Shown piece by piece: positions 1 through 64,000 of a DNA stretch of 64,000 nt; position 1 is the stretch's first letter, and each line of letters opens with the position of its first letter. The position numbers and the translations under genes are program-made. The stretch is from Pseudomonadota bacterium. GTDB lineage: Bacteria > Pseudomonadota > Gammaproteobacteria > Steroidobacterales > Woeseiaceae. The notes below the pieces were generated by a model that was not told the origin of the DNA, did not search any database, and saw only the letters and a program-made list of their open reading frames with translations. The DNA lies in assembly GCA_022563505.1 (NCBI GenBank), contig JADFNG010000003.1, positions 1 through 64,000 of the forward strand, in the 5' to 3' direction.

Positions 1-1
1 A

Positions 2-558
2 CCCGTGACCCATTGCGATGCGGAAAGGGTGACGATTGGCGGCGAAGATATTGCCGTTGCAACCGTGATCTGGGCGGCAGGTGTCGCCGCATCACCAGTC
101 GGCGATGGTTGGACGAAGAAACTGACAAGGCCGGTAGGGTAATCGTCCGACCGGACCTGTCGATTAAAAAGGATTCCAGGATATTTGTCATCGGTGATGC
201 GGCAGCGGTGATGAATGAGGAGGGGGAACCCGTTCCCGGCATCGCACCAGCCGCCAAGCAGCAGGGCCGGTTCGTGGCGGACCTTATTGCCATGAGAATC
301 GCAGGCAAATCCGCCTCGCAGGCATTTCGATACCGGCATGCCGGCCACCTCGCGACCATAGGGCGTAAATCGGCGGTCATCGAGTTTTCACGCTGCAAAC
401 TGAAAGGCAGGCTGGCCTGGTGGATATGGGGCGTTGCCCACATCTATTTTCTTGTTGGTGTGCCGAGTCCGCTGGTCGTTTCCATCCGCTGGCTGTGGGA
501 GTACATAACCTATGGTCGCGGCGCGAGACTGATTACGGGTGTGGAGCAAGCCGATTGA
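2..558 (+). pseudogene. NDH-2-like NAD(P)/FAD oxidoreductase C-terminal part, frameshifted near 103, truncated by window edge
   Basis: Frame 2 reads ...ERVTIGGEDIAVATVIWAAGVAASPVG, then homology continues in frame 1 as RWLDEETDKAGRVIVRPDLSIKKDSRIFVIGDAA... Confidence 0.7.
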
Positions 559-1110
559 AGTGCGTAGCTTGGCGTCGGCTGCCGATCCCAGGCGGTGCCT
601 CAATCGCAAATGCGCCGGCCATCAACAATTCTTGTCTATTACGAAATCTATTGCCGGGATATTGCCGGGCGTTTTTAAAATGGCTGGCTAGCACGAATCC
701 GATCAGGTCCTAGTGATCCGATTGTCTTGCGGGAAAATTGCGTGATTGAGTAGTGCTCGGTTATGCATTGTCGTGCAGATTAAGCAACGGGCGCGCCACA
801 GACTATCTTTGATAACAACAAGTTACAGTTCAGTGACCCAACTACGAACCATGCGGTCGCTAGTCCTGCATAGCAAGAAGGTAGCATTTCAGTAGTGCCG
901 CGCGGTTGTCGGTGCTAAAAAACGACAATTGGTAACAGGGTTGCCCAAACAAGTTCCTGAATGATTAGAAACGTATTTTTGGCGTCCGCGCTTTCGAAAC
1001 GAGTGGTTTCCTTCTAAGAATGTGCTTGTGCACCGCATGGCTACGAGGCCGGATCTTGGCAAAATTCTAATAGGATCTAGCTCCAGACCGCATCGCTAAG
1101 GGGTTGTGGG

Positions 1111-1160
1111 ACTGATTTGTAATCAGTAGGTCCCGAGTTCGACTCTTGGTGCCGGCACCA
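1111..1160 (+). tRNA. 3' fragment of tRNA-Thr(TGT): anticodon arm, T arm, acceptor 3' strand, CCA; no 5' half
   Basis: actgatttgtaatcagtaggtcccgagttcgactcttggtgccggcacca; no matching gccggca 5' acceptor strand or D arm upstream. Confidence 0.75.
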
Positions 1161-1257
1161 AACAAAACAGCACGGACTCTTTGCGAGTCCGTTGTTCGTT
1201 GTGGCAGCAAGTGGGCTGAAAGTGAGCCTCGATCTTGCGAGCAACGAAAACTAAACG

Positions 1258-1686
1258 CTAGTTTGACGGCTCTGTCAGCGGCAGTTCGGCATCCTTCCAC
1301 GCGATGTAGCCGCCTTCCAGGCTATACAAATGCTTGAAGCCCAGGTTTTTCAAAGTCTCCAACGCGCGACTGGATCTGCCACCCGCCGGATTCTTGGTGC
1401 AATGCACGATATAGGTCTTATTTGAATCAAGCGTTGCGACCCTGGCGTCGAAAGAGTCATCCCCCACATCAACGTTCACAGAGCCGGTGATATGGGACAT
1501 TTCGTATTCGATTGGAGTTCGAACATCCAAAATGACCACGTCTTCACGTTGAGCCAAAAATCCGCTTACGGCGTTGACCTTAATAGCGGTGGTTGAATTG
1601 TTGGAATCATCGTTTGCCTGAGCCAATGACAGGGTGATCAGGCTTGCCAATATCAGTAGTCCTGAAAAAGAGAATCTGTTTTCCAC
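1258..1686 (-). CDS. Secreted rhodanese-like domain protein
   Basis: Signal peptide; VVILDVRTPIEYEMSHITGSVNV ... IVHCTKNPAGGRSSRALETLKNLGF. Confidence 0.85.
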   Translation of the reverse strand: MENRFSFSGLLILASLITLSLAQANDDSNNSTTAIKVNAVSGFLAQREDVVILDVRTPIEYEMSHITGSVNVDVGDDSFDARVATLDSNKTYIVHCTKNPAGGRSSRALETLKNLGFKHLYSLEGGYIAWKDAELPLTEPSN

Positions 1687-1803
1687 GGTTGATGCCCCTC
1701 ACAAAATAACAGGTCCGAACACGGATCATACAGCCTTGTGATGTCCATCTCTCGGCTCAGGATTGACTGGACTCTTCTTCCTGAGTGACCGCTGTTCCTG
1801 GAG

Positions 1804-2523
1804 CTACTGAATCTCAAACCCCTCTGCATACAGCATTGCTGTCGCTTCGCCCTTGTGAAATCCAGGAATGAAACATGCGGACTCGATCCTGCCCATTACC
1901 AGGCCGTCCATTGCAGAAGAATTGAATCCCTTGTTGCTAACTTTTGCGCCTGAAGCATGGCCGAATTGATCAACCACTGCTTGAATCTCAAATGTCACGG
2001 CACCCGCCAGCCTGCTTCCGGACGACATCGACGCGGACCAGATTCTCTGTGGCGCAGAGTAATCTATGCCGAATTTGTCCATTGAGTGCAAGTGGTTCAG
2101 AACCAGCGTCGTTTGAACACCATCGGCTGTCTTCCTTGCGATAATTGTGACGTCAACGAATACGCGCACATTGTCGCCCATGCGATTTGCAGGTGAAAAC
2201 TTCAAGAGCGCGATTTTACGGCCTAGACGTTTAGATGCACTTTCAGACATTCTGTGGGCCGACGACATGCAACACGCATTCTCCAGACGGCCTGACCTGG
2301 ACACATAAGCGCCGAACTTGATGATGCGGACCGGTTCTTTTGATTTCCATTTGGATACTAGATCCGCGATTAGCTTGTCCTGTATTTCGCTGTGGATCAG
2401 TTGCGCAGCCGTGGCGCCGGATAAATCGGGGCATTCAGCGAACGCTGGAGTTCCGATGGTCAAGGCAAGAATCGCGCCTAACGAAAATCCATATCGTTTC
2501 GATGTGGTGGCAATCTTTTTCAT
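1804..2523 (-). CDS. Secreted hypothetical protein, possible TonB-C-like C-terminus
   Basis: 239 aa ORF with signal peptide; C-terminal pattern only weakly TonB-like. Confidence 0.55.
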   Translation of the reverse strand: MKKIATTSKRYGFSLGAILALTIGTPAFAECPDLSGATAAQLIHSEIQDKLIADLVSKWKSKEPVRIIKFGAYVSRSGRLENACCMSSAHRMSESASKRLGRKIALLKFSPANRMGDNVRVFVDVTIIARKTADGVQTTLVLNHLHSMDKFGIDYSAPQRIWSASMSSGSRLAGAVTFEIQAVVDQFGHASGAKVSNKGFNSSAMDGLVMGRIESACFIPGFHKGEATAMLYAEGFEIQ

Positions 2524-2699
2524 CGCTCAATGTCTCCTGCTCTCCATTTGAAACTGTATTCAGTCGATTCACCGCTGCGGTTAATTTCAAGCGCTTGCTC
2601 GCCAATGGAATGGAAACGCCCAAGTCATATACTACCGTGAAAAAGGTACTAGATTTATCATCTTAAGACACAGCCGAAAATTAGCGGAGTCAGGCGAGC

Positions 2700-3719
2700 G
2701 TGAAGACAAGAAGGCATTTCTGCAAGTACGCGTTGGCAACTACCATTGGGCTCGCGGCCGGGTGCCGCAACGCTCCGGGTATAACTGCCGTCCCTTCTCG
2801 GGCCTATGGCGCTGCTACGGCTGCTATCCCCGTCATTCTCGACACCGACATCGGCGATGATGTTGACGATACCTGGGCGCTGCTAATGTTGCTGCGAATG
2901 CCACAACTCGATTTGAAGCTTGCCGTGGGCGATTACGGCAACGCCGTCTATCGGGGACGATTGTTAGCGAAGCTTCTGCAGCTGACGGGACGCACCGACG
3001 TGCCTGTCGGTATCGGGGTTGACAAGGCGGACGACCCTGGCGGGCAAAGCGATTGGTTGGGAAATTATCAGCTGAAGAATTATCCGGGAACGGTTCATGA
3101 CGATGGTGTTCAGGCAATCATCGACACGATAAAGGGCTCGCCGGAGCCAGTAACGCTGCTCTGCATCGGCCCGGTGCCTAACATCGCTGAGGCGCTCCGG
3201 CGTGATCCATCAATTGCTGACAACGCCCGGTTTATCGGTATGTTTGGCTCCGTATTTGTCGGCTATGACGGTGCACCGGATCCCGTTGCCGAATGGAACG
3301 TAAGGATTGATCCACACTCACTGCAAGAGGTGTTTGCAGCACCCTGGGATTGCACGATTACCCCGCTTGATACTTGCGGCCTGGTTCGACTGTCAGGAAA
3401 TAATTATCGGAAAATCTATACAAGCGACGACCCCTGGCTGCGTGCGCTGATCGAGAACTACGAAGTGTGGTTGCCGGGCGCGACGTACATGGAGCCAACA
3501 ACAGACCCAACTAAAATCAGTTCCACACTTTTTGATACCGTTGCAGTCTACATGGCGGCCGAACAAGATCTTCTGGAAATGCAGGATGTACCGCTTCGTG
3601 TTACCGATGATGGATACACGGTTGTTGATGAAGTTAGTGGCCGAATCGTACATTGTGCGGTGGCCTGGAAAAACCTGCCTGCGTTTGAAAGAAAGCTCAC
3701 GGATATTCTAATCGGGTGA
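2700..3719 (+). CDS. Inosine-uridine preferring nucleoside hydrolase family protein, exported
   Basis: PVILDTDIGDDVDDTWALLMLLR motif; twin-Arg/lipobox-like N-terminus; GTG start. Confidence 0.85.
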   Translation: MKTRRHFCKYALATTIGLAAGCRNAPGITAVPSRAYGAATAAIPVILDTDIGDDVDDTWALLMLLRMPQLDLKLAVGDYGNAVYRGRLLAKLLQLTGRTDVPVGIGVDKADDPGGQSDWLGNYQLKNYPGTVHDDGVQAIIDTIKGSPEPVTLLCIGPVPNIAEALRRDPSIADNARFIGMFGSVFVGYDGAPDPVAEWNVRIDPHSLQEVFAAPWDCTITPLDTCGLVRLSGNNYRKIYTSDDPWLRALIENYEVWLPGATYMEPTTDPTKISSTLFDTVAVYMAAEQDLLEMQDVPLRVTDDGYTVVDEVSGRIVHCAVAWKNLPAFERKLTDILIG

Positions 3720-3751
3720 AATAAAGTCACCCGAGGCGGTCTAATTGAACG

Positions 3752-4216
3752 CTACAGAATCAAAGACATGAAAGTGCTGTAGGGATCTTCTTTGTAGTCG
3801 GCAAACGGCTCCCGATATTCGAATCCAAAGCGCTCATAGAGCGCTCGTGCTGGAGCGAACGCATCCATTGAGCCGGTCTCGAGACTCAAGCGGTTGTAAG
3901 AACGTCTTTCTGCCTCTTTGATGATGTGTTTCAGCATCGACGAGGCAACTCCCTTGCCGCGGTGTGCGTCCTCAGTTCGTATGGATTTTATTTCACCGTG
4001 TTTGCTATCGAGTTCCTTCAGTGCCCCGCATCCGAGCAACTCCGGCCCTTGCCAAACAGTCCAGAATGTGATGTTTGGCGACCGTAACTCGTCCAGATTC
4101 AGGACATGCGCGCTTTCGGCAGGTGAGTGCTCATGCGCGCTGCGACGATGTTCTCGCAGTAAATCGGCGATTTCAGGACCTTGCAGATTATCTTCATTAT
4201 CCTCACGGATTCGCAT
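3752..4216 (-). CDS. GNAT family N-acetyltransferase
   Basis: IKSIRTEDAHRGKGVASSMLKHIIKEAERRSYNRLSLETGS; internal Met at 4216 preferred start. Confidence 0.8.
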   Translation of the reverse strand: MRIREDNEDNLQGPEIADLLREHRRSAHEHSPAESAHVLNLDELRSPNITFWTVWQGPELLGCGALKELDSKHGEIKSIRTEDAHRGKGVASSMLKHIIKEAERRSYNRLSLETGSMDAFAPARALYERFGFEYREPFADYKEDPYSTFMSLIL

Positions 4217-4364
4217 GCAAAATACCTCCTGAAAAGCGTCGTTATTGTATCTCACTGACGTCACCGGCATGCTAGCGTGGCGGACACGACCCCGTTCCTG
4301 ATAAAAAGCGACCAGCACGTTGATGGCTGGCGGAAGTAACCGGTCCATCTGTTATCCTCTGACA

Positions 4365-4508
4365 ATGGAATCGTTGCGGGAATTGGTCAACATTCAGTCG
4401 AGCGGCGCGCTTGCATTTTGGGTTTTCATCCTGGTATTTGTATTCATTGGAGTTGCAGGTATGGTCGTCGGGCTGTTGCGGCGACACCGACATCGGCATG
4501 AAGAATAA
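4365..4508 (+). CDS. Small single-TM protein
   Basis: MESLRELVNIQSSGALAFWVFILVFVFIGVAGMVVGLLRRHRHRHEE. Confidence 0.4.
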   Translation: MESLRELVNIQSSGALAFWVFILVFVFIGVAGMVVGLLRRHRHRHEE

Positions 4509-4860
4509 GCAAACGAATTAAATGTGTTTTCCCCGACGGCGTAGTCAGGGTTGACACTTCGGGCGCAAATATCGGTCTCGGGACGGAGGCACCTCGACTC
4601 CCGATGCCATTGATCGTCAGGAACAAGGATCGCCCGAACGCCGGGATTGACGCAGATTCCACGAGCGCTGCGCCTTGACGCTGGACATATTGCATCGCGA
4701 TCTGCTTCGTCCAGCATAAATCAACGGTTTCTTAACAAGACACCGTTTTCAATGGGTTTTATGCGCAATTTCGATAACTGCGTCCCATTTGATAGCGGCA
4801 CTATCGGGTACGGTCAGGGTTATTGGCAGCACAACGCATTCAGATTGACGGAATTGGCAG

Positions 4861-5100
4861 ATGGCACCCGGTAATACATCGCTCGACAAGAAGACACCCC
4901 AGGCGACGTCCGAATCCATTGACAACGGCGAATCCGAGGGCGATGTCCTGATGCCTGACATTTATGCCGAAAAGCATGCTGCCACGCAGCCGCTCCTGAA
5001 AACCATCGATCCGACGGCACCGGACATCGATGCATCGACGGGCTTTAACCCGTACGATACGGTTGTATTTCTAAAAAAGCCGGTACTCAAACCACGCTGA
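4861..5100 (+). CDS. Hypothetical 79 aa protein
   Basis: ORF with low-complexity acidic composition, no family recognised. Confidence 0.4.
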   Translation: MAPGNTSLDKKTPQATSESIDNGESEGDVLMPDIYAEKHAATQPLLKTIDPTAPDIDASTGFNPYDTVVFLKKPVLKPR

Positions 5101-5236
5101 ATTTTCGGACCTGACGCTGCCAGTGTTGCCTGGCTGGAGTTTCCTCCAACAGTAGCTCAAGCAACTCCTCCGCCGTGCCTGGAAAAAATCGGTCGCGGTA
5201 TGTGCGAGATCATGCCCTTGTCCTGTGCCAATTCGC

Positions 5237-5764
5237 TTAGTCGTGCTTGCGTCGCAACGATTCCTCATATGCCAGGTTCAGGTTCGCTCTTGCGTAGATA
5301 GCTTTCGCGAGCGTTGGATTGTCCGCAGCCAGGTCGATGAATTTCAGCTTCAGTATTGCTCGGTGTTTTTTTATCTCAGTCGAAGACAAGGCATAGTTAT
5401 AGCTGAAAGTCCCTTCACCAAACCGGGACATATTTACTTCATTGTTGAGAATTCCTGAATTTATATTTCTTTCGAAACCCGGTTTGCAGACGCGGTGTTT
5501 TATTCTCGATCCGGGTTTCGATTCCAGCAGGCACCAGACTTTATACAAGGGGTCGTTGATCAAAGTATTCGAAATTCTGTACATTTCGATATCGGCCCGC
5601 AGCATTTGCCGCCTGATCGAGACCAGTGTGTGGGGAGCGACCACGATGATTTCGTCTATGGTTTCATCCGCGCCAGGCGCAATCGCGGGCAGCAGGTACA
5701 GAAAACAAAGACAGGCCAGTAGTGGCCGACCAACGTATAGTTTGGCAGGGCGGACGAAGCGCAT
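5237..5764 (-). CDS. Secreted hypothetical protein
   Basis: 175 aa ORF with signal peptide-like N-terminus. Confidence 0.5.
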   Translation of the reverse strand: MRFVRPAKLYVGRPLLACLCFLYLLPAIAPGADETIDEIIVVAPHTLVSIRRQMLRADIEMYRISNTLINDPLYKVWCLLESKPGSRIKHRVCKPGFERNINSGILNNEVNMSRFGEGTFSYNYALSSTEIKKHRAILKLKFIDLAADNPTLAKAIYARANLNLAYEESLRRKHD

Positions 5765-5854
5765 ATTCTGACTACCGATACTGTTGCGGTAATTGTGCTG
5801 TCATTATAGCCCCTCTGAGAAATGGCCGCCTGAGCGGCACGAAGGAACGCGCCA

Positions 5855-6676
5855 ATGAAGCTGCCGCTCTACCTCGACCGCATCGACTACGATGGAGCCG
5901 TCGAACCGGATTTCGCGACACTCTCTGCGTTACAGGAAGCGCATGTTTGTTCGGTGCCGTTCGAAAATCTGGATGTTCAGTTAGGTCGCCCGCTGTCCAT
6001 TCGAATTGAAGACGCTTATGAAAAAATTGTAACGCATGGGCGGGGCGGCTGGTGCTATGAACAAAACGGTTTGTTTGGCTGGGTGTTATCGGAGATTGGG
6101 TTTGGCGTTACACGAATTGCTGCCAGCGTCATGCGCGAGCAAGCTGGCAATGCGTCCGCGGCAAGCCATCTTTGTCTGCTGGTGACAATGCCTGAGTCCG
6201 AGACGAAATACCTGGTCGATGTTGGTTTTGGCGGCAGCATGCTCACGCCTGTTCCACTGCTGGAAGCTCAATACGATCAACCACCTTTCAGTCTCGGATT
6301 GGAGCGGCTGGATGATCAATACTGGCAATACTGGGAGGATCTGGGCGATGGAAAATTCAGTTTCGATTTCACTGAAGATCCGGCGTGTGAACTGGCGCTG
6401 GCCAAAAAATGCGAAAGTCTCCAAAGTGACCCTGGGTCACACTTCGTATTGAACCTGGTCGCACAACGACGCTCTCGCGAGCAGCACTTTAGTTTGCGGG
6501 GCCGGGTATTTCGTGTATCCAAAGTGAATGGTATGGAGTCGCAAACACTGGATTCGCCGGAAGCATTGGTTGCAATTCTCGCGAACGAGTTTCGACTGCA
6601 CGTTGATGGCGTTGCTGATCTCTGGCCTGAAATTGTTGCACGGCATGAACAACTCTTTGGGCCCGATACTTCCTGA
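5855..6676 (+). CDS. Arylamine N-acetyltransferase
   Basis: VPFENLDVQLGRPLSI and RGGWCYEQNGLF catalytic Cys motif; HLCLLV / YLVDVGFGG. Confidence 0.9.
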   Translation: MKLPLYLDRIDYDGAVEPDFATLSALQEAHVCSVPFENLDVQLGRPLSIRIEDAYEKIVTHGRGGWCYEQNGLFGWVLSEIGFGVTRIAASVMREQAGNASAASHLCLLVTMPESETKYLVDVGFGGSMLTPVPLLEAQYDQPPFSLGLERLDDQYWQYWEDLGDGKFSFDFTEDPACELALAKKCESLQSDPGSHFVLNLVAQRRSREQHFSLRGRVFRVSKVNGMESQTLDSPEALVAILANEFRLHVDGVADLWPEIVARHEQLFGPDTS

Positions 6677-7136
6677 CGGCTAAGGAACAAGCATGGCTGC
6701 ATTGCCAATCGCAAGAGTGGCTGCCAGTACCGAGAAACAGAATCCTATTCGTAATGCTGTCAGCACGACTGAATCCCTCGCAGGTATTGCTGAGGTCGCG
6801 CGCGCAAGACATGGATGCGCTGACTGCGCTACTAGCGGGCCCGCAGATATCCGGGCGAATCTACACGCTTCCAGGCGTAATCAATTACGACACCATCGCG
6901 ACCTTTATCGACCATCACCTCGCTGAACGTGAACGCGGCCCTCGCGATACTGGGAATTGAGCAAAGCAGAGTGGTTGTTACAGGCCGGCAATCCCGCGGC
7001 CGATTGACATTCACAATACGGCCAATGCCATCCTTGCTGGTTGTTGCACATGGCATCGAGAAAATGCACCTGAACCAACGATGTGCGGTAGTCTTGCCAA
7101 GACACTAACCGGCTGGAGTGGTGTGAGGATGAAGCA

Positions 7137-8159
7137 ATGGGCATGACAATATCGATGACGAGCAAGCCGGTGGTGCAACGACTATTTCCTTTGATGCTTG
7201 CCGTCGTTGCGCTCGTTTTCTCGGGTTGTGCGGTGACGACGCAGTCCACGGATTCCTTGCCTTCCTGGACGGACGGTGACGTCAAGCAGGCGATCACGCA
7301 GTTTGTCGTGAATGTCACAACCGAAGGTGGCAAGGATTACGTACGCCCCGTGGATCGCATTGCAGTCTTCGACAACGACGGCACGCTCTGGAGTGAAAGA
7401 CCCTGGGTGCAGGGGCTGTTCCTGGAACAAATGCTGAGGAATGCGGCCGGGCGGCATCCGGAGTTCGGCGAAGAGCAACCCTATAAAGCAGCGCTAGCTC
7501 ATGACCGTGAGTACTTCGAGACAGGCGGCATACGCGTCATGATTGAGGCGATCAAAGCGGCGAGAGTGGAGCTGGCCCGTGACGAATTCGACGCGGAGGT
7601 GGCGGAGTTTTTTGCCAATGCCCGACATCCCGGTTTGAATGTTCCGATGAGTCAGACTGTCTATCAGCCCGCGATCGAACTGCTCGAGTACCTGAGAGCT
7701 AATGGATTCAAAACGTATATTTGTTCCGGCGGCGGCGTTGATTTCATGCGCATGATATCGAGTGATTTCTATGGCATAGAGTCTGATCAGGTTATCGGCA
7801 CATCCTATCAGAAGGAATTACACTTGATCGACGGAACATGGGAGCTGCTGACAACCGGCGAGCTGAACCCGATCAATAACAAGGATCAGAAAGCCGTTAA
7901 TATCGATTTACACATCGGCAAGCGACCACTGCTCGTCATGGGAAATGAAGGCGGCAGAGGCGACATTGGCATGATGAGCTATTCGCAAGGGCGAAAAGGC
8001 GTGTCGCTGCAGCTGCTGATTAATCACGATGATGCGGCGAGAGAGTTTGCCTACGCCGAAGACGACAATGCGTCGCTGAATGCGGCGAAAGAGAACGGCT
8101 GGATCGTCATTAGCATGCAGGATGACTGGTCGGTGATTTATCCTGCCGGTGACAATTAA
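7137..8159 (+). CDS. HAD-family phosphatase, lipoprotein-like signal
   Basis: LVFSGCAV lipobox; AVFDNDGTLWSERPW; LLVMGNEGGRGDIGMM. Confidence 0.85.
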   Translation: MGMTISMTSKPVVQRLFPLMLAVVALVFSGCAVTTQSTDSLPSWTDGDVKQAITQFVVNVTTEGGKDYVRPVDRIAVFDNDGTLWSERPWVQGLFLEQMLRNAAGRHPEFGEEQPYKAALAHDREYFETGGIRVMIEAIKAARVELARDEFDAEVAEFFANARHPGLNVPMSQTVYQPAIELLEYLRANGFKTYICSGGGVDFMRMISSDFYGIESDQVIGTSYQKELHLIDGTWELLTTGELNPINNKDQKAVNIDLHIGKRPLLVMGNEGGRGDIGMMSYSQGRKGVSLQLLINHDDAAREFAYAEDDNASLNAAKENGWIVISMQDDWSVIYPAGDN

Positions 8160-8200
8160 TACGGGACCTTGTTCAAGGTGCAGCTTACAGGCGGGGAACG

Positions 8201-9664
8201 ATGAACATAGCGGCGTACGCCAGCAAAGTATTTATTGGTGGTGAGTGGCGTCCTGCCAGCGATGGCGGGGTTCTGCCTTTGGAGGATCCGTCCACGGGCG
8301 AGGCGATCGGCGAGATTGCGGCAGCACAAGCCGCCGATATCGATGCAGCGGTCGTTGCGGCCCGCGCGGCGCTGGATGGTCGCTGGGGCGCACTGACGGC
8401 CGCCGAACGTGGCAGGCTGCTTTCAAAAATGGGACAGGCCGTTGCCAAACAGGTCGATTTCCTGGCGGAGATTGAAGCGCTCGATGTGGGCAAGCCATTG
8501 AAGCAAGCACGGGCCGATGCGGTGGCGCTGGCACGCTATCTTGAATACTACGGTGGTTGTGCCGACAAGTTTCACGGCGAAACCATTCCCTACCTGAACG
8601 ACTATACGGTCTATACCTTGCGTGAACCGCATGGTGTGACCGGGCATATCATTCCCTGGAATTACCCGATGCAGATCATCGGTCGTTCCGTCGTGGCTGC
8701 ATTGGCCACCGGCAACGCGGCCGTGCTGAAGCCGGCAGCGGAGGCGTGCCTGACGGCACTCGAATTTGCACGGATCGCAGCGGAAGCCGGCCTTCCCGCG
8801 GGTGCCCTGAATGTTGTCCCGGGCACGGGCGTGGATGCCGGTGCGCCGTTAGCGGCTCACCCGGGCGTCAACCATGTCTCCTTTACCGGTTCGACAAATG
8901 TGGGTATTGCCGTGCAATCCGCTGCCGCGCGCAATACGGTGCCGGTCACTCTGGAACTGGGCGGAAAATCGCCGCAGCTGGTTTTCGACGATGCCGATCT
9001 GGATGCAGCGCTGCCCTTCCTCGTGAATGCCGGCGTGCAAAATGCGGGACAGACCTGTTCGGCCGGATCGAGAATTCTTGTTCAAAGAGGTATCTACGAT
9101 CAACTGGTGGAGCGTTTGTCTGCAAGGTTTGCAGCGTTGCGTGTCGGCCCGGCAATCGATGATCTGGATGTCGGGCCGCTGATCTCCGCGAAGCAAAAGG
9201 CGCAGGTGTCGAAATTTATCGACAGCGGCCGGGAGAGCGGCCTCAGCGTCGCCGCCGAAGGCAGCATTATTAAAAACGCACCGGCAGGTGGTCACTATGT
9301 CAGACCGACCTTGTTCACCGACGTCGACCCGGACCATGAACTGGCGCAGCAGGAAATTTTCGGTCCGGTGGTGGTGGTTATTCCGTTCGATACGGAAGAA
9401 CAGGCATTGCACATCGCGAACGGTGCGCAATATGGACTGGTTGCCGGCCTCTGGACGCGCGATGGCGGCCGACAGATGCGGCTCGCGCGACAGCTTCGCG
9501 TCGGGCAGGTATTCATCAACAACTACGGTGCCGGAGGCGGCGTAGAATTGCCCTTCGGCGGCGTGGGTCGTTCCGGTCACGGCCGTGAAAAGGGATTTGA
9601 GGCGTTGTACGGTTTTACCACGGTCAAGACCATTGCGGCGTTGCATGCCAAAGGAAAAGATTGA
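8201..9664 (+). CDS. Aldehyde dehydrogenase family protein
   Basis: TLELGGKSPQLVF, NAGQTCSAGSRILV, full length. Confidence 0.95.
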   Translation: MNIAAYASKVFIGGEWRPASDGGVLPLEDPSTGEAIGEIAAAQAADIDAAVVAARAALDGRWGALTAAERGRLLSKMGQAVAKQVDFLAEIEALDVGKPLKQARADAVALARYLEYYGGCADKFHGETIPYLNDYTVYTLREPHGVTGHIIPWNYPMQIIGRSVVAALATGNAAVLKPAAEACLTALEFARIAAEAGLPAGALNVVPGTGVDAGAPLAAHPGVNHVSFTGSTNVGIAVQSAAARNTVPVTLELGGKSPQLVFDDADLDAALPFLVNAGVQNAGQTCSAGSRILVQRGIYDQLVERLSARFAALRVGPAIDDLDVGPLISAKQKAQVSKFIDSGRESGLSVAAEGSIIKNAPAGGHYVRPTLFTDVDPDHELAQQEIFGPVVVVIPFDTEEQALHIANGAQYGLVAGLWTRDGGRQMRLARQLRVGQVFINNYGAGGGVELPFGGVGRSGHGREKGFEALYGFTTVKTIAALHAKGKD

Positions 9665-10411
9665 ATGAGACTGAGCGGGAAAGCGGCCATTGTTACGGGC
9701 GGGGCGTCGGGTTTTGGCGCAGGCATTGTGCGGCGTTTTATTCTCGAAGGCGCGCGCGTTGTCATTGCCGATATTAACGGTGATGCTGCCAGGGAAATGG
9801 CAGACGAACTGGGTGACGCGGCCTTGGGTCTGCAAGTCGATGTATCGAGCGCTGACGATGTGGAGACGATGGTGAAGTCCACGCTCCGGTCATTGGGAGG
9901 CATCGATATCCTGGTGAACAATGCCGGTGTTGGACACAAGCCGGAGCCCATGGAGACCTTGTCAGAGGAAATGTTCGATCGAATCTTTGACGTGAACATC
10001 AAAGCCATTTATCGAACCGCCCGGCAGGTGGTGCCGATCATGAAGGAAAACGGCGCCGGCGCAATACTGAACATCGCCTCAACCGGTGGTGTCAGTCCGC
10101 GGCCAAACCTAACTTGGTACAATGCTTCAAAAGGATGGGTGATTACCGCGACCCGCTCGATGGCGGTCGAACTGGCGGCGTCGGGTGTGCGTGTCAATGC
10201 ACTCAATCCCGTTGCAGGTGAGACACCGATGCTAAAAACATTCATGGGCGAAGATACACCGGAAATTCGTGCAAAGTTTCTTGCCTCGATTCCAATCGGC
10301 CGGTTTTCGACGCCGGAAGACATGGGCGCCGCCGCATGCTTTTTGTGTTCGGACGATGCGTCCATGATAACGGGCGTGGCGCTGGAGGTGGATGGTGGAC
10401 GCTGTATCTGA
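9665..10411 (+). CDS. SDR family oxidoreductase
   Basis: VTGGASGFGAGI, NNAGVG, YNASKGWV motifs. Confidence 0.92.
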   Translation: MRLSGKAAIVTGGASGFGAGIVRRFILEGARVVIADINGDAAREMADELGDAALGLQVDVSSADDVETMVKSTLRSLGGIDILVNNAGVGHKPEPMETLSEEMFDRIFDVNIKAIYRTARQVVPIMKENGAGAILNIASTGGVSPRPNLTWYNASKGWVITATRSMAVELAASGVRVNALNPVAGETPMLKTFMGEDTPEIRAKFLASIPIGRFSTPEDMGAAACFLCSDDASMITGVALEVDGGRCI

Positions 10412-11681
10412 TCTGCAGCCCGTGCTGCACAGGATTGACGACCGCGTTGATGACCTGGTCGAACTGACCCGCGACCTGATCCGTTTTCCGACCATCAATC
10501 CACCGGGTGAGGCGTATCAGCCTTGTGCCGAATACATTGGCAAGCGTCTGGCCAAACGTGGTTTTGCTATCGAATACGTGCGCGCATTCGATGTTCCAGG
10601 CGACTGTGATGCCTACCCGCGCATCAACATGGTCGCAAGACGAGAGGGTTCGCGCTCCGGTCCGTGTGTCCATTTCAACGGCCACATTGACGTGGTCGAG
10701 GTTGGAGCGGGCTGGACGGTGCCGCCGTTTGACGGTCTTGTAAAAGACGGCAGAGTTTACGGCCGCGGTGCCTGTGACATGAAGGGCGGGCTGGCGTCGG
10801 CCATCATTGCCGTTGAAGCCCTGATAGACACCGATCCTGAATATCCCGGGGCGATCGAAATATCGGCGACCGTCGATGAGGAATCCGGCGGCTTCGGCGG
10901 CGTGGCTTATCTGGCCGAACGAGGCTGGTTTTCAGCACCGCGCGTGGATCATGTCATCATCCCGGAGCCACTCAATGTCGATCGTGTCTGTATCGGGCAT
11001 CGTGGTGTCTGGTGGGCGGAGATCGAAACGAAGGGCCGCATGGCCCACGGCTCAATGCCGTTTCTTGGCGAATCCGCCATTCGTCACATGGCGGCCGTGC
11101 TGGATCGTTTCGAGCAAAAACTATACCCGAAGCTGGCGGAACGCATTTCAGACATGCCGGTAGTGCCGGATGGTGCTCGCCAATCCACCCTGAACATCAA
11201 TTCGCTGCACGGCGGGCAGGCGGAGGGCCACGACGGATTGCCCGCACCTTGTGTCGCGGATTCCTGTCGAATGATTATCGACCGCCGCTTCCTCATTGAA
11301 GAAAGCCTCGACGAGGTCAGGTCCGAGATCACCGACATTCTTGAGGACCTCGTTAAGAGCCGCCCTGGTTTTCAATTCGATATCCGCGAAATGTTCGCCG
11401 TGGAGCCGAGCATCTCCGACAAAAATGGTCCGGTAGCGGCCACAACGGCCGCGGCCATCCAGGAAGTGCTGGCAGTTGAGCCAAGTTTCATTTGTTCGCC
11501 CGGCACCTACGATCAAAAACACATTGATCGCATCGGCAAACTGAAAGATTGCATTGCGTATGGACCCGGCCAGCTGGATCTTGCTCACCAGCCGGATGAA
11601 TGGGTCGGCATCGACGACATGGTCGCTGCAGCCAAAGTCATGGCGCTGACCGCTTCGCGCTTGCTCCGACGAACGGCGTGA
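10392..11681 (+). CDS. M20 family metallopeptidase (ArgE/DapE-like)
   Basis: HFNGHIDVV, GRGACDMKGGLA, DEESGG motifs. Confidence 0.92.
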   Translation: MVDAVSDLQPVLHRIDDRVDDLVELTRDLIRFPTINPPGEAYQPCAEYIGKRLAKRGFAIEYVRAFDVPGDCDAYPRINMVARREGSRSGPCVHFNGHIDVVEVGAGWTVPPFDGLVKDGRVYGRGACDMKGGLASAIIAVEALIDTDPEYPGAIEISATVDEESGGFGGVAYLAERGWFSAPRVDHVIIPEPLNVDRVCIGHRGVWWAEIETKGRMAHGSMPFLGESAIRHMAAVLDRFEQKLYPKLAERISDMPVVPDGARQSTLNINSLHGGQAEGHDGLPAPCVADSCRMIIDRRFLIEESLDEVRSEITDILEDLVKSRPGFQFDIREMFAVEPSISDKNGPVAATTAAAIQEVLAVEPSFICSPGTYDQKHIDRIGKLKDCIAYGPGQLDLAHQPDEWVGIDDMVAAAKVMALTASRLLRRTA

Positions 11682-11715
11682 CGGCGATCGTCATGCCGCC
11701 AGCAACGGTATTTCG

Positions 11716-14265
11716 ATGAATGCCTCAGCAAAGGGTTTTCTCCTGGTTTGTCTTGCGCTTTGCTGTAGCGCGCCGTTGCAAAGTGCGAGCGCGAAAGACC
11801 AACTCATTCTTGGCGTTCCCCTGGAGCCGCCGAATCTTGATCCAACGTCCGGTGCGGCGGCTGCCGTCGATTCGATTGTTTACGGTAACGTTTTTGAGGG
11901 CCTTACCCGGATTACCGAGTCCGGCAATGTCGCCCCGGCACTGGCAGAGTCCTGGGATATATCGCCGGACGGTCTCGCCTACGTTTTTCACCTTCGACGC
12001 GGCGTCCGGTTCCACGACGGCAGCACGTTCGATGCCAACGACGTCAAATTTTCACTCGACCGGGCACTCGCGCCGGATTCGACGAATGCCCAAAAGGCGT
12101 TGCTGAGCCCGATCCGGCAGGTCGATGTGCTCGACCCGCATACCGTCAAACTCAGTCTCAGCCACCCGTCAGGCACGCTGCCGTATTTTCTCGGTTGGGG
12201 CGACGCCGTCATTGTTGCCCCTGAAAGTGCTGCCACTAATGCGAGCCATCCGATCGGTACGGGACCGTTCCTGTTCTCAAGCTGGCGGCGTGGGGACTCC
12301 ATCCGACTCGACAAGAATCCGGACTATTGGGGTGATGCCGCAAGACTGAACAGCGTTGTCTTCAAGTTTATCAGTGATCCTGCTGCCGCTTTCGCCTCCA
12401 TGAAGGCCGGCGATGTAGACGCATTCCCCAATTATCCTGCACCCGAGAATATCGCTGAATTCGAAAGCGATCCGAACTTCAAGGTGGTGATCGGCGCCTC
12501 CGAAGGCAAGGTCATCATGGCGATGAACAATGCTCGATCGCCATTCAACAATCATCTTGTCCGCAGGGCGGTCTCCCATGCGATCGATCGCGCCGCCGTC
12601 ATTGACGGCGCCCTGTTTGGCTTCGGCCAACCGATCGGCAGTCACTACACGCGACAGAGTCGGGCCTATCTCGATCTCGCAGATCGCTATCCGCACGACA
12701 TCGCGTTGGCGAAATCGTTGTTGGTGGAGGCCGGATACCCGGACGGGTTCACGGTCTCATTGCGCTTGCCGCCACGCCCGTATGCCCGCCGGTCCGGCGA
12801 GGTGATTGCCGCGCAGTTGTCGCAGATCGGCATTCATATTGAAATCGAAAACCTGGAATGGGCGCAATGGCTTGACCAGGTGTTCAGGCGTCATGAATTC
12901 GACCTGACCATCGTTGAACACATTGAGCCAATGGATTTCGGTATCTACGCGCGCGATGAATACTATTTCGGTTATTCCAGTGAGGAATTCAAGTCGCTTT
13001 TTGCCCGCTCAGAGATCGAAATCGACGAGCGCGCCAAAGACGAATTGCTGCAGTCAATCCAAAGAAAGATTGCAGACGACGCCGTCAATGTTTTCCTGCT
13101 GCAATCGGCTCGACTCGGCGTCTGGAAGGCCGATCTCAATGGACTGTGGGCGGATACACCGATACCGGCAAATATTGCCGCCGCAGCCTGGTTCAAGGGA
13201 AGTGGAGCAGAGCCTGTGACCCAACAATCAGGCGATCAGTCCGACTCATTGTCGTTCAGTCTTATTATTCCTCTCGTCATCATCGTCCTTATGGCGCTCA
13301 TCATGCGTCAAATGGGCGCCGCCTATCTCCTGGGACGCCTGGGGTCTCACCTGGGTACGCTGCTGGCGGCGACGGTGGTCATCTTTGTCCTGATCCAGAT
13401 CGTCCCCGGAGATCCCGCTGCCTACATGATGGGCATGAACGCCAGCCCGGAGTCGCTGGCGGCATTACGTGCGCAAATGGGTCTTGATGGATCGGCTCTC
13501 ACGCGCTATTTCACCTGGGTCGGTGGTCTCGTGACGGGTCAGTTTGGCACCAGCTATACGTATTTGGTGCCGGTGGGTGATTTGATTGCGGAGCGCTTGC
13601 AGGTCTCTGCTCCGCTTGCCCTGATGGCCATGATTCTTTCCCTGCTCATCGCGTTACCGGTGGGCGTTTGGGCCGCGAGCCGGCGGGGCAGCTTCGTTGA
13701 TACAGCGCTCAACGCGTTTATGCAGGTTGGCGTGGCATTACCGAATTTCTGGATCGGCCTGCTGCTGATCCTCGTTTTTTCCACACAATTGCACTGGTTC
13801 GCTGCCGGAGGTTTCGTGGGTTGGGACGCAGGCTTCTTGCCCGCGCTCAAGGGCCTGTTGCTACCAGCGATCGCACTCGCCGCACCTCAAGCGGCCATTA
13901 TCGCGCGAGTACTGCGGACTTCTTTGCTGGCAACCATGAACGAAGACTATGTACGTACAGCGCGGGCGAAAGGGCTCAGCTGGACGCAATCGCTGTGGCG
14001 TCATGCATTGCGGAACGCGATGATCCCCGTCCTGACGATCATTGGGCTGCAGCTTCCGTTCCTGCTGGCCGGCGGAATCATTATCGAAAATGTCTTTTCC
14101 CTGCCGGGTATCGGCCGGCTGGTTTTCCAGGCCATCACTCAACGCGATCTCATCGTGGTGCAAAGTGTCGTCATCGTGCTGGTGTTCGCCGTGGTGACGG
14201 TGACCTTCCTGATTGATCTTGCCTATCTGGCTGTCGATCCTCGTCTGAGGAACTCGTCCAAATGA
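11716..14265 (+). CDS. Fused ABC oligopeptide substrate-binding protein (SBP_bac_5 type) plus DppB-type permease
   Basis: aa ~1-500 SBP (RRGVRFHDGSTFDANDVKFSLDRA); linker TM; aa ~540-849 BPD permease (QIVPGDPAAYMMG...DYVRTARAKGLSWTQSLWRHALRNAMIPVLT). Confidence 0.93.
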   Translation: MNASAKGFLLVCLALCCSAPLQSASAKDQLILGVPLEPPNLDPTSGAAAAVDSIVYGNVFEGLTRITESGNVAPALAESWDISPDGLAYVFHLRRGVRFHDGSTFDANDVKFSLDRALAPDSTNAQKALLSPIRQVDVLDPHTVKLSLSHPSGTLPYFLGWGDAVIVAPESAATNASHPIGTGPFLFSSWRRGDSIRLDKNPDYWGDAARLNSVVFKFISDPAAAFASMKAGDVDAFPNYPAPENIAEFESDPNFKVVIGASEGKVIMAMNNARSPFNNHLVRRAVSHAIDRAAVIDGALFGFGQPIGSHYTRQSRAYLDLADRYPHDIALAKSLLVEAGYPDGFTVSLRLPPRPYARRSGEVIAAQLSQIGIHIEIENLEWAQWLDQVFRRHEFDLTIVEHIEPMDFGIYARDEYYFGYSSEEFKSLFARSEIEIDERAKDELLQSIQRKIADDAVNVFLLQSARLGVWKADLNGLWADTPIPANIAAAAWFKGSGAEPVTQQSGDQSDSLSFSLIIPLVIIVLMALIMRQMGAAYLLGRLGSHLGTLLAATVVIFVLIQIVPGDPAAYMMGMNASPESLAALRAQMGLDGSALTRYFTWVGGLVTGQFGTSYTYLVPVGDLIAERLQVSAPLALMAMILSLLIALPVGVWAASRRGSFVDTALNAFMQVGVALPNFWIGLLLILVFSTQLHWFAAGGFVGWDAGFLPALKGLLLPAIALAAPQAAIIARVLRTSLLATMNEDYVRTARAKGLSWTQSLWRHALRNAMIPVLTIIGLQLPFLLAGGIIIENVFSLPGIGRLVFQAITQRDLIVVQSVVIVLVFAVVTVTFLIDLAYLAVDPRLRNSSK

Positions 14266-15137
14266 TGCGCGGTGAGATCACAAGTGAACAAAACTCCAAT
14301 GCAGTCGTTGCACCGCGCCGCAGTGGAATGACCCTGGGATTGCGTATTGGTGTGTTTCTGGTGGTGGCAGTTGTCGTCGCTGCGTTGGTCTCTTTTGTAT
14401 GGACGCCGTACGACGTTGAGGCCATTGATATTTCCAGCAAATTGCTCGCGCCTTCGTTGCAACATCTTTTTGGCACGGACCACTTTGGCCGTGACGTCTT
14501 GTCAATGATTATGGTGGGCGCGCGTAATTCGCTGGCAGTGGCGTTGGTTGCCGTCGGCATTGGCGCCGGCATCGGCGTGCCGCTGGGCCTGCTGGCCGCC
14601 GCCAAGAAAGGCCTGCTCGGCGAATCGATCATGCGCACCAATGACCTGATCTTTGCTTTCCCCTCGTTGCTGATGGCGGTCATGATTACGGCGGCATTCG
14701 GTGCCGGTGCGACTAACGCCATTATCGCGATTGGTATTTTCAATATTCCCGTGTTCGCGAGAGTCACCCGCGGTGCGGCGTTGAGTCTGTGGGCACGAGA
14801 ATACATTCTCGCGGCAAGGGTCGCAGGGAAGTCGGCCTGGCCTGTTTCCATGCAGCACATCCTGCCCAATCTGAGCGGCCTGCTGATCGTCCAGGCTGCC
14901 ATCCAATTTGCGCTCGGCGTCGTCGCCGAAGCCGGCCTGTCGTATGTTGGTCTGGGCGTGCAGCCACCCATGCCAAGCTGGGGCCGCATGTTGAGTGAGG
15001 CTCAAACAATGATCGGTTTCGCGCCCTGGCTCGCAATCTTTCCCGGTCTCGCGATCATGCTGCTGGTCTTCGGTTTTGGCCTGATCGGTGATGGCTTGAA
15101 CGACCATCTCGATCCTCGCATCCGGCGGGAGCGTTAG
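14262..15137 (+). CDS. DppC-type ABC permease
   Basis: HLFGTDHFGRDVLSMIMVGARNSL; YILAARVAGKSAW. Confidence 0.93.
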   Translation: MMRGEITSEQNSNAVVAPRRSGMTLGLRIGVFLVVAVVVAALVSFVWTPYDVEAIDISSKLLAPSLQHLFGTDHFGRDVLSMIMVGARNSLAVALVAVGIGAGIGVPLGLLAAAKKGLLGESIMRTNDLIFAFPSLLMAVMITAAFGAGATNAIIAIGIFNIPVFARVTRGAALSLWAREYILAARVAGKSAWPVSMQHILPNLSGLLIVQAAIQFALGVVAEAGLSYVGLGVQPPMPSWGRMLSEAQTMIGFAPWLAIFPGLAIMLLVFGFGLIGDGLNDHLDPRIRRER

Positions 15138-15140
15138 CCC

Positions 15141-16748
15141 ATGTCGCTTCTTGAAATTAACGGGCTGACTGTCTCCATCGACGCAACACCGATACTCCAT
15201 TCGTTGTCCATGGAACTGAATGCGGGTGAAATCCTCGGCTTGGCGGGCGAATCCGGTTCCGGGAAAACCATGACGGCGCTGGCGATTGCGGGCTTGTTGC
15301 CTGCGCGTGCAAAAATGTCTGGAGAAATCATACTCGATGGCGTGCATTTGTCGGCTGCCAGCGAGAATGAATACTGCAACATCCGCGGTCGGGATATCGG
15401 TGTGGTTTTTCAGGAACCGATGACGGCACTGAACCCGGTCATGACCATTGGCAATCAGGTTGCCGAAACAGTGCGTATCCATCGGCATGTTTCCCGAAGC
15501 GAGGCGCGGCAGTTGGCCAGAGAGACACTCGACAAGGTTGGCTTGCCGGCATCCCGTTTTCCCATGGACCGGTATCCGCATAACTTGTCGGGCGGTCAAA
15601 GGCAGCGCGTTGCCATCGCGATTGCCATCGCACTAAAGCCCAAGTTGCTGATTGCAGATGAACCGACGACAGCGCTCGATGTCACGACGCAGGCGGAAAT
15701 CCTCGACTTGTTCAGGCAACTCGTTCGCGACGACGGCATTGGGCTGATTCTCGTGACACACGACCTCGCCGTTATCGCCCAAACCGCAGCGCGGGTCGTG
15801 GTGATGAAGGAAGGCAAGATTGTTGACCAGGGAAGCGTCAGCCGGGTTTTTCAGGAGTCGCAGCAGCCGTACATAAAAACCCTGCTGAAGAACGCGGTGC
15901 ACATTCCGCAACGCAGCGCGACACGGGAAACGGGCACTACCCCGGTTCTTGAGACGCGTAATATTGTTCGCGAATATCCGGGCGCGCGAAAACTGTTCGG
16001 CAGGCATGCACCACTGCGGGCAGTTGACGACGTCAGCCTGCAGATTTTCTCCAATGAAAATGTCGGCCTGGTGGGTGAGTCCGGATGCGGCAAGTCGACC
16101 CTGCTGCGAACGATCCTCGGTCTCGATCAGGCACAGGCTGGCGAGGTTCGCGTCTTCGGCCAGAAATTTCCCGCAGATCGCAGCGAGGATATGCGGCGAT
16201 TGCGGCAGCGCATCCAGGTCGTGTTCCAGGATCCTTTCGGCACCTTCGATCCTCGCTGGCGTGTTGAGCAACTTATTGCCGAAAACTTTCACTTGTTCGA
16301 TTCGCCGCCCACAGGTAAAGATGCGCGCAGACGAGTCGATGAAATCCTCGACCAGGTCGGCATGAAATCGTCTGACGCAAAACAATTTCCACACGAGTTT
16401 TCCGGCGGTCAAAGACAGCGAATTGCCATCGCACGAGCGCTTATTACCGAGCCCGCAATCATTGCGCTGGATGAGGCAGTGTCGGCGCTCGATGTGTCAA
16501 TCAGGGCGCAGATACTCGATTTGCTCGCTGCTTTGTCAGACAGGCTCGGCGTGTCCTATCTGTTTGTTACCCATGACCTCTCGGTGGTGCGGGCGATCAC
16601 CGATCGAGTGCTGGTGATGAAAGAAGGGCGTATCGTCGAGCAGGGACGAACCGAAGAAGTGTTTTCGAGCCCGAAACATCCTTATACGGCCGAACTCCTT
16701 GCTGCGGTGCCCGATCTCGATAGTGCGTTGTCGAGTGCCGGGGCATAG
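15141..16748 (+). CDS. ABC transporter double ATPase (DppD-DppF fusion)
   Basis: Two Walker A (GESGSGKT, GESGCGKS), two LSGGQRQR/FSGGQRQR signatures. Confidence 0.95.
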   Translation: MSLLEINGLTVSIDATPILHSLSMELNAGEILGLAGESGSGKTMTALAIAGLLPARAKMSGEIILDGVHLSAASENEYCNIRGRDIGVVFQEPMTALNPVMTIGNQVAETVRIHRHVSRSEARQLARETLDKVGLPASRFPMDRYPHNLSGGQRQRVAIAIAIALKPKLLIADEPTTALDVTTQAEILDLFRQLVRDDGIGLILVTHDLAVIAQTAARVVVMKEGKIVDQGSVSRVFQESQQPYIKTLLKNAVHIPQRSATRETGTTPVLETRNIVREYPGARKLFGRHAPLRAVDDVSLQIFSNENVGLVGESGCGKSTLLRTILGLDQAQAGEVRVFGQKFPADRSEDMRRLRQRIQVVFQDPFGTFDPRWRVEQLIAENFHLFDSPPTGKDARRRVDEILDQVGMKSSDAKQFPHEFSGGQRQRIAIARALITEPAIIALDEAVSALDVSIRAQILDLLAALSDRLGVSYLFVTHDLSVVRAITDRVLVMKEGRIVEQGRTEEVFSSPKHPYTAELLAAVPDLDSALSSAGA

Positions 16749-16841
16749 TGATTTCGCCTGAAAATTTGCATAATGCGGGTGATCGGCTGCTTGCATTGGC
16801 AGCCGAATAATTGAAGAGTCATTTGCATAGAAGCCTGCAAT

Positions 16842-17981
16842 ATGGATACCAAAATGAACCGGAGAAACCTGCTTGGGACTTTGGCAGCAGTGACGACCAC
16901 GGGCATAGCGATGACAATGGCCGGTAGCTCCAAAGCGGCGGAGAATAGCTCTGCCGGCACTGCGGAAAATGTTTTCCGGACCGGACCGCGTAACCTGATT
17001 ACCGATGTCGCCGGCCTGAAAGTGGGTCAGTCTCATGACGAAGATACGCAAACCGGCGTAACGGTCATCTTGCCGGACGAGGCGGCGGTGGCGGCCTGTG
17101 ATGTTCGTGGCGGTGGTCCGGCAACGCGTGAAACAGATGCCCTGTCAGCCGAAAACCTGGTGCAGGAAGTTGATGGCATTGTCTTCTCCGGCGGCTCGGT
17201 TTTCGGCATGGCGGCAGCCGACGGGATCGCGGCCTGGATGGGAGCAAGAAATCGTGGTTTCTCCATGGGCGCTGCACCCGGTGTTCCACCGTCGCCAATT
17301 TTGCCGACGGCCTGTCTTTACGATTTGGCGAACGGTGGCAACAAGGCATGGGGTGAAGATCCTCCTTATCGCCGACTGGGAGTCAAAGCGCTGCAGGCAG
17401 CATCCAGTGAATTCGAGCTGGGAACCGCCGGCGCGGGATACGGTGCAATCTCGGGCGGACTGAAGGGCGGGGTCGGTTCAGCATCCGTTATTTCCGCAGA
17501 CGGGATTACGGTGGGCGCCCTGGTGGCGGTCAACAGCCTGGGTTCCGCCATTGCGCCGGGTGGGCGGTATTTCTGGGCGGCACCGGTTGAGTTGAATGCG
17601 GAATTTGGCGGCCTCGGTACGGAGGGACTGGTTGCGCGTCCGGAGGATTACGGTCGGGCCATGCAGCCGCGCGCAAATACAACGCTCGCCTGTATCGCGA
17701 CCGATGTGACATTGACCCGGGTCGAAGCGCAGCGCATCGCAATCATGGCGCAGGATGGTCTCGCCCGTGCACTGCGTCCCGCGCATGCTCCGTTCGATGG
17801 CGATGTTGTGTTCACGCTTTCAACCGCACAGCAGGAAGCGTCGAAAGACATGCCACGTTCCGTACTGGTGACACGCCTGGGCGCGTTGGCTGCGGATACG
17901 CTGGCACGCGCCATTGCGAGGGCGATCTACGAGGCGACGGCGCTGCCGGGCTCGGACGTCCCGGCCTGGCGTGACCTTTGA
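16842..17981 (+). CDS. P1 family peptidase (DmpA/BapA-like aminopeptidase), exported
   Basis: NLITDVAGLKVGQ, VRGGGPATRETDAL, GAISGGLKGGVGSAS, VGALVAVNSLG. Confidence 0.92.
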   Translation: MDTKMNRRNLLGTLAAVTTTGIAMTMAGSSKAAENSSAGTAENVFRTGPRNLITDVAGLKVGQSHDEDTQTGVTVILPDEAAVAACDVRGGGPATRETDALSAENLVQEVDGIVFSGGSVFGMAAADGIAAWMGARNRGFSMGAAPGVPPSPILPTACLYDLANGGNKAWGEDPPYRRLGVKALQAASSEFELGTAGAGYGAISGGLKGGVGSASVISADGITVGALVAVNSLGSAIAPGGRYFWAAPVELNAEFGGLGTEGLVARPEDYGRAMQPRANTTLACIATDVTLTRVEAQRIAIMAQDGLARALRPAHAPFDGDVVFTLSTAQQEASKDMPRSVLVTRLGALAADTLARAIARAIYEATALPGSDVPAWRDL

Positions 17982-17989
17982 ATTTTGGA

Positions 17990-18147
17990 GGGTCGCGCCT
18001 CAGGAGACGCTCCTGCAATTTTTCTATCGGCACCGTTGTAGGAGCGTGACCTGACGCGCGACCCAACTCCAGAGGATCGCGCCTAAGAGACGCTCCTACA
18101 ATTTCACTATTGGCACTCCTGTAGGAGCGTCTCCTGAGGCGCGACCG
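17990..18147. repeat. Cluster of four REP-like palindromic repeats in alternating orientation
   Basis: ggtcgcgcctcaggagacgctcctgca / tgtaggagcgtgacctgacgcgcgacc / ggatcgcgcctaagagacgctcctaca / tgtaggagcgtctcctgaggcgcgacc. Confidence 0.85.
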
Positions 18148-18150
18148 AGT

Positions 18151-19047
18151 TCAAGAGGAGCGATTATCGCGCAGGAATTTGCCAAGCAATTTGAATTCGT
18201 CGGCACGGCCACTGCCCTTGCGCCACGCGAGGCCAATGGTCCTGTAACTTCGGTCGTGTGTCGGGTAAGTCTTGACCCGTGTATTGCGAAGCATCGCAGA
18301 TCCTGCCGCCATCTCCGGGAGAAAGGTGATGCCGAGATCGGCATCCACCATCTCAATGAGTGTCAGCAGGCTGGTGGCTGCAAACTGGCTGACCTTCCGG
18401 GTGCCTCGCAACCTGCAGGCATCGAGTGCGTGGTCTCTGAGACAGTGTCCGTCCTTCAGCAACAGCACGCTGGCCAGTTCGATTCGATTCAGGCGGTATT
18501 TCGATGGGTCGACTCGTTGGGTATTCGCCTTGCAGGCCAGCAGAAAGCGATCCTTGAACAACGGCAATTGCTCCGTGCTGCGGAGTTCGTAGGGCAGTGC
18601 GAGCAGCAATACGTCCAGCTCGCCATCCAGTAATTGCTCATGAATATTCTGCGTCTGGTCTTCTGCCAGGAAGAGTCGCAGGTCCGGATACGCCTTTCTC
18701 AATTTCGGCAGGATGGTTGGCAGCATGAACGGCGCGATGGTTGGTATTACCCCAAGCCGCAATTCACCGCAGAGTGGCCGCCTGTGCTGGCCGGCGATGT
18801 CAATCAGGCTTTCGATGTCACGCAGGCAAAGTCGTGCCTGGATGGCAACCTCCTGGCCAATTGACGTGATGGTGACCTGCCGGTTGGTGCGGTCCACGAG
18901 TTGCGTGCCGAGAACCGCTTCCAGCTCCTGCAGTCCCTTGCTGAACGCTGATTGCGATACGCAGCAGGCCGCCGCTGCCCGACCGAAATGGTGAGTCTCG
19001 TTGAGTGCCAGGAAGTACCGTAGTTGTTTGACGGTCGGATATTTCAT
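18151..19047 (-). CDS. oxyR: LysR-type hydrogen peroxide regulator OxyR
   Basis: LysR HTH plus LLKDGHCLRDHALDAC redox Cys region. Confidence 0.88.
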   Translation of the reverse strand: MKYPTVKQLRYFLALNETHHFGRAAAACCVSQSAFSKGLQELEAVLGTQLVDRTNRQVTITSIGQEVAIQARLCLRDIESLIDIAGQHRRPLCGELRLGVIPTIAPFMLPTILPKLRKAYPDLRLFLAEDQTQNIHEQLLDGELDVLLLALPYELRSTEQLPLFKDRFLLACKANTQRVDPSKYRLNRIELASVLLLKDGHCLRDHALDACRLRGTRKVSQFAATSLLTLIEMVDADLGITFLPEMAAGSAMLRNTRVKTYPTHDRSYRTIGLAWRKGSGRADEFKLLGKFLRDNRSS

Positions 19048-19152
19048 ATTCGATTTAATCGATCAAAGTAATAACAATAATGCGTTTTACGAATCAACAC
19101 AATGCCTCTAGCATGGACGCAGGCTTTAATCATCAACACAAGGAATAGCACC

Positions 19153-19914
19153 ATGCTGGAAATTCGAGAAGGTCGACGAGTACCAAAGGTAACTTTCAAG
19201 ACTCGCGCGGAGCACGAATGGGTAGACCTGGATAGCGACGACATCTTCGCCGGCAAAACCGTCGTCGTGTTTTCGCTGCCAGGTGCCTTTACACCCACAT
19301 GTTCGTCTTCGCACGTACCACGGTTCGACCAGTTAGCGAAAGAATTCACCGCAAACGGCGTGGACGAGATTGCCTGTATCTCGGTCAATGACGCGTTCGT
19401 GATGAATGAGTGGAAAGAAAGTCAAAACGTCAGAAACATTACTTTCCTGCCGGACGGCAATGGTGCGTTCACCGATGGCATGGGCCTGTTGGTGGAAAAA
19501 AACGACCTCGGCTTCGGCCGGCGTTCCTGGCGCTATTCCATGCTGGTGCGTGACGGCGTGATTGACAAGATGTTCGTCGAACCGCAGGAAGCCGGTGATC
19601 CGTACGGTGTCTCGGATGCCGACACGATGCTCGAATACCTCGCACCTGCAGCAGTGAAGCCGCTGGATGTCACGGTGTTCTCCAGAGGCGGATGTGGATA
19701 TTGTGCAAAAGCGAAAGCGCTGCTGCGCGAGGCGGGCATCGACTTCGAGGCGCTGGAATTGAACAAGGACTATACGGACAGAACGCTCCGCGCCGTTGCC
19801 AACGCAACCTCCTTGCCGCAAGTCTTCATCAATGGAGAGAACGTCGGCGGCGCAGACGATCTGGAGGCCTGGTTATCCGCAGTCCACGAAGAGGAAGTCA
19901 AGACGGCCGCTTGA
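19153..19914 (+). CDS. Hybrid peroxiredoxin-5/glutaredoxin
   Basis: [17 protein letters not shown] Prx5 and C-terminal [14 protein letters not shown] glutaredoxin. Confidence 0.93.
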
Positions 19915-20081
19915 AACAGCACGGTATGTGCGGCAGCCCGGCAAAGATCCGGGCTGCCTCACGCGACGGATTTTCATCGTTTGTGCATCGGTCGAGCTTG
20001 CCCGCGCTTGACATACAGGTCCGATTCCGGCTATTTCGCCACAGCCTCGAGCGTATAATCGTTCGCAGTGAGGAGAGGTTC

Positions 20082-21557
20082 GTGGCACCACTGCAAAACG
20101 AAATATACGAAAGGGCAAGGCTTGCGAGAGATTCACGCTTTGACGGGCATTTCTATGTGGCCGTTAAAACCACGGGCATCTATTGCCGGCCGATTTGCCC
20201 GGCGAATGCGCCCAAGAGCGAAAATGTCTCCTTTTATCCCAGTGCTGCTGCTGCCAGTGAAGCGGGTTACCGACCGTGCCTGCGCTGCAGGCCAGAGAGC
20301 GCGCCGGGTACTCCGGCATGGAGCGGCACTTCAACCACAGTGCGACGGGGCTTGCGACTGATCTCCACCGGAGCGCTCGATGATGGCAATGTGGAAATGC
20401 TGGCGGACCGGCTGGGTGTGACCAGCCGGCACCTGCGGCGTTTGTTCAGCGCGCACCTGGGCGCATCGCCACTTGCGGTCGCGCATACCCAGCGTTTGCA
20501 CTTCGCGAAGCGACTGATCGACGAGACTCGCATGCCAATGAATCACATCGCAGATGCTGCCGGGTATGGCAGCGTGCGCCGCTTCAATGATGCCTTCAAA
20601 AACACTTACCAACGGACACCGCGCGATCTGCGTTCGTTCCGCGATCGCAAAGAATTGCACGACAGAAATGCAACGCTCACCGTATGCCTGACCTGCCGAA
20701 CACCGTTCAACTGGGCTTCCATGCTGGAGTTTTTCGCGCACAGAGCGATTCCAGGCGTCGAAATGGTGGTTGGGGAGGTCTACAAACGCACGATTTCGAT
20801 GAACGGCGAACAAGGCGTTGTTAGCGTTAGCCCAGGCAACAAAGATGGCTCGCTGGCTTTGACGCTTGATGGTGTGGCGACGGGAAATCTGTTCGAAGTT
20901 GTGCAACGGACGCGCGAAATATTCGATCTCGATGCGCCCGTTGGAGAGATCGAGAAGACGCTGCAGAAAGATCCCGTGCTCGCTGCAATGCTGAAACAGC
21001 AGCAGGGCATTCGCGTGCCGGGTGCCTGGGACGGATTTGAACTGACCGTTCGCGCGATACTGGGGCAGCAAATTTCAGTTGCGGCAGCAACGACGCTGGC
21101 TGGCCGCATTGCGAAGCGATACGGTGAACCTTTGCAGGCTGACACCAAGTCTCATGACACAGGGCTGGCTTTTGTTTTTCCAACGCCGGCCCGTCTGGCG
21201 CGCGCACGATTCAACGACATCGGTCTCGTGCGCAGTCGTACAGCAACGATCCGTTCGCTGTCTGCGGCCGTCATTCGCGGCGACATTGATTTCGATTTTT
21301 CTCAGGATCCGGACGATTTTTGCGACCGGCTCAAAGCGATCAAAGGCATCGGCGACTGGACAGCTCAGTACGTCGCAATGCGGGTTTTGAAACACCCGGA
21401 TGCGTTTCCGACAGCGGATTTGGGCCTTCTAAAAGCGATCGACACACCGCATCGTGTGTCATCCACTACACTGTCTCAGCGAGCTGAGAATTGGCGACCC
21501 TGGCGTGCCTATGCTGCATTGCTCCTGTGGGGCTCTTTATCCGCATCTGGAGGATAA
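20082..21557 (+). CDS. Ada N-terminal/AraC HTH fused to AlkA-type DNA-3-methyladenine glycosylase
   Basis: GIYCRPICPA, CLRCRPE zinc site; AraC HTH; ILGQQISVAAA, IKGIGDWTAQYVAMR. Confidence 0.9.
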   Translation: MAPLQNEIYERARLARDSRFDGHFYVAVKTTGIYCRPICPANAPKSENVSFYPSAAAASEAGYRPCLRCRPESAPGTPAWSGTSTTVRRGLRLISTGALDDGNVEMLADRLGVTSRHLRRLFSAHLGASPLAVAHTQRLHFAKRLIDETRMPMNHIADAAGYGSVRRFNDAFKNTYQRTPRDLRSFRDRKELHDRNATLTVCLTCRTPFNWASMLEFFAHRAIPGVEMVVGEVYKRTISMNGEQGVVSVSPGNKDGSLALTLDGVATGNLFEVVQRTREIFDLDAPVGEIEKTLQKDPVLAAMLKQQQGIRVPGAWDGFELTVRAILGQQISVAAATTLAGRIAKRYGEPLQADTKSHDTGLAFVFPTPARLARARFNDIGLVRSRTATIRSLSAAVIRGDIDFDFSQDPDDFCDRLKAIKGIGDWTAQYVAMRVLKHPDAFPTADLGLLKAIDTPHRVSSTTLSQRAENWRPWRAYAALLLWGSLSASGG

Positions 21558-21561
21558 GACC

Positions 21562-22068
21562 ATGTACTACTGTTTTTTGACCACGCCGATCGGCGATCTG
21601 CTCCTTGCCGGGGACGAACAAGGCCTCTCGCTGGTCGGTTTTCCCGAGGGTTCCATGCGTCGCGAAGCGGAACATGACTGGATCTATTCCGAAAAACCGT
21701 TTGCGGATGCGCGCGCGCAGTTGACTGCTTATTTCGATGGCACGCTCAAAGACTTCGACCTCCCCCTGCAACCCAACGGCACGGAATTTCAGCTGCAGGT
21801 GCTGGACGAACTGCAGAAGATTCCCTATGGGACGACGACGTCCTATGGGGACATCGCGAAACGTATCGGCCGCCCCAAAGCGGTGCGAGCGGTCGGTGCG
21901 GCCAACGGGCGAAACCCCATTCCGATTATCATTCCCTGCCACCGGGTGGTCGGCAGCAGCGGCGACCTGACCGGGTTCAGTGGCGGCTTGCCGACCAAGG
22001 AGGCGCTGTTGCGACTCGAGATGGAGCACAGCCAGTTTCCACATGTCAGCGATGCGCACGTGCAATAA
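21562..22068 (+). CDS. ogt: Methylated-DNA--[protein]-cysteine S-methyltransferase
   Basis: IPIIIPCHRVVGSSGDLTGFSGGL. Confidence 0.93.
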   Translation: MYYCFLTTPIGDLLLAGDEQGLSLVGFPEGSMRREAEHDWIYSEKPFADARAQLTAYFDGTLKDFDLPLQPNGTEFQLQVLDELQKIPYGTTTSYGDIAKRIGRPKAVRAVGAANGRNPIPIIIPCHRVVGSSGDLTGFSGGLPTKEALLRLEMEHSQFPHVSDAHVQ

Positions 22069-22112
22069 CTGGGCTCAGATCCCTTTTGTCGAATATGCAT
22101 CGATTGGCACTT

Positions 22113-22260
22113 CTGCAGGAGCGTGCCCTGACGCGCGACCCAGTCCGCCCAAAACGCCAAAAAGAGAAGCATTGACCGGGTGCGGACTGACCTTCAGTGC
22201 CTTTCCAAATTAGCGCGTGCCGAAATATAGGAGAATCGCACCTGAGAGGCACGCCTACAA
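22113..22260. repeat. Pair of REP-like repeats, opposite orientation
   Basis: ctgcaggagcgtgccctgacgcgcgacc (22113-22140) and gaatcgcacctgagaggcacgcctacaa (22233-22260). Confidence 0.65.
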
Positions 22261-22926
22261 TTCCTGGTTTTGCATGGCCAGCACCACGGCGGAGGGCTCG
22301 ACATCCGCTAACACGCGGTCGTCGGCCTGTAATGTGCCGAGTCGTGTCGTGAGTGGCAACACGCCTGCCCAGATCGGGATCTCGTAATCTTCTTCATTGT
22401 CGTCCGGTGCGCCGCTCGAGATTTTGGCTGAAGCGCTTTCGATTTTTACCGCAATGACCCCGGTCATCTTGATTTCACGCTCATGTGATTTACGCAGTTC
22501 GTCCCAGCGTCCCGGCATGGTGTTCTCGCTGATAAACTTCATGGCCCGCAATTTTCGTTCGCTTCCCTCGACCAGTTCCGGTGTGCCGAAAACAGTAACC
22601 GAGCGATAATTCATCGACGAATTGAACGTCGAACGCGCGAGCACGAGGCCATCCAGCAGGGTTACGTTCAGGCATACCTTGTCTGTTTCTTTCAGTAATT
22701 TGATGATGCGTGCCTTGCGCGCACCGTGCAGAAACACGGTTTCACCATCGCGACCGTAGATCATCGGTACGACGACCGGATTGCCATCCTGGACAAAGGC
22801 GACGTGCGCCATGATTCCTGCATCCAGAATTTCATGCACGATTTTCCGGTCGTAATGGGCCTTCTCGGCCAGTTGCCTGACTTTATTTTGTTTGTCAATC
22901 GAATAGGAATCGGTCACTGGAATCAT
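22255..22926 (-). CDS. Pyridoxamine 5'-phosphate oxidase family / FMN-binding protein
   Basis: HVAFVQDGNPVVVPMIYGRDGETVFLHGARKARI; SVTVFGTPELV. Confidence 0.8.
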   Translation of the reverse strand: MIPVTDSYSIDKQNKVRQLAEKAHYDRKIVHEILDAGIMAHVAFVQDGNPVVVPMIYGRDGETVFLHGARKARIIKLLKETDKVCLNVTLLDGLVLARSTFNSSMNYRSVTVFGTPELVEGSERKLRAMKFISENTMPGRWDELRKSHEREIKMTGVIAVKIESASAKISSGAPDDNEEDYEIPIWAGVLPLTTRLGTLQADDRVLADVEPSAVVLAMQNQEL

Positions 22927-24461
22927 CCATGCAAGAAACGGGGTGCGAGCGTGAGCGCGACGATCGTCACCAGGACAATGGCGATGAGATTCAACACAAA
23001 CCCGGCGCGCGCCATTTTCGGAATGGTCAGTAACCCGGAACCGAAGACAATGGCGTTAGGTGGCGTTGCGACAGGCAGCATGAACGCACAACTGGCGGCA
23101 AGGGTGACCGGTATGGTCAGTAAAATGGGGTTCATGCCGGATTCGATTGCGATGGCGCCCACAACCGGGAGGAACGTTGCGGTGGTTGCGATATTGCTGG
23201 TCAGTTCCGTCAGGAAAATAATCATGATGGCGACAGCAAGCACCAGTGCGGCGATCGGCAACGCGCCCAGTCCTGCCAGGCCGCTGCCGAGCCATGCTGC
23301 AAGACCGGTCTTGCTGACGGCGGCCGCAAGTGTCAGTCCCCCGCCGAATAGCAAGAGAATACTCCAGGGCAATTTCTCAATGTAATGCCACCGAATCAGT
23401 AACGGATCGGAGCGCTCACCGCTGGGAATAAGAAACAGCGAAATGGCTCCTGCCATTGCGATTCCCGAATCGTCCAGTGCACCAAGGCCGGGGAGCTTTA
23501 CCAGCAAAGGTCGCATGATCCAGGTGAGCGCAAGAGCGATAAAGACGATGCCGATTCGTTTCTCCGGGACCGTAATCGGACCCAGTTCGTCTTTCATTCT
23601 CTTGAGCGCTGCACGGCCGTCACCCGATGTGATGAAATCAACCTTGAATACCCAGCGAGTCAATGTGAGCCAGGCCAATGGCAGCATGACGGCGCTCAAT
23701 GGAACGCCGATCATCATCCAGCGTGCAAAATCGATTTCTGTACCATAGGTCTCGAGCATGAAAGCGGCCAACATTGCGTTGGGCGCGGTGCCGACCAACG
23801 TGGACATGCCACCAATGGTCGCTGCATAGGCGACACCGAGAAGCAGTGAGTACTGAAAATCCCGCTTCGCTTTGTCATCCAGTCCCTCGACCGAATCGTG
23901 AATGACCGCGATAATTGATACTGCGATGGGCAGCATCATCATGGTGGTGGACGTATTCATGACCCACATGCTGAGAAATGCACTCGCGAGCATGAATCCG
24001 CCGACCAGTGAGCGGCCACTGCCTCCCGTATGTTGCAAAACCGTCAATGCGATGCGTCGGTGCAAGTCCCAGCGCTGCATGGCGAGTGCAACGATGAAGC
24101 CGCCCAGGAACAGGTAGATGACCTTGTTGGCGAAGGGCGCCGATGTGTCCTGGATGCTGGCAATGCCGAGCAACGGAAATAAAACCAGCGGCAGCAATGC
24201 CGTGACAGCGATAGGCACAGCTTCCGTTGCCCACCAGATGGCCATCCAGGATCCCATCGCCGCCGTGCGCCAGGCAGGCGTCGCCAAGTCGTCGGGTGCT
24301 CCGCTGAATATCATCAGGGCGGCGACCAGAGGTCCCAGCACGAGCCCCACTTTTTGATGGGTGGCTCGGTCCTTGCTGTTGGTATGACTCACGGTCGTCG
24401 CTGCTCCGGGTCGGCTTCTGCTGGCGCGCAAGGATACCGCGTTCCGATGCAGCAAAGCCAA
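22923..24461 (-). CDS. DASS-family (SLC13-like) anion/carboxylate symporter; start may be the internal GTG near 24393
   Basis: Multi-TM; STTMMMLPIAVSI; TLVGTAPNAMLA; FLTELTSNIATTATFLPV; ATPPNAIVFGSG. Confidence 0.9.
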   Translation of the reverse strand: MALLHRNAVSLRASRSRPGAATTVSHTNSKDRATHQKVGLVLGPLVAALMIFSGAPDDLATPAWRTAAMGSWMAIWWATEAVPIAVTALLPLVLFPLLGIASIQDTSAPFANKVIYLFLGGFIVALAMQRWDLHRRIALTVLQHTGGSGRSLVGGFMLASAFLSMWVMNTSTTMMMLPIAVSIIAVIHDSVEGLDDKAKRDFQYSLLLGVAYAATIGGMSTLVGTAPNAMLAAFMLETYGTEIDFARWMMIGVPLSAVMLPLAWLTLTRWVFKVDFITSGDGRAALKRMKDELGPITVPEKRIGIVFIALALTWIMRPLLVKLPGLGALDDSGIAMAGAISLFLIPSGERSDPLLIRWHYIEKLPWSILLLFGGGLTLAAAVSKTGLAAWLGSGLAGLGALPIAALVLAVAIMIIFLTELTSNIATTATFLPVVGAIAIESGMNPILLTIPVTLAASCAFMLPVATPPNAIVFGSGLLTIPKMARAGFVLNLIAIVLVTIVALTLAPRFLHG

Positions 24462-24512
24462 ACAGCAAGTGCAGGGACGGAAGGCGCGATTGGGTGGCGA
24501 TTTGTCTCGATC

Positions 24513-24559
24513 AAGCTACATCTTGTATGCAACTCGCCTTGAGCCACAAGATGTAGTAG
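24513..24559. promoter_or_regulatory. Paired 16-bp operator-like sites resembling NrdR boxes
   Basis: AAGCTACATCTTGTAT and CCACAAGATGTAGTAG, 15-bp gap, 31-bp centre spacing; contains perfect 11-bp inverted repeat CTACATCTTGT/ACAAGATGTAG. Confidence 0.45.
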
Positions 24560-24880
24560 GATGCTGGCCGTACCACACCGGTACGCACGGAGATGAGGTG
24601 TAGGAAAGGCAATACGGGCGTGATCGCCATGCGGGACGCAGGATCTGGTGGACGGGATTGGCGCGATACCTCTCATCGCAACCCTCCGTGCCGACGCACA
24701 GGGTTTGATCTCGATCGAACCTCGCTGCATCAACCAGAACGCGATCACGAGGTAGCGGTACCGATTTGACCGCGTGAGATGAAAAAAGTGGATGTTTTCT
24801 CTCGCGCAAGCATCGAATTGATCGCCGCCGGATACATCGTCTACTTCTTTGCCGCCCAGATTTTGGGCGGCTTTTTTCGT
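24560..24880 (+). ncRNA. Candidate structured RNA/leader ending in intrinsic terminator
   Basis: Hairpins 24569-24585, 24585-24691 (closed by GCACGGAG/CTCCGTGC), 24701-24722, 24755-24773; no credible ORF. Confidence 0.45.
24851..24877 (+). terminator. Rho-independent terminator
   Basis: GCCGCCC-AGATTTT-GGGCGGC-TTTTTT. Confidence 0.85.
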
Positions 24881-24955
24881 TCTGGTCGACGGGTGATTTG
24901 TTGCACGTCCACAGGGGAATGACGAACCCACGTTTGCAGGAGCTTCACGACCGCC

Positions 24956-25285
24956 ATGCTACGCGCAAATGTTCACCTCGCCCTGCATGCGTTGGTGCCC
25001 GCGGTCATCGCGGCGGCGTTCTGGCGCGATAAATTCTGGCGCACCTGGCTGACTCTGGTTGCGACCATGGTCATCGATCTGGATCACCTGCTTGCCGACC
25101 CGGTGTATGATGCGAACCGCTGTAGCATCGGCTTTCATCCTTTGCATTCTTACCCTGCAATCGCGGCTTTTGGCGCGGCGGCGCTCTGGCCACGATTGCG
25201 ATTGATCGCAATGGGGCTCCTGATTCACATGGCATTGGACGGTATTGACTGCGTATGGATTTGTTATGAACAGCCACCTCAATAA
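24956..25285 (+). CDS. DUF6122-like small membrane protein
   Basis: HLALHALVPAVIAAAFWRDKFWRTWLTLVATMVIDLDHLLADPVYD. Confidence 0.7.
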   Translation: MLRANVHLALHALVPAVIAAAFWRDKFWRTWLTLVATMVIDLDHLLADPVYDANRCSIGFHPLHSYPAIAAFGAAALWPRLRLIAMGLLIHMALDGIDCVWICYEQPPQ

Positions 25286-26099
25286 ATTTTCACGCAGCGG
25301 TCTGCTGCTATCCATGCTCGTATTCGCGGCTTGCGCAGCCGGCCCGCGAGAGATGCCGTATCCGGCTTTTATTGAGGCCGATGCGTTGCCGGACGTATTC
25401 ATGGTTGGCTTGCCGGGCATCCGCGCGAAACAGCTGGCGGGGAATCCTGATACACGTCGCTCCAGTAACCGGCTGCTATTGCCGCCGAAGTGGACATTTG
25501 GCACCGGTGCGGCCCCTGACAAGAGTGTCGAGATCTATGTGCTTGCCGGCGAGATTCAGTTGGGAGACTTCAAGCTTGGTCCGGGAGGTTACGCTTACAT
25601 ACCGCCTGGCTCGATGGGATTGCGTATGCAGACCGAAGCTGGCGCATCGCTGTTGTATTTTCTGGACGATGCGAATCCTGCCAGTATCATCCAGACACCC
25701 ATGATCCTGAGTCGCGATATTCTGAATTGGCAGCCGATTTCCGATGACCCGAACGATGTCGGGGTGTCGAGCAAGGAATTACGCTTTGACCCGGGAAGCG
25801 GTGCGCGGACGGAACTATTGCGGATTGAAGCGGGCGCGACCAGGCCGTGGATGCAATCCACCGTGGCGGAGGAGGGCTACCTGCTGGAGGGCAGCTACCA
25901 GCACAGCGAATGCGTTGATGGCAAGATCATTACCGCCCGCTACGCGCCAGGTGGCTACTACCATCGACCAGCCGGTGCCATTAACGGGAGTCTGTCCGGC
26001 GACAGTGCAGCAGTGTGGCTGGTGCGGACGCTGGGCCATGGTACGACGACGGTGGTTGCTGCGTGTACCGCGCAGACTCCTGGCCCGGACTATTCATGA
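25266..26099 (+). CDS. Cupin-like DUF4437-type lipoprotein
   Basis: AACAAGPREM lipobox; VEIYVLAGEIQLGDFKLGPGGYAYIPPGS; second cupin half. Confidence 0.75.
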   Translation: MNSHLNKFSRSGLLLSMLVFAACAAGPREMPYPAFIEADALPDVFMVGLPGIRAKQLAGNPDTRRSSNRLLLPPKWTFGTGAAPDKSVEIYVLAGEIQLGDFKLGPGGYAYIPPGSMGLRMQTEAGASLLYFLDDANPASIIQTPMILSRDILNWQPISDDPNDVGVSSKELRFDPGSGARTELLRIEAGATRPWMQSTVAEEGYLLEGSYQHSECVDGKIITARYAPGGYYHRPAGAINGSLSGDSAAVWLVRTLGHGTTTVVAACTAQTPGPDYS

Positions 26100-26113
26100 A
26101 TTGTCCGGACTGG
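26082..26113. repeat. Short palindrome matching ends of the 27.7 kb MITE
   Basis: ggcccggactattcatgaattgtccggactgg. Confidence 0.65.
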
Positions 26114-26126
26114 TTCGGTTGCGCCG

Positions 26127-26651
26127 CTACCGCTTGATAAATTTCGCAATTCCTGCGCCCAGTTTCATTATTTTTTGCAGCGTTGGCGTCGGCATTTCCC
26201 GAATCTTTTCGTACCATTCGCTGGTCGTTTCCAAGAACTGAAGCATATTCCTGACCCGCTCTTTCGTCGTTTCGTCCGTGCCTTTCTCCGCATCTATTTC
26301 TTCGGCACATTGTCTCAGCATCAACAAGGTTGGATTCAACTCACGCTGTTTGCGTTGCTCGATGATCACGCGAAACAGGTCCCAGACGTCGTGCAGGGAT
26401 TCGAAGTAATCCCGGCGGTCGCCGAGAATATGCGTCATCTTGACCAGGCCATAACTTTGCAGCTCGCGGATACTGGTGCTGACATTGGAGCGTGCGACGG
26501 ACAGCAAATCGACGATCTCGTCGGCATGGAGAGGTTTGGGCGACAGATACAGCAGCGCCTGAATCTGCGCGACGGTCCGATTGGTTCCCCAACGGGTCCC
26601 CATCTCACCCCAATGCAAGACATACTTTTGAACCGCCGGTGACATTTCCAT
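26127..26651 (-). CDS. GbsR/MarR family transcriptional regulator
   Basis: GTRWGTNRTVAQIQALLYLSPKPLHADEIVDLLSVARSNVSTSIRELQSYGLV. Confidence 0.85.
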   Translation of the reverse strand: MEMSPAVQKYVLHWGEMGTRWGTNRTVAQIQALLYLSPKPLHADEIVDLLSVARSNVSTSIRELQSYGLVKMTHILGDRRDYFESLHDVWDLFRVIIEQRKQRELNPTLLMLRQCAEEIDAEKGTDETTKERVRNMLQFLETTSEWYEKIREMPTPTLQKIMKLGAGIAKFIKR

Positions 26652-26704
26652 AGTGTTCTTTCATTTCTGTCAAAACAGAAATCTAGGAAATTACTGCGGT
26701 GGCG

Positions 26705-27703
26705 TCAAGTCCGCGAGCTTGACCCGGAGCGAGCAGGGCTTGTGGCGACCAGGATGGCGCGGCGCGGCGCGGGCCATCCTTCGACGGTTCTTGTGGGATC
26801 TTCAGGATCCAGCGCTGCGTGCAACGATTCGAAAGGCATCCATCGCGTGGAGCGTTGTTCGTCCACCGTCGTCGCCGTGACATCGGCCAGCGTGATATCG
26901 ATATATCCGCTGCGAGCCAGCCACACGGTCAGTTCCGCTATGCTCGGTAGCAACCAGACATTGCGCATCCGTGCATAGCGATTTTCGGGTGTTCTTGCAC
27001 AGGCTTCTTCATTGGGCAGCACCAGTGTTTCCAGCACCAGTTCGCCCCCGGGTTTCAGCGCATCCCGCAACTGCTGTAAATGCGTCAGTGGTGAGCGCTG
27101 GTGATAAAGAACTCCCATCGAGAATACCGTATCGAACGCGCGCATCTGCGCTGGCAGGTCGTGCAGCCTGAGTGGCAGCACATGCACAGGCTGGGGCTCA
27201 ATGAAACTTGCGATGGCCCGATATTGCACGACGTACAGCAGCGTCGGGTCGATACCGATAACCATCCTTGCGCCCTGGCCGCGCATGCGCAGCGCGTAGT
27301 AACCATTGCCACTGCCGACGTCGAGTACCAGGCGATCCTTGAGAGGGCTTATCGCTGCACGCACGCGATCCCACTTGAGATTGGAGCGCCATTCGGCGTC
27401 GATCACGACACCGCCGATATCGAACGGCCCCTTGCGCCACGGTAGCAAACGCAGCAACGCATCCCGGGTGGCGCTTTGCTGGTCGTGATTCAGCTTGAGG
27501 TCAGGCGCTCCGATGGCCGCGGAACCCAGTTCTGCAGCCTGTCGCTGCATCGACGGCAAACTGTCCAGCGCATCGCGCCACTCCCGAAGCTTGCCGTGTG
27601 CGGTATCCGCAATGCGCTCGGCAAGCAATGGTTGCAGTTCCGAGGCCCACGAAGACAGACCTTCTGCATCCAGATCGCCGCGTAATCTTTCGAGCTCAAG
27701 CAT
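26705..27703 (-). CDS. cmoB: tRNA U34 carboxymethyltransferase
   Basis: LPWRKGPFDIGGVVIDAEWRSNLKWDRV; FDTVFSMGVLYHQRSPLTHL; GELVLETLVL. Confidence 0.95.
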   Translation of the reverse strand: MLELERLRGDLDAEGLSSWASELQPLLAERIADTAHGKLREWRDALDSLPSMQRQAAELGSAAIGAPDLKLNHDQQSATRDALLRLLPWRKGPFDIGGVVIDAEWRSNLKWDRVRAAISPLKDRLVLDVGSGNGYYALRMRGQGARMVIGIDPTLLYVVQYRAIASFIEPQPVHVLPLRLHDLPAQMRAFDTVFSMGVLYHQRSPLTHLQQLRDALKPGGELVLETLVLPNEEACARTPENRYARMRNVWLLPSIAELTVWLARSGYIDITLADVTATTVDEQRSTRWMPFESLHAALDPEDPTRTVEGWPAPRRAILVATSPARSGSSSRT

Positions 27704-27705
27704 GC

Positions 27706-27922
27706 CTAGCCCGGACTATCCGCGAATTCACTCGCGCCCTTGCTTGATCTTTGTTTACACAAGGAATTTTCCTCCCTCGGAAATACACACTGATATTCCG
27801 CTCGGTCGGATATTTCCTTGTGCAAACAAATCTCTGCCCGCCCTGAGGGTTGTCGCCAGACAATCCGAGGAAGTACTCCTGGGGTGCAATCATCGCGGTG
27901 ATTCATGAATAGTCCGGGCTAG
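27706..27922. mobile_element. MITE-like hairpin element, ~209 bp, flanked by CTAG
   Basis: ctagcccggactat...atagtccgggctag perfect 14-bp terminal inverted repeat including CTAG both sides; internal repeat tgtttacacaaggaa/ttccttgtgcaaaca. Confidence 0.75.
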
Positions 27923-28644
27923 CGAATCGCCACGAGTGATACGAAATTGAAGTAACGCAGCCAGACACCGACATGCTGGAAACCGGCTGCGAGCATGCGT
28001 GCCTTGTGCGTGGCGACACTTTCCGGCACCAGCACATTCTCGATCGCCTCTCTTTTGCGACTGATTTCCAGTTCGCTATAGGCATGCCGGCGCTTGAAGT
28101 TGTGGTGTAAATCGATCAGCAAGGCCTCAATGCCAGGGTCTTCATCGACAACTTTTTCAGACAGCACGAATACTCCACCGGGCCGCATTCCCTCAGCTAT
28201 TCTCCCTATCATAGGCTGGCGTTCGTCAATCGGCAGAAATTGCAGCGTGTAATTCATCACCACCATCGACGCATTGTCGATCGGCGTGCAGCGCACATCG
28301 TCCGCAACGATGTCGACGGGAATGTCGCTTTTGTCTGCAGCAATGATCTGCTTGCAACGCGACACCATCGCCGGCGCGTTGTCGATTGCGATGATCCTGC
28401 ATCCGCTCACGTCGATTCCCTGGCGCATCGCCAGCGTCGCCGCTGCCAACGAACAACCGAGATCGTAGCAATGGCTGTCCGGCTGGACGTACTGCCGTGC
28501 GAGAGCGCGAATCGCACGGATCGATGCCTCATACCCGGGGATGGAGCGCCGCAGCATGTCCGGGAAGACGTCGACGACCGCTTCGTTGAATTCGAATGTG
28601 CCTGTGCCAGCGTTTTGCTGTGTATAAATTTCATCCCGTGGCAT
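27919..28644 (-). CDS. cmoA: Carboxy-S-adenosyl-L-methionine synthase
   Basis: FEFNEAVVDVFPDMLRRSIPGYEASIRAIRALARQYVQPDSHCYDLGCSLAAATLAMR. Confidence 0.95.
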   Translation of the reverse strand: MPRDEIYTQQNAGTGTFEFNEAVVDVFPDMLRRSIPGYEASIRAIRALARQYVQPDSHCYDLGCSLAAATLAMRQGIDVSGCRIIAIDNAPAMVSRCKQIIAADKSDIPVDIVADDVRCTPIDNASMVVMNYTLQFLPIDERQPMIGRIAEGMRPGGVFVLSEKVVDEDPGIEALLIDLHHNFKRRHAYSELEISRKREAIENVLVPESVATHKARMLAAGFQHVGVWLRYFNFVSLVAIR

Positions 28645-28867
28645 GTGTGTTTCCTGCTGCTTGGTGTTGGCTGTGGTCCATTGCATCTGCTGGATGGGTG
28701 CTCGCATGCAAATTAACAGCAAGATCGCTATATAATCGACGATATTTCCCGATTTTACCTCGTTTTTGAGGTAAATTGGTCGATTGACCGAGAGAATCGC
28801 TGTTTTTCGGGCTTGCTGTCGGGCGCTACTGTGGGACAATCGCGCCAACCGTAGCATGGGACATTCG

Positions 28868-29383
28868 ATGTTGACACCGGCACAATTGAAGCAACACGCC
28901 GCCCTGGGTATTACACAGCAGTATGCCAGCCGGCGCCTGCCCTTTTACCCGGAGGCCAGCGAACTCGTTGATGTTGGGGAGAATATTGTCGGCCGCATGC
29001 AGCGGCTGACACCCGCCGCTGCGTTACGTTGGCAGGAAATGGTGGTCGCTGCCGGTGAGGATGGCTTGCCGTTGCTCATCGTTTCGGGATTTCGCAGTTT
29101 CGACTACCAGGCCGGCCTCATACAGAAAAAACTCGATGCCGGGCAATCCATTGCGGAGATCCTGACCGTCAATGCGGCGCCGGGATACAGTGAGCATCAT
29201 TCGGGTAATGCCATTGATATTGCCGTTCCCGGAAGTCCGCCGCTGACAGAAAATTTCGAGACGCAGGCCGCTTTTGCCTGGCTGACCGAGTCTGCCGCTC
29301 GTTTCGGCTTCCGCATGAGCTACCCGCGGGATAATCCGGCAGGCTTTATTTATGAGCCCTGGCACTGGGCGTTGACGGACTGA
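28868..29383 (+). CDS. D-alanyl-D-alanine carboxypeptidase, VanY-like
   Basis: SGFRSFDYQAGLIQKKL; PGYSEHHSGNAIDI; EPWHWAL. Confidence 0.88.
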   Translation: MLTPAQLKQHAALGITQQYASRRLPFYPEASELVDVGENIVGRMQRLTPAAALRWQEMVVAAGEDGLPLLIVSGFRSFDYQAGLIQKKLDAGQSIAEILTVNAAPGYSEHHSGNAIDIAVPGSPPLTENFETQAAFAWLTESAARFGFRMSYPRDNPAGFIYEPWHWALTD

Positions 29384-29462
29384 GCCACACACTGTGGCAA
29401 TGGTCGGCACGACTGTGCCTCGAATTAATGGCCACAGATTGAATAAATCAGTCACTTATGTG

Positions 29463-29491
29463 TTGACTCTTTGGCGGCAGGATTAGACAAT
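29463..29491 (+). promoter_or_regulatory. Predicted sigma70 promoter of tRNA-tuf operon
   Basis: TTGACT - 17 bp - GACAAT with GC-rich discriminator, ~20 bp before tRNA-Tyr. Confidence 0.5.
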
Positions 29492-29508
29492 GCTCGGCTT
29501 GAATCTGC

Positions 29509-29594
<86 letters not shown>

Positions 29595-29829
29595 GTTTAT
29601 ATAAGGTCGGTGGGCGGTAGAGAAGAAGCGCAGCGGGAACGATACTAACACTTGATGTCCGACCCTGGCAGGAAGGCACACAATATAAAGACAACAAAAT
29701 CCGGACGGTTTTGGGTAAACAGACTGTCAGGATTTTTTTGCGCCACATAAAACGGGCGCGGGAAGTACACCAACTAAAGCGTGATCCAGAAGGTGCTGCG
29801 AGGTCGAACGAAGGCACAGTTTCAAGAAT

Positions 29830-29903
29830 GCGGGTGTAGTTCAACGGTAGAACCTCAGCCTTCCAAGCTGATGATGTGGGTTCGATTCCCATCACCCGCT
29901 CCA
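29830..29903 (+). tRNA. tRNA-Gly(TCC)
   Basis: gcgggtgtagttcaacggtagaacctcagccttccaagctgatgatgtgggttcgattcccatcacccgctcca. Confidence 0.95.
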
Positions 29904-29950
29904 TTGGAAAGCCGGCAGATACCGGGTGAGTGAATGCAATATACGAATCG

Positions 29951-30025
29951 GCCCACATAGCTCAGGGGCAGAGCACTTCCTTGGTAAGGAAGAGGTCCCC
30001 GGTTCAAATCCGGGTGTGGGCTCCA
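29951..30025 (+). tRNA. tRNA-Thr(GGT)
   Basis: gcccacatagctcaggggcagagcacttccttggtaaggaagaggtccccggttcaaatccgggtgtgggctcca. Confidence 0.95.
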
Positions 30026-30097
30026 GTTACACACCTGGATGAATGATTGGATATTTTGACTGAATTGATGAATTTATTTTGAGCGAGAGAAAAGGAC

Positions 30098-31288
<1,191 letters not shown>

Positions 31289-31319
31289 CGAAAGACGTAT
31301 AATTGAAACAGGTGGAACG

Positions 31320-31360
31320 CAATAGGTGACTTGCACTTCGGTGTCTCAAATCACCTATTG
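31320..31360 (+). promoter_or_regulatory. Structured tuf-rpsJ spacer
   Basis: caataggtga/tcacctattg inverted repeat enclosing CAC-TTCG-GTG mini-hairpin. Confidence 0.55.
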
Positions 31361-31437
31361 AGCTTTCATAAAATACGCGCGGTAGCGACAGTTTTGATCT
31401 CCGTGCTAAACATTTAGATGACCTACTAGGAAATAAC

Positions 31438-31752
31438 GTGGCTACAAACCAAAATATACGCATCCGCCTGAAGGCTTTCGATCATCGGCTGATCGACAAT
31501 TCCGCCCGTGAAATCGTGGATACCGCGAAGCGCACCGGCGCGACCGTCAAGGGCCCCATTCCGCTACCGATGAGAAAGGAACGTTTTACGATCCTGATCT
31601 CACCGCACGTCAACAAAGACGCGCGAGATCAGTACGAAATCCGCACCCACAAACGGCTGATGGACATCATCGATCCGACCGATAAAACGGTGGATGCACT
31701 GATGAAACTGGAATTGCCGGCGGGCGTCGACGTTCAAATCAAGCTGAACTAG
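31438..31752 (+). CDS. rpsJ: 30S ribosomal protein S10
   Basis: [32 protein letters not shown] start. Confidence 0.98.
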
Positions 31753-31801
31753 GCCAGAGACCAGGGTATCTATCGGTTTTTCCGCCGGATCATTGTTCGG
31801 T

Positions 31802-31825
31802 GGTCGCGTCTCCTGAGGCGCGACC
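31802..31825. repeat. REP-like palindrome inside rpsJ-rplC spacer
   Basis: ggtcgcgtctcctgaggcgcgacc. Confidence 0.7.
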
Positions 31826-31931
31826 ACCGCCCTCGAACCCTGCAAAAATGCCATTCTCGTGGAGATCGACCGGGTTGCCACGCCTATGGCAAAGAAAATA
31901 GAAAAAAGACCCTCAAACCATCAATTTAGGC

Positions 31932-31959
31932 TTGCGGGGCGGAAAACGAGCGCTATAAT
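31932..31959 (+). promoter_or_regulatory. Predicted internal promoter upstream of rplC
   Basis: TTGCGG - 16 bp - TATAAT. Confidence 0.5.
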
Positions 31960-32310
31960 AGCGGGCTCGACAGGGATTGGCCGGACCGGGAGTCGGCCAG
32001 GACCTGAAATTGGTGCCACAAAGCATTGCTCTGAGGCACTGAATGTTTGGCTGCTGGGAAATCGAAGGCGGCTCGGCAAATCCCGGAAAGCCGGTCTGAA
32101 GACCGGATCAGGGTCAGCTCTAAAGCACCAGAACACAAAAAAACGTGTTCAAGGCGACGGCTGGCCCTTTCGTGTGTTTGGGAGTTTCGCGATTCAAGCG
32201 CATGAGAAAAGCAGCTTCGGCCAATCGAAGTCGAAGTGAAGAAAATTGATAGATAGTGAAAACCGGATTTTTATGCATCGGCCAATCGAAGTCGGTGAGA
32301 GGTTTATGAG

Positions 32311-32970
32311 ATGACAATGGGTCTTGTTGGCCGCAAATGCGGCATGACACGTGTCTTTACGGAAGACGGAGTTTCAATTCCGGTCACCGTGATTGAGGCA
32401 CAGCCGAACCTGGTAACACAGGTGAAGACCGTGGAAAAAGACGGCTACCGTGCGCTGCAGGTATCTGCTGGCAGCAGGAAAGCGTCCCGTGTGTCAAAAC
32501 CTAAAGCCGGCCACTTCGCTGCTGCGAAGGTTGAAGCTGGCGACCTTATGTGTGAGTTCCGCATCGACGACAGCGACGAGCGCGAATTCGAACTGGGCAG
32601 TGCGTTCAAGGTTGACATTTTCGAAGCAGGACAGAAAGTGGATGTTATCGGCACCACGATTGGCAAGGGGTTTGCCGGCGTGATCAAGCGCTGGAATTTC
32701 CAGATGCAGGATGCCACTCACGGCAACTCACTGGCGCATCGAGCTCCGGGCTCAATTGGCCAGAACCAGACGCCAGGTCGTGTATTCAAGGGCAAGAAGA
32801 TGTCCGGCCACATGGGCAGCGTACGCCGTACCGCGCAGAACCTCGAAGTGGTTCGCGTCGATATAGAGCGCAATCTGTTGTTGATCAAGGGCGCCGTTCC
32901 GGGACACAAGGGAAGTCGCGTCGTGGTTCAGCCGGCGGTGAAATATCGCAATAAGGGAGCCGCATCATGA
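32311..32970 (+). CDS. rplC: 50S ribosomal protein L3
   Basis: [18 protein letters not shown]. Confidence 0.98.
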
Positions 32971-33569
32971 AATTGAAGATGCAGGGTTCTGGAACTGTAG
33001 ACGTTGCCGACAGCACTTTCGGCGTCAAATTTAATGAGCCCCTGATTCACCAGGTGGTGTCTGCGTTTCTTGCGGGCGGTCGGGCCGGAACAAAAGCACA
33101 GAAAAATCGCTCGCAGGCCCGCGGTGGCGGTGCCAAGCCCTGGCGCCAGAAGGGCACGGGTCGGGCACGTGCGGGAACGATTCGTAGCCCCATATGGGTC
33201 GGCGGAGGCCGTACATTTGCTGCGCGCCCGCGCGACTTCAGCCAAAAGGTTAATCGCAAGATGTACCGCGCCGCGTTGCGCTCGTTGTTCTCCGAACTGG
33301 TTCGTCAGGATCGCCTGGTCATCACCGAGTCGATCGAGATGAAGGCGCCCAAAACCAAAGAAATGGCTGCTTTGCTGAAATCAAATGGCGTGGACAATGT
33401 ATTGATTGTTAACGAAGCGTTTGATGAAAAAGTATTTTTATCAGCCCGCAATCTGCCCAATGTCGGCATTTGTGATGCCGGTTCAATTGATCCGGTTGTG
33501 CTGATGCGATTTGAGAAAGTGCTGATCACGTTGCCGGCGCTGAAGCTGATTGAGGAGCGTCTTTCATGA
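32967..33569 (+). CDS. rplD: 50S ribosomal protein L4
   Basis: [28 protein letters not shown]. Confidence 0.98.
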
Positions 33570-33874
33570 GCATTGCCGCCCGCCAGGAACGACTGATGAC
33601 GGTGCTTTACGGCCCGCACATGTCGGAAAAAAGCACCATCGTTGCTGAAAAAAACAATCAGATTGTTTTCAGGGTGCGAACGGATGCAGACAAAAAAGAG
33701 ATTCGTCAGGCCGTAGAGTTACTTTTCGAAGTAAAGGTCGACGCTGTCACGGTGGTTAACTGCAAGGGCAAGGTAAAACGCCACGGGCAGACAAAAGGCC
33801 GTCGTGTCAATTGGAAGAAAGCCTACGTGAAGCTTGCGCCGGATAGCCGGATTGACTTCCTTGGCACGGGCTAA
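33566..33874 (+). CDS. rplW: 50S ribosomal protein L23
   Basis: [22 protein letters not shown]. Confidence 0.97.
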
Positions 33875-33899
33875 CGGCCAGAGAATACGGTAAGAGAAT

Positions 33900-34730
33900 A
33901 TGTCATTACACAAATCCAGACCGACTTCCGCGGGCCGCCGATTTCAGGTAGCCGTCAAAACGCCGGGATTGCACAAAGGCAAACCCTTCAGCGGGCTGCT
34001 CGACAAGAAATCAAAGACCGGAGGTCGTAACAATACGGGCCGCATCACGGTTCGCCATCAAGGTGGCGGGCACAAGCAGCGTTACCGCATTGTCGATTTC
34101 AAGCGTGACAAGGACGGCGTGCCAGGTGTTGTTGAGAGACTGGAGTACGATCCGAATCGCAGTGCACATCTGGCATTGATCAAATACGCGGATGGCGAGC
34201 GCCGCTACATTCTGGCACCGAAAGACATTGCAGCGGGATCGCCTGTTGTGAGCGGAAACGATGTTGCGATCAAGCCGGGCAATGCATTGCCGTTGCGCAG
34301 TATTCCGGTTGGTACGCTGATTCACAATATTGAGATGAAGCCGGGCAAGGGCGGCCAATTGGTGCGATCTGCCGGAGGCGTGGCCCAGCTGGCAGCGCGC
34401 GAAGGCGCTTATGTAACCGTTCGATTGCGTTCCGGTGAAATGCGCAAGATCCACGCCAATTGTCGAGCGACGGTCGGTGAGGTCGGACACGGCGAGCATA
34501 ACCTGCGCAAGCTCGGTAAAGCGGGCGCGAAGCGCTGGAGGGGTGTTCGTCCAACGGTTCGTGGTGTTGCAATGAACCCGGTTGATCATCCACACGGTGG
34601 TGGCGAAGGCCGCACCTCGGGCGGTCGGCATCCGGTAAGCCCCTGGGGTACGCCGACCAAGGGCTACAAGACGCGTTCGAACAAGCGCACCGACAATATG
34701 ATTGTTCGTCGTCGCAAGAAGCGTAAATAG
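33900..34730 (+). CDS. rplB: 50S ribosomal protein L2
   Basis: [31 protein letters not shown]. Confidence 0.99.
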
Positions 34731-34782
34731 TTAACGTCGCTGCGCTTTTGTTGCGCAAGGACATAAAAGAGAGGAACTGGTA

Positions 34783-35052
34783 GTGCCACGTTCAGTCAGG
34801 AAAGGCCCGTTTGTAGATTCGCACCTTGCGAAAAAGGTTGCGGCGGCTGCAGCAAAAAATGACCGACGACCAATCAAGACATGGTCACGTCGTTCAATGG
34901 TGTTGCCCAACATGGTTGGTTTAACGATCGCCATTCATAACGGTCGTCAGCATGTGCCCGTTCTGATTTCTGAAAACATGGTCGGCCAGAAGCTTGGTGA
35001 GTTTGCGGGAACCCGCACCTTCAGGGGTCACTCCGGTGGCCGGAAGACCTAG
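34783..35052 (+). CDS. rpsS: 30S ribosomal protein S19
   Basis: [15 protein letters not shown]. Confidence 0.98.
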
Positions 35053-35068
35053 CGTTTAAGGAGTCGTC

Positions 35069-35401
35069 ATGCAGGTTGCAGCAACATTAAGACACGCAAG
35101 AATCTCGCCGCAGAAAGTTCGCCTTATAGCGGACGAAATTCGCGGCAAGAACGTTGATGATGCGCTCAAGGTGTTGAGTTTTACACCGAAAAAAAGTGCA
35201 CGCATCGTCAAGAAAGTGCTGGAGTCTGCGATTGCCAACGCTGAGCACAATCACGGTGCCGATATCGATGAACTGAAAGTAACCATCGTTGAGGTGAACA
35301 TCGCGCCATCTTTGAATCGCAATCGCGCGCGCGCGAAGGGGCGTGGAACCCGCATTATCAAGCGGAACAGCCACATTACAATTCGCGTCGGCGACGAGTA
35401 A
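35069..35401 (+). CDS. rplV: 50S ribosomal protein L22
   Basis: [18 protein letters not shown]. Confidence 0.98.
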
Positions 35402-35411
35402 AGAGAACAAT

Positions 35412-36101
35412 ATGGGTCAGAAAGTACATCCAATAGGTATTCGTTTAGGCATCGTCAAGGACTGGTCGTCCAAATGGTATGCGGATTCGAAGACGTTTCC
35501 GGAATACATACACGGCGATTACCTGGTGCGCACCTACATCAAGAAAAAGTTGAAAGATGCATCGGTGAGCCGCATAGAAATTGAGCGTACCGCGAAAAGA
35601 GCAAATATCACGATAATGACGGCCCGACCCGGCATCGTTATCGGCAAGAAAGGCGAGGATATCGAAAAGCTTCGAGCGGGTGTTGCTGCACAATTGAAAA
35701 TGCCTATCGGCGATGTGCACATCAATATTTCCGAAGTGCGTAAACCTGAGCTTGATGCACTACTCGTTGCTGAGGGCATTGCGCAGCAGCTCGAACGTCG
35801 CGTCATGTTTCGGCGTGCGATGAAGCGCGCAGTCACCAACACGATGCGTGTTGGGGCCGAAGGCATCAAAGTCAAGGTGGGTGGTCGACTGAATGGTGCG
35901 GAAATCGCCCGTTCAGAGTGGTATCACGAAGGTCGCGTTCCACTGCACACGTTCCGGGCGGATATTGACTATGGCCTTGCTGAGGCACATACGACCTACG
36001 GAATCATTGGCGTAAAGGTCTGGATATTCAAGGGCGAGGTCTATGACAAGCCCGACGCGGCTACAGTCGAATCCAAGGAAGCGGCAAGCGGCGCGCGTTA
36101 A
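35412..36101 (+). CDS. rpsC: 30S ribosomal protein S3
   Basis: [18 protein letters not shown]. Confidence 0.98.
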
Positions 36102-36113
36102 GGGACAAGAGAG

Positions 36114-36527
36114 ATGTTACAGCCAAAAAGAACCAAATTTCGGAAGCAGATGAAAGGTCGCAATCGTGGCCTGGCGCATCGCGGCAGTACGGTGTCGTTC
36201 GGTGAATTCGGTCTGAAATCGATTGGACGCGGTCGACTGACCGCCCGCCAGATTGAAGCTGCCCGTCGTGCAATGACGCGCTATATCAAACGTGGCGGAA
36301 AAATCTGGATTCGGGTTTTCCCGGACAAGCCAATTTCGAAAAAGCCACTGGAAGTTCGCCAGGGCAAGGGTAAAGGCAACGTCGAGTATTGGGTCTGCCA
36401 GGTTCAGCCTGGACGTATGTTGTATGAGATGGAAGGCGTGACCGAAGAAGTGGCACGTGAAGCGTTCAGGCTGGCTGCGGCCAAATTGCCGTTTCAGACC
36501 GCATTCGTTACGCGACAGGTGATGTGA
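36114..36527 (+). CDS. rplP: 50S ribosomal protein L16
   Basis: [19 protein letters not shown]. Confidence 0.98.
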
Positions 36528-36730
36528 TGAAAGCGAGTGATCTGCGATCAAAATCCAGCCAGGAGCTTGACGAGGAATTGGTGGCCTTGCGGCGTGAACA
36601 ATTCAATTTACGCATGCAACAGGCGACGGGTGAATTGACCAGGAACAATGAGCAAGGTCGTGTCCGCAAGAATATTGCGAGGGTCAAGACCGTCATTAAT
36701 GAGCTCGGGCGACAGGAAGCAAGCAAATGA
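36527..36730 (+). CDS. rpmC: 50S ribosomal protein L29
   Basis: [31 protein letters not shown]. Confidence 0.97.
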
Positions 36731-37008
36731 GCGAAGAAGTTAAAGCGATTGATGAGAAGAACCGACGTACCGCCGTGGGTCGTGTTGTCAGCAACAAGAT
36801 GGACAAGTCTGTATCTGTTGCCATTGAACGATTGATCAAGCATCCAATGTATGGAAAGTACATTCGCCGCACGTCCAAAGTCATGGCGCACGATGCGAAC
36901 AATGAATGCAACGAGGGTGATCGCGTTGCCATCAGTGAATGCCGACCTATTTCAAAGAATAAGTCCTGGCAGGTAGTGAACATTATCGAGCGTGCCGCAG
37001 AACGTTAG
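36727..37008 (+). CDS. rpsQ: 30S ribosomal protein S17
   Basis: [35 protein letters not shown]. Confidence 0.97.
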
Positions 37009-37055
37009 GCGACGGGCTTTGATGCTAAATCGAAAATGATCGACGGAATAGAACC

Positions 37056-37424
37056 ATGATTCAAATGCAGACAGTTCTTGATGTGGCCGACAACTCGGGT
37101 GCGCGACGCGTGCAATGCATAAAGGTGCTTGGCGGCTCAAAGCGTCGTTATGCCGGTGTGGGCGATGTGATCAAGGTTAGCGTCAAGGATGCCATTCCAC
37201 GCGGCAAGGTCAAGAAAGGCGAAATCTACACCGCTGTCGTCGTGAGAACCCGCAAGGGGGTACGTCGTAAAGATGGTTCGTTGATCCGCTTTGATGGCAA
37301 TGCGGCGGTCTTGTTAAATGCACGACTTGAGCCAATCGGTACGCGTATTTTCGGACCGGTAACGCGTGAGCTGAGAACCAGTCAGTTCATGAAAATTATT
37401 TCGCTGGCGCCTGAAGTTCTTTAA
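37056..37424 (+). CDS. rplN: 50S ribosomal protein L14
   Basis: [27 protein letters not shown]. Confidence 0.98.
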
Positions 37425-37449
37425 TGCGGCAGCTAGAACGGTAGTAACG

Positions 37450-37767
37450 ATGAATAAGATTAAACAAGGCGATGAAGTGATTATCACCACGGGCAAGGAC
37501 AAGGGCCGACGCGGCACCGTCCTGCAGATCTTTGATGATCAGCGTGTTCTGGTGGAAGGCATCAATATCGCAAAGAAGCATACGAAGCCAAACCCCAATG
37601 CAGGCATTGAGGGCGGAATTATCGACAAGGCGATGCCAATCGATATTTCGAACGTGCTGGTCTTCAACCCAAAGACCAAGAAAGGTGATCGTGTTGGTTT
37701 TCGCGTGGCTGAGGATGGCGCGAAGGAACGAATTTTTCGGTCGAGCGGCGAAGTGGTCGACATATAG
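37450..37767 (+). CDS. rplX: 50S ribosomal protein L24
   Basis: IKQGDEVIITTGKDKGRRGTV. Confidence 0.97.
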   Translation: MNKIKQGDEVIITTGKDKGRRGTVLQIFDDQRVLVEGINIAKKHTKPNPNAGIEGGIIDKAMPIDISNVLVFNPKTKKGDRVGFRVAEDGAKERIFRSSGEVVDI

Positions 37768-37846
37768 GTACAAAGAGGAATATGCAGCGTCGAGAGAGTT
37801 CACCGAGGTGAGCAGCGATCGTCACTGACAGAATCAGGGTTAAGAA

Positions 37847-38389
37847 ATGGCTAGATTGCAAGAAAAATATCGCGCCGAGTTGTGTGAGCAAATCCAGAAG
37901 AAACTGGGTCTGAAAAACATAATGCAAGTGCCACGTATCACTAAAATCACACTCAATATGGGTGTGGGTGAGGCTGTGGCCGACAAGAAAATCCTCGAGC
38001 ATGCGCTGAAAGATATGCAACAGATTTCCGGGCAAAAACCGATTAAGACGCTTGCCAAAAAGTCCGTTGCGGGATTTAAAATTCGTGATGGCTATCCGAT
38101 TGGCTGCAAAGTGACTTTGCGTCGTGAACGGATGTACGAGTTCCTGGACCGTCTTGTGACGATCGCGATTCCGCGAATTCGTGACTTTCGTGGCCTGAAC
38201 CCGAAGTCGTTCGATCGTCAGGGCAATTACAGCATGGGTGTTACCGAGCAGATTATCTTCCCGGAAATTAATTACGATGAGATAGATGCGATCCGCGGAA
38301 TGGACATCACTATTTCGACAACGGCTCGCAATGCGGAAGAAGGCCGGGCGCTTCTTGAAGCGTTCAACTTCCCCTTTAAGAAGAAGTAG
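37847..38389 (+). CDS. rplE: 50S ribosomal protein L5
   Basis: [19 protein letters not shown]. Confidence 0.98.
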
Positions 38390-38400
38390 AGAACAGAGTT

Positions 38401-38706
38401 ATGGCTAAAAAGTCGATGATTGCGCGTGAGACCAAACGTGCGAAGTTAGTGAAAAGGTACGCCACGAGGCGTACGGCGCTCAAAGAGCTCATTCACAACA
38501 TCAACACCAGTGACGAAGATCGAGCCGTTGCGCAGGAGAAGCTAAATGCCTTGCCGCGTGATTCGAGTCCGTCGCGGAAAAGAAACCGTTGTTCGATCAC
38601 GGGCCGTCCACACGGCGTTTATAGCAAGTTCGGCCTGGGCCGCAACAAACTTCGGGAAGCTGCAATGAACGGTGAGATTCCGGGGCTGACGAAGGCAAGC
38701 TGGTAG
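38401..38706 (+). CDS. rpsN: 30S ribosomal protein S14
   Basis: [29 protein letters not shown]. Confidence 0.98.
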
Positions 38707-38719
38707 GCGGAGAAGAACT

Positions 38720-39115
38720 ATGAGTATGACTGATCCAATCGCTGACATGCTGACACGCATACGTAATGGTCAGCGGGCGAACAAGGTAAGCGTTTCCATG
38801 CCGTCTTCCGGCGTCAAGGTTTCGGTAGCGAAAGTGCTGCAGGACGAGGGATACATTACGGGTTTCTCGACCGAGACAGAAGGCGTGAAGAGCGATCTCA
38901 CGGTCGATCTCAAGTATTTTGAGGGTTTGCCGGTGATCGAAAAGATCGACCGCGTGAGCAAGCCGGGCCTGCGTATTTATCGCGGCAAGGAAGATATGCC
39001 CAATGTATTGGGTGGGCTGGGTATTGCCATTGTTTCGACGTCAGCGGGCGTCATGAGCGACCGGCAAGCCAGAGAGCAAGGTATTGGTGGTGAGGTTCTT
39101 TGCATCGTTTCCTGA
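38720..39115 (+). CDS. rpsH: 30S ribosomal protein S8
   Basis: [18 protein letters not shown]. Confidence 0.98.
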
Positions 39116-39147
39116 TGCGTTGAACCCCTGTCGAACGAGACACAATT

Positions 39148-39681
39148 ATGTCCAGAGTTGCAAAAGAACCTGTTGAAATAGTCAAAGGCGTTGATTACAG
39201 CCTGAGTGGATCAACGGTGACCATGAAGGGCCCGAAAGGCACGTTGTCGCTGGAATTGAATTCAGAGGTCGAGCTTTCGCAGGAAGAAAACATGCTTTCT
39301 GTCAAGGCACGTTCAGGATCTCGCTTTTCGACCGCTATGGCGGGTACGACACGGGCGTTGCTGGCGAATATGGTGACAGGCGTTACCGCCGGTTTTGAAA
39401 AGAAGCTGGAGCTGGTTGGAGTGGGCTATCGGGCTCAGGTACAAGGCAAGAAGCTTAATTTGACACTCGGCTTCTCACACCCGGTCGTCTTCGACGTTCC
39501 CGAGGGCATTACCGTTGAGACGCCCAGCCAGACAGAAGTGGTCATCAGCGGCACAGATAAACAGAAAGTTGGTGGCGTTGCGGCAGACATCCGTCGCTTC
39601 CGCCCGCCGGAGCCTTATAAAGGCAAGGGCGTTCGTTATGCGGGTGAGCACGTTGTAAGGAAGGAAGCGAAAAAGAAATAA
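39148..39681 (+). CDS. rplF: 50S ribosomal protein L6
   Basis: [24 protein letters not shown]. Confidence 0.98.
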
Positions 39682-39720
39682 ACCTGCAAGTGCAGAGTTG
39701 ATTATTTATTCGAGACAATA

Positions 39721-40080
39721 ATGAAACTGGATAAGAAACAAAATCGCTTGCGTCGTGCCAGAAAGGTTCGCGCGAAGATCTCAGAGTTGGCAGTGAATCG
39801 CCTGAGCGTTCACCGCACGCCACGCCACATCTACGCGCAGATTATCGGGCCGGATGGCGGCACTGTTGTGGCGTCTGCATCGACTCTTGAAAAGGACGTT
39901 CGCAAGGGCACCAAGAGCACTGGCAACATTGCAGCAGCGGCTATTGTTGGTGCAAGAATTGCCGAGAAGGCGAAAGCAGCCGGTATTGATACCGTTGCAT
40001 TCGACCGATCGGGTTTTCGTTATCACGGCCGCGTTATGGCACTGGCCGATGCCGCTCGTGAAGCGGGTTTGAAATTCTAG
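39721..40080 (+). CDS. rplR: 50S ribosomal protein L18
   Basis: [28 protein letters not shown]. Confidence 0.97.
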
Positions 40081-40126
40081 GCAGGAATTACTAGGTATCC
40101 CGTAGTGGGATGACCAGGATCAAGTT

Positions 40127-40633
40127 ATGGCAAGAATGGAACGAGGACCGAATACAGACGACTTTCTGGAGAAGTTGGTCACTGTCAATCGTGTAGCAAA
40201 GGTCGTGAAGGGTGGGCGCCAGTTTGGCTTTACCGCATTGACCGTTGTTGGTGATGGCAAAGGACGGGTTGGCTTCGGTTATGGCAAGGCGCGTGAAGTG
40301 CCGATTGCCATCCAGAAAGCGATGCAGGCGGCACGCAATAATATGATCAAAATTCACCTGACGAACGACACGCTGCAATACGCGAAGAAAGGACGTCACG
40401 GCGCGACTAATGTGTACATGCAGCCCGCATCTGAAGGTACCGGAATTATCGCAGGTGGCGCCATGCGCGCTGTCTTCGAGTGTGCGGGTGTCAAGAACGT
40501 ACTGGCCAAGAGCTATGGATCGCGAAACCCGATCAACGTTGTTCGCGCAACCATTTCGGCACTCGATCAAATTCATTCACCGCGGCAAATTGCAGCAAAA
40601 CGCGGCAAGAAGATTAAAGAAATCCTGGCCTGA
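40127..40633 (+). CDS. rpsE: 30S ribosomal protein S5
   Basis: [38 protein letters not shown]. Confidence 0.98.
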
Positions 40634-40663
40634 CAGGTCGGACTGTTTATAGAGATTAGAACG

Positions 40664-40852
40664 ATGGCGACACAGAAGATGTTGAAAGTAACGCTCTTGA
40701 AAAGCAAACACGGTCGGCTGAAACGCCACCGTGCCTGTGTTGCGGGTTTGGGCTTGAGAAAAATTCGCCAGACCGTAATCGTTGTGGATACGCCAGAGAA
40801 TCGCGGCATGATCAACAAGGTGTCGTATCTCGTGTCGGTAGAGGAAGTTTGA
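40664..40852 (+). CDS. rpmD: 50S ribosomal protein L30
   Basis: [26 protein letters not shown]. Confidence 0.95.
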
Positions 40853-40853
40853 C

Positions 40854-41288
40854 ATGCGGCTGAATACATTATCGCCTGGTAAAGGCGCAAAAAGGGTCGC
40901 GAAGCGACGGGGGCGAGGCCACTCGGCAGGTCAGGGCAAGACCTGTGGCCGTGGCCAGAAGGGCCAGCACGCCCGTTCCGGCGGTTACCACAAGGTGGGT
41001 TTTGAAGGCGGCCAGATGCCGCTGCAGCGTCGATTGCCAAAAGTCGGATTCAATTCGCGCATGGCGGCGAATACGGCGGAGCTACGCTTGCATGAGCTCG
41101 CACTGCCGACTGCCGACGTGATCAATATGGACGTTCTCAAAAAGGCACACCTGGTACCGGCAAAGGTATCGAAGGTCAAAGTAATTTTGTCGGGGACGCT
41201 CGACAAGTCTGTCAAGCTCAAGGGCCTGGCGGTCACCAAGGGCGCGCGCGCTGCGATTGAGGCAGCCGGCGGCAGCGTCGAAGAGTAA
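40854..41288 (+). CDS. rplO: 50S ribosomal protein L15
   Basis: [38 protein letters not shown]. Confidence 0.98.
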
Positions 41289-41312
41289 CGGACAGGTAAC
41301 CCAGGAATCAGC

Positions 41313-42674
41313 ATGGCCAAGAAGCCAGGTAAAAATCCGGCAGACGTAGCGAAAGCGGCGAGCAAGACGGGCGAACTCAAAAAACGCATTGCGTTTTTGG
41401 TGGGTGCGCTCATTGTCTTCCGTGCGGGCACGTATATCCCGGTACCTGGTGTGGATCCAGCGGCACTGGCATCCTTCTTCGACCAGCAGGCCGGCAATAT
41501 GCTGGCGCTGTTCAATTTGTTCTCAGGTGGCGCACTGTCGCGTTTCGGTATTTTCGCGCTTGGCATCATGCCGTACATTTCTTCCTCAATTATCATGCAG
41601 ATGGCCAGCATGATTATTCCGTCGCTGCAACAGCTGCGCAAAGAGGGTGAGTCAGGCAAGCACAAGATCACGCAGTACACGCGTTTCGGAACGGTGATGT
41701 TGTCGTTGTTCCAGTCGATTGCTGCGGCGTCGTGGTTGCAGAGTCAGGTGGGTGTTGTCGTCAATCCTGGCCCGACATTCCTGATTACGGCTTGTATTAC
41801 GCTGGTAACGGGAACCATGTTCCTGATGTGGCTGGGTGAGCAAATCACCGAGCGCGGCATTGGTAACGGCATCTCGATGATTATTTTGGCCGGCATCGTT
41901 GCGGGTCTTCCCGCCGCTGTAGCGGGTACGGCATCATTGGTGAGTACGGGTGAGATGTCGTCGGCTACTGCGATCCTGTTGTTGCTCGGCAGTATCGCTG
42001 CGACGGTATTTGTTGTTTACATGGAGCGCGCGCAACGCCGCATCACAATCAATTACGCAAGGCGACAGCAGGGCCGCAAGATGTACGCCGCCCAGAGCAC
42101 GCATTTGCCGTTCAAGATCAATATGTCCGGCGTCATCCCGCCAATTTTTGCTTCGAGCATCCTGATGTTCCCGGCAACCATCGCACAGTTTTTCGGCCAG
42201 GCGACGAACCCCAATGCCGTCCAGAGCATATTGCAGACGATTGGCGCAAATCTCGGGCCAGGACAGCCTGTATACGTCATTCTGTACGGCGCGATGATCA
42301 TATTCTTTTGCTTCTTTTATACTGCGCTGGTCTTCAATTCGAAGGAGACGGCGGACAACCTGAAGCGATCAGGTGCATTCGTGCCGGGTATTCGGCCGGG
42401 AGCACACACTGCGGAGTACATCGACAAGGTGTTGACGCGCCTGACATTCTGGGGCGCGCTCTATATCGCTTCCGTGTGTCTGTTGCCGGAAATATTCCGC
42501 ATGTTTTACCCCAGTATTCCGTTCAATTTTGGTGGAACCTCATTATTGATTCTGGTGGTTGTATCGATGGACTTTATGCAGCAACTGCAGGCTCACGCAA
42601 TGAGCCATCAGTACGAAGGCATGATGCAAAAAGCGAATTTACGCAACTACGGCCGAAGTGGACAGCTTCGCTGA
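41313..42674 (+). CDS. secY: Preprotein translocase subunit SecY
   Basis: [35 protein letters not shown]. Confidence 0.98.
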
Positions 42675-42701
42675 TTCGTCAGCGATTAGTGGAGAACGCT
42701 C

Positions 42702-42815
42702 ATGAAAGTCAGAGCATCAGTAAAGAAAATGTGTAGAAACTGCAAGATTGTTCGTCGCAAAGGTGTTGTGCGAGTGATCTGTACCGACGCTCGCCACAAG
42801 CAGCGTCAGGGCTAA
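42702..42815 (+). CDS. rpmJ: 50S ribosomal protein L36 (absent from supplied ORF track)
   Basis: Translated by hand: [37 protein letters not shown]. Confidence 0.97.
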
Positions 42816-42833
42816 AGGAAAAGGTAAAGTTTA

Positions 42834-43190
42834 GTGGCTCGAATAGCAGGCATAAATATACCGGTAAACAAGCACGTCGTGATTGCACTGACGGCTATTT
42901 TCGGCATCGGAAGTACTCGTGCGAAGCAGATTTGCGGAGCAGCGGGCATCGCTCCGGAAACCAAGGTCAGGGATCTGGCTGAACCCGAGGTCGCCAACTT
43001 GCGTACAGCAGTTGCGAACTTCATTGTCGAAGGCGATCTCCGACGTGAAACATCGATGAACATCAAGCGATTGATGGACCTCGGCTGTTACCGTGGCATT
43101 CGGCATCGGCGTGGATTGCCCTTGCGGGGGCAACGTACACGCACGAATGCTCGTACGCGAAAAGGGCCGAGACGCCCGATCAAGAGATAA
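42834..43190 (+). CDS. rpsM: 30S ribosomal protein S13
   Basis: [29 protein letters not shown] start. Confidence 0.98.
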
Positions 43191-43304
43191 ATCCCCGCGC
43201 GGGTGAGCGGCATTTTCGGTTTGCAAGTGCCGATGATGCATCCACCGGCAGGGAAATAGTTAACACAGAAACGGCTTTGGCCGTGATTGAGAAAGAAGCA
43301 AGTT

Positions 43305-43685
43305 ATGGCAGAGACAAAACGTAAGAAGGTCAAAAAGCACGTTGTGGACGCGATCGCCCACATCCATGCGTCCTTCAATAATACGATAATCACGATCACC
43401 GATCGCCAGGGCAATACGTTGGCATGGGCGACAGCCGGCGGCTGTGGATTTCGTGGCTCTCGTAAATCAACGCCGTTTGCGGCGCAGGTTGCCTCCGATA
43501 AGGCAGGCAAGGCCGCGCAGGAGTTCGGTGTTGTGAATATCGATGTTCGTGTTCGTGGACCGGGCCCTGGAAGAGAATCCGCAGTTCGAGCACTGAACGC
43601 ATTGGGTTTGCGAATTCAAAATATTGAGGATGTAACACCGATTCCTCACAACGGTTGTCGTCCACCGAAAAAGCGCCGGGTGTAG
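43305..43685 (+). CDS. rpsK: 30S ribosomal protein S11
   Basis: [28 protein letters not shown]. Confidence 0.98.
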
Positions 43686-43695
43686 AGGCAAAGTA

Positions 43696-44316
43696 ATGGC
43701 AAGATATCTTGGACCAAAATGTAAACTGTCGCGCCGTGAAGGCACGGATCTGTTTTTGAAGAGTGGCGTTCGGCCACTCGAATCGAAGTGCAAACTGGAT
43801 GTACCGCCTGGCGGTGCGCCCCAACGTCGTCCGCGATTGTCGGATTACGGCATTCAACTTCGTGAAAAGCAAAAGCTGCGTCGTATGTACGGAGTACTGG
43901 AACGTCAGTTTCGCAATTATTACAAAAAGGCTGCCCAGCTTAAGGGCTCCACGGGTGAAAATCTCCTGCGTCTGCTCGAAGGACGTTTGGATAACGTCGT
44001 ATACCGAATGGGTTACGCGTGCACGCGTGCTGAGGCTCGTCAGTTGGTAAGCCACAAAGGCATCGAAGTGAATGGCAGGGTTGTCAATATACCTTCGGCG
44101 CAGGTGAGTGCAGGCGACGCCGTCAGCATTCGGGAAAAAGCTAAAAAGCAACTTCGCATTCAAAGTGCTTTGGAGATCGCCGGTCAGGTCGGTTTGCCGG
44201 AGTGGGTAGAAGTGGATGCGAAGAAGATGACGGGTATTCTTAAATCGTTGCCGGATCGTCAGGATATCCTGCCCGATATCAACGAAAACTTCGTCGTCGA
44301 GTTGTACTCGAAATAG
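43696..44316 (+). CDS. rpsD: 30S ribosomal protein S4
   Basis: [24 protein letters not shown]. Confidence 0.98.
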
Positions 44317-44334
44317 TCAGGAGGGTATTTACCC

Positions 44335-45333
44335 ATGCAGGACTCTGTTAATGAATTTCTGAAGCCCCGCGTCGTTAAAGTAACGCCGGTTGATGATTTG
44401 CACGCCAAAGTTACGATTGAGCCTTTCGAACGCGGATATGGTCACACGCTCGGCAATGCTTTGCGCCGCATTCTATTGTCGTCGATGCCCGGTGCGGCCA
44501 TCGTCGAGGCGGAAATTGAGGGCGTTTTGCACGAGTACACCAGCATTGAGGGTGTACAGGAAGATGTCGTCGACATCTTGTTGAACCTCAAGCAGGTTGC
44601 CGTGCGTATGCACACGCGGGATACCGCTGAGCTGCGCGTCTCCAAGAAAGGACCCGGTACGGTAACGGGCGCGGATATTCAGCTTGATCACGATGTGGAA
44701 ATTATGAACCCGGATATTGTGCTCGCTACTCTGACGAAAGATGGCCAGCTCAATATGATCCTCAAGGTCGAGCGCGGCCGTGGTTATCGCCCGGCAACGC
44801 AGCAACCGTCGTTCGAAGAACAGACTGGGCCGATTGGTCGTTTGCAACTCGACGCATCTTTCAGTCCGGTGCAGCGCGTCACGTATGACGTGGAGTCAGC
44901 TCGTGTCGACCAACGTACCGATCTCGATAAGCTGATTATCGATATAGAGACGAACGGTACGATTGATCCGGAAGAAGCGATCCGTCGGGCGGGCAGCATT
45001 CTCAAAGACCAGTTGTCCGTATTCGTTGACCTGCAAGGTCAGGAAGACGGCGCAGGCGCGGCAGCCGAAAGTCAGGTTGATCCGATTCTGCTGCGACCGG
45101 TCGATGAACTGGAACTGACCGTTCGCTCCGCGAATTGCCTGAAAGCCGAAAACATCATGTACATTGGTGATCTCGTGCAGCGTACTGAAGTGGAATTGCT
45201 GCGTACGCCAAACCTTGGCAGGAAGTCTTTAACCGAAATCAAGGAAGTACTGGAAGGTCACGGGCTGGGTCTTGGTATGCGCCTGGAAAACTGGCCACCT
45301 GCCAGTCTGCGTCCGGAACACGAAATCGTCTAA
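44335..45333 (+). CDS. rpoA: RNA polymerase subunit alpha
   Basis: [25 protein letters not shown]. Confidence 0.99.
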
Positions 45334-45348
45334 CGAAGAGCAATAGTC

Positions 45349-45729
45349 ATGCGTCACAAGAAATCCGGCCGTAAACTGGGCCGCAACAGTTCCCACCGCA
45401 AAGCGATGTTTCGCAACATGGCCGCGTCACTGCTGCGCCACGAAACCATAAAAACCACCGTACCGAAAGCAAAAGAATTGCGACGTGTGGTTGAACCACT
45501 GATCACGTTGGCCAAAGTGGACGGTGTTGCCAATCGACGCCTGGCATTCAGCCGCTTGCGCGACAAAGAGGTTGTTGGCAAGTTGTTCAGCGAGTTGGGT
45601 CCACGTTTCAAGGAACGCCCGGGTGGTTACCTGCGCATTCTTAAAATTGGACCACGTGCGGGCGATGCAGCACCGATGGCAATTGTACAATTGGTCGAGG
45701 GACCGGCGGAGACTGACGCGGAAGAATAG
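45349..45729 (+). CDS. rplQ: 50S ribosomal protein L17
   Basis: [32 protein letters not shown]. Confidence 0.98.
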
Positions 45730-45756
45730 CTTCAGGCTTGCAGAAAAAAGGGTCAG

Positions 45757-45806
45757 AAAAAAGGGTCAGGTTTATTTTCTTCGGAATTTAAACCTGACCC
45801 TTTTTT
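45757..45806 (+). terminator. 18-bp perfect inverted repeat / likely terminator of the alpha operon
   Basis: aaaaaagggtcaggttta...taaacctgaccctttttt, preceded by partial copy aaaaaagggtcag at 45744. Confidence 0.7.
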
Positions 45807-45961
45807 GCATGAGCAGTTTCACATAATAGCGGAGCATTATCCGTCGTAAGGCGAGTGTGACGGAAAAGAACCCTGAAACGCCGAATTTCAGTGAAAAAGG
45901 GGCCGTGACGGAAGCCATAAGCCGTTGATTAGGCGAAGTAATTAGGCTATTTGCAAGTGTT

Positions 45962-46339
45962 GTGAAGGGTCTCACAGTGTCTGCTCACGCGGTCGCTTAC
46001 AGTGAACACCTGATTCAAGGAGCCAGAATTATTAGCAACGACCGGACATTCACTGATTGCGTCATTCTCGACAAGGATGCCTTCGATCCGGATGCCGTCT
46101 TCTTTGACGACATCGTCGATGATGACGTGCTGCCCTATTTGAGTCTCGCCGTCGATGGGCTGACAGATTCGGGTGCCAAGGTTCGCAGGGAGTTCGAAAT
46201 GCGTCCCGAGGATGCTGCCAATGAAGAAATGAAGGCATCCACCACAATGCCGGTTGCCACGCTCGATCCTGAACAGCTGGAAGTCTACGGCTGGGAATCC
46301 TCCATCTGGCGCAAGATCAAAGGCTACCTCGGAATCTAG
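45962..46339 (+). CDS. Hypothetical acidic protein
   Basis: 125 aa ORF, coding-like composition, no recognised family. Confidence 0.6.
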   Translation: MKGLTVSAHAVAYSEHLIQGARIISNDRTFTDCVILDKDAFDPDAVFFDDIVDDDVLPYLSLAVDGLTDSGAKVRREFEMRPEDAANEEMKASTTMPVATLDPEQLEVYGWESSIWRKIKGYLGI

Positions 46340-46409
46340 CCCGGACTGCACCGGCGTCATCGCTAGCAGATAATATCTCTACCCCCATCTTCGCTGGTAG
46401 ACTTCCGCC

Positions 46410-47255
46410 ATGAACAGCAATTTTGAAGACAAAACCGTCATCATCACCGGTGGTTCGCAAGGCGTTGGTGCGGCAACCGCACGCCGATTTGGCGCCGCCG
46501 GTGCTAACCTCGTGCTGGTCGCCCGGACCCGCAAGACGCTTGACCGCATTTCTGAAGAGCTTACGGGTCAGGCCAGTGTTCTTACAGTGCGAATGGATGT
46601 CTCCGATGCGGATGCATGCGCGAGTCTGTTCAAGAAGGCCATGCTCGAGTTCGGCGCTGTTCACGTGCTCATTAATAATGCCGGATACCACAAGCGAGGG
46701 TTGGTCGAAAACATGGATGCCGAGGATCTCGGCAAGATGATTGATGTGAATCTCAAAGCGCCAATCATCCTCAGCAGGCTGGCGATTCCCTATATCAAGG
46801 AATCGGGCGGTGGAGCCATCATCAATGTTGCTTCTCTGGCCGGGCGCGTACCCATTCCTGCCGCAGCGACCTACTCTGCCAGCAAGTTCGGACTGCGTGC
46901 ATTTACGTTCGCACTCGGCCAGGAACTTGAAGCATCGGGCATCAAAGTGGCGGCGGTTTCGCCGGGACCCATCGATACAGGCTTCATCATGTCGAATATC
47001 GACTCAGTGGCCGACATCACGTTTTCACAACCAATGAGTACCGGTGATGAGGTGGCTGATGAGATCCTGAAACTTTGTGTCAATACCCGACGCGAGCGGT
47101 CGATGCCACCTGTCAGTGGGCTTCTCACCACTATGTCCTATTTATTTCCCTGGTTGGGTAAACGCCTGCAACCTTTGCTGAACGCGAAGGGGCGCCGGGT
47201 CAAGAGAAAATTGAAAGCGGAAATGCGTGCGGCGAAGCTCGAAAGCGACGATTAA
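46410..47255 (+). CDS. SDR family oxidoreductase
   Basis: VIITGGSQGVGAATA; YSASKFGLR; C-terminal membrane-proximal basic tail. Confidence 0.9.
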   Translation: MNSNFEDKTVIITGGSQGVGAATARRFGAAGANLVLVARTRKTLDRISEELTGQASVLTVRMDVSDADACASLFKKAMLEFGAVHVLINNAGYHKRGLVENMDAEDLGKMIDVNLKAPIILSRLAIPYIKESGGGAIINVASLAGRVPIPAAATYSASKFGLRAFTFALGQELEASGIKVAAVSPGPIDTGFIMSNIDSVADITFSQPMSTGDEVADEILKLCVNTRRERSMPPVSGLLTTMSYLFPWLGKRLQPLLNAKGRRVKRKLKAEMRAAKLESDD

Positions 47256-47257
47256 CG

Positions 47258-48601
47258 TTATGACGCGAAGGCGTCCCGCGTCAGATTCTCCACCCCATCT
47301 TGCAGAACCCGGACATTATCTTCGATCCGAATCCCGCCAAAGGGCCTTAGCCAGTCAATTCTCTTTTGGTTAAGCATGGCGTGCCCCGGGCTTCCCTGAA
47401 GGTTATCGAGAAGCATATCGATTACATACAAACCCGGTTCGATCGTCAGCACCTGATCTTCCTCCAGTGTACGTGTCAGTCGAAGAAACGAGTGACCCGG
47501 TGGGCGATCAATAACAGTGCCACTCTCATCGGCCATGAATCCGCCAACGTCATGTACCTGTACACCAAGCAAATGCCCGAGTCCGTGCGGGAAGAAAGCA
47601 GACGTAACACCGTTGAGGATTAACGCATCGACCGAACCACTGGCAAGATCAAGATCAATCAATAACGTAGCCAGTTTCTCATGTGTGCTGATATGCAGTG
47701 CCGCGTAGTCAACACCGGCCTTAACTTCGGACACGATGTCCTGCTGCATGGAATCCATGCGATTAATGATGTCCTGATACTCGCTCGAGTCGTAGGAATA
47801 GGCCCGCGTGATATCCGATGCGTACCCATAAACAGTGGCACCGGCATCAATCAGAAAAGAGCGTACATTCTCACGAACGACAGGCGACTGATGCTGGTAG
47901 TGCAATACGGCGCCATTTTCATTGAGTGCGATGATATTGCCGTATGGTAGCTCCTTCTCGGTCTGTTCCACCGCATGGCAATACGCAAGGTGGATATCCA
48001 ATTCAGATGAACCGGCGCGAAAGGCCTCTTCGGCGGCGCGGTGTCCGGCAACACCCCGTCTTGATGCGGCTCGCATGCAATCGAGCTCATACGGTGTTTT
48101 CCTGGCACGCGCGTAGTGCAGGATGTTGATGGCGGTATTCGGGTTGATGCGGTCGATGCCGAAGGCATGTTCGTTATCCGAAAATTCACCAATCAAGATG
48201 CATTTGTCTTTATCCTGTGGCAAGAGCTCGGCGACATCCTCGATGAAATTGACGATTCGGATGTCATAGTAAGCTGTCCAAAATCCTGCGGGACTGGCGG
48301 ATGGTAAATGCCAATAGTCATTTTCCTGGTAATAAATGAGAAGCGGTTTTTCCCCGGGCGTGTGCACCAGGTAGCAATACGGTGTCGCAGTGAGCGGCAG
48401 CCAGCTCACAAAGTGCGGATTTGGTTGGAACGAATAATAGTTGTCATCCAGAAACTTCGGTTTTGGGGCGCCAGAGAAAATAATCGCGTGGCTCGCACCG
48501 GCCTTCTCCAATGCCCGGTCGTGGCGCTCTTTGAGTGTATCTACATGGTTGCTGTAGGATCGGCCAAGTACGGCATCATCGATGAATTGTTGTGTACTCA
48601 T
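47258..48601 (-). CDS. pepQ: Xaa-Pro dipeptidase (M24)
   Basis: FLIDAGATVYGYASDITRAYS; FFPHGLGHLLGVQVHDVGG; LTIEPGLYVIDMLL. Confidence 0.9.
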   Translation of the reverse strand: MSTQQFIDDAVLGRSYSNHVDTLKERHDRALEKAGASHAIIFSGAPKPKFLDDNYYSFQPNPHFVSWLPLTATPYCYLVHTPGEKPLLIYYQENDYWHLPSASPAGFWTAYYDIRIVNFIEDVAELLPQDKDKCILIGEFSDNEHAFGIDRINPNTAINILHYARARKTPYELDCMRAASRRGVAGHRAAEEAFRAGSSELDIHLAYCHAVEQTEKELPYGNIIALNENGAVLHYQHQSPVVRENVRSFLIDAGATVYGYASDITRAYSYDSSEYQDIINRMDSMQQDIVSEVKAGVDYAALHISTHEKLATLLIDLDLASGSVDALILNGVTSAFFPHGLGHLLGVQVHDVGGFMADESGTVIDRPPGHSFLRLTRTLEEDQVLTIEPGLYVIDMLLDNLQGSPGHAMLNQKRIDWLRPFGGIRIEDNVRVLQDGVENLTRDAFAS

Positions 48602-48766
48602 ACGTCCATCATACCCTCAGGTGGGTCGATGCTGCGAGCATCCGTCCAGTACCGGGCGAGCCGCTGATTAGAGTTTCATTCCCCGTCCAATCTAGGCATC
48701 ATTTAATGTTTTGCAGAGCGCCCGAAGAAATGCAGGAATCGCCTGATCCAAGTGAAGCTGTTGCCG

Positions 48767-50434
48767 ATGAGTAAGGTGTTGGCAGGTGTCCACGGTTACG
48801 AGCGCCAGACCGGTGCTGCGTTTGCCACGCGCTCAGAAGTCATCGCGAAGCACGGCATGGCCGCGACCAGCCAGCCACTTGCAACGCAGGTCGCGCTCGA
48901 TATCCTGAAAACCGGCGGCAACGCGATCGACGCTGCAATCGCGGCCAATGCCGTCCTTGGCCTGGTGGAGCCCACCGGCGGTGGCGTTGGTGGTGACTTG
49001 TTCGCGATCGTGTGGGATGCCGGCAAAAAGGAACTCACCGGCCTCAACGCATCGGGCCGATCCCCAAAACTGCTGACGCTTGAGCATTTTCAACAACAGA
49101 GGTTGTCCCAAGTGCCTGAATTGGGCCCACTATCCGTCAGCGTACCCGGCGCGGTGGACGGCTGGTACAAATTACACGGACGCTACGGGAGCCTGCCGAT
49201 GACCGACATCCTCGCATCGGCAATTGCCTATGCCGACGAAGGGTTTCCTGTTTCCGAAGTCATCGCCTCAGAATGGGCCGCAAATGCAGAGAGCCGACGC
49301 GACTTTCCCGGATTTGAAGCGACATTTTTGCCGCACGGCAAGCCACCGGCCAAGGGCCAGCTATTCAGCAATCGACGACTGGCCAACACCTATCGCAAGA
49401 TTGTCGCCGGTGGCCGCGATGAGTTTTACAGGGGAGAGATCGCAAGGCAAATTGATTCTTACATGACCGAAAATGGCGGTTTTCTACGCTACGAGGACCT
49501 CGCTGAACATACGTCGGAGTGGGTGACTCCCGTGTCCAGTAACTATCGCGGTTATGATGTTTTCGAGCTGCCGCCGAACACACAAGGTATCGCCGCGCTG
49601 CAAATACTCAATATTCTGGAAGGGTTTGATTTGACGGCCATGGGATTTGGCAGCACGGAGTATGTGCATACCTTCGTTGAAGCCAAGAAGATTGTTTATG
49701 AGGATCGCGCAAAGTACTACGCGGACATGGATTTTGCACAGGTTCCGATTGAAACATTGATTTCAAAGAAATACGCGGCCGAACGCCGACGACTGATTGA
49801 TCCGGAAAAAGCGGCGCTCGTCTGTGCCGCGGGTGACGCTGCCATTGAAAACGGCGATACGATCTACATGACGGTTGCCGACAAGCACGGCAATATGATT
49901 TCCCTCATCCAAAGCAACTTTGCTGGCATGGGTTCGGGCATGACGCCAGGCGAACTGGGTTTCGGATTGCAAAATCGTGGCGCGTTGTTCAGCTTGCAGG
50001 AAGGTCATGCCAATGTATTCGAACCGGGGAAGCGACCGTTTCACACCATCATTCCGGCATTCGTCATGAAGGACGGCCAACCGTGGATGAGTTTCGGTTT
50101 TATGGGAGGCTCAATACAACCGCAAGGACATGCGCAGATCCTGGTCAACATGATTGATTTTGGCATGAACCTGCAGGAAGCGGGTGATGCGGCGCGCATG
50201 CGTCATACCGGTTCGTCACAGCCAACCGACCAGGTGATGGAAGATGGCGGTGTGTTGTACATGGAATCCGGCATTGGCGAGGAAACACGCGACCGGCTGC
50301 GGAGTTTAGGCCACAATATAGCAACCCAGAGCACTAGCTATGGCGGGTACCAGGCCATCAAGTGGGACAAGAATCAGCGTGTCTACTATGGCGCGTCGGA
50401 AAGCAGAAAGGACGGCCAGGCCGCCGGATACTAA
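48767..50434 (+). CDS. ggt: Gamma-glutamyltransferase family protein
   Basis: GGNAIDAAIAANAVLGLVEPTGGGVGGDLFAIVWD; DTIYMTVADKHGNMISLIQSNF. Confidence 0.93.
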   Translation: MSKVLAGVHGYERQTGAAFATRSEVIAKHGMAATSQPLATQVALDILKTGGNAIDAAIAANAVLGLVEPTGGGVGGDLFAIVWDAGKKELTGLNASGRSPKLLTLEHFQQQRLSQVPELGPLSVSVPGAVDGWYKLHGRYGSLPMTDILASAIAYADEGFPVSEVIASEWAANAESRRDFPGFEATFLPHGKPPAKGQLFSNRRLANTYRKIVAGGRDEFYRGEIARQIDSYMTENGGFLRYEDLAEHTSEWVTPVSSNYRGYDVFELPPNTQGIAALQILNILEGFDLTAMGFGSTEYVHTFVEAKKIVYEDRAKYYADMDFAQVPIETLISKKYAAERRRLIDPEKAALVCAAGDAAIENGDTIYMTVADKHGNMISLIQSNFAGMGSGMTPGELGFGLQNRGALFSLQEGHANVFEPGKRPFHTIIPAFVMKDGQPWMSFGFMGGSIQPQGHAQILVNMIDFGMNLQEAGDAARMRHTGSSQPTDQVMEDGGVLYMESGIGEETRDRLRSLGHNIATQSTSYGGYQAIKWDKNQRVYYGASESRKDGQAAGY

Positions 50435-50436
50435 CA

Positions 50437-51447
50437 ATGACACAAGATATTTACCTCACGGGAATTACGACGACCGGCACGCCACACATTGGCAACTACG
50501 TGGGTGCAATTCGCCCGTGTATCGAAGCCAGCAAAGACAAGTCGAAACAGAATTACTATTTTCTGGCCGATTTTCACGCGTTGGCGAAAGCGGAAGATCC
50601 GGAGCGCATCGCGCGCTCGTCCCTGGAGATATCGGCGGCGTGGCTGGCGCTTGGCCTGGATACCGATAATGCGGTGTTCTATCGCCAGTCCGATATTCCT
50701 GAGATTCCACAGCTCACCTGGATTCTGACCCGTATGACGGCGAAGGGGTTGATGAATCGTGCGCACTCGTACAAGGCGCAGGTGCAGGCGAATGTGGAAA
50801 AGTACAGTCAGGACCCGGACAAGGGTATCAACATGGCGCTGTACAGCTATCCGATCCTGATGGCGGCGGATATTCTAATGTTCAAGTCGACCAAGGTGCC
50901 TGTCGGAAGAGATCAAAAACAGCACGTGGAAATGACGCGAGATATCGCTCAGCGCTTCAATCATCACTACGGCGACATTCTCGTCATTCCCGAAGCGGTC
51001 ATTGGTGATGACACCGCAGTTCTGGCTGGACTCGATGGCCGAAAAATGAGCAAGAGCTACGACAATACGATTCCCCTATTTGCCGATGAGAAGCAACTGA
51101 GAAAACTCATCATGAAGATCAAGACCAACAGCATTGAGCCGGGAGAGCCCAAGGACATAAACGACTCGACACTTTACGATATCTACAAAGCCTTCGCGCA
51201 ACCCGACGAAGTCAGGGAAATCGAAAAGCGCTACGAAGACGGCATCGCCTGGGGGGAAATGAAGCAGGTACTGTTCGAGTACATCAATGAACACATCAAA
51301 CCCGCGCGAGCTGAATATCAGCGCTATATCGATGATCCCGCGGAAGTAGAGCGTGTGCTCGTCAAAGGTGCAGAGAAAGCGCGTGAGGTGTCAGTTCCGT
51401 ACCTGGATCAGATTCGGCATGCGGTGGGCATCAGAAAGCTCGGCTAA
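50437..51447 (+). CDS. trpS: Tryptophanyl-tRNA synthetase
   Basis: [35 protein letters not shown]. Confidence 0.96.
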
Positions 51448-51790
51448 ATTGAATCGAACGGACTTCGAACGGCATTTCCACCTCGCTTGAGAACGTGAGT
51501 GTAGATCATGGTTGTGCTTACATTCGCATGACCTAATAATTCTTGAACGGTGCGAATGTCATAGCCATTTTCCAGCAGGTGAGTGGCGAACGAATGGCGA
51601 AACGTATGGCAGGTCGCCCGTTTCGCCACTCCCGTCGCAACGACCGCGTTCTTAACGGCACGCGCCAGACTTGATGCGTGCACATGGTGACGCCGTTTCC
51701 CCATGTCGCTCCGAATGAAGGCATATCGTTTTGATGGAAACAGGTACTGCCATTTCCAGTCTCCGCCCGAGCGACTCCTGCCACGCTTCG
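51444..51790 (-). pseudogene. Truncated integron-type tyrosine recombinase (IntI C-terminal part)
   Basis: [108 protein letters not shown]-terminal half absent. Confidence 0.85.
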
Positions 51791-51866
51791 TGCGCTGTTA
51801 TGATGTTGCCTCGCGCGAAGCGCGCCCGTTACCTGGCGCCAGCGAGCTAAACCACAGGCAAAAGTC

Positions 51867-52451
51867 ATGTCGATGAAAGACATCATCGGAGATTACTCAG
51901 GATTCTTTTCACTTCAATATGGGCGTTTGCATGATATTCAAATCGATATCTCTGGATATGAGATAAGCCACTTGGCCTATCGTACGGCGAGCTGCGAAGA
52001 ATACCTGCAGACCAGGGATAAAATAGAGCGATATTGCACGTCCAACGTTGAAAATGTCTGGAATGGTCGTCCCATGTCGATCATGCAACTGGAGGAGCCA
52101 CTGATTTTGAGAGCGGAATTTGAGGTTTCGGTGATCGAGTTGATACCCCCACTGCATCGGCGCGTTTATAAAATGGGTTTGGAACATCTTGGTGTAGTGA
52201 TCGGTGAGTCTAACGACGAGTTTTCCCATAAGTATCGGACCGTTCTGACCGGACAGCAATTTCAAAGCAAGGAATGTGAACCATACTACGTAACGTTTTT
52301 CCAGGACTTCACCACGGTCAAGTTCTATAAAGACTCGTTGTTGAAAATTTGTGAAAGTCAGCATGGGCGATCGTATGAGGGATTTTCTCATGTGAAAAAT
52401 TGGGACTTCAAAAATCAGCGGGAAAATCGAAGACTCGATACGTCGGAATGA
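51867..52451 (+). CDS. YecM-like (VOC superfamily) protein
   Basis: ISHLAYRTASCEEY...NGRPMSIMQLEEPL...VSVIELIPP...GLEHLGVVIG resembles YecM core. Confidence 0.65.
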   Translation: MSMKDIIGDYSGFFSLQYGRLHDIQIDISGYEISHLAYRTASCEEYLQTRDKIERYCTSNVENVWNGRPMSIMQLEEPLILRAEFEVSVIELIPPLHRRVYKMGLEHLGVVIGESNDEFSHKYRTVLTGQQFQSKECEPYYVTFFQDFTTVKFYKDSLLKICESQHGRSYEGFSHVKNWDFKNQRENRRLDTSE

Positions 52452-52472
52452 CCAGTAAACTGACGCAATAAC

Positions 52473-52583
52473 ATGCGGGCGATTGGCGTTAGCTACGGTT
52501 ATGGTTCGCGCGGGGAACTGGAAGCGGCGGGAGTCTACGCGACAGTCGATCGACCGGAAGATTTGCTGCCATTGCTTCTATGA
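52473..52583 (+). pseudogene. C-terminal fragment of HAD hydrolase
   Basis: MRAIGVSYGYGSRGELEAAGVYATVDRPEDLLPLLL* matches typical phosphoglycolate phosphatase-type end. Confidence 0.55.
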
Positions 52584-52918
52584 ATCTCCCGGCACGCACC
52601 GCACGTACGGAGTTCACTACACGGACCCGCTCTTGATCGATCCACGCCTGCATAGAGTCGATTTTTGTGTTGCATACCAACGTGAAGTCGAACGTAATTC
52701 GCAGGGAATAGTCGGCAAGATCATTCCTGCCAACCGTTGCACCCTGGCAAGGCATGTCGGGCCCCGCTCGCGAAATGGCGCAGCAATCTGCCTTTTTTAA
52801 GGAATGGCTACCGAAAAGCGGCGCAGAAACGAGCGAATTTCCGGTCTTTTTCTACTACGTCAACGTCGGACCCCACGTTCAGGAGCACGAAATGATTACC
52901 GATGTATTCTTGCATTGA
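52584..52918 (+). pseudogene. GyrI-like domain protein remnant, frameshifted
   Basis: ...HRTYGVHYTDPLLIDPRLHRVDFCVAYQRE...HVGPRSR in frame 1, continuing REMAQQSAFFKEWLPKSGAETSEFPVFFYYVNVGPHVQEHEMITDVFLH* in frame 2. Confidence 0.6.
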
Positions 52919-53194
52919 AGAGCAGTACCCATTGCTGAAGAATGTCATTGCGATTGAATGTTAAGCTGTTGGAAAATGCGCGGCACCAGGCAGACAGACC
53001 GTGATGCTCTCGGACCTGATCAAAGGCAAAAGTACAACTTCGATATTTGCGGAGATCGTGCCAGGCAATTCATTGAAGCAGGGAGACTTTGTGACGCAAT
53101 TCTTGAGCTTCTTCAAGCGGAAATCAGTGCGGTAGCTTGCTGACAAAAAAATGGAAATACAGTCAAAAGGGGGCGATGACAGATCGAAAATGCC

Positions 53195-54298
53195 ATGAAA
53201 CTACGTTATAAAATCGGCGGCGGATGCGTAATTTTACTGACGGTCGCGATTTCGGCCCTGGCCCTCGTTCTGAGCTACGATTCGGCGTGCGGATCGGCTC
53301 CGGCCGTCTCCGATGGTGCTGAGACCATGGGTGCTATCGTCTATCGCTGCTATGGTTCGACTGAAGTCCTCAATTTTGAGGAGGTCGAAAAGCCGGTACC
53401 CACAGACGATGAAGTACTGGTTAGAGTGCGGGCAGCCGCAGTCAATCCACTTGACTGGCACTTTATGAGAGGTACGCCGTATTTATTGCGCTTGCTGTCC
53501 GGTGTGGGCACGCCGAAAGAGACCGGATTGGGCGTGGACTTTGCCGGCACGGTGGAGGCGGTCGGCAACAACGTCAAACGGTTCAAGACAGGAGATGCAG
53601 TGTTCGGGGCCGGGAGTGGGGTTTTCGCCGAATATCTAACCATAGGCGAGAATGGGCCGCTGGTTCTGAAACCCACCGACGTTTCATTTGAGCAGGCGGC
53701 CTCTGTGCCAATTGCGGGTGTCACGGCTCTGCAGGCGCTTCGCGACCTCGGCAAACTGCAGCCAGGGCAGAAAGTATTGATTAACGGTGCATCGGGTGGC
53801 GTGGGTACGTTTGCAGTCCAGATAGCCAAGTCATTTGGTGCTGAAGTAACTGGCGTATGCAGCACACGAAATGTTGAGATGGTCCGCTCAATTGGGGCCG
53901 ATCATGTTTTTGATTATACGCAAGAGGATTACACTGAAAGCGGAAAACGATTCGACCTGATCATCGATATGGTGGGCAATCACACGTTGTCAGAGAACAG
54001 GCGCGTCCTGAAGCCGGAGGGGATCTTCGTCATCGTCGGAGGTGGCAAGGGAAATTGGCTTGGACCCCTGATGACCCCGATCAAAGCGCTTATGATGTCG
54101 CCCTTCGTGAGCCAGGAATTCGTCATGATCCTTGCGGAGGCTCGTCAGGGTGACCTGGCAATTCTCGGTGATCTTATGCAATCCGGTAAAGTGACACCGG
54201 TCATTGATAGTCGTTACCGATTAATGGATGTAGCGGCGGCGATCGTTCATTCGGAAGACGGTCACGCTCGCGGGAAAATAATAATAGACCTGGAATAA
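53195..54298 (+). CDS. MDR-superfamily NADP-dependent alcohol dehydrogenase/quinone reductase with N-terminal membrane anchor
   Basis: VLINGASGGVGTFAVQIAKSFGAEVTGVCSTRN; N-terminal hydrophobic segment. Confidence 0.88.
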   Translation: MKLRYKIGGGCVILLTVAISALALVLSYDSACGSAPAVSDGAETMGAIVYRCYGSTEVLNFEEVEKPVPTDDEVLVRVRAAAVNPLDWHFMRGTPYLLRLLSGVGTPKETGLGVDFAGTVEAVGNNVKRFKTGDAVFGAGSGVFAEYLTIGENGPLVLKPTDVSFEQAASVPIAGVTALQALRDLGKLQPGQKVLINGASGGVGTFAVQIAKSFGAEVTGVCSTRNVEMVRSIGADHVFDYTQEDYTESGKRFDLIIDMVGNHTLSENRRVLKPEGIFVIVGGGKGNWLGPLMTPIKALMMSPFVSQEFVMILAEARQGDLAILGDLMQSGKVTPVIDSRYRLMDVAAAIVHSEDGHARGKIIIDLE

Positions 54299-54378
54299 AG
54301 TCATGCCAGATACCGGTGTAATACAACAGGCAAATGCTGTTTCTGCTAATCGTATGATACGGAAGGGAAATATGTTCC

Positions 54379-54603
54379 ATGTCGGACTCTGAGATCCAGC
54401 TTTACAGTGAGATTACCTGTCGCGAATGTGGACATGTTGCAAACGAAAAAATGTCCACAAATTCGTGCCAGTGGTTTTACGACTGCCTCGGGTGTGGTGT
54501 CTTGCTAAAACCCAAGCCTGGCGATTGTTGTGTATTTTGCTCCTACGGCACTGTGAAATGCCCGCCCATCCAGGCTGGCAACGACTGTTGCTCCCAAGCT
54601 TGA
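54379..54603 (+). CDS. GDCCVxC-type small Cys-rich protein
   Basis: CRECGH...CQWFYDCLGCG...KPKPGDCCVFCSYGTVKCPPIQ. Confidence 0.8.
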   Translation: MSDSEIQLYSEITCRECGHVANEKMSTNSCQWFYDCLGCGVLLKPKPGDCCVFCSYGTVKCPPIQAGNDCCSQA

Positions 54604-54687
54604 AACGTCGTGCGGGTTCATGCGATGAATTTGCTGTCAGCCCGAAGCTTTCAGAAATACGGTATTCATAATTAAGGAGTTGGACAA

Positions 54688-55068
54688 ATGACCAAGCCCT
54701 ACATCTTTGACCCGACGACAGACACGATAGGCCTGGATAGAAATTTGGTGGCGTCAAAACTGTCGCAAAGATCCAACCCTTCGATCCCCGTTGACGGAAT
54801 AACGTTTGGCATTGCAGCGATGTCCGAAAACTCACCGCACGATGGTGAACGGCATCCTGACGGTGACGAGGTTCTGTACTTGATTTCAGGTCGGGTGAGG
54901 GTCGTGTTTATCGACAGTGCCGAGGAAGATATCGATGTTCGTCCGGGCGACGGGCTGGTAGTTCCGAAAGGAATGTGGCATCGAGTAGACATCCTTGAGC
55001 CGAGCCAAATCGTTTATCTCACGCCTGGACCGAACAATGAATATCGTCCACTAGCGGATGATACATAA
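54688..55068 (+). CDS. Cupin domain protein
   Basis: HPDGDEVLYLISGRVRVVF...VRPGDGLVVPKGMWHRV. Confidence 0.85.
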   Translation: MTKPYIFDPTTDTIGLDRNLVASKLSQRSNPSIPVDGITFGIAAMSENSPHDGERHPDGDEVLYLISGRVRVVFIDSAEEDIDVRPGDGLVVPKGMWHRVDILEPSQIVYLTPGPNNEYRPLADDT

Positions 55069-55186
55069 CGTTCCCTTTACATCCCGAATATTGAGAACAC
55101 CATCACAAAATGTATCGCTGGCGGTACCGTGGCGTAACCGCCAGCTGATAATCTCCCTGGCATTCAATTCGAAAGGTGATATTCGT

Positions 55187-55684
55187 ATGGTTATCAAGGG
55201 ACTCAGGCAGCAAAGACATTGGTCACAGGAATAACTCGCTGTGTTCAGTGGATTGAGTCTCCGGACCATACAACGTATCGAGGGCGGCAAGAGACTGAGT
55301 TTTGAGTCGCTACAAGGTCTTGCTGCCGCATTCGAAATTGAAGTAGCCGAGCTACTAAGGGAGCTTGCAATGAAAAAAACGTCGAGTGGATGGAAGAAAC
55401 GGCCCCTGTGGGTGAGAGCGTTATATCTTGGATCCGGTAGAGTCAATATGGACCGGCGTGAATTTCAGAAAGTAGAAGTATTCGCCGCCATCGCCGGTTT
55501 CATCTTCGTCGTATTCGGCGGCTGCGGTTATTTCGGATATTTTTTAGCCGAGAAAACGGGCGTCTTGTTTCTGTTCTGCGGTGCGTTGCTTTTCCTCGGT
55601 GCCTATTTGATGTCCGTCGCAGTCCGCACCGGTGATGAGTATTTCGTCTGGCCCTGGTTGGACTCGAGCGCAGACAATTCCTGA
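55187..55684 (+). pseudogene. XRE-type HTH membrane protein with in-frame TAA at 55232
   Basis: MVIKGLRQQRHWSQE*LAVFSGLSLRTIQRIEGGKRLSFESLQGLAAAFEIEV... then TM helices. Confidence 0.65.
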
Positions 55685-55837
55685 TCGAAATACCGAGGGG
55701 TGTTTCAATGCCGTGGGCATGCACGCACCGCTCCTTGCAATACCCTACGTTGCGCCTTACGCTCACCGGCTGACAGATAGTCGTAGCGGATCATGTAATT
55801 AGCGCTGCGGCAAGTATTGTAATGGGAGCAGGACAGC

Positions 55838-56278
55838 ATGCCGACAACATTTCTGGATGCCGCAATTGCCGAAGCGAAGAAAGGCCTGCAAAGTGGCGGG
55901 ATTCCAATTGGATCGGTGTTGGTCATTGACGGGAAAATCGTGGGTCGCGGGCATAATAAACGCGTCCAGAGTTGCAGTTCGGTATTGCATGCAGAAATGG
56001 ATTGCCTGGAGAATGCCGGCCGGCTAGCGGCATCCGATTACAAGCGCTCTGTGCTTTATTCGACATTGTCTCCCTGTGATATGTGCAGCGGCGCTATTCT
56101 TCTCTACAAAATACCGAGTGTCGTTATTGGAGAGAATCGAACCTTTCAGGGGCCGGAGGATTATTTGCGGTCACGAGGCGTTCAACTGGAGATCGAAGAT
56201 AGTTCCGAATGTTTTCAACTGATGCAGGACTTCATTCAAAAAAATGATTCTCTCTGGAATGAAGATATTGGAGAATAG
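55838..56278 (+). CDS. Nucleoside/cytosine deaminase family protein
   Basis: VLHAEMDCLEN...STLSPCDMCSGAILLYKI. Confidence 0.88.
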   Translation: MPTTFLDAAIAEAKKGLQSGGIPIGSVLVIDGKIVGRGHNKRVQSCSSVLHAEMDCLENAGRLAASDYKRSVLYSTLSPCDMCSGAILLYKIPSVVIGENRTFQGPEDYLRSRGVQLEIEDSSECFQLMQDFIQKNDSLWNEDIGE

Positions 56279-56736
56279 TGGCGCGCAAGAGTGTCGTGTT
56301 ATCAACGGGCGAGGGAAAAATGCAAATTTACAGTGGACCGGAGTCTCATCGGGGCGTAATAAGGCGTTCAGGTATATGCTTGATCGTCGCCGCCGCAACA
56401 CTAGTGGCCTGCGGTTCGGGTGACACCGAATTTCGGCTCATCGAGACCATTACTTCGAATAAAAACCCCATTATTCTGGAATTCGCACCGAGCCATGCGA
56501 AATTTGGATCCGCCGATATTCGTATCCGTCTTGACGTGGGAGAGTCCGGCACCGTGCTGTATGAGGGAAAGATCTCTAATGACGGTGGTGACATTACCGT
56601 GGACAATATTCAAGCGAATCTTGGCAAGGGCTATTTGTGGTTGTGCCTGAACGGTGTTGAGCAAGAGGATGTGTCGGTACGAATCGAATTGGCGACCGGA
56701 CTGGTCATCGAAGAAGAGCGACACTGCAGTGACTGA
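56278..56736 (+). CDS. Putative lipoprotein
   Basis: AAATLVACGSGD lipobox. Confidence 0.5.
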   Translation: MARKSVVLSTGEGKMQIYSGPESHRGVIRRSGICLIVAAATLVACGSGDTEFRLIETITSNKNPIILEFAPSHAKFGSADIRIRLDVGESGTVLYEGKISNDGGDITVDNIQANLGKGYLWLCLNGVEQEDVSVRIELATGLVIEEERHCSD

Positions 56737-56775
56737 ATTCGGCGAGATTGATTCATTGGCCAACACGCGGATATT

Positions 56776-57237
56776 TTGAGAATGATGACCAAAACCAAGG
56801 GGCCGATTCCACCGGTTATTCTGTTACTGACTATTCTGTGCGGGACAGGACTGCACTACTGGATGCCACTGGCCAAAGTTCTGGATGAGTCATGGGATAA
56901 GGTCGGAATCGCGTTGATAATTTTGGGTGTGCTTGTCGTCATCGGACCCGCCATCGCTTTCAGGCGTGCAGCAACGACGGTAAGACCCTTCCACGACTCA
57001 TCCGCGCTGGTCGTTAGTGGCATGTATCGCTATACACGCAACCCAATGTATGTCGGCATGGTTGTCGTATTGATCGGCGTGGCAGTGCTGCTTGGCGATC
57101 TGAGTCCGTTCATCATGCCTTTTGTGTTCGTGCCAGTGTTGACGGTACGCGTCATTAAGCATGAAGAACAAATGCTCCAAGAGAGCTTTGGCGATGACTA
57201 TCGCGAGCTGATGAAATCAGTGCGACGCTGGATTTAG
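56776..57237 (+). CDS. Isoprenylcysteine carboxylmethyltransferase-like integral membrane protein
   Basis: LVVSGMYRYTRNPMYVGMVVVLIG; IKHEEQMLQESFGDDY. Confidence 0.88.
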   Translation: MRMMTKTKGPIPPVILLLTILCGTGLHYWMPLAKVLDESWDKVGIALIILGVLVVIGPAIAFRRAATTVRPFHDSSALVVSGMYRYTRNPMYVGMVVVLIGVAVLLGDLSPFIMPFVFVPVLTVRVIKHEEQMLQESFGDDYRELMKSVRRWI

Positions 57238-57239
57238 CG

Positions 57240-57710
57240 ATGAATTATTCAGTCAGAAAGGCAAAAGATATGGATGGCGAGGCGATGCTCGCATTGCTGC
57301 CACGGCTTGCTGCATTCGAGCTTCCCGATTCGCGTACGGCCGAACACCTGTGGGTGCACGATGCTGCGCTGATGCGTGACTGGATAGACGGAAAGACGGA
57401 CAACGTATTGATGCACATCGCAGAGGACGAGGTTGGCACCGTGGTCGGTGTTGCGATGGTGACGCTGCGGCCTGAACTCCTGAGCCATGAACCCAGTGCG
57501 CACCTCGAGGCAATTGCCGTTTCCGTTGGTGTGGAAGGACAGGGCATCGGCCAACTGCTTCTGCGGGCCGCAGAGGAAGATGCCAATGCCCATGGGGCGA
57601 AGACCATTACATTGCATGTTTTCGCCAACAATAAACGTGCGCGTAGATTCTATGAACGTTCCGGGTATGACGGAGAACTCATGCGTTACATCAAGCCGAT
57701 TGAGGGCTGA
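57240..57710 (+). CDS. GNAT family N-acetyltransferase
   Basis: LEAIAVSVGVEGQGIGQLLLRAAEEDANAHGAKTITLHVFANNKRARRFYERSGY. Confidence 0.88.
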   Translation: MNYSVRKAKDMDGEAMLALLPRLAAFELPDSRTAEHLWVHDAALMRDWIDGKTDNVLMHIAEDEVGTVVGVAMVTLRPELLSHEPSAHLEAIAVSVGVEGQGIGQLLLRAAEEDANAHGAKTITLHVFANNKRARRFYERSGYDGELMRYIKPIEG

Positions 57711-57763
57711 TGGAACGCTTGTGGTCGTCGGCAGAAAACCCAAAAATAACGAGCAAGGACATC

Positions 57764-58525
57764 ATGAGTGAATTTTCAGGAAAGAAAGTTCTGGTGACTG
57801 CTGCATCCCGGGGCATCGGCCGGGCGATTGCATCTGCGTTTGCCGATCGTGGAGCCGTTGTGTCAATTGTCTACCGCTCGGACTCTGCTTCGGCAGAGCA
57901 GGCACGATCGGCATTCACGGGAGACGGGCATGTGTGTATCCAGGCTGACGTGTCGACGGATGTTGGTGCGCGGGCGGCTGTCGAACAATCGATCGATGCG
58001 CTGGGTTGGCTGGATATTGTGGTCAACAACGCTGGCATTTTTACACCGCATATCATTGCTGAAGTAAGTTTCGAAGATTGGCAGTCTGCCTGGCGCTCCG
58101 TGATCGACACCAACCTCATCGGTCCTGCACATGTCTGTTATTTTGCGGCGCAGCACATGATCAAGCGGGGCGGTGGAAAAATCGTCAACGTTTCATCGCG
58201 GGGTGCTTTTCGCGGCGAACCTGACGGGCCGGCCTATGGCGCGAGCAAAGCGGGGCTGAATTCGATGAGTCAGTCGCTGGCGGTTGCGCTGGCACCGCAT
58301 GGCATTTTCGTCGGCGTAGTGGCGCCGGGTTTTGTCGATACGGATATGGCTGCCGAATTGCTGCAAGGCGAATCGGGTGATGCCATACGCCATCAAAGTC
58401 CGCTTGGCCGCGTTGCGCGCCCGGAGGAAGTGGCCCATGCGGTGCTTTTTCTCGCATCCGCAGGCGCTGAGTTCGCGACGGGTGCGATAATTGATGTGAA
58501 TGGCGCATCCTATTTGCGATCATAG
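57764..58525 (+). CDS. SDR family oxidoreductase
   Basis: VLVTAASRGIGRAIA; NNAGIF; YGASKAGLNS. Confidence 0.92.
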   Translation: MSEFSGKKVLVTAASRGIGRAIASAFADRGAVVSIVYRSDSASAEQARSAFTGDGHVCIQADVSTDVGARAAVEQSIDALGWLDIVVNNAGIFTPHIIAEVSFEDWQSAWRSVIDTNLIGPAHVCYFAAQHMIKRGGGKIVNVSSRGAFRGEPDGPAYGASKAGLNSMSQSLAVALAPHGIFVGVVAPGFVDTDMAAELLQGESGDAIRHQSPLGRVARPEEVAHAVLFLASAGAEFATGAIIDVNGASYLRS

Positions 58526-58560
58526 TAGTCAGGTTGCCAGTGCTTACCCGGAGATGCAGC

Positions 58561-58788
58561 ATGTCTGAAGTGGCAGAACGATCAATCCCGTGGATATTCT
58601 GGCCATTCGTCGTGGTCTGGAGGCTGCTGACGTTGATTGTTAGAATCACTGGCCGAATTATTTGCGCCATACTCGGTCTTGCATTCATGGCAATCGGCGT
58701 CACAATTGCATTGAGTATTGTTGGGGCGCCATTGGGCGTACCTGTGGCGGTGCTCGGTATGTTGCTTCTGGTCAGGGCCATGTTTTGA
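58561..58788 (+). CDS. Small membrane protein
   Basis: 75 aa with two hydrophobic segments. Confidence 0.55.
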   Translation: MSEVAERSIPWIFWPFVVVWRLLTLIVRITGRIICAILGLAFMAIGVTIALSIVGAPLGVPVAVLGMLLLVRAMF

Positions 58789-58864
58789 TCTCTTAAGTCG
58801 TCTGCTGCATGCTCGATATTGAAAACATAAGTCCGAATTCGGGCTGGCTGGGGAGATTGGAAAC

Positions 58865-59203
58865 GTGACGGATCTGACTTGGGCGGAATTTGAAAGAGTG
58901 GACCTCAGAGTCGGCACTGTGGTCAGTGCAGAGCCTTTTCCGCAAGCAAGAAAACCGGCCATCAAGCTGACAATCGATTTCGGTGAAGGGATCGGCACGC
59001 GAAAATCCTCCGCGCAGATCACAGACCATTATGAGCCTGCCGATCTCGTCGGCAAACAGATTGCTGCAGTGGTTAATTTTCCGCGCAAGCAGATCGGTCC
59101 CATGATGTCAGAGTGCCTTGTGACCGGGTTTGTTCAGGATGATGGCAGCGTTATTCTTGCGGTGCCTGACAAGCCGGCGAAAAACGGCACTCGCCTGGCG
59201 TAA
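58865..59203 (+). CDS. csaA: tRNA-binding/secretion chaperone CsaA
   Basis: FERVDLRVGTVVSAEPFPQARKPAIKLTIDFG. Confidence 0.92.
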   Translation: MTDLTWAEFERVDLRVGTVVSAEPFPQARKPAIKLTIDFGEGIGTRKSSAQITDHYEPADLVGKQIAAVVNFPRKQIGPMMSECLVTGFVQDDGSVILAVPDKPAKNGTRLA

Positions 59204-59308
59204 GGATTACGCGGCCAAAAAAAACAGGCCCCAGACAGGCAGCTGTCATGACTGTTGGACCGTCGCACCGCTGGCTTGATATATACGGAGTGGGCGCAGA
59301 AGAATAAT

Positions 59309-60010
59309 ATGGCCCGTCAGGGCGAGCATTCACAATGGGTAGAACCGATGCCAGCTCTCATTGCGGCGGGCTATCCGGGAGTCGATTCAATGCACGAAGA
59401 AATTCATCATCCCTGCGTACAGCACAAATTGTCCCTGATCCGGGATATTAATACTGGTCACAAGAAATTTCGTGAGCTGGCCACAGAAATCACGATGTTC
59501 GTTTGTTACGAAGCGCTGAAAGAAGTCCGTGTCGAAGACGTGACAGTACAAACTCCCGTGGCCGAGGCAAAATGCCGCAAGATCGTCGAGGATATTGTCG
59601 TGGTGCCGATTCTCAGGGCTGGCGTCGGCATGCTGGAGGGCATTCTGGACCTGGTGCCGACAGCCCGCGTCGGCTTTCTCGGCATGTACCGCGATGAGGT
59701 AACAGCGCAACCCGTTGCGTATTACCAGAAACTGCCACCCCAGACCGCCACGGCATTGAATATCATCATCGATCCGATGTTGGCGACCGGAGGCTCGACG
59801 GCCGCAGCCATCGACGTGTTGAAAGAGGCCGGTGCGAAGAAGATAGTCGTCGTATGCATTGTAACCTGCCCGGAGGGCCTGCAAGCCGTCGAGACTGCGC
59901 ATCCGGATGTGAAAATCTACACCGCGAGCATCGACGATCGTCTCAACGAGAACAAGTATATCGTTCCCGGACTTGGTGACGCGGGTGACAGGTTGTTCGG
60001 CACTCGCTGA
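59309..60010 (+). CDS. upp: Uracil phosphoribosyltransferase
   Basis: VVPILRAGVGMLEGIL; IIIDPMLATGGSTAAAIDVLKEAGA. Confidence 0.94.
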   Translation: MARQGEHSQWVEPMPALIAAGYPGVDSMHEEIHHPCVQHKLSLIRDINTGHKKFRELATEITMFVCYEALKEVRVEDVTVQTPVAEAKCRKIVEDIVVVPILRAGVGMLEGILDLVPTARVGFLGMYRDEVTAQPVAYYQKLPPQTATALNIIIDPMLATGGSTAAAIDVLKEAGAKKIVVVCIVTCPEGLQAVETAHPDVKIYTASIDDRLNENKYIVPGLGDAGDRLFGTR

Positions 60011-60112
60011 GATGCCGGAGCGCTATATGGCTGGCCGGAACGCCGCTACTCGCAGATATCGGATCCGGCACTATCGCACGGCGCTTGTGATTGGAGTAGC
60101 TGGGAGTTACCG

Positions 60113-60580
60113 ATGATAGATGCACCAGGGGTACCTCGATTTGAAGGATCAACGCTGGTTATCGAAACTGGCAGCGAAACAGAAACCTATGATTCCCGGT
60201 TTTTCATTGCGGTCTTGCTGGTTTGCGTAGCGCAAGGAGACGGCACGATTTCCGAAAAAGAAACGCAGAAAATGCTGCAGCTCGTTGGCGAGCATTTTAA
60301 TCTTGAGAGTGCCGAGTCGTTGGCACTCATCATGCGGGCGATGACCAACCTAGCTGACAATCCCGATCTCAATAACATCCTGCGACAATTGAGTACGGTT
60401 CTTGACGACCAAGAGAAGGAAGATGTTGCGATCATGCTTCTTAAAGTGGTTGCTGCCGACGGTAAAGCAGACGTCGATGAAATGGAAATGGTCAGTACAG
60501 CGGGAGAGATTATCAATATCACGCCCGAAATCATGCACAAGGCATTCGATCGTTACTTTGCCGAAACACGGGTCGACTGA
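60113..60580 (+). CDS. TerB-like domain protein
   Basis: LLVCVAQGDGTISEKETQKMLQLV ... VVAADGKADVDEMEMV. Confidence 0.8.
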   Translation: MIDAPGVPRFEGSTLVIETGSETETYDSRFFIAVLLVCVAQGDGTISEKETQKMLQLVGEHFNLESAESLALIMRAMTNLADNPDLNNILRQLSTVLDDQEKEDVAIMLLKVVAADGKADVDEMEMVSTAGEIINITPEIMHKAFDRYFAETRVD

Positions 60581-60617
60581 CAAAAATGATTGCAAATACA
60601 TAAGAGAGGAGAAAGCT

Positions 60618-61004
60618 ATGACCAATGAGCTGATGAGCCTTACCGCCGTAACGGTGCTGACGGCTGTCATGTGGATGCCGTATGTATTGAACGTAATTGC
60701 TGTCCGCGGCATCAAGGATGCTGTTGGATATCCCGAAGACCCGGAACCGATGTCGGGCTGGGCGTCCAAAATGAAGGCGGCGCATTCGAATGGCGTGGAA
60801 AATCTGGTGGTATTCGCAGCCCTTGTGCTGATCGCGAATGCGGCAGGCGTCAGCACGGCGGGAACGGTGATGGCGTGCCAGGTGTATTTCTGGGCCCGTG
60901 TGGTACACGTATTGTCGTATACGTTTGCTGTGCCCTGGGTTCGTACCCTGTCATTTGCGACAGGGTTTGGTTGCCAGGTGGTACTGGCACTCGCACTCTT
61001 GTAA
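60618..61004 (+). CDS. MAPEG family membrane protein
   Basis: MKAAHSNGVENLVVFAALVLIANAAG; RVVHVLSYTFAVPWVRTLSFATG. Confidence 0.85.
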   Translation: MTNELMSLTAVTVLTAVMWMPYVLNVIAVRGIKDAVGYPEDPEPMSGWASKMKAAHSNGVENLVVFAALVLIANAAGVSTAGTVMACQVYFWARVVHVLSYTFAVPWVRTLSFATGFGCQVVLALALL

Positions 61005-61072
61005 TGCGCTAGTAGTCCATCAAACCTACCTGGTTGGACTACCAGGGCGTTGGGTCTGCGGGCAGCGGATTG

Positions 61073-62992
61073 TTACGCGCTTCGATCGCGCGATCGATCG
61101 TATTGCTCTTTTCGATTCGCCAGTTCAGTCCAGCGATCCATGCGTTGTTCAAGGCTCGATTGCGTTTCAGCCAGTTCAGCCAGTACCTGCTGGACGGATT
61201 CATGATCCTGCGAATAGAAGTTCGCAGCAGACATCGTTGCCTCGATTTCAGCCAGGTCTTGCTCCAGCGCCTCAATTTCCTCCGGCAACTCGTCCAGGGC
61301 ACGTTGATCCTTATAGCCAAGTTTGACCGGCGCTGCTTTTTTAGATGAAGATTTGGCGGTATCAGCAGTTGCCTCAGTGCCGATCGGGTTGTCCAACTCG
61401 GTGAGTTGGTGGCCCTGTCGTAACCAGTCACTGTAGCCGCCGACATATTCGCGTACTTCGCCGTTTTCTTCGAAGACGATGGTGCTGGTGACAACATTGT
61501 CCAGAAACTGCCGGTCATGACTGATGATTATCAGAGTGCCGCTGTAGTTGACGAGCTTGTCTTCAAGTATCTCCAGTGTTTCCATGTCCAGGTCGTTGGT
61601 TGGTTCATCGAGAACCAGGAGATTGGCGGGCTTGGTGAAAAGCTTGGCCAGGATGACACGGTTGCGCTCGCCGCCGGATAAAGACTTGACGGGTGTCATT
61701 GATCGTTTGGGATCGAACAAGAAGCCCTTGAGATAGCCAACGATATGGCGGTCTTTGCCATTCAAGCGGATGAACGTTCTGCCGTCACCGACATTTTCTG
61801 CAATGGATTTCTCCGGGTCCAGCGTTTGCCGAAGCTGGTCGAAGTAACCAATCTCGAGGTTGGTTCCATGTTTGATGGTGCCGGACTGAGGTTCAATATC
61901 ACCGAGAAGCAACCGCAAAAGCGTCGTTTTGCCGACACCATTGTTGCCCAGCACGCCGATTCGATCGCCACGCATTATTTTGACCGAAAAATCCTCGATC
62001 AGGGGCTTGTCATCATAGGAATAAAACACGTTGCGTGCCCGAATCACTTTTCGCCCGGATTTTTCGCCTTCGTCAATGTGCATGCGCGCATTCGCTCCTC
62101 GGCCGATGCGCTGCGCACGTTCAGTTCGCATTTTCATCAACGTCCGCACACGTCCTTCATTGCGTGTGCGGCGCGCCTTGATGCCCTGACGAATCCAGAT
62201 TTCTTCCTTATCAAGCCGTTTGTCGAACTTGGCGTTCTCGGTTTCTTCGTCTTCAAGCGCTTTTTCTTTACGCAGTTGGTAGTTCCTGAAATCGCCTGGC
62301 CAGCTGGTCAGCTTGCCGCGATCAATCTCGACAATGCGCGTTGCCAGGCGTTGTAAAAACGCCCGGTCATGGGTAATGAACAGGACAGATCCAGCGTAGG
62401 AATAAACGATATTTTCCAGCCACTTGATGGTTACAATGTCGAGATGGTTTGTGGGTTCGTCAAGCAGAAGCAAGTCCGGTTTCTGTACCAGTGCTTTGGC
62501 GAGCGCAACACGCCTGCGCCAGCCGCCCGACAATTCGCTCATCATTTTGTCGACGGGCAAGTTGAGCTCCGCCATCGTGGTTTCGACGCGTTGTTGCAGG
62601 TGCCAGCCATCGTGAGCATCAATCTGCTGGTGCAGCGCCTCAAGGTCCCGGAGACCTTTCCTGTCGAGGTCCTGTGCGGACAATGCCTGGTAGCGTTGCA
62701 ACAATGCTTCAATGCCGGCAAGACCTGAGCGAACAACATCCTGGACGTTGAGATCCATGGCGTCCGGCAGTTCCTGGGCCAGCTGACTTACCACGAGTCC
62801 GGTCCTGCGAATAATTTCGCCACGATCGGGTTCAATTTCGCCGGTGATCAGCTTCAGTGTGGTGGATTTTCCAGCACCGTTTCGACCGATAAAACACACC
62901 CGCTCGCCCGGTTCGATGGCCAGCATGGCATCGGTCAGTATTTTTTGGTCACCAAAGTCGAGTGATATGTTTTCGAATCGAATGAGCGACAT
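61073..62992 (-). CDS. uup: ABC-F family ATPase Uup
   Basis: Two ABC domains, SGGWRRRVALAKALVQKPDLLLLDEPTNHLD; C-terminal coiled coil. Confidence 0.92.
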   Translation of the reverse strand: MSLIRFENISLDFGDQKILTDAMLAIEPGERVCFIGRNGAGKSTTLKLITGEIEPDRGEIIRRTGLVVSQLAQELPDAMDLNVQDVVRSGLAGIEALLQRYQALSAQDLDRKGLRDLEALHQQIDAHDGWHLQQRVETTMAELNLPVDKMMSELSGGWRRRVALAKALVQKPDLLLLDEPTNHLDIVTIKWLENIVYSYAGSVLFITHDRAFLQRLATRIVEIDRGKLTSWPGDFRNYQLRKEKALEDEETENAKFDKRLDKEEIWIRQGIKARRTRNEGRVRTLMKMRTERAQRIGRGANARMHIDEGEKSGRKVIRARNVFYSYDDKPLIEDFSVKIMRGDRIGVLGNNGVGKTTLLRLLLGDIEPQSGTIKHGTNLEIGYFDQLRQTLDPEKSIAENVGDGRTFIRLNGKDRHIVGYLKGFLFDPKRSMTPVKSLSGGERNRVILAKLFTKPANLLVLDEPTNDLDMETLEILEDKLVNYSGTLIIISHDRQFLDNVVTSTIVFEENGEVREYVGGYSDWLRQGHQLTELDNPIGTEATADTAKSSSKKAAPVKLGYKDQRALDELPEEIEALEQDLAEIEATMSAANFYSQDHESVQQVLAELAETQSSLEQRMDRWTELANRKEQYDRSRDRSA

Positions 62993-63118
62993 GCGGGCGC
63001 CGTTAGCATCTGCATCAGGGCGTAGAGGATACACGTCTGGAGCGGCGTCGTGGACGGTATAAGTTGAGGATTTGCCCTGACAGACTTAGAGTGAGGCACT
63101 GGCAACAAGGTCCTGGCG

Positions 63119-63325
63119 ATGGATGACGACAGACTGATAGGGATAGAAACCAAACTGGCGCACCAGGAAGACCTGGTGAATGAGCTCAATACGGTCGTTA
63201 CCGATCAACAGGCGCAGATTACGCGGCTGGAGGAGTTGTGTCGCTCGCTCTTAAGTCGTGTCCGGGCAATGTCGGAAGCTGAGACAGCCGGTGGCCCTGA
63301 GGACGATCGACCTCCTCACTATTGA
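63119..63325 (+). CDS. slyX: SlyX family protein
   Basis: IETKLAHQEDLVNELNTVVTDQQAQITRLEELCRSL ... PPHY. Confidence 0.9.
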   Translation: MDDDRLIGIETKLAHQEDLVNELNTVVTDQQAQITRLEELCRSLLSRVRAMSEAETAGGPEDDRPPHY

Positions 63326-63334
63326 TGTGAATGG

Positions 63335-63691
63335 TTGAATGATGCTATGTCTGAAGTCGATATTTCCAGTCTTCGTATGAAGTTGCTCGATCTTCGCGAG
63401 GAATTGCAGGTATTGGCACAGACGGCGAATGCTTCGGCGCAGGTCGTCGAACTGGATCAGGCACGCGTCGGGCGCTTGTCGCGCATGGATGCCATGCAGG
63501 CTCAGGCGATGTCACAAGCCACAGGACGTCGACGTGAATTGATGCTAAAGAAGATTACCGCGGCGTTGGCACGGATGGACGAAGATGACTATGGATTGTG
63601 CAGGTCTTGTGATGAGCCCATCAATCCGAAACGGCTGGAATACGATCCGACCGCAATATTGTGCGTCAGTTGTGCCGAGAGGAGTGAGTGA
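63335..63691 (+). CDS. TraR/DksA family C4-type zinc finger protein
   Basis: YGLCRSCDEPINPKRLEYDPTAILCVSCAERSE. Confidence 0.92.
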   Translation: MNDAMSEVDISSLRMKLLDLREELQVLAQTANASAQVVELDQARVGRLSRMDAMQAQAMSQATGRRRELMLKKITAALARMDEDDYGLCRSCDEPINPKRLEYDPTAILCVSCAERSE

Positions 63692-63743
63692 TGAACAGAT
63701 CTCCACGACAAGCAAATGGCTGACCGCGGAATGAGTGCATAAC

Positions 63744-64000
63744 GTGTCTTTACCCGTATTGCAGCGGGCTCCGGATATGCCGGCAAACTGTACGATCAGT
63801 TTCGCCCGTCCTGAACATCTCAAGGCAATTCCTGGTATCCAGGTGGCGGCAACCTCCGTTTTCGCCGAGTCGGATGTGCCGCTTGATATTCGTTATCGCA
63901 CCACCGCCATGGATGTTCTGCAGGCAGCGCAGGAAAGCGGACAACTCTGGATCGCCACCGGCGGCAACGATCATGTCATCGGCTATGCGATGGTCTATAT
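63744..64000 (+). CDS. GNAT family acetyltransferase, truncated at window end
   Basis: TISFARPEHLKAIPGIQVAATSVFAESD...SGQLWIATGGNDHVIGYAMVY; GTG start. Confidence 0.65.
   Translation, partial: MSLPVLQRAPDMPANCTISFARPEHLKAIPGIQVAATSVFAESDVPLDIRYRTTAMDVLQAAQESGQLWIATGGNDHVIGYAMVY

Follow-up and report, generated by a model that had tools for sequence, protein, structure and literature searches.

A recent, probably IS1380-mobilized MITE insertion in the stop codon at the cmoA-cmoB junction

The 209-bp element that separates cmoA from cmoB in the 64,000-nucleotide stretch of DNA analyzed here (hereafter, the window) is a real and recent MITE insertion of the IS1380 type, located in a stop codon. 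Our preferred reading, to which we assign a probability of roughly 0.85, is that this MITE was mobilized by IS1380 transposases, with YTAR (mostly CTAG) as their target, that it inserted at the cmoA/cmoB junction and that its effect on cmoB is likely to be mild. The placement of the element among IS1380-mobilized MITEs is based on the existence of CTAG-flanked IS1380 elements with the same ends and on the presence, in the host genome, of IS1380 copies with related ends. This kind of element is already known, and what is new, as far as could be checked, is its assignment to IS1380 and its tendency to occupy stop codons; no earlier report of IS1380 MITEs was found in the open-access literature searched. 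A MITE family present in several phyla is now tied to IS1380 transposases.

The element and its empty site

Both genes lie on the minus strand, in an operon with the order cmoA, element, cmoB, and the element sits exactly between them. The carboxy-SAM synthase encoded by cmoA (27919-28857), for which homology begins at about residue 72 of the longest ORF, was identified in a protein-family search as a match to TIGR00740, and the tRNA U34 carboxymethyltransferase encoded by cmoB (26705-27703) as a match to TIGR00452. Read along the minus strand, cmoA closes with GATTCGC TAG (27921-27919) and is followed by the 209-bp element (27710-27918, minus strand; ends CCCGGACTAT..ATAGTCCGGG), a second CTAG, the dinucleotide GC and the ATG of cmoB (27703-27701). 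The element was orientated by RNA fold stability, which is greater on the cmoAB-sense strand. The two CTAGs, both unstranded features, are the copies of a 4-bp target duplication. The right one (27919-27922) supplies the TAG stop codon of cmoA, as the preliminary description of this DNA had recognized, and the left one (27706-27709) provides a minus-strand TAG stop (27708-27706) 2 nt upstream of the cmoB ATG. The same description had placed the left end of the element 2 bp from the cmoB ATG, which is correct for the left CTAG (gap 27705-27704) but not for the element proper, which lies 6 bp away.

The outer inverted repeat, CTAGs included, spans 27706-27727 and 27901-27922 (22 nt, 86%). The terminal inverted repeat (TIR) at 27901-27918 on the minus strand, with consensus form CCCGGACTATTCATGAAT, includes the self-palindrome ATTCATGAAT. 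Within the element, an unstranded internal hairpin (27750-27830) is formed by arms at 27750-27772 and 27808-27830 (23 nt, 87%); a second internal repeat had been described at 27752-27766/27814-27828, and it is indeed present, but larger. The overall claim of a palindromic hairpin MITE between duplicated CTAGs was confirmed in coordinates and repeats. Folded as cmoAB-sense RNA, the element reaches -105.9 kcal/mol (z = -7.5), a stability equaled in none of 200 shuffled sequences. With 209 bp, TIRs and no transposase gene, it falls within the size range of MITEs (approximately 30-300 bp). Its ORFs are all short, none of them has a Pfam or NCBIfam family above cut-off, and no Rfam family was identified (19.7 bits for the top hit, where the gathering score is 111).

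The element is neither single-copy nor conserved as ordinary intergenic sequence, the two conditions named beforehand as grounds for abandoning the MITE interpretation. Further copies and empty sites, both of which the preliminary description had proposed looking for, were found. The same genome carries a second near-full copy, 87% identical, on contig C7, a 161-bp copy on C76, an 80-bp copy on C130 and partial copies including one on C52, with CTAG at every end seen, as well as solo TIR palindromes. In the near-full copy (L002:1501-1716; G000:C7), the TAG of the right CTAG ends a 492-codon ORF. The cmoA-cmoB junction is empty in all 29 relatives with cmoAB, where cmoB starts no more than 47 nt, and mostly 2-3 nt, from the cmoA stop. 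In the same-genus genome G001, an alignment of about 80% over 25202-28612 breaks exactly at the element, leaving aligned segments (25202-27703 and 27919-28612) that just 2 bp separate. Elsewhere, copies are bounded by matched non-CTAG flanks (TTAA/TTAA, TTAG/TTAG and CTAA/CTAA), and the flanking 4 bp therefore belong to the duplicated target, outside the element, which settles what had been offered as a candidate duplication. With both a target duplication and an empty site, the sequence at 27710-27918 is a genuine prokaryotic MITE copy.

The strength of the hairpin also suggests a different reading, in which the cmoA-cmoB junction harbors a resident regulatory RNA under selection, the element acting as either an attenuator or a processing site. 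Besides being very stable, the fold has conserved paired columns: among 24 gammaproteobacterial copies, both-sided (compensatory) changes were found in 18 of 55 pairs, as compared with 7.6 +/- 1.9 in shuffles (0 of 500 reaching the observed value) and 3-9 in slid controls, and the internal hairpin is kept across these copies, with compensatory changes. Judged from the aligned copies, pairing is conserved, through either selection or hairpin-templated correction. The consensus also folds more strongly on one strand (-63.8 vs -25.3 kcal/mol), which at this locus is the cmoAB-sense strand. Selection on one RNA strand is nevertheless not claimed, because the evidence is mixed. Unbiased pairs present 14 WC>GU and 3 WC>AC changes, but the excess of wobble-type substitutions appears in unpaired columns too and is not seen in the Nitrospira family, and copies show no preferred orientation relative to flanking co-directional genes (8 vs 5; 10 vs 10). 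These last observations, together with the empty junction in 29 of 29 relatives, the occurrence of the same sequence at unrelated loci and the lack of any terminator-like site in the element (no intrinsic terminator, defined by a T run after a G+C-rich hairpin, was found within 27600-27922), make a resident regulatory RNA very improbable.

IS1380 ends and the candidate helper

An autonomous IS with the ends of the element, another item on the original list of checks, was found in locus L114. This IS1380 element is 1678 bp long, has MITE-type ends (0 and 1 mismatch) and is flanked by CTAG on both sides, thereby combining the same ends with the same target. It encodes a 470-aa IS1380 transposase (NF033539, E-value 1e-109, above the family cut-off; PF13701, E-value 7e-126). 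Near matches are provided by further IS1380 elements in G457 and L210, with ends CCCGGATTATTCA(T/C)GAA closely resembling those of the MITE; by pairwise identity, the only measure on which transposases were compared, their transposases are 88.5% and 87.5% identical, respectively, to that of the host genome's own IS1380. The host copies (C42 and C116) have CTAG flanks and ends CCTGCATTATTCATGAA, three mismatches from the MITE consensus: CTAG and TATTCATGAA are present, but CCTGCA replaces CCCGGA at the tip. Both copies are cut by contig ends, and the exact helper IS was not found in the host assembly, which is 82.5% complete. We propose that IS1380-family DDE transposases would act in trans on ends of the form CCCGGA(C/T)TATTCATGAA, and that insertion would take place into 4-bp YTAR targets, mostly CTAG, with duplication of the target.

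The sequence shared by the MITE and IS1380 elements is limited to the terminal 17-20 bp, and the closed 4.3-Mb chromosome of N. defluvii (G167, with loci including L074) harbors 47 TIR matches and no IS1380 transposase as searched with PF13701. Both facts would fit a reading in which the MITE is moved by another transposase family, such as an IS5-group enzyme with CTAG-like targets, and its match to IS1380 ends is coincidental or shared; the N. defluvii helper may also have been lost or be a different one. Weighing against another family are the 17-18 bp of end identity and identical CTAG duplication in L114, the close matches in G457 and L210, and the fact that CTAG also adjoins CCCGGA or CCTGCA ends in the remaining IS1380 elements inspected from this order. 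Mobilization by a transposase outside IS1380 is hence regarded as improbable.

The candidate helper agrees in ends, target duplication and size with known IS1380 ISs such as IS1247, ISPme1 and ISEcp1, of which IS1247 is listed with 1672 bp, IR 16/13 and a 5-bp duplication (PMC3281130). The MITE departs from these ISs in being devoid of a transposase and in its 4-bp YTAR duplication, as opposed to the 5 bp listed for IS1247 (PMC3281130). IS1380 transposases serve as an outgroup to the piggyBac superfamily, which uses TTAA and for which TTAG and CTAA are listed as alternative targets (PMC10813416), and this outgroup position is consistent with the YTAR targets observed here. As in piggyBac, a 4-bp TTAA-like target is duplicated, with TTAG and CTAA appearing here as matched pairs, but the MITE is bacterial and non-autonomous, and favors CTAG over TTAA. 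TIMEs, the Tn3-derived MITEs, are likewise assigned to a known transposase family by their ends, but they have Tn3-type ends and 5-6 bp duplications and are usually single-copy (PMC4133298). The element resembles Correia elements (CREE) and other prokaryotic MITEs in being short, palindromic, multicopy and able to enter transcripts (PMC10969869), and differs from Correia elements in its ends and target, the CREE target being TA (PMC9330008).

Stop codons and the consequence for cmoB

CTAG is strongly depleted in the window, with 31 instances observed versus 245 expected from base composition. Considering ORFs of at least 120 aa, the duplicated TAG was an ORF stop in 26 of 54 clean insertions, as compared to 38 of 165 background CTAGs, defined as the other CTAGs in the same loci (odds ratio 3.1, P = 9e-4); the enrichment was less marked when the ORF cut-off was changed (P = 0.06 at 100 aa and P = 0.01 at 150-250 aa). 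The L114 IS likewise lies at a gene end, next to a 463-aa ORF terminating at 2315. A simple rule for the sites at which such elements persist is suggested: since CTAG is scarce, is often a stop codon and is duplicated upon insertion, neither neighbor would lose coding sequence. Insertion at such a CTAG would duplicate the stop and leave the coding sequence unharmed, and insertions at stop CTAGs would be preferentially retained. Survival in a CTAG-poor genome is enough to explain the stop-codon bias, although targeting is also possible. Stop-codon placement of Correia elements was not found in the literature passages searched. In three loci (L129:3364-3397, L102:5029-5209 and L107:1642-1822), ORFs converge on one CTAG at the insertion; the palindromic target is a TAG stop on both strands, and its duplication gives each ORF its own.

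At the cmoA-cmoB junction, a 66-codon ORF (27706-27906, minus strand) extends from an ATG in the TIR to the TAG of the left CTAG, starting 12 nt after the cmoA stop and ending 2 nt before cmoB. This bridging ORF is open in other in-phase copies, without a codon-position signature. In the gammaproteobacterial 161-bp class (e.g. L086, L188), every in-phase copy with the ATG can be read without a stop, on either strand, between that TIR ATG and the target-duplication TAG, and neutral simulation expected more stops in this frame (P < 0.0005, both strands). The non-ATG frame of these copies also presents fewer stops than simulated, and substitutions are evenly spread over codon positions (44/40/45). 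On these grounds a conserved peptide was rejected as an explanation for the bridging ORF, and no peptide-level selection is claimed. It is conceivable, if rather unlikely, that the family is adapted to stop codons, with its CTAG preference leading it to TAG stops, a stop on both sides and the ATG of the TIR ATTCATGAAT letting ribosomes translate the element up to the second stop. If so, a split gene pair would still be translationally linked, allowing low-cost residence inside operons.

Rickettsia palindromic elements (RPEs) are noted for inserting in frame within genes. The present elements resemble RPEs, which are named in PMC10969869, in being palindromic and in that their main insert lengths plus the duplication are multiples of three. 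In contrast to RPEs, the CTAG/TIR ends place stops in every frame of intact copies, and an in-frame coding insert or read-through was accordingly discarded.

The pre-insertion junction read CTAG-GC-ATG. The insertion left cmoA intact and, through the duplication of CTAG, the sequence TAG-GC-ATG still precedes cmoB; the two genes are now separated by a highly structured RNA segment of 213 nt. The preliminary description implied that the insertion had cost cmoB its Shine-Dalgarno sequence, a view that the computed energies do not support. The reconstructed 20-mer upstream of cmoB before insertion scores -2.4 kcal/mol and that of the same-genus relative -1.9 kcal/mol, no better than random 20-mers (mean -2.9, 10th percentile -5.9), and the present value is -4.6 kcal/mol. 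Given the lack of a strong Shine-Dalgarno sequence upstream of cmoB both before and after insertion, cmoB was probably stop-start coupled originally.

As initially suggested, folding of the transcript could plausibly uncouple or attenuate cmoB. Coupling may persist in attenuated form, via the restored TAG-GC-ATG and the 66-codon ORF, with cmoB translation presumably reduced and not abolished. The most likely effect would be a mild one, consisting in lower cmoB expression via weakened coupling, polarity or endonuclease cleavage, partially offset by ribosomes that reinitiate at the TIR ATG and translate the bridge as far as the second TAG. Cleavage of the element transcript by RNase III is possible by analogy with the Correia transcripts of Neisseria, which are cut by this enzyme at the TIRs (PMC10969869). 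It is also a serious possibility, somewhat short of even odds, that the insertion is neutral and that cmoB is unaffected thanks to reinitiation or to a separate promoter: the duplicated TAG preserves the geometry of the cmoA stop and cmoB start, the bridging ORF is open and no better Shine-Dalgarno sequence existed before. Against neutrality stands the strongly structured RNA, 213 nt long, that has come between two genes separated in most relatives by 2-3 nt, and a mild reduction of cmoB expression is preferred. With the junction empty in each relative compared, the cmoA-cmoB copy constitutes a clean natural experiment on translational coupling, and the coupling in question links two enzymes of a single tRNA-modification step.

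Family distribution and remnants

A contig scan using CTAG plus the exact 18-bp TIR end as query identified 102 contig stretches with exact matches in Nitrospirota, Gamma- and Deltaproteobacteria and other phyla, most of them Nitrospira-group and gammaproteobacterial, with main size classes of 26, 161, 173 and 209 bp. TIR matches reach 105 in one Nitrospiraceae MAG, in addition to the 47 in N. defluvii, with 0 in controls. A match to the element was found in only 10 of 147 genomes of the host's order, and an exact or one-mismatch CTAG plus TIR in 4 of 369 genomes of its class, a patchy distribution of the kind expected for a mobile element. A tblastn search of plasmids returned nothing.

The 26-bp class comprises 20 palindromic copies. 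Two sets of orthologous sites, L064 (60 bp, 5844-5903) versus L136 (26 bp, 6976-7001) and L124 (161 bp, 1385-1545) versus L132 (26 bp, 6531-6556), show that these palindromes are in-place products of deletion between the two TIR ATTCATGAAT direct repeats, which rules out the notion that they are the smallest independent transposons. Collapse in place to 26 bp accounts for puzzling perfect palindromes in unrelated genomes. A separate 26-bp TIR palindrome in the window (26084-26109), with CTGG on either side (26080-26113, unstranded), is interpreted as a member of this MITE family reduced by internal deletion; at the equivalent position the same-genus relative lacks a palindrome. This palindrome supplies the end (..PGPDYS*) of the ORF at 25245-26099, beside a convergent MarR-like gene.
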